Positions 1 through 38,957 of a stretch of DNA of 38,957 nt are shown here, one piece after another. The position numbers and the translations under genes are program-made. The DNA is from a virus: the IMG/VR virus record IMGVR_UViG_3300037541_000264, positions 1 through 38,957 of that record. One strand, written 5' to 3'. Position 1 is the stretch's first letter, and each line of letters begins with the position of its first letter. Below the pieces are notes generated by a model. It was given only the letters and a program-made list of their open reading frames with translations, had not been told where the DNA came from and searched no databases.

Positions 1-62
1 GCTACGCCGAAGTCTCGGCTGCGGTTACGGCCATCGCGCATCAAGAACTCGCCGCTTCCTAA
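1..62 (+). CDS. 3' end of an unidentified gene (partial)
   Basis: The frame starting at base 3 is open to a TAA at 60-62 and would encode the last 19 residues of a protein, ending in ELAAS. Its alanine-rich, helix-like composition is reasonable for a C-terminus, and the next gene starts 1 base after the stop. The rest of the gene lies outside the window, so no function can be given. The frame does not continue from the open fibre gene at the right end of the window. Confidence 0.5.
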   Translation, partial: YAEVSAAVTAIAHQELAAS

Positions 63-63
63 C

Positions 64-204
64 ATGAGCACTGAGCAAGCACTCCAAAACCTATACGCAG
101 CCGCTCGCCAAGCCTCATTAAAGGCCGACGACCACGATCTTGTCCGCAAGTGCGCGGAACAGCTTGCCGAGGCGTTAAAGCCAAAGGAACCGAAGGCCGA
201 ATGA
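64..204 (+). CDS. Small helical protein, 46 aa
   Basis: This short gene runs from an ATG at 64 to a TGA at 202-204. It starts 1 base after the preceding stop, and its own stop overlaps the ATG of the next gene (ATGA, 201-204), which is strong positional support. The product begins MSTEQALQNLYAAARQ and is rich in Ala, Lys, Glu and Leu, so it should be mostly alpha-helical, with a Lys/Pro/Glu tail. It has no membrane segment, signal peptide or recognisable motif. I do not recognise a function; its place in the late plus-strand region suggests a minor virion or late protein. Confidence 0.7.
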   Translation: MSTEQALQNLYAAARQASLKADDHDLVRKCAEQLAEALKPKEPKAE

Positions 205-731
205 GCGGGACGGCAGACGTTAATTGGCGCAGCTACGTGGGGCCACAGGACAATGGGCTGACGGTTGACTCAGCCGAGTGGCAGGCACCGCTTGACCCCG
301 AAAACTACGACGATCTCGTAAAGGGCTCCAACGTGTCGAACCTCTGCGTGTCAGGTCTCACCATTCCAGCCTCGCAGGAGGACTCGATAGACTTCGTGCG
401 CGGCAAAGATTATGTCGTGCAGCATTGCATCGTTCAAGGGTCGATCACTGTTAAAGGCTCCACTGACGGTCTGTCGCTCTACGGATGCTCTATCTCAGGC
501 ACAATTGAACTAGGCCAGTATGACAACTATTGGACCAAAGGCCGCGCTCCCACGCGCAACGTGTCAATAATTAGCTGCACCTCGCCGGATGGCTCGCCTA
601 TTAGGGTGAAGCTCTGGGATGCGGAGATGCCGTTTATTGAAAGCACTAACGTAAAGGTGACGAAGATTCCAAAGTGGGTCTGGTTGCACTACTTCATGTT
701 CCGTCGCCTAATAAACCCTAAAGCTGCCTAA
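201..731 (+). CDS. Beta-helix-like hypothetical protein, 176 aa
   Basis: An in-frame ATG exists at 150, but I start the gene at 201 because that ATG overlaps the previous stop in an ATGA junction. The middle of the protein (about residues 48-130) has repeating short strand-turn segments such as VQHCIVQGSITVKGS and LYGCSISGTIELG, the look of right-handed parallel beta-helix rungs found in many phage fibre and surface-binding proteins. The C-terminus is aromatic and basic (WVWLHYFMFRRL). It has no signal peptide and no catalytic motif that I recognise. It sits between a tail-region gene and the holin-like gene, so a tail-associated role is possible but is inference. Confidence 0.75.
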   Translation: MSGTADVNWRSYVGPQDNGLTVDSAEWQAPLDPENYDDLVKGSNVSNLCVSGLTIPASQEDSIDFVRGKDYVVQHCIVQGSITVKGSTDGLSLYGCSISGTIELGQYDNYWTKGRAPTRNVSIISCTSPDGSPIRVKLWDAEMPFIESTNVKVTKIPKWVWLHYFMFRRLINPKAA

Positions 732-733
732 CA

Positions 734-1132
734 ATGCTAGACCTTCTTACAAATGCACTAGGCGGCGGCGCACTCGGTGTTCTCCTTCGCATTGGCAATG
801 GGTTCTTTGACAACTACAAAGCTGGTCAAGAGCACAAACGAGAGCTAGAGAAGGCTAAAGCTATGGCCGAAATTGCGGCTGATAAAGCTCAATGGGAAGC
901 GTTTACAGCCAGCCAAAATGCGGCGATTGCACCCGTAAACACCGCACCTTGGGCGGCGAATGTTCTCACCCTCTTTCGTCCTGCCATCACCCTCCTTCTC
1001 CTTGTCCTAGTTACCATTGTCTTCTTCAATGTTCCAGATTTTGAACAAGCAGACATGGTGGACGAAGTGCAATTTGCAGCCTTCAATTGTGTAGGCTGGT
1101 GGTTTGGCGACAGAATGACCCGGAAAAAATGA
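734..1132 (+). CDS. Holin-like membrane protein, 132 aa
   Basis: The gene follows the previous stop by 2 bases. The N-terminus is amphipathic and glycine-rich (LTNALGGGALGVLLRIGNG). A charged helix follows at about residues 30-55, then a strong hydrophobic segment at about 82-100 (TLLLLVLVTIVFF) and a shorter one near VQFAAFNCVGWWFGDR. The order of soluble helix, membrane segments and a terminal WWFGDR motif resembles the three-TM holins of phages and gene transfer agents. Such holins permeabilise the inner membrane at lysis. Its stop overlaps the start of a second small membrane protein, which would form a two-gene lysis unit. There is no endolysin next to it; the lysozyme-like gene lies far away on the other strand. 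Confidence 0.65.
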   Translation: MLDLLTNALGGGALGVLLRIGNGFFDNYKAGQEHKRELEKAKAMAEIAADKAQWEAFTASQNAAIAPVNTAPWAANVLTLFRPAITLLLLVLVTIVFFNVPDFEQADMVDEVQFAAFNCVGWWFGDRMTRKK

Positions 1133-1293
1133 ACTCCTACGAAAAAGACATCATTGTGGCTTCCACCCCATTAGCAGCCTCATTAGGTCTAAGCCAAATT
1201 AACCATCTTATCGGCATCATTGGCGGCTTGGTGGGATTGGCCTACCTCATTTGGAAATGGCACAAGGAATACAAGAAGAATGAACCCTCGTAA
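1129..1293 (+). CDS. Small membrane protein, 54 aa, possible second holin component
   Basis: I start the gene at 1129 because its ATG overlaps the TGA of the holin-like gene (ATGA, 1129-1132). The product begins MNSYEKDIIVASTPLAASLG. It has one clear transmembrane segment at about residues 20-42 (HLIGIIGGLVGLAYLIWKW) and then a short, highly charged tail (HKEYKKNEPS). The segment before it is weakly hydrophobic, so a two-TM topology is possible. Small membrane proteins next to a holin can be antiholins, second holins or spanin parts; there is no lipobox to support a spanin. The lysis assignment rests on position and architecture only. Confidence 0.65.
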   Translation: MNSYEKDIIVASTPLAASLGLSQINHLIGIIGGLVGLAYLIWKWHKEYKKNEPS

Positions 1294-1522
1294 GCTACCC
1301 TGTAACAGCCCTAGGCGAGACATTAGCGGCGGCAAGAAGTCCGTAGTCCGCGCTTGTGCCAATGGTAAGTCCAAAGTCATACGCTTTGGGGACGCTAATA
1401 TGTCCATCAAGAAGAGCCAACCTAGCCGGAAAGCCTCCTATTGCGCCCGTTCCGGCGGAATTAAAGGCACCTCTAACAAACTATCGGCTAATTACTGGAG
1501 CCGAAAAGCATGGTCGTGCTAA
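1280..1522 (+). CDS. Small basic conserved phage protein, 80 aa
   Basis: The start at 1280 overlaps the preceding gene by 14 bases. An ATG at 1220 is in frame but would overlap much more. The product is basic and has the pattern KKSVVRACANGKSKVIRFGD, then NMSIKKSQPSRKASYCAR, then KLSANYWSRKAW near the end. From memory, small proteins with a very similar layout (GGKK..VVRA, IRFGD.NM.IKK, KARYWSCK.W) recur in marine podoviruses and myoviruses, so I take it as a conserved family of unknown role. Four cysteines are present, but no clear zinc ligand set. Its place between lysis-like and tail genes suggests a late function. Confidence 0.75.
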   Translation: MNPRKLPCNSPRRDISGGKKSVVRACANGKSKVIRFGDANMSIKKSQPSRKASYCARSGGIKGTSNKLSANYWSRKAWSC

Positions 1523-1531
1523 TATCTGTTT

Positions 1532-1654
1532 ATGAAAAACGAAAACTACAAGTCACGCAAGCAGATGATTAAGCACGAAAAGAAAGAGAACAAGAAGAAG
1601 GACTACGAGGGTTTTGGCAAAGCAGCCTACGGCAAACGTAAGTCCTGTTCCTAA
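1532..1654 (+). CDS. Very small Lys-rich protein, 40 aa
   Basis: An ATG at 1532 opens a 40-residue frame ending in TAA at 1652-1654, 9 bases after the preceding stop. The product begins MKNENYKSRKQMIKHEKKEN and continues with KKKDYEGFGKAAYGKRK. It is extremely basic and hydrophilic, with no membrane segment. Small lysine-rich proteins ending in a GKAAYGKRK-like tail are seen beside tail genes in other aquatic phages, by my recollection; nucleic-acid binding or packaging would be a guess. Support is position, strand and protein-like composition. Confidence 0.55.
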   Translation: MKNENYKSRKQMIKHEKKENKKKDYEGFGKAAYGKRKSCS

Positions 1655-1687
1655 TTGTGCTAAGGCACAGTAGGGTATGATAGGCCA

Positions 1688-3868
1688 ATGGCTCGTTATA
1701 ACACTTTTGGCGAAAAAGACAGTCAGTTTAATGATGAGGTGGACATTGGATTCTCACGAATCAATGCCCGGTTGCGCCCCGATCAATTAAAGTCTGGCGA
1801 GCTGGCTGTGTCCATCAATGGACGCATGGACATTGACGGTGCTTGGCAACCCCGAAAAGGGTCTAATGCTTTTGGGCCTCAGCTTGGTAATAGCGGTGAA
1901 GCGTTGATTGTTCCGTTTTACGTTTGGACCAATAGCGCTATTTCTAGCGCAACTCGCAGCACAACTACGGTTACAATTACCACCTCCGTTGCTCATGGAT
2001 TCACCACAAGCACACAAGTGGGTATTTCTGGGCTTACTGGAACTGTTGACCCCAACGGCAATCGCACAATCACTGTAACAGGCTCAACGACATTTACATT
2101 CACCATTACGGGTGCTACGGGTAGCGAAACCTATTCGATTGGTTTCGACAACTTTGCCGGGGCTCCTCTTCTGAGCAGCAACATTAACAATGCCTACGGC
2201 TCTTGCTTGTTCTCCGACCCATCGGATGACAATGACGAATACTTTATTTTGGCCCTTAACTCTAAGGCCATTGCGGTTAATTGCTCAACAGCGGTTCCAA
2301 CCGACATTGCCTATCCATCTGGCATCACCATAACAGATGACGTTGATATGATTCAGGCGTTTAACAAGGTGTTCATCTTCAGAGATGGACTTACAGCCCT
2401 ATCTTGGAATGGCAGTTTTACGGGAACTCCAGCCTTTGCTAAGGTGGCAAATGGCACCTATGCCAACACAACGTATTACAATGCCAATAACAACACAAGC
2501 ATTGCAGATGGTCTTGTGACTGTAAGTGAGACGGCTCACGGTCTTTCCGTTGGAAGACAGATTTTTGTGGTGGATGCCAGCACAACTTCCCTAGTGGAAA
2601 ATGGGGCTGGTTACACTATTGCGTCTGTTCCTAACGCCAATACATTCACCTTCTTTGCCCAAGTTGTAGATCACGCAAGTCACAAAGTAATTTATTCTGT
2701 GGCTCAATCACAAGGGCTTGGATTTGTTCACATGCCCGCGCCCCCGTGGGGAGTCTATCATCAACGGCGCATCATTGCCCCATACTACTACACCTCTACG
2801 GGAACATCTGGTAGTGAAGTGATTACTAGCCGCAACGTAAGGGATGAGTTGATATTCTCTGACATTTTTGATTCAGACACCTATGACCAAATCCAGAATC
2901 AGTTCAAGGTTACGGCTGGCATTGCTGACTATTTGCAGTATGTCCACCCGTTCACTGACGACAATGCTGTGGTTCTCAATCGCAATAGCATTCATCTTCT
3001 TAGCGGACTTTCGGGTAGCCTGACGGACATTACGCTCAAAGAAATTACACGCGAAGCTGGGCTTGTGGCCCGTCGTTCTGTTGTAACCATTGCCAATCAA
3101 ATATTCTTCCTTTCAGACAACGGTGTTTACGCAACAGCCTTCGGCGACCTCTATAATCTTCGCGGAGCAGGACTACCCTTGTCTGACCCAATTGACCCTA
3201 TCATTCGTCAAATTAACAAGGAGTATGCTGACAAGTCGGTAGCTATCTATCACAATAATCGCTACTACATTGCCGTCCCGTTAAACGCATCTATCTACAA
3301 CAACGCCATATTGGTTTACAACTTACTCAATCAAGGTTGGGAAAGCATTGATTTGATTGAACAGGAGGGTTGGGATGTGGCCAACTTTATTACCTCTAGT
3401 GCTGGTGGCGTTAATAGACTCTTTGCCATTAACCGATTTGGCGGCATCAATGAGGTGGAGTCCCGCGTTGATGACGTAGATAACATCTACACGTTCCCCG
3501 GCCTCCCATCCAAATTCTTCCACGTTGAATCGGAAGCGTTAACCCGTGAGTTTACCTTCCAAAGTCCAGAACGTAAGAAGTTCAACAGCTTTGAAATCCA
3601 TACGGAATCCAGCGAAACCAACAACTCTGATGCCCTAATTGAAGGTGTGTCTGAGAATTTGGATAGTGAATTTGAGCTTGGCACCGTATCTGGCATCCTT
3701 GGTGAAGTCTTAGCCATTGGTGAAGACGCATCTCTGCGTGGTAGAATCGGCAACATTCGGGCTTACGGAATGCAACTTAGATATACTCCGACCGCTGGAC
3801 GACCCAAGTTGCGCTTAGTAAAGCTCACAGCATCACCCACATTCAGAGCGTTAACACAAGCCTCATAA
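1688..3868 (+). CDS. Tail nozzle/stabilisation-like virion protein, 726 aa
   Basis: The opening region (IGFSRINARLRPDQLKSGEL followed by AVSINGRMDIDGAWQPRKGS) is typical of phage proteins that start a beta-propeller virion component, such as the nozzle or stabilisation proteins at the tail tip of podoviruses. Later strand-rich parts (HPFTDDNAVVLNRNSIHLLS, IFFLSDNGVYATAF, YYIAVPLN) look like propeller blades. Two segments interrupt this pattern, at about residues 83-150 and 271-338. Each has the pattern TVT...AHGF/L...VG..I.V......NG..T...V....TFTF, like the phage domains that profile methods match to the E1 FCCH fold. The adaptor candidate at 35541 carries a third copy. The nozzle assignment is inferred from architecture and position. 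Confidence 0.6.
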   Translation: MARYNTFGEKDSQFNDEVDIGFSRINARLRPDQLKSGELAVSINGRMDIDGAWQPRKGSNAFGPQLGNSGEALIVPFYVWTNSAISSATRSTTTVTITTSVAHGFTTSTQVGISGLTGTVDPNGNRTITVTGSTTFTFTITGATGSETYSIGFDNFAGAPLLSSNINNAYGSCLFSDPSDDNDEYFILALNSKAIAVNCSTAVPTDIAYPSGITITDDVDMIQAFNKVFIFRDGLTALSWNGSFTGTPAFAKVANGTYANTTYYNANNNTSIADGLVTVSETAHGLSVGRQIFVVDASTTSLVENGAGYTIASVPNANTFTFFAQVVDHASHKVIYSVAQSQGLGFVHMPAPPWGVYHQRRIIAPYYYTSTGTSGSEVITSRNVRDELIFSDIFDSDTYDQIQNQFKVTAGIADYLQYVHPFTDDNAVVLNRNSIHLLSGLSGSLTDITLKEITREAGLVARRSVVTIANQIFFLSDNGVYATAFGDLYNLRGAGLPLSDPIDPIIRQINKEYADKSVAIYHNNRYYIAVPLNASIYNNAILVYNLLNQGWESIDLIEQEGWDVANFITSSAGGVNRLFAINRFGGINEVESRVDDVDNIYTFPGLPSKFFHVESEALTREFTFQSPERKKFNSFEIHTESSETNNSDALIEGVSENLDSEFELGTVSGILGEVLAIGEDASLRGRIGNIRAYGMQLRYTPTAGRPKLRLVKLTASPTFRALTQAS

Positions 3869-3869
3869 C

Positions 3870-4772
3870 ATGGCAATTCTATCCAAAGGAGCAACGATTG
3901 TTGCCGACACGCAAGTTAGTGCAACCAACCTCAATAACTTGGTTGATGCAGCTACGTTTGTATCTGGTGCGGTTGACGGCACTACCACTCAGCTTTCAAG
4001 TGGAGCCATCATTGTTAAGGACGGTGGCATCACCCCAGCCAAACTAAGCACGGGTGGTCCTAGCTGGACAAGCGGCGGAACGGTGTCTGCCACAGCGTTT
4101 TCTGGTCCCCTTACGGGAGCTGTAACGGGTAATGTTACGGGCAACCTCACTGGCAATGTTACTGGAAATGTAACAGGAAGCAGCGGCAGCACCACTGGCA
4201 ATGCAGCTACGGCTACAAATGTTGCTTACAGTGGATTAACTGGAGCGGTTCCAACATGGAATCAAAGCACCACTGGGAATGCAGCAACAGCCACCAAGAT
4301 TGCGACTATTACCAATTCCGACATTGTTCAACTAACGGCAAGCCAAACGTTAACAAACAAAACGTTAACCTCACCAACCATTACGGGAACGGGAGCTATT
4401 GCTGGAATTTTTACAGGTCCAATTACCGGTAATGTCATTGCCAGCGTTGCCAGTATTACGTTGCTATCCTTGGTTCCCGAAACAGGCTATCCAACAAGTG
4501 GAACCATAACCTTAAATTTTTCGGCTGCTAGTAACGCTAGGATTTTACTAAGTGGTAATAGCACGTTTGCGTTGGATAGTATTTCCAGTGGAAAAATAAT
4601 TATTGTGACCCTTCAAAATGATACAGGCGGAAGCATTAACACAAGTTGGCCAGCATGGAATTTTGCCGGTGGTAATTTTCCGTCTTCCCTGACACCGGGA
4701 GAATCTATGGTTGTTTCCATGTATTCTTACGGCACTACCGCAGCCAGCGTTTACGCAGTTTCTTCCCTCTAA
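3870..4772 (+). CDS. Tail fibre-like protein with GNVTGN repeats, 300 aa
   Basis: The gene starts 1 base after the preceding stop. Residues about 75-115 contain the tandem repeat LTGNVTGNVTGS, followed by two TTGNAATAT elements, then the block LTASQTLTNKTLTSPTITGTG. These motifs are common in the shafts of phage tail fibres and tail collar proteins. The last third is strand-rich and Gly/Ser/Thr-rich and lacks an S74 chaperone motif. The partial gene at the right end has related shaft motifs. Its likely role is a structural fibre or whisker on the tail, but no receptor specificity can be read from it. Confidence 0.7.
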   Translation: MAILSKGATIVADTQVSATNLNNLVDAATFVSGAVDGTTTQLSSGAIIVKDGGITPAKLSTGGPSWTSGGTVSATAFSGPLTGAVTGNVTGNLTGNVTGNVTGSSGSTTGNAATATNVAYSGLTGAVPTWNQSTTGNAATATKIATITNSDIVQLTASQTLTNKTLTSPTITGTGAIAGIFTGPITGNVIASVASITLLSLVPETGYPTSGTITLNFSAASNARILLSGNSTFALDSISSGKIIIVTLQNDTGGSINTSWPAWNFAGGNFPSSLTPGESMVVSMYSYGTTAASVYAVSSL

Positions 4773-4776
4773 TTTT

Positions 4777-7536
4777 ATGCCTTACAACCCACAGACAGGC
4801 GAGTATGAACCAGACATGGGGCAAGTCCCGGTTAACGCTCCTGCGGCTAACCCATTTGGTTTTGACCCCGGCCAAGCTACCCGTGACTATCTTGCAGGCA
4901 TAGCCAATCCCCAAACGCTTACAGCCCTCCTTGGAGCCGAAGCTGCGGCACGTCCTCAATTGGGTGCTCAGGGACTTAGAGACCTTAGCCAATTTCAGGC
5001 TGGCGCACCACAATTTAATGTTCAGGCGTTTCTTGCCGCCCGTCCCGACATCCTCAATAATTTTAACAATGACCCCGGCTATGCTCAGACATATGGAAGT
5101 CTTGAGCAATACGCTAAGGCTGCTGCTGACGCCGAGGGGCTTACACCTCAATTTACAACTACCCAAGGTGGTAGTCTCGATCTTCTAAGACAATCTGCTG
5201 GTGTTACGAGTGGCGTAGAAACGGCGGCAAATACCGCCCTACGAACAGCGGGAGCGGCGGATGTTGCTGCTTTGGCTCCTCAACTTGCAGCTACCTACAA
5301 TCAGCTAAATCCAGAGATTCAAGGGAGCTTACAACGGGCCGAGGATTTGAGGCGAGTTCCTGATGCCTATGCTCCAATGCGGACGGCGGCTTTTAACGCT
5401 CAACAGTTTGGTGATCTTCAGTTCAATCCAGCCCAAGCCTCTTTGCTGGGTAGTGCTCCGCAAGTAGGTCTAGGTGGATACAACGCCGCACAAGTTGGGG
5501 CTCAGGGTTACAATCCAGCACAGGCTTCCGCACAAGGCTATAACGCGGCCCTAGCACAGTCTCAGGGCTACAATGCTCAACAGGCACAGTCGCAAGGCTA
5601 CGATGCGGCCCTAGCCCAATCACAGGGCTATCAATCTCAAGGCTACACCCCACAAGGCTATCAAGCTGCTCAGGCTGGTGCTGGTATGCAAACTGAGGCC
5701 GAGCGTTTGGCCCGTGGCCAACTGGGTCAATCGCTTTATTCTCAGGCTTTGCAGGCTGGTCCCAGCCAAGCTGCTCAACTCCTTGGTGGTCGTGCGGCAG
5801 AATTTGCCGCTAGCACAGGTCAGCTGTCCCCTGAAGAACTAAGAAACATTCAGCAAGGCACCCGCGAAGCCTACGCCGCCCGTGGCATTGAAATGAGCAA
5901 TCCAGCCATTGCTGCTGAGGCTGCGGCTCGGTCTGGAGCAATGCGTCAACGTCAGGCTGAAGACTTGGCTCAAGCTGTCGCTCTCAATCAGGCTTATACC
6001 CAAGACCTTTCAGCTAACCGTCAATTTGGCACAGGTCTATATGGGCAGGAAATTGGTTTGCAACAAGCCAACCAACAGGCTGCGCTTCAAGCTGCTCTTG
6101 CCAATCAACAGACGGGTCAGAACCTATCTTTGGCCAATCTGCAAGCTCTTAACCAAGCCGGTCAATTTACTGCTGGTCTGGGTGCTGAAGCTGCTCAGTT
6201 TGGTGCTAATGCAGCCAATCAAGCCAGTCAGTTTGGGGCTAGTGCGGCCAACCAAGCGGCCATCCAGAACGCTCAGAACATATCCCAAGCCAATCAATTT
6301 GGGGCTGGTGCGTTTAACCAAGCTCAGTTGCAAAATGCCTTACTGGGCTCACAAGCTGGGCAATTTGGCGCATCTGCCTTCAATCAGGCTCAATTGCAGA
6401 ACGCCCAGAACATTTCTCAGGCTGCTCAATTTGGTGCTGGGGCTCAAAACCAAGCATCCCTAGCCAATCAAGCGGCGTTTAATCAGGCAGGTCAATTCGG
6501 GGCTGGAGCCCAGAATCAAGCCAATCTTGCCAACCAAGCTGCGCTCAATCAAGCAGGTATGTTCCGAGCTGAGGCTGGCAATCAAAGCCAGCTTACAAAT
6601 GCTCAGCTGCAAGCTCAGTATGCTATGGCCAATCAGGGTGCGGCCAATCAGTTCTCCCTCGCCAATCAAGCTGCGGGTATGGACCTTGCCTCTCAGAACC
6701 GTTTGTTTGCCGCCAATCAGCAACAGCAGAACATTGCTAACCTTGGTCTAATTGGACAGGCTGACTCGGCTACTGCTGAAGCTAATAGGGCTTATGCCCT
6801 CAACTTGGCTCAAGGCTATCGTGGCGCGGCGTATGACCCAACGGCTATGCTGCTAGGTCAACAGAGCAATGCCGGTCAAACCGCTGCTCAACAGCAAGGG
6901 TATGCTCTGGACTTGGCTAAGACGTTTAACACCCCAACAACCTACAATCCAGACACGGGTATTAACTTGGCGTTGGCCAATCAAGCTAACATCACCAACC
7001 GAGACATTGCCCAGCAGTCTGCTGCTGCTCAATTGGCGGCTGCTAAGGCTGGTGCTTCTGCTACAAAGACTGCTGGTGTTGCAAGCGGACTTGGTAGCAT
7101 TCTTGGAAGTGCGGCATCTGCCAAGATTTTCATGGCCTGTATCCCAGAAGGCGAATTCATTGATACACCAGAAGGCCGAGTGGCTATTGAAGACATCCGT
7201 TCCGGTGATAGCGTCATTGGCTTCTCTGGTGAACCAGTTAAGGTGCTCATTAAACATGAGTATGCCGAGAACCCAGAAGCAGAACGCTTCCATCGTTTCT
7301 ATCTCGATAATGGCAAAGACTTCTCTGTATGCGATATGCACCGCATTGAAGGCGAACGCTCGATGGACTACAATGTGGGGAATAGCTTTAAGGGCGGCGA
7401 GGTTGTTGAAGCCATCGCTGTCTATGGCGGCGTCACCCGTTCCTATGACTTGTTGACGGAAGACATCGGCTATCGTATGTCTGGCGTAGCTGTTAACAGC
7501 ATGATTGAAGAACTTGCCGCCTTCTCATCCACCTAA
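4777..7536 (+). CDS. Repeat-rich virion protein with C-terminal Hint domain, 919 aa
   Basis: I use the ATG at 4777, 4 bases after the preceding stop, and not the in-frame ATG at 4711 inside that gene. Residues about 234-304 form a 10-residue repeat of type GYNAALAQSQ; about 470-640 form NQA/QFGA repeats (AAQFGANAANQASQFGASAA). Both are Ala/Gln/Asn-rich and probably helical. After a short hydrophobic stretch the last 132 residues form a Hint (intein-type) domain. It has Cys788 in ACIPEGEFIDTPEGR, then IEDIRSGDSVIGFSGEPVKV, His855 in VCDMHRIEG, SYDLLTEDIGYR, and a terminal VAVNSMIEEL. Hint domains cut the peptide bond before the Cys by N-S acyl shift. Here the domain reaches almost to the stop, leaving no clear C-extein, so release of the N-terminal part is more likely than splicing. 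It lies directly before two ejection-type genes. Confidence 0.8.
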   Translation: MPYNPQTGEYEPDMGQVPVNAPAANPFGFDPGQATRDYLAGIANPQTLTALLGAEAAARPQLGAQGLRDLSQFQAGAPQFNVQAFLAARPDILNNFNNDPGYAQTYGSLEQYAKAAADAEGLTPQFTTTQGGSLDLLRQSAGVTSGVETAANTALRTAGAADVAALAPQLAATYNQLNPEIQGSLQRAEDLRRVPDAYAPMRTAAFNAQQFGDLQFNPAQASLLGSAPQVGLGGYNAAQVGAQGYNPAQASAQGYNAALAQSQGYNAQQAQSQGYDAALAQSQGYQSQGYTPQGYQAAQAGAGMQTEAERLARGQLGQSLYSQALQAGPSQAAQLLGGRAAEFAASTGQLSPEELRNIQQGTREAYAARGIEMSNPAIAAEAAARSGAMRQRQAEDLAQAVALNQAYTQDLSANRQFGTGLYGQEIGLQQANQQAALQAALANQQTGQNLSLANLQALNQAGQFTAGLGAEAAQFGANAANQASQFGASAANQAAIQNAQNISQANQFGAGAFNQAQLQNALLGSQAGQFGASAFNQAQLQNAQNISQAAQFGAGAQNQASLANQAAFNQAGQFGAGAQNQANLANQAALNQAGMFRAEAGNQSQLTNAQLQAQYAMANQGAANQFSLANQAAGMDLASQNRLFAANQQQQNIANLGLIGQADSATAEANRAYALNLAQGYRGAAYDPTAMLLGQQSNAGQTAAQQQGYALDLAKTFNTPTTYNPDTGINLALANQANITNRDIAQQSAAAQLAAAKAGASATKTAGVASGLGSILGSAASAKIFMACIPEGEFIDTPEGRVAIEDIRSGDSVIGFSGEPVKVLIKHEYAENPEAERFHRFYLDNGKDFSVCDMHRIEGERSMDYNVGNSFKGGEVVEAIAVYGGVTRSYDLLTEDIGYRMSGVAVNSMIEELAAFSST

Positions 7537-7551
7537 ACTTTCTTAAACACA

Positions 7552-8622
7552 ATGATTGGAAGCTCCGTAAATCCCGCCCTAGGTCGCATTGACTACTCCC
7601 CCATCACACAGGGGGCGCAATCTGCTGCACAAAGCATCCAAGCAGGCGGCCAAGCATACGGCCAAATGTTTAGCAATTTAGGTAATGTTGGTGCTCAAAT
7701 TTTTGGGTCACTAGCCAAACAGAAGAAGGAAGAGGAACAGTATAAAAGCATCATTTCTGCAACCAAGTCTTTGGCTACAAATGTGGATAACCTTAAGGAT
7801 GTATCTCAAGATGTTAAGGCTTGGGTTAAGAAAACTACTGAATCAATTGACAACCCTAAGTTGTCTAGCATGGAAAGAGCCAATCTAGCTCAATCCCTTA
7901 ATCCAATGATTAACTCAGTTGTTGGTAGTGCGATTAACCAGAGCATGGCTAGTGACGCAAGGAAGAGGCAGGGCATGGAACTCAATGCGGCTTTAGAAAG
8001 AAATAAAACCGCTGGGATTGAGGCGCAGCTTCGCACCCCGGGAATGACATTTGAAAAACTTAATGCTTCTGCGGAAGCAGCCCCTGAGCAAACTTTTGCC
8101 ACATTGACTCAATTTATGTCAGCTGGAGAAGCTCTTGCTGTAATGGAGAGCACCAATAAAATTAGTCAAAAGACGAAAGAGGCTAAGCTTGGACTGCTTG
8201 AGGCTCAAATAAAAGAAACATTAACGCCAAAGGGTGTTACACTAACTGATACAGACAAAGAGCTAAACGACAGGATTGCAGCAGAAGAGGCTCGGCTTGG
8301 GCGTCCTGTAACTGCTTTGGAAAGAGTTAAATTGCGAGATGCAATGAAAACCCCAACCCTATTGCTTCGTCCCGGCACTAAAAAAGATTTGATTTTAGAA
8401 GACCCAGAAACAGGTAATAAAAAAACTGTTCCTTCTTATTGGGATGGAAACGAATGGCGCGATGACGTTAGCGGAGCCCCAGTTTATCTATCGCCCCCCG
8501 GTATGTTTGGGGGTGGCGGAAAAACTATTAACCCAGCAATATTTGGACAATCTTCTGCTCCTGATGTTGGAGCCGGTGTTAGGGATTTTGGTGATTTGTT
8601 AAATCCTAAGCCCAAAAAGTAA
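7552..8622 (+). CDS. Probable internal virion protein, 356 aa
   Basis: The gene starts 15 bases after the Hint gene and overlaps the next in a TAATG junction. The N-terminus is Gly/Ala/Gln-rich (ITQGAQSAAQSIQAGGQAYG). Residues about 55-270 are charged and helical (KQKKEEEQYKSIISATKSLA; EARLGRPVTALERVKLRD). The C-terminus is Pro/Gly-rich (SPPGMFGGGGKTINPA). It has no signal peptide or enzyme motif. Helical proteins of this size before a giant internal protein are typical of the ejection proteins of podoviruses, which are held inside the head and injected with the DNA. The assignment rests on order and composition. Confidence 0.6.
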   Translation: MIGSSVNPALGRIDYSPITQGAQSAAQSIQAGGQAYGQMFSNLGNVGAQIFGSLAKQKKEEEQYKSIISATKSLATNVDNLKDVSQDVKAWVKKTTESIDNPKLSSMERANLAQSLNPMINSVVGSAINQSMASDARKRQGMELNAALERNKTAGIEAQLRTPGMTFEKLNASAEAAPEQTFATLTQFMSAGEALAVMESTNKISQKTKEAKLGLLEAQIKETLTPKGVTLTDTDKELNDRIAAEEARLGRPVTALERVKLRDAMKTPTLLLRPGTKKDLILEDPETGNKKTVPSYWDGNEWRDDVSGAPVYLSPPGMFGGGGKTINPAIFGQSSAPDVGAGVRDFGDLLNPKPKK

Positions 8623-11600
8623 TGCCACAAATCATCAACCACCCGAAATACGGGAAAGTATCCTTTCCCGACGGAATGGGCGACGAGGAGATTGTGTCCA
8701 TCTTCAAGAAGATTGACGAACAAAATGCTCCAGTAGCACCTCAGCCATCAATGCTGGATAAGGTGAAGTCGTCATTCATTGAAAGCCAAAAGAGCACTGA
8801 CCAAAAGGCTTCAGAGCTTATGGGCAAGGTGGATGAGATACTTCTTGCCAGCCCAGCTAGACAGGCTGCGCCGGGAGACATTACTACGGTGGGTCAGGCG
8901 GCGTTTGAGGTGGGTAAAAAGATTGCTCCCACGGTGGCTCGCTATGGCCCAGTAGCGGCTGCTGCGATAGCCCTTCCAACAGGCATTGGAACAGCTCCGG
9001 CTTTGGGCTTTCTTGCGTCTGCTGGTCTTTTCGGTGAAACGGCGGCTAGAGGATTAGAGGGTCGTCCCGCAATGAACATTCCCGAGCAAATTCAAACGGG
9101 AGTTGAGAGCACAATATTTACTCCATTGCGCAAGGCTCCCGGCCTATTCAACTATTTGACTGGTTCCACGCTTGAAGGTTTGGGTCTTACTGTTGCCGAA
9201 CAGAATCGTTTAGGTCAAAGCATTGCCGATGTCAGTCCCTATAACTTGGGCGCAAGTATGGCTATTGCCTACGGCGGAAGAGCCATTGAGGGCAAGATGC
9301 TATTTAATCAGGCGAACAAGGATGCTCAAGCTATCAACAGGGCTTACGATGCAACTTCAAGGGAACTTGCTAGAAGCATAAATGAAAGGGGATTAAAGGA
9401 AGCCATGTCTTTTCAGGGCATCCCTTCAGCACCAAAGAGTGCTAGAGAGTCTGCCGAGATATTGATGGGCGCACCACAGAATAACGCATTAGAATCATTT
9501 ATTGCCTTAGAGGAGGGTCTCAAAAGGAGGGCATACGCTCAAAATGTTGGAGGCCTACCATCCACCGCAAGGCAATCTGCTGAGGTTCTTTCCAGTTCTC
9601 CTGAAAATCGTGGACTTGAATCATTTCTTTCAATTGAAAGAGGGCTCAAGGAAGCTGAGGCTGCTCAAAATGAAATCAATAAAGGTCTTAGAGCGGCTGA
9701 ATACTCCAGAAACATTAGCGGCCCCCCTTTATCCGCCGCAGAATCTGCCGGTGTTCTCGCTGGTTCCCCTCAAAATAGTTTGCTGGAATCTTTTATTGCC
9801 ATTGATAATGGCTTGAAGGAGCGTGGTCGTCTTGCACTGGATTTTGCTCAGGCTAAGAATGAGTTGAGAGCTAAAGAGCTTGCGCGAGAGATGAAGCTCA
9901 ATCAATTGGGAACACAAGAGTCCATTGAAATTGTTAGCCCTCTTACAGCCCAAGCTACATTCCTAGACACAAAGCTAGGCCAAGGCGTTGGAGCCGTGCG
10001 GGAACGTGCTCGTCTTGCTGCTCAAGCAGAGCAAACCCCTGCTGCCGTTGCTTCCCGTCGCTTTGACCAATCCAACTCTATTAGCGCAAAGCTTTCCCCT
10101 AAAGCTCAACGCATGATGGATGAGTATGGCTTTATTGACCCACGGCTTGCTTTTGCTATTGGTCGCTCTGGCATAGGTGGATTGGCTGGAGTCATTCAAG
10201 GTGATACCATTGAAGAAGACTTGGGCTATGGCCTTGGATACGCTATTGCTGGTGCTGTGCTATCTCCGTCTGTTGCCCGCAAGGTGGGGACGGTGGCCAA
10301 AGAAATTGGCACTAGCATGGGCAAGGTTAAAAACAATTGGGTTCCCGAAATTACCCTCAAGCCATTCATGGCCGCAATTCAGGCTGGTGATGCTGAAGCG
10401 AGAGGCTTGATGGTTGAATCTAATTTTGCATACAGACAGCTCAATAATGCTTTGAACAAGTTTGAAGCTGGGGCTCAACGCGAAGCTGCTAACGATTCTG
10501 TTTTTGAATATATCAACGGAAGAAAGTCTATTGAAGATTTACCGGCAATCCTTCAACCAGCCGCTCAGAATGCTCGTGATGCCGTTGATGGGCTTAGCAC
10601 GTTGCTAGTTGATAGACAAGTTGCTACCGGAAAAATAGCCGACACTATTCTTGATAATCGTGGAAGCTATGTCCGTAGGGCTTACGAGTTGTTTGCCAAT
10701 CCAGACTTCAAGCCAGACCCAGCCGTATTCAAACAATGGGTTGACTCTCATGTGGCGGACAAACTTAAAGACCCAAAGAACACGTTCACACAATCCGAAC
10801 TTCAGCAACAATTCACGAACGAGGCCACACGCCTATTGGATAGAAATGTTGCCGGTCAGTATGTAACTCAGGGGTATGCCAAGACAGATAGAAACATCTT
10901 TACGGCCCGCAATCCCAAACTTGATGAATTGACCCGCAAGCTCTATGGTGAGATTAACGACCCGTTGTTGCTGCTTAGCGACACGTCTTCCCGCATAGCT
11001 AAAACGGCGGCAGATTACAAGATGCGTAGCAACATGGTTGCGATTGGGGAAAAGCTTGAGCTGATGTCTCGTAACGCCAATGATCAACTTACTAAGTCAA
11101 TTGTTGAGACTGTTGACCCATTAAATCCCCTATCTGGATACTTCACAACTCCAGCGATTCGTGACGCTTTTGCTTCAATCTCAAGCAGTCAGTCGTCCGC
11201 GTTGATGAAGGCTCTGTCAACCGCCTCGTCTGCTACTAAAATCCCAAAGACACTTGGCTCATTCAAAGCCTATACCTCAAACATATATGGTGGAGCGTCT
11301 GATTTGTTGGCGCAGGGGCACGCTTTTGAAATGCTGGACAAAAACAATTGGTCCAATGCAATTGGCAATATGGCAATTGAGTTCGGGATTGTTTCCGACA
11401 ATGGCAAACTGTCGCAAAATAAAGCTCTTCAATTCCATAAAAAACTTGTTGAGCTTGGCGTAAACAGCAAATCAATCCCAGCCCAAGACTTTGTTAACGC
11501 CTTCGACTCTTCGTTTATCAAGGGTAAGGTAAAGCTGGTTGATAATGCCATTGATTTTTTGTCAAAGGTTTACTCCGCGCCAGAGTCGTTCTCCAAGGTG

Positions 11601-13106
11601 TTTGCATTTGGCGGTGAGCTTAAGACAATAAAAGAGGCTTTTCCAAAATCTACTTTAGATGAGCAGATGAAAATGGCTGCGGAAAAGGTCAGGTCGTTAA
11701 ACACCAACTATGACTCCCAATGGAAGGTAATCCGAAAAGCTTCTCAGGTTGGAGCACTAGACCCATTTGTTGCTTACACAGCTGATCGCTACCGTATCAC
11801 TTACAATACATTCAGGATTGGTCTGGATGAAATGAAAAGCAAGAATCCAGCCTTGCAGAAAGCTGGAGCAAAGAGAATTGCTTCTACTGTTGCATTGCTC
11901 GCTGGAGCAGGAGTCGCTGGTTCCAATTACGGAATAGATAGAAATGAACAGGAAGCCCTTCGCCGCAGAGCCCCTGATTACCTGAAGAACGGATTCCTTT
12001 CTATTAGCAGAACGGGTAATAATGAAGTTGGTTTTTCCAACCTCAACTACAATATCCCGCAGAGCATTGTTATGGAAGCCGCCGCCGCCGCTATGCGTGG
12101 TGACAATAGCCAGCAAGCAGCCGAGAACTTCATGTCTGTTTTTGGCGAGCAGTTCTTGGGCGCAAGTTTGTTTGCTTCTCCAATATTCCAACTTGCTGCA
12201 AACAAGAACAGTCAGGGGGTTCCTGTAATTTCATCCAGCGATACATTGGCTCAGCAAATCTCTGGTGGCGGAAAGTTTTTGCTTGGCGAATGGTTTACTC
12301 CTAGCGTGGTTGCTGACATTAAGAACGCGAATAAGGTTTGGGATGAGCCAGTGATGAGCACTTCAGGCAAAATCACCAACATGGGTGACATTGCAAAAGC
12401 CAACTTAGCTGGCATACGCATTCAGCGTTACTCAATTCCAGAAAGAATGACCAGCGAAGCCAGAGCCTTTAACGCCAACATCGCTGAGGACACTAGGATG
12501 TTTAAGGAAAAGAAAAAAACATCCTTGCTGGAGAGTGAGAAGCAGGCTGCTTACAACGAGTTTGAGCAGCGTCGTATGCGTCAATTTGAAAAGATAACTC
12601 AATGGGCCAAAGACGCCAAGACGCTTGGCATGGATGAGAACGCCATTGCGAAGATGGGGCGCGAGGCTAAGCTGTCTCCTAAGCTCATCCTTGGGGCCAT
12701 TGACGGCATTTACTCTCCGTCTGCATACGAGGAAGCTCCATCGTCAACAGAGCAAATTATGGCATGGAAAGATAGCGGCAAGACAAAGGCGCAGATTGAG
12801 GCTTTAATTAAATCTGAATACAAGATCAATCCGTTTCAGGGTATTTCGTTGGCTGATTCTTACAAACGTATAATTTCCGAGTCTATTCGCAACATCACCG
12901 ACATGGACAAGCTCATCATGTCCCTTGATGATGCTAATGGCGACAGGGTGAAATATCTCACTCAAAAGGCTAAGATTATTTCTGATGAGCAAGGGCCAAA
13001 TCTTGCTCAAGGCTACTTGTTGCAGCTTGAGAAAAAGGGAATCATTTCCCTTCCTCTTCGGGCGCAGCTTGAGTCCGCTGGGGTAATGCAAAAGAAGCGT
13101 TACTAG
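8622..13106 (+). CDS. Giant internal virion (ejection) protein, 1494 aa
   Basis: The start overlaps the previous stop (TAATG). The first 35 residues (QIINHPKYGKVSFPDGMGDE then EIVSIFKKIDEQ) match the short N-terminal motif FPDGMSDEEI-like that opens many phage virion proteins. A hydrophobic stretch follows at about 103-138. Residues about 263-406 contain three degenerate tandem copies of a module with cores SAREBSAE-like (SARESAEIL, TARQSAEVL, SAAESAGVL), each followed by LESF and GLK. The rest is long helical segments with charged C-terminal parts (FEQRRMRQFEKITQWAKDAK). I see no clear lytic transglycosylase or peptidase motif. Size, position at the end of the structural block and helical content fit an ejection protein that forms a conduit through the cell envelope. 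Confidence 0.65.
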   Translation: MPQIINHPKYGKVSFPDGMGDEEIVSIFKKIDEQNAPVAPQPSMLDKVKSSFIESQKSTDQKASELMGKVDEILLASPARQAAPGDITTVGQAAFEVGKKIAPTVARYGPVAAAAIALPTGIGTAPALGFLASAGLFGETAARGLEGRPAMNIPEQIQTGVESTIFTPLRKAPGLFNYLTGSTLEGLGLTVAEQNRLGQSIADVSPYNLGASMAIAYGGRAIEGKMLFNQANKDAQAINRAYDATSRELARSINERGLKEAMSFQGIPSAPKSARESAEILMGAPQNNALESFIALEEGLKRRAYAQNVGGLPSTARQSAEVLSSSPENRGLESFLSIERGLKEAEAAQNEINKGLRAAEYSRNISGPPLSAAESAGVLAGSPQNSLLESFIAIDNGLKERGRLALDFAQAKNELRAKELAREMKLNQLGTQESIEIVSPLTAQATFLDTKLGQGVGAVRERARLAAQAEQTPAAVASRRFDQSNSISAKLSPKAQRMMDEYGFIDPRLAFAIGRSGIGGLAGVIQGDTIEEDLGYGLGYAIAGAVLSPSVARKVGTVAKEIGTSMGKVKNNWVPEITLKPFMAAIQAGDAEARGLMVESNFAYRQLNNALNKFEAGAQREAANDSVFEYINGRKSIEDLPAILQPAAQNARDAVDGLSTLLVDRQVATGKIADTILDNRGSYVRRAYELFANPDFKPDPAVFKQWVDSHVADKLKDPKNTFTQSELQQQFTNEATRLLDRNVAGQYVTQGYAKTDRNIFTARNPKLDELTRKLYGEINDPLLLLSDTSSRIAKTAADYKMRSNMVAIGEKLELMSRNANDQLTKSIVETVDPLNPLSGYFTTPAIRDAFASISSSQSSALMKALSTASSATKIPKTLGSFKAYTSNIYGGASDLLAQGHAFEMLDKNNWSNAIGNMAIEFGIVSDNGKLSQNKALQFHKKLVELGVNSKSIPAQDFVNAFDSSFIKGKVKLVDNAIDFLSKVYSAPESFSKVFAFGGELKTIKEAFPKSTLDEQMKMAAEKVRSLNTNYDSQWKVIRKASQVGALDPFVAYTADRYRITYNTFRIGLDEMKSKNPALQKAGAKRIASTVALLAGAGVAGSNYGIDRNEQEALRRRAPDYLKNGFLSISRTGNNEVGFSNLNYNIPQSIVMEAAAAAMRGDNSQQAAENFMSVFGEQFLGASLFASPIFQLAANKNSQGVPVISSSDTLAQQISGGGKFLLGEWFTPSVVADIKNANKVWDEPVMSTSGKITNMGDIAKANLAGIRIQRYSIPERMTSEARAFNANIAEDTRMFKEKKKTSLLESEKQAAYNEFEQRRMRQFEKITQWAKDAKTLGMDENAIAKMGREAKLSPKLILGAIDGIYSPSAYEEAPSSTEQIMAWKDSGKTKAQIEALIKSEYKINPFQGISLADSYKRIISESIRNITDMDKLIMSLDDANGDRVKYLTQKAKIISDEQGPNLAQGYLLQLEKKGIISLPLRAQLESAGVMQKKRY

Positions 13107-13107
13107 G

Positions 13108-13347
13108 CTACTCTACCGGCTCCATCGCGTTAAGCCCATTCCTGCTTAGGTAGAAGCGGAGGCCGCAATTGGCTCCCCCTACTACCTCACAATGGGAGAT
13201 CATTTCTTCGTCCACCCCCATCATCCTAAACTTGTAGTGTTTGGGTAGCTCTAAAAGCCTATCGTCCTCCAATTGAACTAAGACGCTTACCTCTTTTGGT
13301 AGGTTCTTAAACCAATAGAGGGGGTCGTTGGGGGATAGGTTGTTCAT
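13108..13347 (-). CDS. Hypothetical protein, 79 aa, last gene of the minus-strand block
   Basis: The gene converges on the giant virion gene; only 1 base separates the two stops, with no terminator between them. The product begins MNNLSPNDPLYWFKNLPKEV and has alternating strand-like segments (VSVLVQLEDDRLLELPKH, SHCEVVGGANCGLRFYLS), suggesting a small beta or mixed fold. I do not recognise the family. Its 5' side is an 88-base stretch with two RNA hairpins (13377-13416 and one close to the start), so its translation may be controlled by RNA structure. Confidence 0.6.
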   Translation of the reverse strand: MNNLSPNDPLYWFKNLPKEVSVLVQLEDDRLLELPKHYKFRMMGVDEEMISHCEVVGGANCGLRFYLSRNGLNAMEPVE

Positions 13348-13376
13348 AAATTGTGAGGGAGGCTCAAACTCCCATC

Positions 13377-13416
13377 TTCAGGATTGCCCCCACCTCGTCA
13401 GGTGGGTAGCCCTGAA
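13377..13416 (-). promoter_or_regulatory. Structured leader hairpin upstream of the 79-aa gene
   Basis: Outer arms TTCAGG (13377-13382) and CCTGAA (13411-13416) enclose a perfect 7-bp stem CCCACCT/AGGTGGG (13389-13395 with 13400-13406) and a 4-base loop. On the minus strand a second stem GGGAG/CTCCC follows, close to the ATG at 13347. The plus-strand reading is followed by a moderately T-rich stretch, so it could instead stop rightward transcription reading past 13106. No known riboswitch family was recognised. Confidence 0.5.
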
Positions 13417-13435
13417 ATGTTATTCTTTAACACCA

Positions 13436-13669
13436 TCACAAAGGTTTTTTGGCGTGACGGTAATAGGTGCCTCTTTTCCCGTCAGCGACAACTCCAGCTT
13501 TCTTCTCAATCGCACCTAGGGCAAGCCAAGACTCAATTCGTGAGCGGGCTGTGCTTCTTGGGCATTTGTAGTTGTCCATGAAATCTTGCATGGACCACCA
13601 CCCGTCTTTACGGGAAACGGTTTCCTCTGCCATTAGCTTGTCCATCTCAGACCAAGGGTTGTTTTTCAT
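13436..13669 (-). CDS. Small winged-helix-like protein, 77 aa
   Basis: The start overlaps the stop of the phosphoesterase gene (TAATG at 13667-13671). The product begins MKNNPWSEMDKLMAEETV. Residues about 23-60 (WWSMQDFMDNYKCPRSTARS, RIESWLALGAIEKKAG) have the helix-turn-helix spacing and the tryptophan/glycine end of a winged-helix domain, followed by a wing-like DGKRGTYYRHAKK. A DNA-binding role is therefore likely, possibly a late-acting regulator, but the fold is read by eye only. Confidence 0.65.
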   Translation of the reverse strand: MKNNPWSEMDKLMAEETVSRKDGWWSMQDFMDNYKCPRSTARSRIESWLALGAIEKKAGVVADGKRGTYYRHAKKPL

Positions 13670-14400
13670 TAGTAGGTTTTTATGTTTGTGGGAGCGCGAA
13701 ATTTGCCGTTGATGCCGCGCACCTGAAAGATGGAGTAGCTTCCGTCGTCTTCTACCCAGCCATACACCCAGCCATGACTCCAGCGGAGTTTGCCTGTCTT
13801 ACGGTTGGCGTAGCCGGGGTTAAGATCGCACAAACAGCCTATGCAGCGGGCTTCCTGTGGCTTTAGACCGGGGGTTTGATAGGACTCTATGCTGTGGCAG
13901 TGGCCGAAAACTACGTTGCCGTAGATGCGGGAATGGGAGGCGCAAGCTGACATTCCCGTGTGGAAGCCATGCACTACGTTCAAATGGCCAATAGAAACAA
14001 CCCCTAGACGGCTATCGTAGGGGATTAGAGAGGCTTTGTTCCTCTTTGCCACTGCTTGTATGTCCTTAACCATTCTTTGCCCCAAATCGGCTTTAACGGC
14101 ATCTGTGGACTCAGCCAAGTCCCATGCCCTTACGTCGTGGTTGCCCAACATTAGGGTGTTGTCCTTTCCTCCCTTGAAGAAGGAGTCCGCAAATCGCGCC
14201 CCTACGTCAAAGTCGTCCCTCATGCTTACGGACCTATCTTCTTCCGACGCTCCCTGACGGATAGCCGAGAAGTCCCATAGGTCGCCAGCTATCACCCTTA
14301 TCTCAGGGTTGAAGTCTTTGGTAAAGGCTAGGGCGGCGGCGGTGGCTTGAGGGTCTGCATGGTTGCCGTGAATGTCTGCGACTATGACGAATTTCTTCAT
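13669..14400 (-). CDS. Calcineurin-like metallophosphoesterase, 243 aa
   Basis: I choose the ATG at 14400, 1 base after the HNH gene stop, over one at 14430 that would overlap that gene. The product has the metallophosphoesterase signature in order: DIHGNH (residues 9-14), GDLWD (39-43), GNHD (86-89), VHGFH (about 147) and GHCH (about 168). These bind two metal ions and act on phosphomonoesters or phosphodiesters. Phage members of the family act on DNA ends, nucleotides or signalling nucleotides; the substrate here cannot be read. The C-terminal part (YANRKTGKLRWSHGWVYGW) is rich in aromatic residues. It lies in a nuclease-rich stretch with two HNH genes and a PD-(D/E)XK nuclease, which favours a nucleic-acid role. 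Confidence 0.85.
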   Translation of the reverse strand: MKKFVIVADIHGNHADPQATAAALAFTKDFNPEIRVIAGDLWDFSAIRQGASEEDRSVSMRDDFDVGARFADSFFKGGKDNTLMLGNHDVRAWDLAESTDAVKADLGQRMVKDIQAVAKRNKASLIPYDSRLGVVSIGHLNVVHGFHTGMSACASHSRIYGNVVFGHCHSIESYQTPGLKPQEARCIGCLCDLNPGYANRKTGKLRWSHGWVYGWVEDDGSYSIFQVRGINGKFRAPTNIKTY

Positions 14401-14401
14401 G

Positions 14402-14761
14402 TTATTTGAGTTTAGCAGCTTTGCGGACAAGTCGCTCTTTGGATGTTTTTTCGCTGTGACAGGCTACACAAAGGGCTTGGTAGCCTTCCTTCTCCACAAA
14501 CAGGCGTTCAATGAAGCTATCCCAGCTCACCCAGCCTTTAAGTGGGTCAACTACGGGATGGATGTGGTCAATCTTTATGTCCTTATTCCCTACACTCTTT
14601 GAGCACAGGGAACAGGTGTAGGTGTTTCTGGCGGTCCTAGCGTTCTTCTTGGAAGTAAACTTCGGTGCCCAACGAGACGAAGCCCTACGCAACGCCGAGG
14701 TGATGAAGCTCTTTTTGCGAGCCGCAGTCCATTGACCGTTGCAGTAGGGCTTGTCGTTCAT
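14402..14761 (-). CDS. HNH endonuclease, 119 aa
   Basis: The product has a basic N-terminus (ALRRASSRWAPKFTSKKN), a Cys pair in TCSLCSK, the core KIDHIHPVV, then W.SFIERLF, and a second pair in ALCVACHSEKTSKE. This is the usual HNH layout with a structural zinc held by CxxC...CxxC and the catalytic His in DHI. Its start overlaps the upstream gene by 4 bases (ATGA, 14758-14761). Such short HNH proteins in phages are packaging-associated nicking enzymes or homing endonucleases. No interrupted gene is visible nearby, and it is not next to the terminase, so the role is open. Confidence 0.85.
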   Translation of the reverse strand: MNDKPYCNGQWTAARKKSFITSALRRASSRWAPKFTSKKNARTARNTYTCSLCSKSVGNKDIKIDHIHPVVDPLKGWVSWDSFIERLFVEKEGYQALCVACHSEKTSKERLVRKAAKLK

Positions 14762-15246
14762 TGTTTATCAGTTGCTTTGCCGGTTAGCACTTTGATGATT
14801 TCTTCCGCTGTTTTCTGAAACGAGGGGTAATTCAGAACACTAAAACTCTTACCGTGTTTAGCGATGAACCATTCCCAATCCTTCTTCTCCTCGTCCGACA
14901 AAACAAGTTTTACAGGCTTGGCTTCACAGGCTTCTGCAATGATTGAAATTAGATCGTCCTCCATTGAGATTGCGGCGGCGTGGATAGCCACCTTATCCGG
15001 CACTATTTCCTGACGAATAGATGTGCATCCATCCTCTATTTTAATGAGCCAAAACCCCTCTCCAAGCCCATCAAGGGCATAGGGGTCGTTAACTCTGACA
15101 AAACGCTTCCCGTCTTTACGGTAGAGTTTCTGGTTTTCTCTGCGAGCTGCGAGCGCGAGCGGGTGGTCGGTTTGCCACCGATAACGAAGCTCGGCTTGTA
15201 AGCGTTTGCATTCTTCTTTGAAGTAATCTCGATCTTGTGTTTTCAT
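14758..15246 (-). CDS. Hypothetical protein, 162 aa
   Basis: The product begins MKTQDRDYFKEECKRLQAEL, a charged helix. It continues with a strand-rich part (YRKDGKRFVRVNDPYAL, EGFWLIKIEDG) and ends in helices with PVKLVLSDEEKKDWEWFIAK. There are no membrane segments or known catalytic motifs. The gene overlaps the HNH gene by 4 bases, so the two are translationally coupled. Upstream is a 136-base non-coding stretch with a perfect 16-bp palindrome. I do not recognise the family. Confidence 0.65.
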   Translation of the reverse strand: MKTQDRDYFKEECKRLQAELRYRWQTDHPLALAARRENQKLYRKDGKRFVRVNDPYALDGLGEGFWLIKIEDGCTSIRQEIVPDKVAIHAAAISMEDDLISIIAEACEAKPVKLVLSDEEKKDWEWFIAKHGKSFSVLNYPSFQKTAEEIIKVLTGKATDKQ

Positions 15247-15276
15247 AGGTTAAATCAGACCCCGCCGCACGGAAGG

Positions 15277-15292
15277 GCCGTAAATTTACGGC
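15277..15292. repeat. Perfect 16-bp palindrome in a short intergenic gap
   Basis: The sequence GCCGTAAATTTACGGC is a perfect inverted repeat with no loop. It lies in the non-coding interval 15247-15382 between two minus-strand genes, about 31 bases from the ATG at 15246. It could be an operator for a dimeric repressor or a short RNA hairpin; there is no T-run to make it a terminator. Confidence 0.6.
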
Positions 15293-15382
15293 ACCCTAAG
15301 CGTCCATGCGCTGTGTTCAGGCTTTCGCAACCCATTGGGAAGCTATACTCCTGAGACTCGGCTTGCAATAGCACGGGGAAAA

Positions 15383-15568
15383 TCATACGCTTTCTAAGGC
15401 AAAAACTAGGGCAATCTCTTTGCTTTGGGCGTCGGTGAATCCAGCCAGCCCGTTGTTCCATTCCCAACACCAAAGCTCCCCAAACTGCCACATCTTAATT
15501 CTATACCCCATGTTGGATAGCAGGCAGGCTTTGGCACTCAGTATGGCGTAGGTGCGGGGTTGGTTCAT
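15383..15568 (-). CDS. Hypothetical protein, 61 aa
   Basis: The ATG at 15568 overlaps the stop of the 45-aa gene in an ATGA junction. The product begins MNQPRTYAILSAKACLLSNM and has a tryptophan-rich centre (MWQFGELWCWEWNNGLAGF), then a helical end (SKEIALVFALESV). Part of the first 20 residues is hydrophobic but too short to be a clear membrane segment. An overlapping frame (15255-15491) is less likely because it lacks the coupled start. No function is recognised. Confidence 0.55.
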   Translation of the reverse strand: MNQPRTYAILSAKACLLSNMGYRIKMWQFGELWCWEWNNGLAGFTDAQSKEIALVFALESV

Positions 15569-15702
15569 GGCTTTTCCTCCGGCGTCGCGGTCGGTGCGGT
15601 TGCGGTCGTCAGACTAAGCATTGGCGCGGGCTTCGGCTTTTCGAGAGCCTCACGGATGGCGCGAAGCTCGGTTAAGAGCGAGAGATGTTGTTCGTTGGTC
15701 AT
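15565..15702 (-). CDS. Very small protein, 45 aa
   Basis: This short gene runs from the ATG at 15702 to a TGA at 15565-15567. It starts 4 bases after the previous stop, and its stop overlaps the next ATG, so it fits the tight spacing of this block. The product begins MTNEQHLSLLTELRAIREAL, an amphipathic helix, and continues with a Pro/Ala/Thr-rich tail that is probably disordered. The function is unknown. Confidence 0.6.
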   Translation of the reverse strand: MTNEQHLSLLTELRAIREALEKPKPAPMLSLTTATAPTATPEEKP

Positions 15703-15706
15703 AAAG

Positions 15707-16222
15707 TTATGGCGTGCCTTTCATGGCGGCGTTGATGGCAGGCAAAATAACTTTCACCGGCTGGCCTACCATGTGGCCGCGAGGCTCGCACGGCACATGG
15801 ATATAGAGTATATTTTCGCGGCAGTCGCCGCCGTTAATTACGCCCTCCGTCAATTGCCCAAACTCCAAAAGCAGAGCCTTAAGCGCAGCAACTTCGGCGT
15901 CCGCACGGTCGCATTCAGCCTCGGCTTTCTCGGCGCGGGCTTTCTCGTCGTTGTAAGCCGCTCCCACGGCACTTAGGTTATTGCTCAACTGATCACTGAG
16001 GGCGCGGAGGCGGGTGAGTTCGGTTAGTGCGTCGTGGTAGTCCTCGCGTTCACCGCTGCTTAGTGAGTGAGGGCGCAACCTTTCGCACTCCGCTTTCGCG
16101 GCGGCGAGTTCGCGTTCAAGGGTGCGGGCGAAATCGGTCATCCACGCAATGTATGTAGGCTCTGAGTAGCCTCTATGCGCGATGGCGTCGGTGCGTGGCG
16201 TGGGTTGGTCGGGTGGGTTCAT
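15707..16222 (-). CDS. Coiled-coil hypothetical protein, 171 aa
   Basis: The N-terminus TPRTDAIAHRGYSEPTYIAW is followed by a long coiled coil (FARTLERELAAAKAECERLR through YNDEKARAEKAEAECDRADA) up to about residue 125. Phage proteins opening with PRTDA and then an FAR.LERELA helix are common in early regions of environmental phages; no activity is established for them to my knowledge. The C-terminal 45 residues are not coiled coil and hold two cysteines. GC is visibly higher here than in the neighbouring genes, which may mark a separate origin. Confidence 0.7.
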   Translation of the reverse strand: MNPPDQPTPRTDAIAHRGYSEPTYIAWMTDFARTLERELAAAKAECERLRPHSLSSGEREDYHDALTELTRLRALSDQLSNNLSAVGAAYNDEKARAEKAEAECDRADAEVAALKALLLEFGQLTEGVINGGDCRENILYIHVPCEPRGHMVGQPVKVILPAINAAMKGTP

Positions 16223-16226
16223 GTTT

Positions 16227-16484
16227 TTATTTGTTAAAGCTAGCTATCACTGTGTTGCCTAAGAACATTACTGCTGCGTTTATGTGTTTGCATCTGGTTC
16301 GTTGAGGGTTGCCGTATTCCACTACTGTCTTTGTCCGGTCCCATTCCTTCTGGCAGCGAGTCATGAAGTCGGCGCAATTACAAGCTCCGTTTGGACAATT
16401 CTCGTCTAGGTCAATGGTGTATTTTACGTCCCTGTCGGCGGATTCGCATTCTATCTGCGAGCGTCCGACTAATTCACACTTCAT
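16227..16484 (-). CDS. SWIM-type zinc-finger protein, 85 aa
   Basis: I start at 16484 (MKCELVGRSQ) because the 59-aa gene upstream occupies the longer alternative that begins at 16529. The product contains CNC (residues 35-37) and CKH (65-67) with 27 residues between them, the CxC...CxH arrangement of a SWIM zinc finger, plus a strand-rich start (YTIDLDENCPNGACNCADF). SWIM domains bind DNA or proteins and occur in recombination-linked proteins. The SSB candidate, RecB-like nuclease and helicase nearby fit a DNA-metabolism role. The gene overlaps the 59-aa gene by 11 bases. Confidence 0.65.
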   Translation of the reverse strand: MKCELVGRSQIECESADRDVKYTIDLDENCPNGACNCADFMTRCQKEWDRTKTVVEYGNPQRTRCKHINAAVMFLGNTVIASFNK

Positions 16485-16653
16485 GGCCGTTGTCTGGAAT
16501 GTAGTGTTCCAGTTCGTGAATGCGGGCAATGTTGAGGAGGGCCACAGAGCCTTTCTCCAATCGCACTAGGGCGTTGTAAAGATCGGTGGGGTTCTCCGAA
16601 TGGATGCAGTCCCCGAGCATGTGGTTGATTAACTGGTCAATTTTTGGTTTCAT
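16474..16653 (-). CDS. Small helical protein, 59 aa
   Basis: The ATG at 16651-16653 overlaps the HNH gene stop (ATGA, 16650-16653), and the frame ends at 16474 just inside the SWIM-finger gene. The product begins MKPKIDQLINHMLGDCIHSE and is charged and helical throughout, ending HYIPDNGHEV. Coupling on both sides makes it a likely gene despite its size. No family is recognised. Confidence 0.65.
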   Translation of the reverse strand: MKPKIDQLINHMLGDCIHSENPTDLYNALVRLEKGSVALLNIARIHELEHYIPDNGHEV

Positions 16654-16967
16654 AGTAGGTAGCCTTGTTCCCTAGCCCAGCTAGGGTGATAGTGAATGTT
16701 GATGTGGCAGGAACGACAGGTTTGCAGCCATGTCGTTGTGTCGTTGGTCTTAGAGCCTCGGCCTTCCTTGTGGTGGATGTCCGTGGCTGGTTGGTTGCAA
16801 ATGGCGCAGAAGGGCGACTCCTTCAGAAATATGCGCCTTAATTTGGTGTATTCCTTGTTCCTTGCCGACTGCTTGGAGCTTACTCGTTTCAGCCCCTTGC
16901 TCTTCTGCTTCTTCGGCAAGAAGTAGTTTACGCCGTCCGTGGGTCGTAGTTGTTCTGGCGTCTCCAT
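16650..16967 (-). CDS. HNH endonuclease, 105 aa
   Basis: The product carries FCAICNQPATDIHHKEGRG, then LQTCRSCHINIHYHPSWA and a terminal REQGYL. This is an HNH/McrA-type fold with a CxxC...CxxC zinc site and the catalytic His in DIHHKEG. A Lys/Arg-rich segment (KKQKSKGLKRVSSKQSARNK) precedes it. The start at 16967 overlaps the PD-(D/E)XK gene by 40 bases. No later ATG exists, though a TTG inside is possible. HNH proteins ending in WAREQGYL-like tails are common beside recombination genes in phages. The substrate is unknown. Confidence 0.85.
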   Translation of the reverse strand: METPEQLRPTDGVNYFLPKKQKSKGLKRVSSKQSARNKEYTKLRRIFLKESPFCAICNQPATDIHHKEGRGSKTNDTTTWLQTCRSCHINIHYHPSWAREQGYLL

Positions 16968-17746
16968 AAGCGTGTGAGACAGAGGAAGTCTTTGTATGAC
17001 TCCATTAACGCTTCCCCGTCATACTTAACCACGTCAATGCGTCCCGGTTCGGTCGTAGAGATGTAGATGTTCATGCAGAGAGCATCGGTGAAGAACAAAT
17101 CTTGGTAGTGGGCGATGTAGTAGGCCGCAAGTTGCATGGGGTGGGTTTCGCCGGGGAAGATGGGTTCTTCCGGCTTCGTCCGCTTGCTCTTCCAGTCCAA
17201 GATGCCTTTGCCGTAGGGCGATTCAAACACTACGTCGGTAATCCCTGCGTAGCCTTGCGTAGCGTTCACAAGCACCGTCTCGGCCTTGACTACCTTGATG
17301 GACAGGCTTTCCAGCTTGGCAAAGGCTGGTTCTACTAGCTCCGAAAGCATACAGCTACGCTCCTCATTCAGAGCTACTTCATGGTCGAAGTATTCTTGGC
17401 CCTTTAGTTTGCCCTCAATGGCCGCGTGAATGGTGGTGCCAAGATCGGCTGCTCCCATGCCATCCTGCTTACTCTTTTCCAGCATATTCCTAACGTAGTC
17501 CCCCATTTCCTCGCCGGGGTGCGGAGGACTGGCGAAGCAGGTTTCTGCTACCTTGCTCATCTTCCAGCGTTCTAGGCCGGGAGAGGCGAGCATCTTCGTG
17601 TAGGCTGTAACGCTAGGCAGAAGCTTCTGCTCCCGTGCGTCCTTCAGGTTGGTGGGACGGGTGGGGTTCTTGGCCCCCTTCTTGGTGGCCTGCGTGTGGC
17701 AGGCTTTACCGTCGAGTGAATACCAATGTCCAGATTCTGTGCTCAT
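16928..17746 (-). CDS. PD-(D/E)XK nuclease of the RecB/Cas4 type, 272 aa
   Basis: The motifs are in the expected order: GTTIHAAIEG (residues 103-112) for the first helix, Glu156 in KAETVL, GITD (168-171) as the metal-binding Asp, ILDWKSK (182-188) as the D/E-x-K element, and MQLAAYY (204-210) as the QxxxY motif. This is the RecB-like exonuclease set and lacks the four cysteines of an iron-sulphur Cas4. Such enzymes resect DNA ends for phage recombination or degrade DNA. The SSB candidate and helicase follow upstream. Its ATG overlaps the stop of a 58-aa gene (17743-17746). Confidence 0.85.
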   Translation of the reverse strand: MSTESGHWYSLDGKACHTQATKKGAKNPTRPTNLKDAREQKLLPSVTAYTKMLASPGLERWKMSKVAETCFASPPHPGEEMGDYVRNMLEKSKQDGMGAADLGTTIHAAIEGKLKGQEYFDHEVALNEERSCMLSELVEPAFAKLESLSIKVVKAETVLVNATQGYAGITDVVFESPYGKGILDWKSKRTKPEEPIFPGETHPMQLAAYYIAHYQDLFFTDALCMNIYISTTEPGRIDVVKYDGEALMESYKDFLCLTRLWRRQNNYDPRTA

Positions 17747-17919
17747 GGTGTTTTGTTTTTATTTAGTTCTGCTGAGATTTCTTTGCTGAGAGCCGCAAGT
17801 TTTTGCAACTGCTCATGGAGCACATCGATTCCCTGTTCTTTGCCGTAAAGCCCTGCAAACTCACAGGCTCCTAAGAGTCTGCCTAGAGAGTGGGCCATAA
17901 GATAGTCGTTTTTGTTCAT
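17743..17919 (-). CDS. Small helical protein, 58 aa
   Basis: The frame from ATG 17919 to TGA 17743-17745 overlaps the nuclease start in an ATGA junction. The product begins MNKNDYLMAHSLGRLLGACE and continues with a helical segment (QLQKLAALSKEISAELNKN). The ATG is preceded by an A-rich stretch (TTAAATAAAC) and no Shine-Dalgarno. Co-translation with the nuclease suggests a partner or regulator, but this is inference. The 81 bases between this gene and the SSB candidate hold no gene that I can support. Confidence 0.65.
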   Translation of the reverse strand: MNKNDYLMAHSLGRLLGACEFAGLYGKEQGIDVLHEQLQKLAALSKEISAELNKNKTP

Positions 17920-18000
17920 GTTTATTTAAGTGACCGCGTATTTTCGCACGCCCACGGTCAGGCTCGGAGGGTTCTGGTTTACGTCGATACCGGCGACAAA

Positions 18001-18558
18001 TTAGTAAGGCTGCTCTTCAGATGGTTCGTTGCTGGGTTCTGGTGTCGCCAAGTTGCCAGATTGGAGCTTCTGAGCCACACGGATGAGCATGGAGGCGGTT
18101 TGCCACAATGAGTTCTCGTCAATATGGACACCACTCGGAATGAGGATGTCCACGGCTTTGTTGATAGCCATGCCTACCGTTACACCCTCAATGCGCGGGC
18201 TTTGGGCGTATAGTGTTGGGGTGCCTGTAACCGTTGGGCTTGGAGCGGATTGGATTGCCTCGCCCACTGGACTGATGATGGACTTATCGCCCAACACCAC
18301 TTGACCCTTGCCCTGATAGTCGTCGCCGCGTTTGATGCCCATGCCGCCGAATTTGACGAGCTTTCCTTCCAGCGGAGAAAGATCGCGGCTAAACGAGGTG
18401 GCGGAGACTTCTACGCCGTCCCCCGTCAGGGTGGCTTTGTAGAAAGTCTTGCCTGCCTTAGTGCTCACGGCTTTACAGCCGCTCACATTTGCTTGGAAGG
18501 TGCCGGAAAAGAAAGTTCCCGGTGCCGTGTTCGCTAGTTCTTGGAGTGTCTTATTCAT
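18001..18558 (-). CDS. Putative single-stranded DNA-binding protein, 185 aa
   Basis: Residues about 15-95 are strand-rich and look like an OB fold (GTFFSGTFQANVSGCKAVST, then AGKTFYKATLTGDGVEVSAT, then LVKFGGMGIKRGDDYQGKGQ). The C-terminus is acidic and Pro-rich and ends EPSNEPSEEQPY, like the protein-recruiting tails of phage and bacterial SSBs. It is close to the helicase and beside the PD-(D/E)XK nuclease, the usual company of an SSB. A middle helix (TVGMAINKAVDILI) separates the two parts. There is no clear family signature, so SSB is a well-placed guess. It overlaps the next upstream gene by 8 bases. Confidence 0.55.
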   Translation of the reverse strand: MNKTLQELANTAPGTFFSGTFQANVSGCKAVSTKAGKTFYKATLTGDGVEVSATSFSRDLSPLEGKLVKFGGMGIKRGDDYQGKGQVVLGDKSIISPVGEAIQSAPSPTVTGTPTLYAQSPRIEGVTVGMAINKAVDILIPSGVHIDENSLWQTASMLIRVAQKLQSGNLATPEPSNEPSEEQPY

Positions 18559-18823
18559 TATTTTTCAGGTTCTTGATTTCTTCGCAAATCCTGCGAAAGG
18601 AATTTTTGGCTTGTTGGCTGGTGATACCCAGCTCAACGTAAATGGCTTCCCATGGACATCCTTGGAGGCTGCGACGATATTCGTAGAACTCGTCGCCATC
18701 CACGATGTGGCCTACCTCTGGGTGGTCAACGAGCATGAAGTCGCCGTCAATGTGGCAGTAGTCGGTGGGGAGAACAGTCTCCCCGATTCCTAACAGTCGT
18801 GTGTTTTCTATATTTATGTGCAT
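18551..18823 (-). CDS. Hypothetical protein, 90 aa, DNA-binding candidate
   Basis: The first part is acidic and strand-rich (ETVLPTDYCHIDGDFMLVD). The C-terminal half (WEAIYVELGITSQQAKNSFR, RICEEIKNLKNNE) has the spacing of a helix-turn-helix with GIT at the turn. The gene ends 8 bases inside the SSB candidate and starts after an A-rich leader (AACCTAAAAACAG). A regulatory role in the replication cluster is possible. The family is unknown. Confidence 0.6.
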   Translation of the reverse strand: MHINIENTRLLGIGETVLPTDYCHIDGDFMLVDHPEVGHIVDGDEFYEYRRSLQGCPWEAIYVELGITSQQAKNSFRRICEEIKNLKNNE

Positions 18824-18829
18824 CTGTTT

Positions 18830-19003
18830 TTAGGTTTCGTGGAATATCCACGTTGTTTCTTTATCTACCCGAAGAACGGAGAAAGGACGATTGATTAACT
18901 CCTGTCGAGCTATTTCTTCTTTTTTTTCTTCAACTTTCGCAACTGGCTTCTCTGTCGCCTTTTCTATGCTAATTTCGTTGCCGAAAAGATCGTATTGCTT
19001 CAT
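18830..19003 (-). CDS. Small protein with a sliding-clamp-binding-like motif, 57 aa
   Basis: I start at 19003 because this ATG overlaps the helicase stop (ATGA, 19000-19003). The product begins MKQYDLFGNEISIEK. Residues 3-7, QYDLF, match the bacterial beta-clamp-binding pentapeptide consensus QL(S/D)LF in four of five positions. A Lys/Glu-rich disordered linker follows, then a strand-like end (PFSVLRVDKETTWIF). Short phage proteins opening with QYDLFG are common in early regions. Clamp binding is inferred from the motif and from coupling to the helicase gene. Confidence 0.65.
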   Translation of the reverse strand: MKQYDLFGNEISIEKATEKPVAKVEEKKEEIARQELINRPFSVLRVDKETTWIFHET

Positions 19004-20259
19004 GCCTGTTCCTCGTAAAACCAAGTGTGCGGCGCGAAGTATTTGATTCTGGAGTAGGCCAGCGGTCCGTCTCTGAGCTTCAGTTGCAGCAGCTCATAGT
19101 CGTAGGTGGATTGCCCGAGTTCTTGCACGTTTCCGCTGTGGCTCTTGCTAGGCCGGTGGAGTGCAATGACTCTGTGCGCGTCTTCCTCAATGGAACCTGC
19201 ATCACGGAAGTCAGACCTAGTTGGCGCACGGTCTTCCCGTTCGTTAGAGCGGTTAAGCTGTGCCGCCACCATGAGGACGCAGCCCAAAGTTTTCCTTAGC
19301 GGAATCATGGCCTTAGACAACTGCCCCATGCGTTCATAGGCAGACCCATCTGTGCCTCTGATTAGACCTAGGTAGTCAATGATTACTAGCTGAGGCTTCC
19401 AAGAGGCCGCGAGCAGACGGCAACGAGATTCAATTTGCCCCACCGTCATGTCCTTATCGAACACTCTCAGATGTTGCTCGCCTAGTCGCTTTAGGGCTTT
19501 GAAATACTCCTGTTGCCGGTCGCTCATCTCTTGATTGATTTGGCGCAGGTTAATCTTGGCCCGTTGTCCCGCGATTTGCTTCACCACAGCCCCAGCACTC
19601 GTCTCAAGTGTGAAGTAGGCCACTCTTAGCCCCCGGTTGAGGTTGTGGCTGGCAATTTGGGACATAAACGACGACTTGCCAATGGACGTTCTCGCGCCGA
19701 CAACCACATATTCATGTGCTTCCATCGGGCTGGCCAGCTTATCGAATGACGGTAGGCCGGTAGTTACCAAGTCCCGGTTGTCCCGAGTCCCCGCAATTTC
19801 CTGTTCTGCCCACAATTTAACCTCCGTAATGAGTTGGGTAAGGCTCGGAGCCTCCGATTCCGTCGGTTTTAAGTGGCTTTGCAGCCCTTCCACGAGTGTT
19901 GACACCTCCTCAGCCTTCCCGCCCCGTAAAACGCAAGCAATCGTGTCCTGAAGGGCTGGTTTAAGGGTGGCCAGCTGGCCTTCCCATATCAAACTCTTCA
20001 ATGCCTTCTTGCCGGTGACTGAGCTTTGGCAGGCTTTTTCAGCCGCAAATAGCTCATCGGCTGGGCACTTATCACCTAGAGCTAGGTAAACTGAGTTGCA
20101 GTCGGTGAGCTGGGCCTTAGAGCGAAGCCCCACAAGGGTCTGCCATAGGGTGCGGTGAGCGTTGCCAAAGGCCGCGTTGTTCAATCCCTGCGCTATGCCG
20201 TCGTCAATTAGTTCGGGACAGGCTAAGCAAGCCCCGATGAAGATGGATTCCTTGTTCAT
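19000..20259 (-). CDS. dnaB: DnaB-type replicative helicase, 419 aa
   Basis: The protein has an N-terminal helical domain (about residues 1-110) and a RecA-like ATPase core: Walker A GARTSIGKSSF (188-198), catalytic Glu in FTLET (219), Walker B LVIIDYLGLI (291-300), QLNR (334-337) and the arginine-finger region FRDAGSIEEDAHRVIALHR (351-369). This is the full DnaB/RepA superfamily-4 set; the protein unwinds DNA ahead of the replication fork as a hexamer. It is a little shorter than cellular DnaB (about 450-470 aa), mainly at the N-terminus. No polymerase or primase is visible in the window, so it may rely on the host or on genes elsewhere. It is coupled on both sides by ATGA overlaps. Confidence 0.92.
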   Translation of the reverse strand: MNKESIFIGACLACPELIDDGIAQGLNNAAFGNAHRTLWQTLVGLRSKAQLTDCNSVYLALGDKCPADELFAAEKACQSSVTGKKALKSLIWEGQLATLKPALQDTIACVLRGGKAEEVSTLVEGLQSHLKPTESEAPSLTQLITEVKLWAEQEIAGTRDNRDLVTTGLPSFDKLASPMEAHEYVVVGARTSIGKSSFMSQIASHNLNRGLRVAYFTLETSAGAVVKQIAGQRAKINLRQINQEMSDRQQEYFKALKRLGEQHLRVFDKDMTVGQIESRCRLLAASWKPQLVIIDYLGLIRGTDGSAYERMGQLSKAMIPLRKTLGCVLMVAAQLNRSNEREDRAPTRSDFRDAGSIEEDAHRVIALHRPSKSHSGNVQELGQSTYDYELLQLKLRDGPLAYSRIKYFAPHTWFYEEQA

Positions 20260-20564
20260 TCGTCATCCTCCCACTTTCCAATTGTGCGAAGGAAAGCCTC
20301 TGCGCGTTGGGCGGCGGTGGCGTGGATTGCGAGCGAACCGTCGTGGCCAAGAATCGTGTGCAGGTATTCGCGGAATAGGACGATGAATCCACCATCCTCC
20401 ATATCGACCCGCGACATCTCCGCTTGGTGCATGGCGTTCAAGTCGTTGAGGTAGTCGGGAACATGGCGCAGCCTATCGGACTGATTCATAAAAGAGTGAG
20501 GCCATCCATCAGGCCATTTTCCACACGCTTCCGCGATGGCGATACGTTGTTTTTCTTTGTTCAT
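20256..20564 (-). CDS. Hypothetical protein, 102 aa
   Basis: The product begins MNKEKQRIAIAEACGKWPDG, then has PDYLNDLNAMHQAEM and the C-terminal ATAAQRAEAFLRTIGKW. This layout of an acidic helical protein with the AE.CGW and AAQRAEAFL.T.GKW elements is seen in many environmental phages, especially early genes, but has no assigned function that I know of. Its stop overlaps the DnaB start (ATGA, 20256-20259). Its start follows AAAATAAAGAA with no Shine-Dalgarno. Confidence 0.75.
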   Translation of the reverse strand: MNKEKQRIAIAEACGKWPDGWPHSFMNQSDRLRHVPDYLNDLNAMHQAEMSRVDMEDGGFIVLFREYLHTILGHDGSLAIHATAAQRAEAFLRTIGKWEDDE

Positions 20565-20851
20565 TTCTTTATTTTGTAGCTAACATTTTCTAACGTGGGT
20601 GAGTGATTGTCCTTGTTCGCCTTCACTAGCCGATCAACCGAGGGCAAGGAAAGGCTGTGTATCTTACATAAATCCTTGCGGCTTAACCCCTTTCGCCAGT
20701 CTTGCACAACGGCTAGAGCTTTCTGGGCATCAATTCTAGGCCGTGAGGCAAACTCCCTGCTTTTCCCCTGTGCAATTGGGTTGTCCGCAAATCGTTTGTA
20801 ATATTTTCCCATCAAAAACCTAACCGAAGCCATCGTTTCTGATATGTTCAT
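20561..20851 (-). CDS. Helix-turn-helix protein, 96 aa
   Basis: I choose ATG 20851 (MNISETMASVRFLMGKYYKR), which overlaps the upstream stop in an ATGA junction, over a further start at 20869. The C-terminal half (AVVQDWRKGLSRKDLCKIHS, LSLPSVDRLVKAN) is a clear helix-turn-helix of the resolvase or homeodomain-like type. The N-terminal half is basic. With the next gene upstream it makes a pair of small HTH proteins directly before the helicase cluster, plausible regulators of early transcription. Confidence 0.65.
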   Translation of the reverse strand: MNISETMASVRFLMGKYYKRFADNPIAQGKSREFASRPRIDAQKALAVVQDWRKGLSRKDLCKIHSLSLPSVDRLVKANKDNHSPTLENVSYKIKK

Positions 20852-21078
20852 GTTTTGTTTTTCCTGCAATGGACTTGGATTGCGCTCCGGCTTACGCCCA
20901 GTTCCTTACCAATTGCCGAAATTGGCATACCGCTTTTTCGTCTTTCGAGAATAGCGAAAATCGTTTTGGCTGAGAGCTTGTTCGTTTTCCGATCTTCTTC
21001 AATTGGTCCCCCACCTTCGCGCATTAAGCGCGGGGCATGGCGAAAGATTAGGTCGAGGCATATACTTGCTGTGCTCAT
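20848..21078 (-). CDS. Helix-turn-helix protein, 76 aa
   Basis: The start at 21078 overlaps the upstream stop (ATGA, 21075-21078). A longer frame to 21159 would lie inside that gene. The product begins MSTASICLDLIFRHAPRLMR. Its C-terminal half (LSAKTIFAILERRKSGMPIS, AIGKELGVSRSAIQVHC) is a textbook resolvase-type helix-turn-helix with the recognition helix SRSAIQVH. It is likely DNA-binding. The tandem arrangement with a second HTH gene suggests a two-protein regulator or a split origin-binding function; both ideas are inference. Confidence 0.65.
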   Translation of the reverse strand: MSTASICLDLIFRHAPRLMREGGGPIEEDRKTNKLSAKTIFAILERRKSGMPISAIGKELGVSRSAIQVHCRKNKT

Positions 21079-21359
21079 TTGTTTTCTCCAAAGTCTGCTG
21101 GGCCGCAAATAACCGCTCTCTTGAAATCTTCTGCCCGAAAAAGAATCGCTCCGTCCCAAGCGAGGATAAGCGCAGAATGCTTCTTAATTTCGCCGTGAAT
21201 TTCGGTTACAATCGAAATGTATTCCTTCTGCTTTTCCGTGAATTCAGCCATAGAATTTACCGATGTCGTCTTGTAAATTTCTGTTCCGTCTTTGAAATAA
21301 ATCGTGAGCTTTATTTCTGAGCTTTTGGGCTCTGTTTTTTTCTTTGAGAATAGGTTCAT
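21075..21359 (-). CDS. Hypothetical protein, 94 aa
   Basis: I use ATG 21359 (MNLFSKKKTEPKSSEIK), the one directly after the repeated A-rich leader. The longer frame to 21473 would read through a hairpin region. The product has a strand pair (IKLTIYFKDGTEIYKTTS), a helix (MAEFTEKQKEYISIVTEIHG) and a second strand block (ALILAWDGAILFRAEDFKRA). This is a compact mixed fold of the kind seen in small early phage proteins. No function is recognised. Confidence 0.65.
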   Translation of the reverse strand: MNLFSKKKTEPKSSEIKLTIYFKDGTEIYKTTSVNSMAEFTEKQKEYISIVTEIHGEIKKHSALILAWDGAILFRAEDFKRAVICGPADFGENK

Positions 21360-21397
21360 TTTGTTTTGTGTTGGTAGAGGTAGTGTCTTGCTAGGTG
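21357..21397 (-). repeat. 41-bp leader repeat, copy 1 (degenerate gene end)
   Basis: This block includes the ATG of the 94-aa gene and its A-rich leader. It matches 21657-21697 at 37 of 41 positions, exactly 300 bp away. In the frame used by the 77-aa gene it still encodes HLARHYLYQ(H)KTK and a TGA, but a stop lies just upstream and there is no start, so it looks like a copied 3' end of that gene kept as a leader. Confidence 0.75.
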
Positions 21398-21430
21398 TAA
21401 TTTGTGTAAAGTTTTTCACTATTAGATTGT

Positions 21431-21457
21431 CGGCGCACATAAACGCGGCGTGCGCCG
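21431..21457. other. GC-rich hairpin in a 109-bp non-coding gap
   Basis: Perfect 8-bp arms CGGCGCAC (21431-21438) and GTGCGCCG (21450-21457) enclose an 11-base loop. It lies between the 50-aa gene and leader copy 1. There is no T-run on either side, so a structured leader or an operator is more likely than an intrinsic terminator. An imperfect palindrome CCTGCCGCGACAGG lies about 27 bases to the right. Confidence 0.5.
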
Positions 21458-21506
21458 TTTGCGTGAATCGCAATGTCCACGCGACCTGCCGCGACAGGGA
21501 AGATTT

Positions 21507-21659
21507 TTAGCTGTTTCGTGCGGCAATACGTTCAGCGATTGCGAGTGCCCTATGCTCGGTTAGCTGTGCGTTTGTGACTGCGAAAACGGTTCCATCTTTG
21601 CTGACGATGTATCCGACCCACTGACCGAATTGGTTTTGTTTGGCGTAGTGGTTTTTCAT
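21507..21659 (-). CDS. Small hypothetical protein, 50 aa
   Basis: ATG 21659 overlaps the stop of the 77-aa gene (ATGA, 21656-21659). The product begins MKNHYAKQNQFGQWVGYIVS and continues KDGTVFAVTNAQLTEHRALA with a helical end (IAERIAARNS). The strand-turn-strand opening and helix would fit a small DNA- or protein-binding fold. Its ATG sits at the end of leader repeat copy 2, so it probably shares translational control with the 94-aa gene. Confidence 0.6.
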   Translation of the reverse strand: MKNHYAKQNQFGQWVGYIVSKDGTVFAVTNAQLTEHRALAIAERIAARNS

Positions 21660-21889
21660 TTTGTTTTGTTTTGGTAGAGATAGTGTCTGGCGAGGTGGAG
21701 CGGTGCTCCGTGGTCCCTGCAAAGCTCTCTTAGGGTTTTCTGTGCTTTGAATATGTCCGCAACTTTCATTGCGGCCCAGCCTCGCTTGGTAGGCAATCTA
21801 ATTCTGGTCTTAATGACTGTTTCTTTAGGCATTATCACTGAATGTTCAGGGTTAATGCCTGTTTCTTTAGATGTTGTGTCTTGTTCCAT
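21656..21889 (-). CDS. Small basic protein, 77 aa
   Basis: The frame from ATG 21889 (MEQDTTSKETGINPEHS) ends 4 bases inside the next gene. An internal ATG at residue 20 is an alternative start. The C-terminal part (GWAAMKVADIFKAQKTLREL, CRDHGAPLHLARHYLYQ) looks like two helices with a basic end, so nucleic-acid binding is possible. The last 13 codons are the source of the repeated leader. It follows the 444-bp non-coding tract, of which the last bases before the ATG are A-rich (AATAACAAAAACCT). Confidence 0.6.
   Translation of the reverse strand: MEQDTTSKETGINPEHSVIMPKETVIKTRIRLPTKRGWAAMKVADIFKAQKTLRELCRDHGAPLHLARHYLYQNKTK
21657..21697 (-). repeat. 41-bp leader repeat, copy 2 (intact gene end)
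   Basis: This copy forms the last 13 codons and the stop of the 77-aa gene and at the same time the A-rich leader and ATG of the 50-aa gene. It differs from copy 1 at 4 of 41 positions with no insertion or deletion. The exact 300-bp offset suggests a segment duplication. Confidence 0.75.
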
Positions 21890-21944
21890 AGGTTTTTGTT
21901 ATTTTCTGACAAGGTTTTGACGCCGCTGCGCAATTCGCGGCTAG

Positions 21945-21980
21945 TTAAGCTGCCAAATATCCGACAGAGAAGATTCCATA
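21945..21980 (-). repeat. 36-bp repeat with a mini-ORF, copy A
   Basis: On the minus strand it starts TATGGAATCTTCTCTG and ends TTTGGCAGCTTAA. The ATG opens a 12-codon frame, MESSLSDIWQLN. It aligns with copy B (22049-22084) at about 30 of 37 positions with two single-base gaps. The first seven codons stay in register (M E x x L x D), then the frame shifts. Confidence 0.6.
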
Positions 21981-22048
21981 GGCCGTTAGGCCAATGTCTG
22001 AGAGTCCCGTTTGCACTACCCCAAAAGAATCAGGGCTTCGGTATGCGC

Positions 22049-22084
22049 TTAGCTGCCAAATGATCCTCCAGAGGGAGTTCCATA
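22049..22084 (-). repeat. 36-bp repeat with a mini-ORF, copy B
   Basis: On the minus strand it starts TATGGAACTCCCTCTG and ends TTTGGCAGCTAA. The ATG opens a 17-codon frame, MELPLEDHLAAKRIPKP. It lies 104 bp from copy A. Whether the conserved part is a leader peptide or an RNA element cannot be decided from two copies. Confidence 0.6.
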
Positions 22085-22218
22085 CCGCCCTCCCTCGAAT
22101 CTTCAAAGTTGGGGAACGGATTTTCGCGCTGTCCTAGCAAAGCTGAGTAACGCCGCTTCAGGCGTCTGGAGCAATTTGGCTGATACGCCCCCAGAACGGT
22201 GCGCTTCTTTTTCTGGGC

Positions 22219-22255
22219 AAAAAAGTGCCCCAAGGTGGAATCAGCACCAAGGGGC
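22219..22255 (-). terminator. Intrinsic terminator with a 7-nt loop
   Basis: On the minus strand the stem GCCCC (22251-22255) pairs with GGGGC (22227-22231). After a 2x2 T/T internal mismatch GGTG (22245-22248) pairs with CACC (22234-22237), closing a loop CTGATTC. Two bases later comes TTTTTT (22219-22224). It would stop leftward transcription about 330 bases before the 77-aa gene. Confidence 0.7.
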
Positions 22256-22326
22256 GTTCTTAGGGAATCCGGCCTTAACGACCGAAAGACGAAAGTTTTC
22301 CTCAAGCTCTGATTCAGCTACCTAGC
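22219..22326 (-). ncRNA. Candidate small regulatory RNA, about 108 nt
   Basis: A transcript would begin near 22326, about 7 bases after an extended -10 box, and end at the T-run 22219-22224. The 3' hairpin loop CTGATTC (22238-22244) is exactly complementary to GAATCAG (22309-22315) near the 5' end, so a 7-bp pseudoknot or an alternative anti-terminator pairing can form. Between them lie CTTTCG/GGCCGG-rich segments able to make short stems. No known family (tRNA, tmRNA, RNase P, 6S, common riboswitches) fits. It could be a free small RNA or an attenuator for the genes that follow. Confidence 0.55.
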
Positions 22327-22332
22327 GAGGGG

Positions 22333-22341
22333 ATTATACCA
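22333..22341 (-). promoter_or_regulatory. Extended -10 promoter, leftward
   Basis: The minus strand reads TGGTATAAT, a perfect -10 box with the TGn extension. A perfect TTGACA lies upstream, but with only 12 bp between, so it cannot serve as a normal -35; extended -10 promoters do not need one. The box overlaps the last codons of the 82-aa gene. It would drive the small-RNA candidate. Confidence 0.55.
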
Positions 22342-22582
22342 TAGGTTCGTTGTCAATTGGTTTGTTCCCCTCCTTTTCAAATTGTTCTGCCTCTTGAATG
22401 CAGCTTTCAATTTCCGTTTCTACCCATTCGTTGAGCGCGGCCTTATCCGTGATCGTAACGCCGGGAATCACTCCATAGGGCAAGCAATAGCGTAAGAGGG
22501 CCTGCAATTGGCCAACGTGGTAGGGGTAGCAGATTTTGCGGGTGCCGATAAATGCCGTGATGTGTTCTGGTTCTGTTTTCAT
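22334..22582 (-). CDS. Hypothetical protein, 82 aa
   Basis: The product begins MKTEPEHITAFIGTRKICYP and has YHVGQLQALLRYCLPYGVIP, then ITDKAALNEWVETEIESCIQ and an acidic C-terminus. It is soluble and mostly helical. The ATG follows an A-rich leader (AACAAAATAAAACAC). No family is recognised. Its stop codon lies inside the promoter described for the small RNA. Confidence 0.65.
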   Translation of the reverse strand: MKTEPEHITAFIGTRKICYPYHVGQLQALLRYCLPYGVIPGVTITDKAALNEWVETEIESCIQEAEQFEKEGNKPIDNEPMV

Positions 22583-22587
22583 GTGTT

Positions 22588-22794
22588 TTATTTTGTTCGC
22601 TGATAGAGTTCAATTAACGCCCGCGCTAGATGGTGAAATCCAGCCTTTTGTGCGCGGTCGGCGGCAAGAAGATAGTCGAGGGATTCAAAGGGTTTGAATG
22701 GCACTTTTGCGCTTTGCTGATAAATGGCGTCAATTGCAGATTCCACGTCCGCACTTTCTTGGTCGGTTAATGGAATGAATTTTGGCGTTTTCAT
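22588..22794 (-). CDS. Hypothetical helical protein, 68 aa
   Basis: The product begins MKTPKFIPLTDQESADVESA and continues with IDAIYQQSAKVPFKPFESLD and helices LLAADRAQKAGFHHLARALI. It is soluble and shows no enzyme motif. The stop is 5 bases before the next start. The ATG is preceded by CAGACCCTTTTT, which has neither a Shine-Dalgarno nor the A-rich pattern of its neighbours. Confidence 0.6.
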   Translation of the reverse strand: MKTPKFIPLTDQESADVESAIDAIYQQSAKVPFKPFESLDYLLAADRAQKAGFHHLARALIELYQRTK

Positions 22795-22818
22795 AAAAAG
22801 GGTCTGATTTCACTAGCA

Positions 22819-23019
22819 TCAATCCCGAATCCAATTTCCATCCCGATCAAACGAAACGCAGGTTAACCCGTAATCGTCCCACTTAACCCAATAAGCCACG
22901 GCATACCTTCCGTTCTCATGGAATCCACTGTCTATTACCTCTTCAATGGTGCCTCTGTCGGCCCACATTGTTACGCGGTCCCCGGCTTTTTTGCCGTCAA
23001 ATTCTTTTAAGAGTTTCAT
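22819..23019 (-). CDS. Small beta-barrel-like protein, 66 aa
   Basis: The product begins MKLLKEFDGKKAGDRVTMWA and continues DRGTIEEVIDSGFHENGRYA, VAYWVKWDDYGLTCVSFDRD. The pattern of KAGDRVTM, GTIEEV, YAVAYWVKWDD is that of a small SH3/KOW-like barrel, the type used by many short phage proteins that bind nucleic acid or host enzymes. The ATG follows CATAACAAAAAACAC. The specific function is unknown. Confidence 0.65.
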   Translation of the reverse strand: MKLLKEFDGKKAGDRVTMWADRGTIEEVIDSGFHENGRYAVAYWVKWDDYGLTCVSFDRDGNWIRD

Positions 23020-23080
23020 GTGTTTTTTGTTATGCTTAAGCGATTTTTGTTATATTTGACTGAGTTTCTGCAATTTTTGG

Positions 23081-23200
23081 TTACAAGTCCCATGAGTCGT
23101 CGTCGTCTTTGCGCCAAATTTGCCATAAAACGATTAGACCGAGCAATTGGAGGATAATTAGAACGGCCAAACCTAGGCCGATGAGGTTGATAAGTGTCAT
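23081..23200 (-). CDS. Tiny single-pass membrane protein with acidic tail, 39 aa
   Basis: The ATG at 23200 opens 39 codons to the TAA at 23081-23083. The product begins MTLINLIGLGLAVLIILQLL and continues GLIVLWQIW, a strong transmembrane segment over about residues 3-27. It then ends RKDDDDSWDL. It is likely inner-membrane with an acidic tail. The gene just upstream has the same build. Tiny membrane proteins in early phage regions often act in superinfection exclusion or lysis control; this is inference. Confidence 0.65.
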   Translation of the reverse strand: MTLINLIGLGLAVLIILQLLGLIVLWQIWRKDDDDSWDL

Positions 23201-23282
23201 AATAGTGTCATTTATTGAGTGTTATCTGACTTAATGGTCAAAGGATTACCATTTACCGGAAGACGGAAAATGAACGCGCCTT

Positions 23283-23396
23283 CTAATGGTCGTCATCTTT
23301 CCACTGGGACAGTAGAAATCCCACAATGATGGGGACAATTATCCCAGCCGCAATGACGGCTAGGATAACCAACGCTAGTGTTTTTATGTGTTGCAC
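23283..23396 (-). CDS. Tiny single-pass membrane protein, GTG start, 37 aa
   Basis: A GTG at 23394-23396 opens a frame that overlaps the end of the ribbon-helix-helix candidate by 13 bases. The product has a transmembrane segment at about residues 7-29 (ALVILAVIAAGIIVPIIVGF) followed by SQWKDDDH. The hydrophobic stretch and acidic tail echo the neighbour at 23081. No ATG is available, so the GTG is the only reasonable start. The 82 bases between the two small genes hold nothing else I can support. Confidence 0.55.
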   Translation of the reverse strand: MQHIKTLALVILAVIAAGIIVPIIVGFLLSQWKDDDH

Positions 23397-23629
23397 AATG
23401 CCTTGTTGTTGAAGGGCTGAAGCTCACCGATTAGGCTGCGCCTCTGCCCGCTTAGCGGAATGACGAACTTGAAGTCTTGCTCAACGTGCTTCAGCATAGC
23501 GTCCACAATGCGGCCATGTGGTATGCCATACTGAATACGCCAAGCATCCATCTTCCGCTTGGTTGTAGCCGATATTACGATGGGCGGAATCCTCACCCGC
23601 TTGCCATCTGGTTGTAGTTTGCGGGACAT
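23384..23629 (-). CDS. Ribbon-helix-helix-like DNA-binding candidate, 81 aa
   Basis: I use ATG 23629 (MSRKLQPDGKRVRIPPIVIS), 2 bases after the amidotransferase stop. The segment RVRIPPIVISATTKRKMDAW then RIQYGIPHGRIVDAMLKHVE has one strand and two helices with the G-P/H-G turn of the Arc/MetJ ribbon-helix-helix class. The C-terminal 30 residues are variable. It follows the amidotransferase and amidoligase genes with close spacing and may regulate that group; the palindrome and hairpins between these genes are possible targets. Confidence 0.6.
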   Translation of the reverse strand: MSRKLQPDGKRVRIPPIVISATTKRKMDAWRIQYGIPHGRIVDAMLKHVEQDFKFVIPLSGQRRSLIGELQPFNNKALCNT

Positions 23630-23631
23630 AA

Positions 23632-24450
23632 TTATGCAGCACCCCAACCGAGGTCCATTGCCTCCTGTTTCGCTCTGGCGGCTTCATACGAACGCCAATT
23701 GGTGCTCTCCCTGTATCGCGTGGCTATGTCACTCATACCAATGGCTTTCTCTGCGGCTTTCTCAAGACGCTTATCAGCCTCCGCTGGGATGAAGTTTTCC
23801 ACGGAATACACCTCGCCATCCACAAATGATGTATGGGTGTTTGGCTTGTAGTCCGACAGATAGCTTGAGCCCAGTGTGGCAAGCAACGAGGGCGTCGTGG
23901 CGAATGCCCAACCATCGTCAATCTTGCCCACCTTGAGCTGCGCCCTGTCGTCTCGCACGATGTCGAGCACCGTCTTGCCCCTGATGCGCTGGAGAATGGC
24001 GAACGCATAATAGCCGGAAATATCCTTGGCCACCGCGTCAATACCATCCGCCTTCCACGCATGGAGCAACAGCTCGGAGTCACAAGTGGTTTCCGTGTTG
24101 TGGAAACGCTTGGAACTCACAACACCGTTGTGCACCAATGCACAGTTGTTGCCCATCATTGGGTGGGTATTTCCCACATTCACACCACACGTTGCCGTGC
24201 GACCATGAATGATGAGGGCACTGCCATCACTCTTGAGTCCATTGCCGTCTGAAAATGCCGAGCAGAACGCTGGCAACTCAGGCAGAAACGAAGGCTGCGA
24301 GCTTTTGACATAACCAATCTTTCCATTCGGGCCAACCCACGCTGCCCCGAATCCATCTCTCTCTGTCGTGGACATTTCTTTCCACGCATTGACAATGATA
24401 GCACCAAGTTTGGTGCTGTCATGCTTAGTAACGATTGCTAGTTTACACAT
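23632..24450 (-). CDS. Class-II glutamine amidotransferase (Ntn hydrolase), 272 aa
   Basis: Cys2 is the expected N-terminal nucleophile (MCKLAIVTKH). The other class-II elements follow: DGFGAAW (32-38), IIHGRTATCG (80-89), NTHPM (94-98), LVHNGVV (105-111) and the glutamine-site motif TTCDSELLLH (121-130). These enzymes release ammonia from glutamine and pass it to a partner synthetase or ligase. The gene upstream encodes an amidoligase, so the pair could form or remodel amide or peptide bonds. The C-terminal 70 residues (PAEADKRLEKAAEKA and on) are not part of the core. It lies 69 bases after the amidoligase stop, with an A-rich leader (AACAAAAACAT). Confidence 0.88.
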   Translation of the reverse strand: MCKLAIVTKHDSTKLGAIIVNAWKEMSTTERDGFGAAWVGPNGKIGYVKSSQPSFLPELPAFCSAFSDGNGLKSDGSALIIHGRTATCGVNVGNTHPMMGNNCALVHNGVVSSKRFHNTETTCDSELLLHAWKADGIDAVAKDISGYYAFAILQRIRGKTVLDIVRDDRAQLKVGKIDDGWAFATTPSLLATLGSSYLSDYKPNTHTSFVDGEVYSVENFIPAEADKRLEKAAEKAIGMSDIATRYRESTNWRSYEAARAKQEAMDLGWGAA

Positions 24451-24490
24451 ATGTTTTTGTTTTTGTCATTCCAACCGAGGAAGACATGAC

Positions 24491-24512
24491 AGCCCCCAAT
24501 TGCTTAGGGGCT
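24491..24512. other. Hairpin between amidoligase and amidotransferase genes
   Basis: Perfect 6-bp arms AGCCCC and GGGGCT enclose a 10-base loop. On the minus strand it follows the amidoligase stop (24520) and precedes the amidotransferase leader. Without a T-run it is not a clear terminator. It may protect the mRNA end or be a regulator site. Confidence 0.5.
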
Positions 24513-24519
24513 GGTTGAC

Positions 24520-25521
24520 TCACTCGCTTTCCGTGCTTGGCGTGCTGCTGCTGTAATGGCCGGGATTTAGCTGCTGGTGACGCTTGAGCCAGTAGCTTTT
24601 CTCGTATTCGGTCAAGGGCAATTGACAGAGGGCCGCTACACCCTCAGCCCCCGCCTTGGGCTTTACGTTAATCACGAACAATAGCTCGCACAGTCTAATC
24701 CATGCAATGATTTTCGTGTAATCAACGGTGCCACTGTGCAACCGAATTTCCAACGTCTTATACTTCTTGAACGCCGTGAAGTTGATGGCACGGTAACGAT
24801 TGGTTTCTGAGAAAGAAAGCGCGGCGTAGTCCGTGTTGTTGCGCCTGCTCTCGGGAACAAATTCCTTGAGTGCAATCATCCACGCGGTCATCCGCTTTGC
24901 AATCTTACGCACATCATCTTCCGTGCGACCCCGGCAATCAATGTGGACATGAAGCCCGCATGATGTGTTTACCCTATGGTCAGAGATTAGCCCACAGAAT
25001 TTGTGAAGCCTGTGCTCTAACTCCGAACGCTTTATAAGGATGGCATACTCAACGCCCTCCGTGTTGGGTGCGGGCCTAATACTGCCGTCAGTTTTGGCCC
25101 TTGACCATATAGGAATATCGACTCGCCTTCCAGCGGGCTTTAGGCATTCTATCTCAACGCCAATTGCCCTGTCGTATCTGAATACCTGTGGCGTGAGATT
25201 TTGTTGCTTGATTCTGTCAAGAAACGGTTGCCTAACTAACGGGTCGCAACTGCCCAATTGCTTGGCCAGCCTGCGTTGATGCACCCGATCATTGTATTGC
25301 GTTGAGCCCCTGTATCTGAATACGTCAAGAATGACGTTTTCTATGCCTGTTTTGGTTATTAGTTTTCTTGCTTTTTTGGCGAAACTTTTCGCCCATAGCG
25401 TCTGCGTGTATTCATCTGTGAATGAATACGACGGAATCGCGTAACTAAACTCCCGATGCCTGAAGGTGATGCCTTGAGAGGCACCCTCAGGATACACGGG
25501 TATTTCTATCTGATTTCTCAT
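24520..25521 (-). CDS. Amidoligase-family enzyme, 333 aa
   Basis: The motifs match the amidoligase family (PF12224, COOH-NH2 ligases related to glutamine synthetase): GVEIEC (121-126), DGSI (145-148), GVEYAIL (156-162), NTSCGLHVHID (185-195), FVPESRRNN (221-229), NRYRAIN (241-247) and TLEIRLHSGTVD (256-267). The acidic and basic residues in these elements bind ATP/Mg and the acyl substrate. The first 110 residues are a lineage-specific N-terminal part. Published genome surveys link these enzymes to class-II amidotransferases, as here, and suggest peptide or cell-wall modification. The target is unknown; the lysozyme-like gene on its upstream side hints at the envelope. Confidence 0.85.
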   Translation of the reverse strand: MRNQIEIPVYPEGASQGITFRHREFSYAIPSYSFTDEYTQTLWAKSFAKKARKLITKTGIENVILDVFRYRGSTQYNDRVHQRRLAKQLGSCDPLVRQPFLDRIKQQNLTPQVFRYDRAIGVEIECLKPAGRRVDIPIWSRAKTDGSIRPAPNTEGVEYAILIKRSELEHRLHKFCGLISDHRVNTSCGLHVHIDCRGRTEDDVRKIAKRMTAWMIALKEFVPESRRNNTDYAALSFSETNRYRAINFTAFKKYKTLEIRLHSGTVDYTKIIAWIRLCELLFVINVKPKAGAEGVAALCQLPLTEYEKSYWLKRHQQLNPGHYSSSTPSTESE

Positions 25522-25542
25522 TTTTGTATGTTTCTATTTTGA

Positions 25543-25599
25543 GACGACTGGCCTCGTCAGTTGTGGAAACTACCACAAGACAACGCTTGAAAGCGTTGT
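25543..25599 (-). promoter_or_regulatory. Three tandem hairpins before the amidoligase gene
   Basis: Within 57 bases lie GACGA/TCGTC (25543-25547 with 25554-25558), TTGTGG/CCACAA (25561-25566 with 25573-25578) and ACAACGCT/AGCGTTGT (25580-25587 with 25592-25599, loop TGAA). They fill the gap between the lysozyme-like gene and the amidoligase start. None has a T-run on the minus strand. They could be a processing site, a structured leader or repressor sites. Confidence 0.6.
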
Positions 25600-25606
25600 T
25601 TCGGCC

Positions 25607-25948
25607 TTACATTTTCTCAATCACTTTCAGCCAATATTTTTGAGTTGCTTGCTTCTTTGGGCCATTCGGCCCACCATTCCAAACCTTAGCCCGAACCTCG
25701 TCAGTGATGGGTATGCCATAGCGTTTACCATAGTGAGTTGTGTATATGTCGAACATCTGTTTTGACTTTGCAAGCGAAAACCTGTCCTCCATGCGGAAGA
25801 CAGGCTTGCCGATAATGCGGTTGCAATCCTTTACCGTGATGGCCCACATTTGAGCCGGGCCAACTGCCTTGCCGTTGTCACCTACGGCAAGACAATTCCC
25901 GCCACTTTCCACCGCTACAATCGCGGAGAACAGAATGGTTGCGAGCAT
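25607..25948 (-). CDS. SLT/lysozyme-like muramidase, 113 aa
   Basis: The product opens MLATILFSAIVAVESGGNCL, with the probable catalytic Glu14 in VESGGN. It then has GDNGKAVGPAQMWAITVKD, the GxAxGPxQM element, and ends in VWNGGPNGPKKQATQKYWLK, the substrate-side NGG...T..Y motif of goose-type lysozymes and SLT transglycosylases. At 113 residues it is a minimal single domain with no cell-wall-binding part. The N-terminus is hydrophobic, but since the Glu is at position 14 it is probably part of the fold and not a cleaved signal. It starts 1 base after the stop of the 105-aa gene. It may be the endolysin, although it is far from the holin-like genes. Confidence 0.75.
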   Translation of the reverse strand: MLATILFSAIVAVESGGNCLAVGDNGKAVGPAQMWAITVKDCNRIIGKPVFRMEDRFSLAKSKQMFDIYTTHYGKRYGIPITDEVRAKVWNGGPNGPKKQATQKYWLKVIEKM

Positions 25949-25949
25949 C

Positions 25950-26267
25950 TTAGTTCAATTTGGCGAGCAGAGCCTCGATTTTGGCCTTCTCTTTCAGTAA
26001 TTTGGCCCGCTCGTCTTGCGTGCCGCGAAGAGTCAAGGTGACAACGGGAACACCGTTTTTGAGCGTGCGCCGTTTCTCTCCAACTAGGGTCAATCCCTCA
26101 TGTTCAATTAACGTTCCAATCTGCGACGGCGTGAGTTGCATAAGCCTTGCCTTCTTTTCGGCACGCAGGGTTTTAATTAACTCGCGGTTCGCTTCCATCA
26201 CTTCTTTGGAGAACGAATTCGTTGAGTTTACGATTGCCCGGATTTGGTCAGCATTTACGAGTTGCAT
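25950..26267 (-). CDS. Hypothetical helical protein, 105 aa
   Basis: The product begins MQLVNADQIRAIVNSTNSFS and has a charged helix (EANRELIKTLRAEKKARLMQ), then a beta hairpin (GLTLVGEKRRTLKNGVPVVT) and a C-terminal helix (LLKEKAKIEALLAKLN). It has no membrane segment or enzyme motif. An A-rich leader (AGACAAAAACAT) precedes the ATG. The lysozyme-like gene follows 1 base after its stop. Confidence 0.65.
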   Translation of the reverse strand: MQLVNADQIRAIVNSTNSFSKEVMEANRELIKTLRAEKKARLMQLTPSQIGTLIEHEGLTLVGEKRRTLKNGVPVVTLTLRGTQDERAKLLKEKAKIEALLAKLN

Positions 26268-26281
26268 ATGTTTTTGTCTTT

Positions 26282-26491
26282 CTATTTTGCAATCTTTGGC
26301 CGTCGCAACGTGCGACGTTTCACCCTTGCGCCACGGTGAGGCAGATTGCTTGCAAGGGAAAGCGCGAACCTACGGCCTTTTAACGGTGGCCAACCTGGTT
26401 TGCGCTTCTTGTGTCTTTGCGGTTTCACGTTGAGCTGACACGCCCAACCCGCGCCCCTTGGCATTCCTAGCAACTCGCAGATGAAGAGCAT
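26282..26491 (-). CDS. Possible small Arg/Lys-rich protein, 69 aa
   Basis: The frame from ATG 26491 ends 14 bases before the A-rich leader of the 105-aa gene. The product begins MLFICELLGMPRGAGWACQL and continues KPQRHKKRKPGWPPLKGRRF with a strongly basic end. It could be a DNA-binding protein, the first gene of the leftward block. The composition is unusual, however, and an overlapping frame (26370-26588) is also open. A hairpin GTCGCA/TGCGAC lies in its 3' part. I rate it as uncertain. Confidence 0.35.
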   Translation of the reverse strand: MLFICELLGMPRGAGWACQLNVKPQRHKKRKPGWPPLKGRRFALSLASNLPHRGARVKRRTLRRPKIAK

Positions 26492-26799
26492 TCGCTCGCC
26501 TGACAGGAAGGGCCATTGCCCCGTCTTCCTGCTTACTCACGGCAACCTCTCGGCACCGTGCAGGGTTATCGCCTTGCAACCTTCTCACCTACTCGCAAGG
26601 GGCGATTCCGCCCCCGCTGTGCTGTGTGCTAAACTGTGAAAGAACCCTGACGAGACCGACCATAAGTAGACACTTCTCAAGGTCCAGAACAATCTTTTCA
26701 AATCGTCTTACGTGTGCTGATTACCAACGAGTTAAAATTCGCGCTTCCCCCGTGAAGACTCCCGCAAAGCGTAGGTGAGGCAAGGGATGAAACAAACAA

Positions 26800-26811
26800 G
26801 GACACGTGTCC
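26800..26811. promoter_or_regulatory. CACGTG palindrome 1
   Basis: GGACACGTGTCC is a perfect 12-bp palindrome. Its centre is 23 bp from that of the parS-like site, close to two helical turns, so two dimers could bind on one face of the DNA. It keeps the CACGTG core of parS but not the flanks. Confidence 0.5.
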
Positions 26812-26820
26812 GTTTCTGTC

Positions 26821-26836
26821 CGTTCCACGTGGAACA
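26821..26836. promoter_or_regulatory. parS-like site
   Basis: The 16-mer CGTTCCACGTGGAACA contains the perfect 14-bp palindrome GTTCCACGTGGAAC. It differs at one base from TGTTCCACGTGGAACA, a parS-type site; the usual bacterial consensus is TGTTTCACGTGAAACA. ParB binds such sites to segregate replicons. No parA or parB gene is visible in the window, so host ParB or an unrelated palindrome-binding protein are both possible. Confidence 0.5.
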
Positions 26837-27000
26837 CGGGCAAGGTAAACACTGACTCCCACCCCTTGCTTGCAAACCATGGACTGCCAGCCCGCTTCAT
26901 CTTGCCTAATGCGACCAGCGCACCCGCACAGAATGCCGTTACAACCCATTTCCCCCACCCCGCGAAACAACCCTCGCACGACGGCAACCAACGACTAGAC

Positions 27001-27122
27001 ACGCCCGCACGCCCGTATTAACGCCCGTATTGATGCGCCTGCGCGTAAATACGCACGCCCGCCTGCGCTAATGCGCCCGCGTTAATACGCACACGCCCGT
27101 ATTGACGTAGGCGCACGCGCAC
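27001..27122. repeat. Iteron-like GC-rich repeat array, possible replication origin
   Basis: ACGCCCGTATT occurs three times without change (27009-27019, 27021-27031, 27093-27103) and AATACGCAC twice (27048-27056, 27084-27092), mixed with GCGCCTGCG and GCGCCCGCG words. The first two copies are 12 bp apart. Short repeats of this kind next to an A/T-rich stretch (27195-27215) are typical of iterons bound by an initiator, so this is the best origin candidate in the window. Confidence 0.55.
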
Positions 27123-27127
27123 ATACA

Positions 27128-27141
27128 GGGGGGGGAGGGGG
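27128..27141 (+). other. G-tract (8 G, A, 5 G)
   Basis: Eight G, one A and five G lie directly after the repeat array. A three-layer quadruplex would need one more G run, so only a weaker structure is possible. It may help to define the origin or block a fork. Confidence 0.6.
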
Positions 27142-27233
27142 TCTGTGACTTGCAGGGGTGGCTTACTGTTAATTGGTCAGAACGCCCCCATAAAAAAATA
27201 ATCCAAATGGTCCTTCCTAAAAGGAGAACGTAG

Positions 27234-27268
27234 AACATAGTTGAAGAAGACAGGGAAACATAGTTGAA
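27234..27268 (+). promoter_or_regulatory. Paired 12-bp direct repeats upstream of the late promoter
   Basis: AACATAGTTGAA occurs at 27234-27245 and, unchanged, at 27257-27268. The 23-bp spacing is about two helical turns, and the second copy ends 8 bases before the -35 box. This is the normal layout for an activator or repressor binding as two units at a class I/II promoter. Confidence 0.65.
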
Positions 27269-27276
27269 CAAATGTC

Positions 27277-27306
27277 TTGACAGAAATTTTGGGGGATGGT
27301 TACAAT
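27277..27306 (+). promoter_or_regulatory. Sigma70-type promoter for the packaging/structural genes
   Basis: A perfect -35 box TTGACA (27277-27282) is followed, 18 bp later, by TACAAT (27301-27306), five of six bases of the -10 consensus. Transcription would start near 27313 and leave a leader of about 105 bases before the small terminase gene. Confidence 0.75.
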
Positions 27307-27418
27307 CCATACGCAAGCGAAGGATAATGCTTAAAGACTTTTTTTCATTGTTTTTGTTTGGCATTTCATGTCTAAATTGTTTCAAGTATAAGTCGATTAT
27401 GATCTATTTGTCTAAAGT

Positions 27419-27913
27419 ATGAGCCTAGAGAACATCAGCCCCGTTCTATTGTCCTCCCTAGTGGACAGTGATTGTCGCACCCTAGAGGCGCGGGAGCCGA
27501 CGAAGGCTATGCTGTGTTTGGAGCAACTGGCGGAAGGGAATACGTGGGAGGAGATAGCTGAGGCTACGGGATTCTCGTTCAATCAGATTAGTAAGGTGAA
27601 GGCGCGGCATGAGGTGGCCATAGAGGTGAGACGGAAGCAGTTGGCGGCAGATGGGTTTGAGATGGCAGAGGGGCTTAGGTTGTTGGCTAAACAGAAGCTA
27701 GAGATGCTGGCGAACAACCCCGATGCTTTGGCTAAGGTGAACATTCGGGACTTGGTTCTTTCCTATGGGATAGCTGTAGATAAGGGTATGCAGGCTCTAG
27801 GTGAGAACAAGGTGGTGGTAGAGCACAAGGCCGGGAAGCCGAGCTTGGAGGATGCTATGAAGGCTATAGCGGATGCTAGGGCCGCGCTTCAGAAGGAGGC
27901 TGTTAGCATATGA
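27419..27913 (+). CDS. terS: Small terminase subunit (TerS), 164 aa
   Basis: The product has an N-terminal helix-turn-helix (GNTWEEIAEATGFSFNQISK, residues about 40-60) followed by long helices (RRKQLAADGFEMAEGLRLLA) and a C-terminal segment that ends DAMKAIADARAALQKEA. DNA-binding HTH, central oligomerisation helices and position directly before the large terminase are the usual features of TerS, which recognises the packaging site and recruits TerL. Its stop overlaps the TerL start in an ATGA junction. There is no sequence signature unique to TerS, so the call depends on context. Confidence 0.75.
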   Translation: MSLENISPVLLSSLVDSDCRTLEAREPTKAMLCLEQLAEGNTWEEIAEATGFSFNQISKVKARHEVAIEVRRKQLAADGFEMAEGLRLLAKQKLEMLANNPDALAKVNIRDLVLSYGIAVDKGMQALGENKVVVEHKAGKPSLEDAMKAIADARAALQKEAVSI

Positions 27914-29511
27914 TTTGGAGGAAACACGCCATTCTTGCGCCACCAACCAATGAGGAAATGGCGCGAATGCAGCCAGAGGCTCTAGCCTCGCTCTACGACA
28001 TCTATCATCAGGCGATAGAGAACAGCATCCGAGACCCTTACAGGTATGGATTCAAACTTCCTCACTGGAAGAAGGCAGAGGAGTTGTTAGAGTCTTTCAA
28101 TGAGATACTTGTGAGCGGCGGCAATAGATCGTCCAAGACAACGTGGGCAGCAACAGCCGTAGTTAAGGCTGCAATGGACAATCCCGGTAGTGTCATAATG
28201 TGCTTCGCGCAGAATGCAGACGTGTCTATTCGCCAGCAACAATGCGCCATATACGATGCTCTCCCAGAAGAGCTTAGAAAAAAAACCCTTAGTGCGGAGG
28301 AGAACATTAGCTACACACGAAAGAACGGATTCTCCAAGAGTAGTCTAATTCTGCCGGGGACTAAAAGCCACATCATCTTCAAAACCTATGCTCAATTTCT
28401 TAACAACGATACTATTCTGGAAGGTGCGGAGCTGGGCAGTCGTGAACCGGTATGGCTCAATCTTGGGGCTTGGTGTGATGAATACCTTATTGGCCCTGAG
28501 CTACTACGCACTCTGCGTTTTCGATTGGCTACCCGTAACGCCAAGGTCATTGTTACGTTCACTCCGATTGACGGTTACACGGAGGTGGTTAGAGACTACC
28601 TTGAGAAAGCAAGAACTGTTGAAACCAAAACGGCAGAACTCCTCAATGACAGACCGGTTCCGTTTATTCAACACGCTGCGAATGGCAATAGCGCAATCAT
28701 TTACTTCCATTCAAAGGACAATCCGTTTGGCGGTTATGATCGTATTGCTCAGGACTTACAGGGCCGTGGTGAAGAGGAAATCCTAACGCGAGCCTACGGG
28801 GTTCCAACCAAGAGTGCGTCCACTAGGTTCCCCATGTTCTCGCGGGAGATCAATGTCATACCACATGATAAGATACCGCGTGATAACGTAACACGCTACA
28901 TGGTCCTAGACCCGGCTGGGCGCAAGAACTGGTTCATGTGCTGGATAGCCGTAGATGAAAGCGAAACCTACTACGTCTATCGTGAGTGGCCGGATGTTAA
29001 TGTGGGAGACTGGGCCAAGTGGCACGGAGGACGATGGATAGGTGGAGACGGTAGCAAGGGGCTTGGCTACGGCATTAAGAACTACGTTGACCTAATCATC
29101 CGGTCGGAGTCGGATGACAAGGAGGAGATACTGGACAGGCTCATTGACCCGCGCCTTGGCGCAGCCAAGTATCAATCACAGAACGGGGCAAGTTCGATTA
29201 TCGAAGACTTAGCGGACAATGGGCTGACGTTCAATCCTGCGCCCGGTTTGGACATTGAGGACGGCATCCAAGCCATCCAAAGCAAGATGGCCTACAATCG
29301 TAAGGCCAAGATGGATAGCCTCAACCGACCACGCTTCTATGTTTCAGAGAATTGCCAGAACATCATCACTGCCCTTCAGGAATACACGGGGGACGGCGGG
29401 ACGGATGAAGCATGGAAAGACCCGATAGACGTTATCCGCTATGCGTGCATTGACGGCATACGCTGGATGGATAAGACAATACAACAACCAAAACGAAGGA
29501 GCGGATACTAA
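27910..29511 (+). CDS. terL: Large terminase subunit (TerL), 533 aa
   Basis: The ATPase part has Walker A SGGNRSSKTT (69-78) and Walker B VWLNLGAWCDEY (181-192) with Asp190-Glu191, then VTFTPIDGY as the coupling motif. The nuclease part begins YMVLDPAGRKNWFMCWIAVD with the first metal-binding Asp and continues to DPRLGAAKYQSQNGASSIIE and DPIDVIRYACIDG. This is the two-domain motor and nuclease that packages DNA into the prohead. The length is normal. The gene overlaps TerS by 4 bases, and the next gene starts in a TAATG junction. Confidence 0.93.
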   Translation: MIWRKHAILAPPTNEEMARMQPEALASLYDIYHQAIENSIRDPYRYGFKLPHWKKAEELLESFNEILVSGGNRSSKTTWAATAVVKAAMDNPGSVIMCFAQNADVSIRQQQCAIYDALPEELRKKTLSAEENISYTRKNGFSKSSLILPGTKSHIIFKTYAQFLNNDTILEGAELGSREPVWLNLGAWCDEYLIGPELLRTLRFRLATRNAKVIVTFTPIDGYTEVVRDYLEKARTVETKTAELLNDRPVPFIQHAANGNSAIIYFHSKDNPFGGYDRIAQDLQGRGEEEILTRAYGVPTKSASTRFPMFSREINVIPHDKIPRDNVTRYMVLDPAGRKNWFMCWIAVDESETYYVYREWPDVNVGDWAKWHGGRWIGGDGSKGLGYGIKNYVDLIIRSESDDKEEILDRLIDPRLGAAKYQSQNGASSIIEDLADNGLTFNPAPGLDIEDGIQAIQSKMAYNRKAKMDSLNRPRFYVSENCQNIITALQEYTGDGGTDEAWKDPIDVIRYACIDGIRWMDKTIQQPKRRSGY

Positions 29512-29897
29512 TGGCTAAAGTAAAAATTATCACGCTGGCCGACAGGCTGGGCAAGACAGTTAACGAGCTGCTTAAAATTAAGTCGGCCAAACTAAAGGAG
29601 GGGCTGCACTACTCCGGTTACGGAAAGAACACTTACCTCACCGAAGAAGCCGTAGAGTTAATTGAGCTATCGCTTGAGGCTCCGCTTGCTGTTCCAAACA
29701 AAATTAGGGCAACGGTGTTGATGGAAGCCCGCAATCCACGATGGGTTTACGCAAAGCTAGAGGGGCATGAAGGCAAGGTGCCTGTTGCAATCCCTCGCAA
29801 ACTCCGTGGTAAGCTGTTGGGCAAACGAATAAATGTTGACGCAATTACAGACTCATCCGGTGGAACTACCTATCGCCATGAAATGCTTGGAGATTGA
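29511..29897 (+). CDS. Hypothetical protein with N-terminal HTH-like domain, 128 aa
   Basis: The first 55 residues (IITLADRLGKTVNELLKIKS, then GLHYSGYGKNTYLTEEAVEL) resemble a MerR-like or IF2-N-like helix-turn-helix that binds DNA or a partner. The second half (RATVLMEARNPRWVYAKLEG, KVPVAIPRKLRGKLLGKRIN) is a small beta-rich basic domain. Its TAATG junction with TerL and its position suggest a packaging accessory, for instance a regulator of terminase binding. No firm family assignment is possible. Confidence 0.65.
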   Translation: MAKVKIITLADRLGKTVNELLKIKSAKLKEGLHYSGYGKNTYLTEEAVELIELSLEAPLAVPNKIRATVLMEARNPRWVYAKLEGHEGKVPVAIPRKLRGKLLGKRINVDAITDSSGGTTYRHEMLGD

Positions 29898-30090
29898 TAT
29901 TACATTGGACCGTAAGTGGCAGGACGAACAGATTGATCGTCTGTTGGGTTTTGAAATTTTGCAACGAACACTTCACGCTGAATACCAACCGATTGAAGCT
30001 GCTGTCCTAGCGGACAAGGTAGCAATTGATAAGGGTGCAGCCTACCGCATCATTCGCGCTATTGGACAAAACCTAAATGGAAAACGATAA
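29878..30090 (+). CDS. Hypothetical protein, 70 aa
   Basis: I use ATG 29878 (MKCLEIDITLDRKWQDEQID), which overlaps the previous gene by 20 bases. A further ATG at 29833 would overlap by 65. The product has a strand, then helices (RLLGFEILQRTLHAEYQPIE, AAVLADKVAIDKGAAYRIIR), like a small regulator or an HTH variant. It overlaps the portal start by 14 bases. The function is unknown. Confidence 0.6.
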   Translation: MKCLEIDITLDRKWQDEQIDRLLGFEILQRTLHAEYQPIEAAVLADKVAIDKGAAYRIIRAIGQNLNGKR

Positions 30091-32188
30091 TCAAGAAGCA
30101 CTTATTTACGTTCAGGATAAGCCAAATGTTATGGCTATCCGTAATGCGTATGAACGCACTACCACTGACCTGAATTTCTATTTTGACCAGTGTGCTGACG
30201 CCTATGACAATCGGCGCAACTTGTGGGCAGGTAAGTCCGAGGATTTACGCAAGGGTGGAAGCGATGCCTTCCCGTGGAAGGGAGCATCCGATCAGGAGGC
30301 TCATGTTATTAACGAGCGCATCAATCGCTATGTGGCGATGTTCATGTCTTCACTCAACCGCGCTAACATTCGCGCCTATCCGGTTGAGTCTGGCGACATT
30401 GGCCGAGCCCGCGTTACTAGTGCTTTCTTAAAGTGGATGGTGGCTAGTTACATTCCTCAGTTCAAACGGCAGATGGAGCTTGGGGCCAACTACCTCCTTG
30501 AGCGTGGCATCATGATTACCTATGTGGGCTGGCAGAAGGAAGACCGTATCTTCAAACAGAAGCTTACATTAGATCAGCTCCAGCAGGTTAGTCCCGATTT
30601 GGTTAAAGCCATCTTGGAGAAAAAGTCCGACGACCAATTGGTTGAGCTTTTGAAAGGTCAATTCAACGGAATGACAGACAAGAAAGCCAAGCGTGCCCTA
30701 AACGATTTGCGTAAGACTGGTAATGCAGAGTTTCCCATCATTCGGCGCAGCGTAGATTGCCCAATGGTTCAAGCCATTGCCCCCGATGGAGATGTTCTGT
30801 TTCCGTCCTACACCACCGACCCACAGAAAGTTCCCTATTGCTTCTGGCGCGTGCTGATGAGTGCCCAACAGCTCAAGAATAAAATCGCAACAGAGGGTTG
30901 GGATGAGAGTTGGGTTGATTATGTGATTGAAAATTGCGGCGAAGAAGGCGACCCAATCAACAACAATAACAACAACACCAATTTCACCTACAAATCTACG
31001 ACGTATGACGCCAGTGAGTTGTTTGAAGTGATTTATTGCTACCAACGCCTAGTTGATGAGGACAACGCGGAGGGTATTTATTGCACCGTTTTTCATAGAA
31101 ACGTAATTGGTAAGCAAAACGTAGAGGATTATGCAAAGCATGAGCTTCTGAACGGCTACGAAGACTACCCGTTTGTCGTAACAAAGATTAGCGAGGACAA
31201 CAAACGTCTCTACGACCTTCAAAGTTTTGCTGATTTGCTCAAAGGCATCCAGTGGCAAACAAAGGTGGAGCGCGATAGCCGCACAGACCGCAACTCGCTT
31301 GCTACTCTTCCGTGGATTGAGCATCCAATGGGCTTCCCGCCTAGCGATATTCGTCCCGGTGGGCTCCTTCCCTATCGCCGCCAAGGGGAAATTCGTTACG
31401 GCCCAACGCCGCAATACAATCCCGGTTCGGTGGAGATGGAAAACACACTGCTTACGCAGGCCGACAAGCTAATTGGCTTGGATGTTGATAATCCATTGTC
31501 CACAATTCAACAGCAGTATTTTGTGGATAAGTTTTTGACTCACGTTAAGGACGTGCTTCGTCTGTCATACAAGTGCTATCAACGCTTTGGCCCAGATCAA
31601 GTGTTCTTCCGCGTAACAGGCGTTTCCGACCCGCAGAAGTTTAGCAAGGGCGACCCTAACGAAAACTTCGACATCATCATCAACTACGACGTTCTGCATA
31701 ACGACCCAGACAACGTGGAGACACAGCTCGGTCAGTTTGTCCAATTGATGCAACTTGATAGAAATGGCCGCATTGACGTTGATGCCTTGCTTGAAATTAG
31801 CGGCTCAGCCATCAATCCAGTCATTGCGGACGCTATCCTGCGGCCACGCGAGCAAGCTCAGGAGCAAGTGGTCAAACAGGTCACAGATGACTTGTCTAAG
31901 ATTTACGCTGGCATTGAGGTGGGCGCACGGCCTAATGGTGCTCAAATCGCCATGCAGGTTCTTCAGCAATACAGCCAGCAGCCCGACGTTATGCAGCGTT
32001 TACAGCAGGATAAGGCATTTGCGGCACGCTTCCAAAAGTATGCCCAGCAATACCAGTTCCAAATGCAGCAAGTTCAGAACGCTGAGATTGGTCGTATTGG
32101 CACAGCTCCCGCCGAAATGGGCGGAATGCAAACACAGGGTATGCAGCAAGCTCCAACAGGTATGGCCCCCGGCCCACAACAATACTAA
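30077..32188 (+). CDS. Portal protein, 703 aa
   Basis: The N-terminal half carries portal-type segments (ADAYDNRRNLWAGKSEDLRK, SDAFPWKGASDQEAHVINER, IRAYPVESGDIGRARVTSAF), followed by a long helical wing and stem, and a Gln/Met/Gly/Pro-rich C-terminal barrel-like tail (QQYQFQMQQVQNAEIGRIGT). Length and layout match the large P22-type portals of podoviruses. The dodecamer forms the DNA channel at one vertex and docks terminase and tail. It follows TerL and two small genes as usual. The Gln-rich tail could lie inside the head. Confidence 0.85.
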   Translation: MENDNQEALIYVQDKPNVMAIRNAYERTTTDLNFYFDQCADAYDNRRNLWAGKSEDLRKGGSDAFPWKGASDQEAHVINERINRYVAMFMSSLNRANIRAYPVESGDIGRARVTSAFLKWMVASYIPQFKRQMELGANYLLERGIMITYVGWQKEDRIFKQKLTLDQLQQVSPDLVKAILEKKSDDQLVELLKGQFNGMTDKKAKRALNDLRKTGNAEFPIIRRSVDCPMVQAIAPDGDVLFPSYTTDPQKVPYCFWRVLMSAQQLKNKIATEGWDESWVDYVIENCGEEGDPINNNNNNTNFTYKSTTYDASELFEVIYCYQRLVDEDNAEGIYCTVFHRNVIGKQNVEDYAKHELLNGYEDYPFVVTKISEDNKRLYDLQSFADLLKGIQWQTKVERDSRTDRNSLATLPWIEHPMGFPPSDIRPGGLLPYRRQGEIRYGPTPQYNPGSVEMENTLLTQADKLIGLDVDNPLSTIQQQYFVDKFLTHVKDVLRLSYKCYQRFGPDQVFFRVTGVSDPQKFSKGDPNENFDIIINYDVLHNDPDNVETQLGQFVQLMQLDRNGRIDVDALLEISGSAINPVIADAILRPREQAQEQVVKQVTDDLSKIYAGIEVGARPNGAQIAMQVLQQYSQQPDVMQRLQQDKAFAARFQKYAQQYQFQMQQVQNAEIGRIGTAPAEMGGMQTQGMQQAPTGMAPGPQQY

Positions 32189-32191
32189 TTC

Positions 32192-32404
32192 ATGGACATT
32201 AAAAAACTAGAACAGCTTTCGCACAACGAAACATTTGTTGATTTCCTTGAAGAAATTCACAGCACACGCGAATCCCTCATTCAAGTGCTTCACGACGTAA
32301 GTGCTGATAGGATTCAGCAGATTAGCGGACGTATTCTCCAATGCGACGAAATCCTCGTGGCTGGTGGCTTCAACACCATCCAGCTGCGACGGATGGGGAG
32401 ATAG
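32192..32404 (+). CDS. Small conserved protein after the portal, 70 aa
   Basis: The product begins MDIKKLEQLSHNETFVDFLE and is helical (EIHSTRESLIQVLHDVSADR, IQQISGRILQCDEILVAGGF). Small helical proteins at this spot are common in phages with P22-like portals. I know of no proven function; an assembly helper is possible. The ATG is 4 bases after the portal stop, and the gene ends directly before the 3' end of the tRNA on the opposite strand. Confidence 0.65.
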   Translation: MDIKKLEQLSHNETFVDFLEEIHSTRESLIQVLHDVSADRIQQISGRILQCDEILVAGGFNTIQLRRMGR

Positions 32405-32479
32405 TGGAGCCCCCGATAGGGATTGAACCTACGACAGCCAGTTTACAAAACTGGTGCTCTACCACTGAGCTACAAGGGC
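32405..32479 (-). tRNA. tRNA-Thr (anticodon UGU)
   Basis: The minus strand folds as a full cloverleaf: acceptor GCCCTTG/CGGGGGC (two G-T pairs), D arm GCTC/GAGC with loop AGTGGTA, anticodon arm CCAGT/ACTGG with loop TTTGTAA (anticodon TGT), T arm GTAGG/CCTAT with loop TTCAATC, discriminator T and an encoded CCA. It reads ACA codons. It points against the structural operon, between the 70-aa gene and the scaffold. Confidence 0.93.
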
Positions 32480-32580
32480 GTTAATGTTTCTCCATGCCTA
32501 GTCGCAAAATAGCAAACAAAATCTTTGCTATGATGGCCCCACGCAATCGCTGTGGCGTAAAGTCAGCGGAAAACAATAAT

Positions 32581-33684
32581 ATGTCTAATGTCGCACCGTC
32601 CGCCGCTGGGGACGATAAACCAACAGTGAGTAATGATAAGTCTAACATCACGATGAATGAATATGCTGTTCGTCGTTTGGGTGAGCTTAAAGCCAAGCCT
32701 CCGGCTCCTGTAACACAGAAGCAAGAGATTGTCGAAGAGCCCACTATTAAGGCCGCGCCAGCGGAAGAGGGAGATACTGAATCGCCAGACCCACAGGAAG
32801 GTGGCGAAGCTCAGGATTCAACCAACACCAAAGGCAAGGATGTTCTTTCACAACTTGACCTAACGGAATTGTCAGATGATGACATTGCCGAGCTTGCTCA
32901 AAAGGGTAAATCTGGTCTGCTTAAACGCATTGCGGAACTTACGGCCAAACGAAAAATGGCCGAGGAACGCATGGCGCAAATGGAGTCCTATCTCCAACAG
33001 CAGAGCAATAAAACCGCCCTTGAGCCAAAGGTTGAGAACAACCCCTACGAGCACATCAAAACTGCGGACGAACTCAGTAAACAATCTGAGCAAGTTAACG
33101 AAGTCATTGAGTGGGCTGAGGATGTTCTTGATAAAGCCGAGACTCTTGGATATGAGGATATTGCCGCCAGTGTGGATGGCAAAGACCTTACCAAAGCTGA
33201 GGTAAAAGATCATTTGCGTCGTGCCAGAAAAGCACGGGACAAATATCTTCCCGCCCAGCAAAAAGAGTTGAACGCCAAGGAACAGCGCAAGTCGCTACGT
33301 TCCGCCTTTCAGAATCAAGCTACAAAAGAGTTGGATTGGCTGTCTTCGCAAGAAGACAACGATATTCGTCGCCAATACCAAGCAATGATGTCCGACCCAC
33401 GCCTCAAAAACATTGAGGATGTGATGCCGGAAATTGCTCCACAACTCCCATACCTTTTGGCGCACGCCGCTAACTCGTTGTATGGCCGCAAACTCATCAG
33501 TCTTGATAAGCCCGGTCACAAGGTCAATCCGCCCGGTAGTCCCGATCTATATGCCGCACCTAATGAGCGGCCAGTAGTGAAGGGCGAAAAGGCCGTGAAA
33601 GACGCCCGAACGCGCCTTATGGACTCAGGAAGCATAGGCGACTATATTGCCTTCCGCACCCTTCAAAAAACTAAACGCAAGTAA
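32581..33684 (+). CDS. Scaffolding protein, 367 aa
   Basis: I choose ATG 32581 (MSNVAPSAAGDDKPTVSNDK). An ATG at 32494 is in frame but gives a basic, out-of-character start. The protein is acidic and disordered at first (EEPTIKAAPAEEGDTESPDP), then long helices with a coiled-coil pattern (KRIAELTAKRKMAEERMAQM, AEVKDHLRRARKARDKYLPA), and a basic C-terminus ending LQKTKRK, where coat binding occurs in known scaffolds. With the portal on one side and the capsid protein on the other, this is the standard place of a scaffold. No protease is seen, so it may be recycled. Confidence 0.8.
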   Translation: MSNVAPSAAGDDKPTVSNDKSNITMNEYAVRRLGELKAKPPAPVTQKQEIVEEPTIKAAPAEEGDTESPDPQEGGEAQDSTNTKGKDVLSQLDLTELSDDDIAELAQKGKSGLLKRIAELTAKRKMAEERMAQMESYLQQQSNKTALEPKVENNPYEHIKTADELSKQSEQVNEVIEWAEDVLDKAETLGYEDIAASVDGKDLTKAEVKDHLRRARKARDKYLPAQQKELNAKEQRKSLRSAFQNQATKELDWLSSQEDNDIRRQYQAMMSDPRLKNIEDVMPEIAPQLPYLLAHAANSLYGRKLISLDKPGHKVNPPGSPDLYAAPNERPVVKGEKAVKDARTRLMDSGSIGDYIAFRTLQKTKRK

Positions 33685-33696
33685 ACTTTTAATAAT

Positions 33697-34683
33697 ATGG
33701 CCTTTTCTAATACCTACGATACAACTAATCCCGGTGCCGCTGTTTCTAACCGCGAAGACCTCACAGACGTTCTGACAATCCTCGCTCCCGAGGAGACGCC
33801 AGTTCTTTCGTCCGCATCCAAATCCAAAGCTACCGCTACCTACGTTGAGTGGACTGTCGATAGCCTTGCTGCCCCCACCACAACGGGCGTTGCAGAAGGT
33901 GCAGACGTTACCTCATTCACGGACAAATTCTCCAACCGCGCTCGCCTCGGTAACTATATCCAAAAGTTCCGCCGCGACTACATGGTTAGCGACTTGCAGA
34001 ACGCTGTTGACAGCGTTGGTCCAGCAAAGATTGCCCAAGCTGAGGCAAAATCGGTGCGCGAAATCAAACGCGACATTGAGGCTACTCTCTGCTCCAACAA
34101 CGACCGTTCGATTGAGGACGGCGCGGGCACGCCATACGGCCTTCGTGGTCTTGGCGACTGGATTGATAGCGCAGGTCCAGCAGACGTTCCAGCGGCCTAT
34201 CGCACCCCAGCGGGTTCGATTCAGGGCTCCGGCACGACCTTCACGGAAACCGTTTTCAATAACCTCATCACCAGCATCTTCCGCGTTACTGGCATGAGCA
34301 ATGGTTTGACGCTTGTTGCTGACACATCGCTCCGTCGCGTTATCAGCGACTTTGCTCGCACCTCGGGTAGCTCGGACTACTCGGTTCGCAAAGTTAGCTA
34401 TGATGGCGGCGAGGCGTCTATTAAACTGTCGGTTGAACTCTACGAGTCCGACCACGGCATCGTGTCCATCGTCAACATGAATCCTGACTGCGCTCCAGAT
34501 ACGACCAACAAGGACACCGGCTACTTGGTTAATCCCGAGTATTACGGCATTGCTGAACTCATCCCAACTGGCTCGACCCGTCTCCCCAACCTTGGTGGTG
34601 GCGAACGCGGCTACGTTGACTGCGCCTTGACTCTCATCGTGAAACACCCCGGTGCTCACGGCAAGATCACTGCCCTCACATAA
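33697..34683 (+). CDS. Major capsid protein, SU10 type, 328 aa
   Basis: The N-terminus (AVSNREDLTDVLTILAPEET then PVLSSASKSKATATYVEWTV) with APEETP and a YVEW.VDSLAAP element is characteristic of the SU10-like major capsid proteins (PF17236, earlier DUF5309), an HK97-fold group. The later parts (NNLITSIFRVTGMSNGLTLV, SIVNMNPDCAPDTTNKDTGY) fit the P and A domains. It lies 12 bases after the scaffold, with a decoration candidate next and a strong terminator after that. Codon use is more even and GC-richer than in the left-arm genes, consistent with high expression. Confidence 0.9.
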   Translation: MAFSNTYDTTNPGAAVSNREDLTDVLTILAPEETPVLSSASKSKATATYVEWTVDSLAAPTTTGVAEGADVTSFTDKFSNRARLGNYIQKFRRDYMVSDLQNAVDSVGPAKIAQAEAKSVREIKRDIEATLCSNNDRSIEDGAGTPYGLRGLGDWIDSAGPADVPAAYRTPAGSIQGSGTTFTETVFNNLITSIFRVTGMSNGLTLVADTSLRRVISDFARTSGSSDYSVRKVSYDGGEASIKLSVELYESDHGIVSIVNMNPDCAPDTTNKDTGYLVNPEYYGIAELIPTGSTRLPNLGGGERGYVDCALTLIVKHPGAHGKITALT

Positions 34684-34704
34684 TCCAACGAAAGGAATAC
34701 CAAT

Positions 34705-35169
34705 ATGCCTAAACTCACAGTAAATGAAAGCGCGTTCGGGATGACCGACGAGCTTGTTATCGACTTCACAGCCTTCTCGGTTGCCAATGCTGGCACTTTG
34801 GCTGACAACGCAACCAAGACATTCACGTATGCCATTCCAGCCGGAACTATGGTTACGGATGTCTCGGCCTATCTGGTGACTGCGTTCGACGACAGTGGCG
34901 GCGGCGATGAGCTGAACGTCATTGTTGGCGACGGCACGGATGATGATGGCTTTCTGACAACTGCGGCTCTGCACGTTGACCAGACTGAAATCACATACGT
35001 TGCTGACACGGGTGCATACATCGACAATGAGAACGGCAAGGTTTACACCGCAGCCGACACCATTGATCTGAAGTTCACCCCCAACGTCTCGACTGGAACG
35101 GATTACTCGCTCAACGAACTCACCGCTGGTCAGGTGAAGTTTAAGTTCCGCTTGGTTAGTCTCGCCTAA
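34705..35169 (+). CDS. Head decoration or fibre-like protein, 154 aa
   Basis: The product is acidic and beta-rich (ELVIDFTAFSVANAGTLADN, FTYAIPAGTMVTDVSAYLVT, ELNVIVGDGTDDDGFLTTAA), with no helices or membrane segment. Small beta proteins after the capsid gene usually decorate the head. A good ribosome-binding site (AAAGGA, 12 bases ahead) precedes the ATG, consistent with high expression. The strong terminator follows 24 bases after the stop. Decoration is inferred from position and composition. Confidence 0.7.
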   Translation: MPKLTVNESAFGMTDELVIDFTAFSVANAGTLADNATKTFTYAIPAGTMVTDVSAYLVTAFDDSGGGDELNVIVGDGTDDDGFLTTAALHVDQTEITYVADTGAYIDNENGKVYTAADTIDLKFTPNVSTGTDYSLNELTAGQVKFKFRLVSLA

Positions 35170-35193
35170 GCCAACTTTTTAGTTGTGTTAAAC

Positions 35194-35230
35194 TTGGCCA
35201 CCTCTTAACTGGGGTGGCCAATTTCGTTTT
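35194..35230 (+). terminator. Strong intrinsic terminator after the capsid genes
   Basis: TTGGCCACCTC (35194-35204) pairs with GGGGTGGCCAA (35211-35221), 11 pairs with one G-T, closing a 6-base loop. It is followed by TTTCGTTTT. It should uncouple the capsid genes from the adaptor and tail genes, or reduce the flow into them. Confidence 0.88.
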
Positions 35231-35232
35231 GC

Positions 35233-35541
35233 ATGAATATCATCAATAAACCAAAAACCTATTCCAAAGAAGAAATTGATAACGAGATTATCAACATCGT
35301 GAAAGAGAGTCTTGTGGAAGAAAAGGCAACGGAGTTTGAGCGCACCAACGTAGCTCGCGCACAAGCGTCTGTGATGAAAAACCACAAGAGCGTTCCCGGC
35401 TTGGGGAAGTGCATAGGTGTTATGCCGGGACGTGAGTATTTCCGGCTTGTAAAGAAATACGGATACGAGACGGTTCACAGCAAAGATTTCATGCGATTCT
35501 TCAACAAGAAGATGCCTGAACTTTCCCCCAATAGAGTTTAA
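35233..35541 (+). CDS. Hypothetical protein, 102 aa
   Basis: The product begins MNIINKPKTYSKEEIDNEII and has NIVKESLVEEKATEFERTNV, then PGLGKCIGVMPGREYFRLVK and a basic end. It is soluble and has no enzyme motif that I recognise. The ATG is 2 bases after the T-run of the terminator, and the gene is coupled to the adaptor candidate by a TAATG junction, so a head-completion role is possible. Confidence 0.65.
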   Translation: MNIINKPKTYSKEEIDNEIINIVKESLVEEKATEFERTNVARAQASVMKNHKSVPGLGKCIGVMPGREYFRLVKKYGYETVHSKDFMRFFNKKMPELSPNRV

Positions 35542-36404
35542 TGAAAAACAAGTCATATTCCGAGTTGCTAGCACTTGTCCAAGCTCTTTCGGGCGTGGAT
35601 GCGTTCACTGTGCTTGAACAATCGAAAGTGTTGGCAATGGCCAATCGTCGCTTGTATGAGGCGTATGACTTCAGCCCAACGTGGCCGCGTTACATCGTGG
35701 GCGCACAGGTGAGGCCAGCTACAAATAATCTAATTGCCCGTGAATACGATCATGTTGCTGGAATTAGAACATCGTCGTCTGCTTCGCGTAACGGGACAAC
35801 GGTTACAATCGTTTGCACGGCTTCTATCAGCTTTGTTGCTGGAATGACTGTTGTTGTGTCAGGGCTCACTGGAACGGTTAGCCCTAACGGAACCCAGACA
35901 GTTGTGGGCATTGAAACCACAAATGTAATCAACGACACATTTACCTACAACCTTGCATCTGGAACAGGGGTTGAGACGTATAGCGGCACCGCCACCGTGT
36001 CTCCTGCGGCCATTGACGACATCTCGGACTACAACCGCATCTGGAACGCCAATCCTTTTGGCTCAAATCCGTCTTACGAATACGACTTCTTCGTTGATAG
36101 CAATGGCGCGACAGTAATTAACAACGCAACGGGAAACCTTGGATTTTGGGTTGGCTACAAGAAGGAATGGCCCGGTCCATACACCACTGCTGCGGTTGAT
36201 ATTCCACTAGAGTTCTTCCACTATGCAGCTCACGCTACCTATGCCGATTTCCTTCGTATGGACGGTCAGGTTGACAAGGCTATTGCCGAAGAACAAATTG
36301 CCATGAGCTACCTTATGCTAGAGTTGAGCAAGGCCCAGAATCAGCGCAATAACAACTTCTTGTTTCGCCGCATTTCTACCTACGTTTCAACACAATCACG
36401 CTAA
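35541..36404 (+). CDS. Head-tail adaptor-like protein with an inserted beta domain, 287 aa
   Basis: The N-terminal helix pair (ALSGVDAFTVLEQSKVLAMA, NRRLYEAYDFSPTWPRYIV) and the C-terminal helices (IPLEFFHYAAHATYADFLRM, DGQVDKAIAEEQIAMSYLML) form the helical core of podoviral adaptor (tail-tube A/gp4-type) proteins that bind below the portal. Between them, residues about 75-154 hold a beta domain (GTTVTIVCTASISFVAGMTV, VSGLTGTVSPNGTQTV) almost identical in pattern to the inserts in the nozzle-like protein at 1688. Without the insert the protein has the normal size of an adaptor (about 200 aa). Confidence 0.75.
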   Translation: MKNKSYSELLALVQALSGVDAFTVLEQSKVLAMANRRLYEAYDFSPTWPRYIVGAQVRPATNNLIAREYDHVAGIRTSSSASRNGTTVTIVCTASISFVAGMTVVVSGLTGTVSPNGTQTVVGIETTNVINDTFTYNLASGTGVETYSGTATVSPAAIDDISDYNRIWNANPFGSNPSYEYDFFVDSNGATVINNATGNLGFWVGYKKEWPGPYTTAAVDIPLEFFHYAAHATYADFLRMDGQVDKAIAEEQIAMSYLMLELSKAQNQRNNNFLFRRISTYVSTQSR

Positions 36405-36718
36405 TGAATAACTCCCTTGTTGTTAATCTCTATCCGTCTCCAACCGGGGAGGCCGACGAACGCCTTGCTGTAAGCACAGCGGCAGTTGCTCTTACGAATG
36501 TCTGGTCTTCGTCCAAGACGAAATACATCCTGATTGATATTCAGGGAGACGATGTTATGGTGACTTTTGACGGTAGCACACCTACCGCTACGAATGGTCA
36601 TTTGTTTAAGAAACTGACGCCCCCGTTTTTTTGGAACAAGAGCACGGCTCTTGCGGCTAAGTTTATTCGCGCTGCTTCTACGGATGCTTCGGTTCACGCA
36701 ACCCCATTTACTGTCTAA
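36404..36718 (+). CDS. Small beta protein, 104 aa, first of a paralogous pair
   Basis: The start overlaps the adaptor stop (TAATG). The product is beta-rich, with VMVTFDGSTPTATNGHLFKK and then FFWNKSTALAAKFIRAASTD. The next gene has the same plan (RLTIDGSTPTTSVGHVFNDG), so the two arose by duplication. Phage proteins with the xFDGxxPTxxxGH motif are common among tail-region genes of environmental podoviruses; they are probably tail or head accessory proteins. No activity is known to me. Confidence 0.7.
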   Translation: MNNSLVVNLYPSPTGEADERLAVSTAAVALTNVWSSSKTKYILIDIQGDDVMVTFDGSTPTATNGHLFKKLTPPFFWNKSTALAAKFIRAASTDASVHATPFTV

Positions 36719-36720
36719 CC

Positions 36721-37041
36721 ATGTCAAACTCACGCATAGTTAACGGTCCAATGCAGGTGCTTCCGGTTAGCGGAACATCCATGCGAACGCTTTCCGTTAG
36801 TGGAACAGCCACCAACTTCATTGTTGCTCCCCTCAATCCCAATACCAGTCACATCTATTGGACGTTAGCAGGAGCAAACATTCGCCTCACAATTGACGGC
36901 TCGACCCCCACTACTTCCGTTGGCCATGTTTTCAATGATGGCAATAGCGGTATTTGGAGCGCGGGCTGGGCAAAGAACGCCAAAGTAATAGCTGTTAGTG
37001 GAACGGGCGTGTTTACGATTAGCGAACTCAACTATATTTAA
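36721..37041 (+). CDS. Small beta protein, 106 aa, second of a paralogous pair
   Basis: The gene begins 2 bases after its paralogue. It has the shared motif LTIDGSTPTTSVGHVFNDG, then IWSAGWAKNAKVIAVSGTGV where the first gene has FFWNKSTALAAKFIRAASTD. The N-terminal part is different (MSNSRIVNGPMQVLPVSGTS). Two divergent copies side by side suggest hetero-oligomers or distinct rings. The fibre gene follows 2 bases later. Confidence 0.7.
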   Translation: MSNSRIVNGPMQVLPVSGTSMRTLSVSGTATNFIVAPLNPNTSHIYWTLAGANIRLTIDGSTPTTSVGHVFNDGNSGIWSAGWAKNAKVIAVSGTGVFTISELNYI

Positions 37042-37043
37042 CC

Positions 37044-38957
37044 ATGTCCGGCATTTTCGATCAAATCATTAACTATACTCCTCCCGGAAATCCATTTTCC
37101 GCTGGCAATGGTTTGACACTTACGGGTTCGGTTTTTTCGCTCACCACCCCTGTATCATTTGCTAACGGTGGCACCAACTCCACTTCGGCCCCTCAATCTG
37201 TTGCTAGGTCAATGGGATTTACATCCACTGTAACAGCAGCCGGGACAACCATACTGACAAACACAAGCACGTCCTATCAGCTGTTTACCGGCACAACGAC
37301 GCAAACCGTTAGACTTCCGGTTACAAGCACACTTGAAACCGGTTGGGTGTTTCATATAATTAACAACTCAACTGGCGTTGTTAGTGTGCAAAGTAGCGGG
37401 TCTAACGCGATTGTTTCCCTTCCGGCTGGTGTAACCACATTCTGCACCTGTATTGGTACAACTCTCACAACAGCGGCGGATTGGGAGGCTGGGTTCACTG
37501 ACTTTTCCACTCTAACTGGAACGGGTAGCGTTGTGCTTGGCACATCGCCCACAATTGCCTCTCCAACGTTTTCTTCAACCGTTGCTGGCACCTACACGCT
37601 AGGCGGTGCTCCAACGATTACACCCACCGCAAGATCAAGCGGCGCGACTCCCTATCTTACGTTTACAACCCCGGCTGATACCAACCGCACAGCCTCAACG
37701 GAAAGCATTGGGTTTAGTTTGACGGCGGCTACTCGCCAATGGGCTACGGGTGCGCTTACGCTCCAGCGCGAGCGTGTATTTGCGGCCCCCACTTACAGCT
37801 TTGTTGGGGCTTCTACGCTCACCACGGCTATCAACGTGGACATTGCAGACCCCATTCAGGGCACCAATGCTACGCTAACAAACATCTTTGGGCTTAGATT
37901 TAACCGGGGGCAGTTTACCAATCAGCTTGTTTCAACGGTGGCTACGGGCACAGCTCCATTTGTCGTAGCGAGCACGACCAACATTCCCAACCTCAACGCC
38001 AGCTCCCTCAACGGAGCGACATTTGCGGCACCGGGGGCCATCGGCAGCACAACCGCATCTACGGGCGCGTTTACGACGCTGAGCTCGGCGTCTCTCACCT
38101 CTGCCGCCGCGTCCAACCTGACCCTAGGCACCGGCAGCTTCGGCACCGCGTTGACGTTCACAAGCGCGACGGGTAACGCGACGTTTGCGGCGCGGACCCT
38201 TGTGGGGTCTGCAACAGGCACCTTGGGTGCTCGTTTTGAGGTGAATGAATTGAGCGACACCGTTGCGACCTTTGTTCGCGGAGCGGGACTAACAAATGGC
38301 GTCGGCCTTGGCACGAGCGGAACAAACCAACCATTCGTCAACGGATACAGTAACGTCGGGGCGGTCACAGCACTGGGAATCCAGCCCAACGGCGGTGCGC
38401 TCTCAATCGGTAACTCTGCCACGATCACAACGGTCAACGGCACCACCGCCAGCACATCCACGACCACCGGGAGCCTAATCAACAGCGGCGGCTTCGGTAA
38501 TGCGGGGGCAATCTTTGGTGGCTCCAACCTAGACATAAACAACAACGCCACCATCGGTGTTCGCTCCGCATTTTCTGGCGGTGGTGGATTGCTTCGGATT
38601 CGTGACGACACCGGAACGGTCCGGTGGGCCACCGGAATTCTGGGCACCGTAGCAAACACGACGTTCAGCATCTACGATGCGGTCAATGCGGTGTCGCTGT
38701 TTGACATGACTTCGGGGACGCTCGCCACATCTGGTGCTATATTCCGAGGCACCAAAGCCGCCACCCTTCCAACCAACGGCGTGCTCACTGTCGGTGACGG
38801 GTCAACCGCTGCAACTAATGTGAGTATCGGCGGGGGCAACATTGTGGCCGGAGCCCAAATACGCTCCACCTCCGCAACGGGCGGCATCGGCTACGCGACC
38901 GGCGCGGGCGGCGCAGTCACGCAAGGCACCTCGCGCACCACTGGCGTCACGCTCAAC
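37044..38957 (+). CDS. Tail fibre protein, 5' part (638 codons; open at window end)
   Basis: The gene starts 2 bases after the preceding stop and runs off the window with no stop. Residues 1-45 (SGIFDQIINYTPPGNPFSAG and SLTTPVSFANGGTNSTSAP) are a typical fibre start; VSFANGGTNSTSA is a widespread phage fibre motif. Then come shaft motifs (STLTGTGSVVLGTSPTIASP, LNGATFAAPGAIGSTTASTG) and, at the edge, GGIGYATGAGGAVTQGTSRT, which in other phages opens a C-terminal receptor-binding domain of about 90-110 residues. GC is clearly higher after about 37960, so the tip may have been exchanged separately. Confidence 0.8.
   Translation, partial: MSGIFDQIINYTPPGNPFSAGNGLTLTGSVFSLTTPVSFANGGTNSTSAPQSVARSMGFTSTVTAAGTTILTNTSTSYQLFTGTTTQTVRLPVTSTLETGWVFHIINNSTGVVSVQSSGSNAIVSLPAGVTTFCTCIGTTLTTAADWEAGFTDFSTLTGTGSVVLGTSPTIASPTFSSTVAGTYTLGGAPTITPTARSSGATPYLTFTTPADTNRTASTESIGFSLTAATRQWATGALTLQRERVFAAPTYSFVGASTLTTAINVDIADPIQGTNATLTNIFGLRFNRGQFTNQLVSTVATGTAPFVVASTTNIPNLNASSLNGATFAAPGAIGSTTASTGAFTTLSSASLTSAAASNLTLGTGSFGTALTFTSATGNATFAARTLVGSATGTLGARFEVNELSDTVATFVRGAGLTNGVGLGTSGTNQPFVNGYSNVGAVTALGIQPNGGALSIGNSATITTVNGTTASTSTTTGSLINSGGFGNAGAIFGGSNLDINNNATIGVRSAFSGGGGLLRIRDDTGTVRWATGILGTVANTTFSIYDAVNAVSLFDMTSGTLATSGAIFRGTKAATLPTNGVLTVGDGSTAATNVSIGGGNIVAGAQIRSTSATGGIGYATGAGGAVTQGTSRTTGVTLN

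Follow-up and report, generated by a model that had tools for sequence, protein, structure and literature searches.

A phage RNA element in which the loop of a terminator-like hairpin covaries with an upstream hairpin loop

The minus strand of IMG/VR virus record IMGVR_UViG_3300037541_000264 (positions 1 to 38,957, the whole stretch analyzed and hereafter the window) contains an element in which the loop of a putative intrinsic terminator is exactly complementary to the loop of a small hairpin upstream. Judged from natural sequence variation among relatives, pairing between these two loops is close to certain, and the pair likely belongs to a terminating leader RNA. We favor, with moderate confidence, a reading in which the element opens a leader RNA of the phage and its terminator hairpin docks on the upstream hairpin, the contact deciding how much short RNA is made relative to readthrough. 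The fast, compensated change of the loops points to an RNA switch or a recognition code that would head a regulatory or replication cluster. The element represents an RNA family absent from Rfam and carried by a group of uncultured phages, and, for a contact between two loops of which one belongs to the terminator itself, its covariation is unusually clear. Its 14 natural compensated loop pairs offer a ready set for asking if intrinsic terminators are tuned by tertiary contacts, and if RNA loops serve phages as a code that tells self from non-self.

Architecture of the 5′ unit

A preliminary description, made from the letters of the window, had proposed a small RNA or attenuator comprising an extended −10 promoter, a transcript of about 108 nt and an intrinsic terminator in a gene-free gap, with an exact 7-base complementarity between GAATCAG and CTGATTC. 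These elements are present on the minus strand (Table 1). The two 7-mers, at 22315-22309 and 22244-22238, lie 64 nt apart and are fully complementary; the upstream ORF (22582-22334) terminates within the −10, and no further likely gene begins before 21889, leaving the gap free of genes. The proposal of a small RNA or attenuator appears to hold as far as sequence can test it. Its interval, 22219-22341, encloses the features described and falls short in extent, as conserved structured RNA runs approximately 300 nt past the terminator.

Two further features had been overlooked. The first is a conserved TTGACA located 12 bp upstream of the −10. The second is that GAATCAG occupies the 7-nt loop of a hairpin with short arms (AGCT-GAATCAG-AGCT), which makes its match to CTGATTC a loop-loop kissing pair. 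The arms of the terminator hairpin P3, 22255-22245 and 22237-22227, read GCCCCTTGGTG and CACCTTGGGGC with an internal U-U/U-U mismatch, and six T residues follow at 22224-22219. A descriptor specifying two hairpins with exactly complementary loops of 6-7 nt, the second followed by a U-run, matches once in the window versus 0.05 times per Markov-shuffled window. The folding energy of the element is unremarkable (z = −1.7).

Table 1. Features of the element and its surroundings, with window coordinates
Feature	Coordinates	Strand	Basis
TTGACA box	22351..22356	−	12 bp upstream of the −10; TTGAC kept in 22/22 distinct promoter rows
Extended −10, TGGTATAAT	22341-22333	−	no change in TG, TA or AT across 22/22 distinct rows
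Hairpin P1, arms AGCT/AGCT, loop L1 GAATCAG (22309-22315)	22305..22319	−	inner stem pairs invariant in 23 rows; L1 covaries with L3
Variable middle region with hairpin P2	22256..22304	−	predicted fold; sequence not conserved
Terminator hairpin P3, loop L3 CTGATTC (22238-22244)	22227..22255	−	100% of loop-loop cells paired, 4/7 pairs with double changes
U-tract of intrinsic terminator, ACTTTTTT	22219..22226	−	35/35 elements with at least 6 T among 8 consecutive bases downstream of L3
H-type pseudoknot and following hairpin	22147..22205	−	320 cells 100% paired, covariation 0.337 vs 0.101 shuffled
Remaining conserved gene-free 3′ RNA region, two similar ATGGA-containing units	21921..22146	−	nhmmer element in relatives; alignment
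First downstream ORF, 77 aa, HTH-like C-terminus	21656..21889	−	ORF lists; HTH by eye, no Pfam match

The preliminary description had also suggested that the 7-base match might either allow a pseudoknot or compete with folding of the terminator. The first of these gains support from the covariation of the loop-loop pair across relatives. Competition between GAATCAG and the terminator stem was rejected: the match covers the loops, and stems persist on both sides in every class of relatives, so that pairing of the loops is compatible with both hairpins. The 3′ arm of P3 (GGGCA) is in addition complementary to TGCCC just past the U-run (22227-22215, minus strand), and like complementarity between the arm and sequence following the U-run is visible by eye in other classes (for example GGGCTTAA/TTAAGCCC in L064). 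This arm may change partner in readthrough RNA.

At the 5′ end, TTGAC and TGNTANNAT are unchanged across 22 distinct rows, and TGNTATAAT occurs only once in the window, both strands counted. The 12-bp gap between TTGACA and the TATAAT hexamer is below ordinary sigma-70 spacing, and the TTGAC box may therefore serve another factor; the extended −10 alone could suffice as a promoter. Automated promoter and terminator scans of the window did not list these sites, owing to the 12-bp spacing and the mismatch in the stem. For two relatives, L064 and L076, the corresponding gap is apparently about 16 bp.

Loop complementarity among relatives

Searches with the helicase and neighboring ORFs, together with a pattern scan of IMG/VR, recovered approximately 30 distinct relatives from IMG/VR phages for the 440-nt element as a whole, the region found by nhmmer corresponding to window positions 21921-22361. 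In total, 35 distinct elements with 14 loop types were assigned to four sequence classes, and the two loops are perfect complements, without G-U pairs, in all 35. Full Watson-Crick pairing is thus kept through sequence change. The preliminary description had held that uncompensated variation of the two 7-mers would speak against it; the opposite was found, as all 14 versions are compensated. A G+C-rich hairpin followed by a U-run is likewise present in 35/35 elements.

The two loops form the top covarying column pair of a 490-column alignment, a contact that RNAalifold could not have displayed because it excludes pseudoknots. Among the 23 distinct rows of class I, to which the window belongs, every cell of the loop-loop helix is paired without recourse to G-U, and four of its seven pairs have changed on both sides; the inner stem of P1 shows no variation whatever. 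The covariation score of the whole class I structure is 0.242, versus 0.109 after shuffling and no more than 0.071 after sliding.

The other classes carry the same arrangement with different sequences. Class II (L006, L018, L026, L027 and L028) has 6-base loops: CTGACA/TGTCAG, ATGACG/CGTCAT, ATGACA/TGTCAT and GTGACT/AGTCAC. Class III (L053, L064 and L076) presents GTGAAG, GTGGTG or GTGATG in a GCGG hairpin, with the complements in a terminator-like hairpin, and was reached through the 3′ domain only. In class IV (L030), the loops CTGAAGG/CCTTCAG precede a helicase that shares 62% identity with that of the window, in DNA that is otherwise unalignable. The R1 covariance model reached class II (E values of 1.6e-5 to 0.008) and neither class III nor class IV, which are linked to the others by architecture and position instead of by 5′-unit sequence.

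Pattern matches in bacteria (L084-L090) show no similarity beyond the pattern and are attributed to chance. The named phage C75C1 (OQ984151.1), with a head protein 67% identical, has no credible copy of the element, and BLAST against annotated phages gave no nucleotide match. Two copies in one genome (L058, IMGVR_UViG_3300020042_011731) proved to reflect a chimeric contig in which two related strains with different loop types are joined head to head in inverted orientation; that sample therefore holds at least two loop types.

The 3′ domain and the proposed leader RNA

Beyond the U-tract lies a conserved region (22205-21921, minus strand), of which pair-by-pair analysis covers the first 59 nt and reveals a covarying pseudoknot. 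The rest occurs in at least two divergent versions that have been exchanged between phages. A coding reading of this region was rejected, since relatives differ by indels of 1-2 nt. In L028, an 86-aa lysine-rich ORF (2624-2884) begins directly after the U-tract and there is no recognizable 3′ domain, indicating that the 5′ unit is separable and can stand alone. The gene-free region following the 5′ unit of L030 ends in a terminator-like hairpin of its own. Small ORFs of helix-turn-helix (HTH) type, most of them recognized by eye and one with weak Pfam support, are located between the RNA and a DnaB helicase gene in most relatives.

By the mechanism that we propose, transcription would start near position 22326, and P1, P2 and then P3 would fold in that order, whereupon the 6-7-nt loop of P3 would kiss the P1 loop over its full length. 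Some polymerases would stop at the U-tract to yield a compact RNA of about 108 nt with three hairpins. Others would read on into the pseudoknotted RNA of about 300 nt and the operon beyond, which encodes the DnaB helicase and small proteins of helix-turn-helix type. Terminator behavior, and hence the proportion of short RNA to readthrough, would be set by the kissing contact.

Comparison among relatives shows the loop-loop pairing, the hairpins, the U-tract, the promoter boxes, the structured 3′ domain and the gene order; from these we infer termination itself, a pairing mainly within one molecule, and the tuning of termination. This leader model draws on the recurrence of the same arrangement upstream of the helicase in the otherwise unalignable DNA of L030, on the complementary loops and U-tract of all 35 elements with no other site tracking the loops, and on the HTH-type ORFs between RNA and helicase. 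Against it stand the 12-bp promoter spacing, abnormal for sigma-70, and the lack of a visible terminator at the end of the 3′ RNA region in the window, as well as the fast and shuffled loop turnover described below.

The pseudoknotted and strongly covarying 3′ domain would also be expected if the element were a single non-coding RNA of about 410 nt that self-assembles via kissing loops in the manner of GOLLD and ROOL, the apparent terminator then being a hairpin with a U-rich linker. Those large phage RNAs, whose function is unknown, are likewise pseudoknotted with covarying kissing loops, and a kissing loop of GOLLD was first found by covariation and then proved intermolecular (PMC12286853). 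We consider this reading improbable, however, as the U-tract is kept in 35/35 elements, L028 has an ORF right after it in place of a recognizable 3′ domain, and the GOLLD and ROOL models in Rfam do not match the element. Unlike GOLLD and ROOL, the element is shorter, differs in sequence and structure, has an internal terminator and is not beside a tRNA island.

Loop turnover, partners and known RNA families

Among close relatives, divergence in the loops is similar to that at unpaired positions and several-fold higher than that in the stems. When mapped on the helicase tree, loop types require 18 changes, compared with a shuffled mean of 17.3, which amounts to random placement and would fit frequent exchange of modules with matched loops. 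Phages L020 and L022 differ in both loops and are nearly unchanged in the region between. For class I, cognate loops pair with predicted energies of −6.5 to −7.1 kcal/mol and non-cognate combinations with none better than −4.1; orthogonality between class II loop types is weak. Loop turnover and pairing energies are compatible with selection for distinct specificities, without constituting proof.

A target in trans elsewhere in the phage genomes was rejected: in ten full or partial genomes, no site besides the two loops follows loop type. The 7-mer is found only in the two loops in genomes G002 and G004, and a third CTGATTC in the window (22033-22027) does not track loop type. It follows that the partner of each loop lies in the RNA itself, either in cis or on a second copy; a target in the host is possible. 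The fast, shuffled turnover exceeds what a purely structural contact would need, suggesting recognition between molecules. In one such scheme, the short terminated RNA would accumulate and its loops would pair with other nascent or full-length copies, altering termination or expression, with loop types defining specificity among related phages during co-infection, in the manner of the ColE1 incompatibility loops or P4 CI RNA. Loops that turn over fast on stems that do not, their random placement on the tree, the stronger cognate pairing in class I, the L020/L022 comparison and the two loop types in the sample of the chimeric contig are all in keeping with it. On the other hand, proximity should favor pairing within one molecule, class II orthogonality is weak, and recombination alone can also scatter loop types over the tree at random. 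Among approximately 40 ORFs scanned there was neither an integrase nor a repressor, so that lysogenic immunity is not indicated. We judge self-recognition in trans to be unlikely, if the most serious rival to the leader model. Slightly less probable still is a strict allelic code, in which the short RNA would act in trans solely where a transcript shares its loop type and selection would keep the diversity; were it true, related phages in one cell would sense themselves or ignore each other.

A precedent for action in trans is Gifsy-1 IsrK, a short terminated RNA that acts on its own readthrough transcript (PMC4825925). As in P4 CI RNA (seqA-seqC immunity) and IsrK, a single promoter within a regulatory region of the phage would here give rise to both short and readthrough RNAs, and in those systems complementary segments within the transcript control termination or translation (PMC4825925). 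Unlike them, the element has as its complementary parts two hairpin loops of 6-7 nt, one being the terminator's own, and shows neither lysogeny genes nor a sequence match. Nor is there a P4 CI-like partner outside the RNA, upstream or downstream in the leader, as no other site tracks the loops.

The full-length pairing of 6-7-nt loops resembles that of ColE1. In ColE1 RNA I and RNA II, loops of this size pair along their whole length, and loop sequence is the specificity code. PMC9458437 deals with how RNAI/RNAII determine plasmid compatibility. The ColE1 partners derive from opposite strands, whereas both loops here lie in one transcript, and no opposite promoter appeared in the scan. The ColE1-style loop sizes and the position of the element in a cluster leading to the helicase could also suggest an RNA primer or replication-origin structure; with both loops on one strand, no antisense promoter pair in the scan and no clear GC-skew switch at the element, we regard this as very improbable.

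More generally, P4 CI/IsrK, the ColE1 loops, and GOLLD and ROOL are the closest working analogues, and the element fits none of them as a family. The packaging RNA of phi29 also has two complementary loops per molecule, whose sequence varies between phages; in phi29 that pairing is intermolecular and works for the packaging motor. The present element differs in that it shares a minus-strand cluster with the helicase, at a distance from the terminase gene (27910-29511). No known riboswitch class was matched, and the 5′ unit lacks a conserved unpaired core; the 3′ pseudoknot could provide a ligand-binding core. In agreement with the earlier claim that no known family fits, Rfam 15 identified only a tRNA in the window, Rfam gathering thresholds gave only tRNAs at seven related loci, and a permissive threshold over the element region returned a single CRISPR-repeat match far below cutoff.

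Elsewhere in the window, an amidoligase-like gene (24520-25521) and an adjacent glutamine-amidotransferase-like gene (23632-24450), both on the minus strand, represent a possible modification pair. A tRNA-Thr (TGT) gene at 32408-32479 is encoded on the minus strand, opposite to the surrounding late genes.
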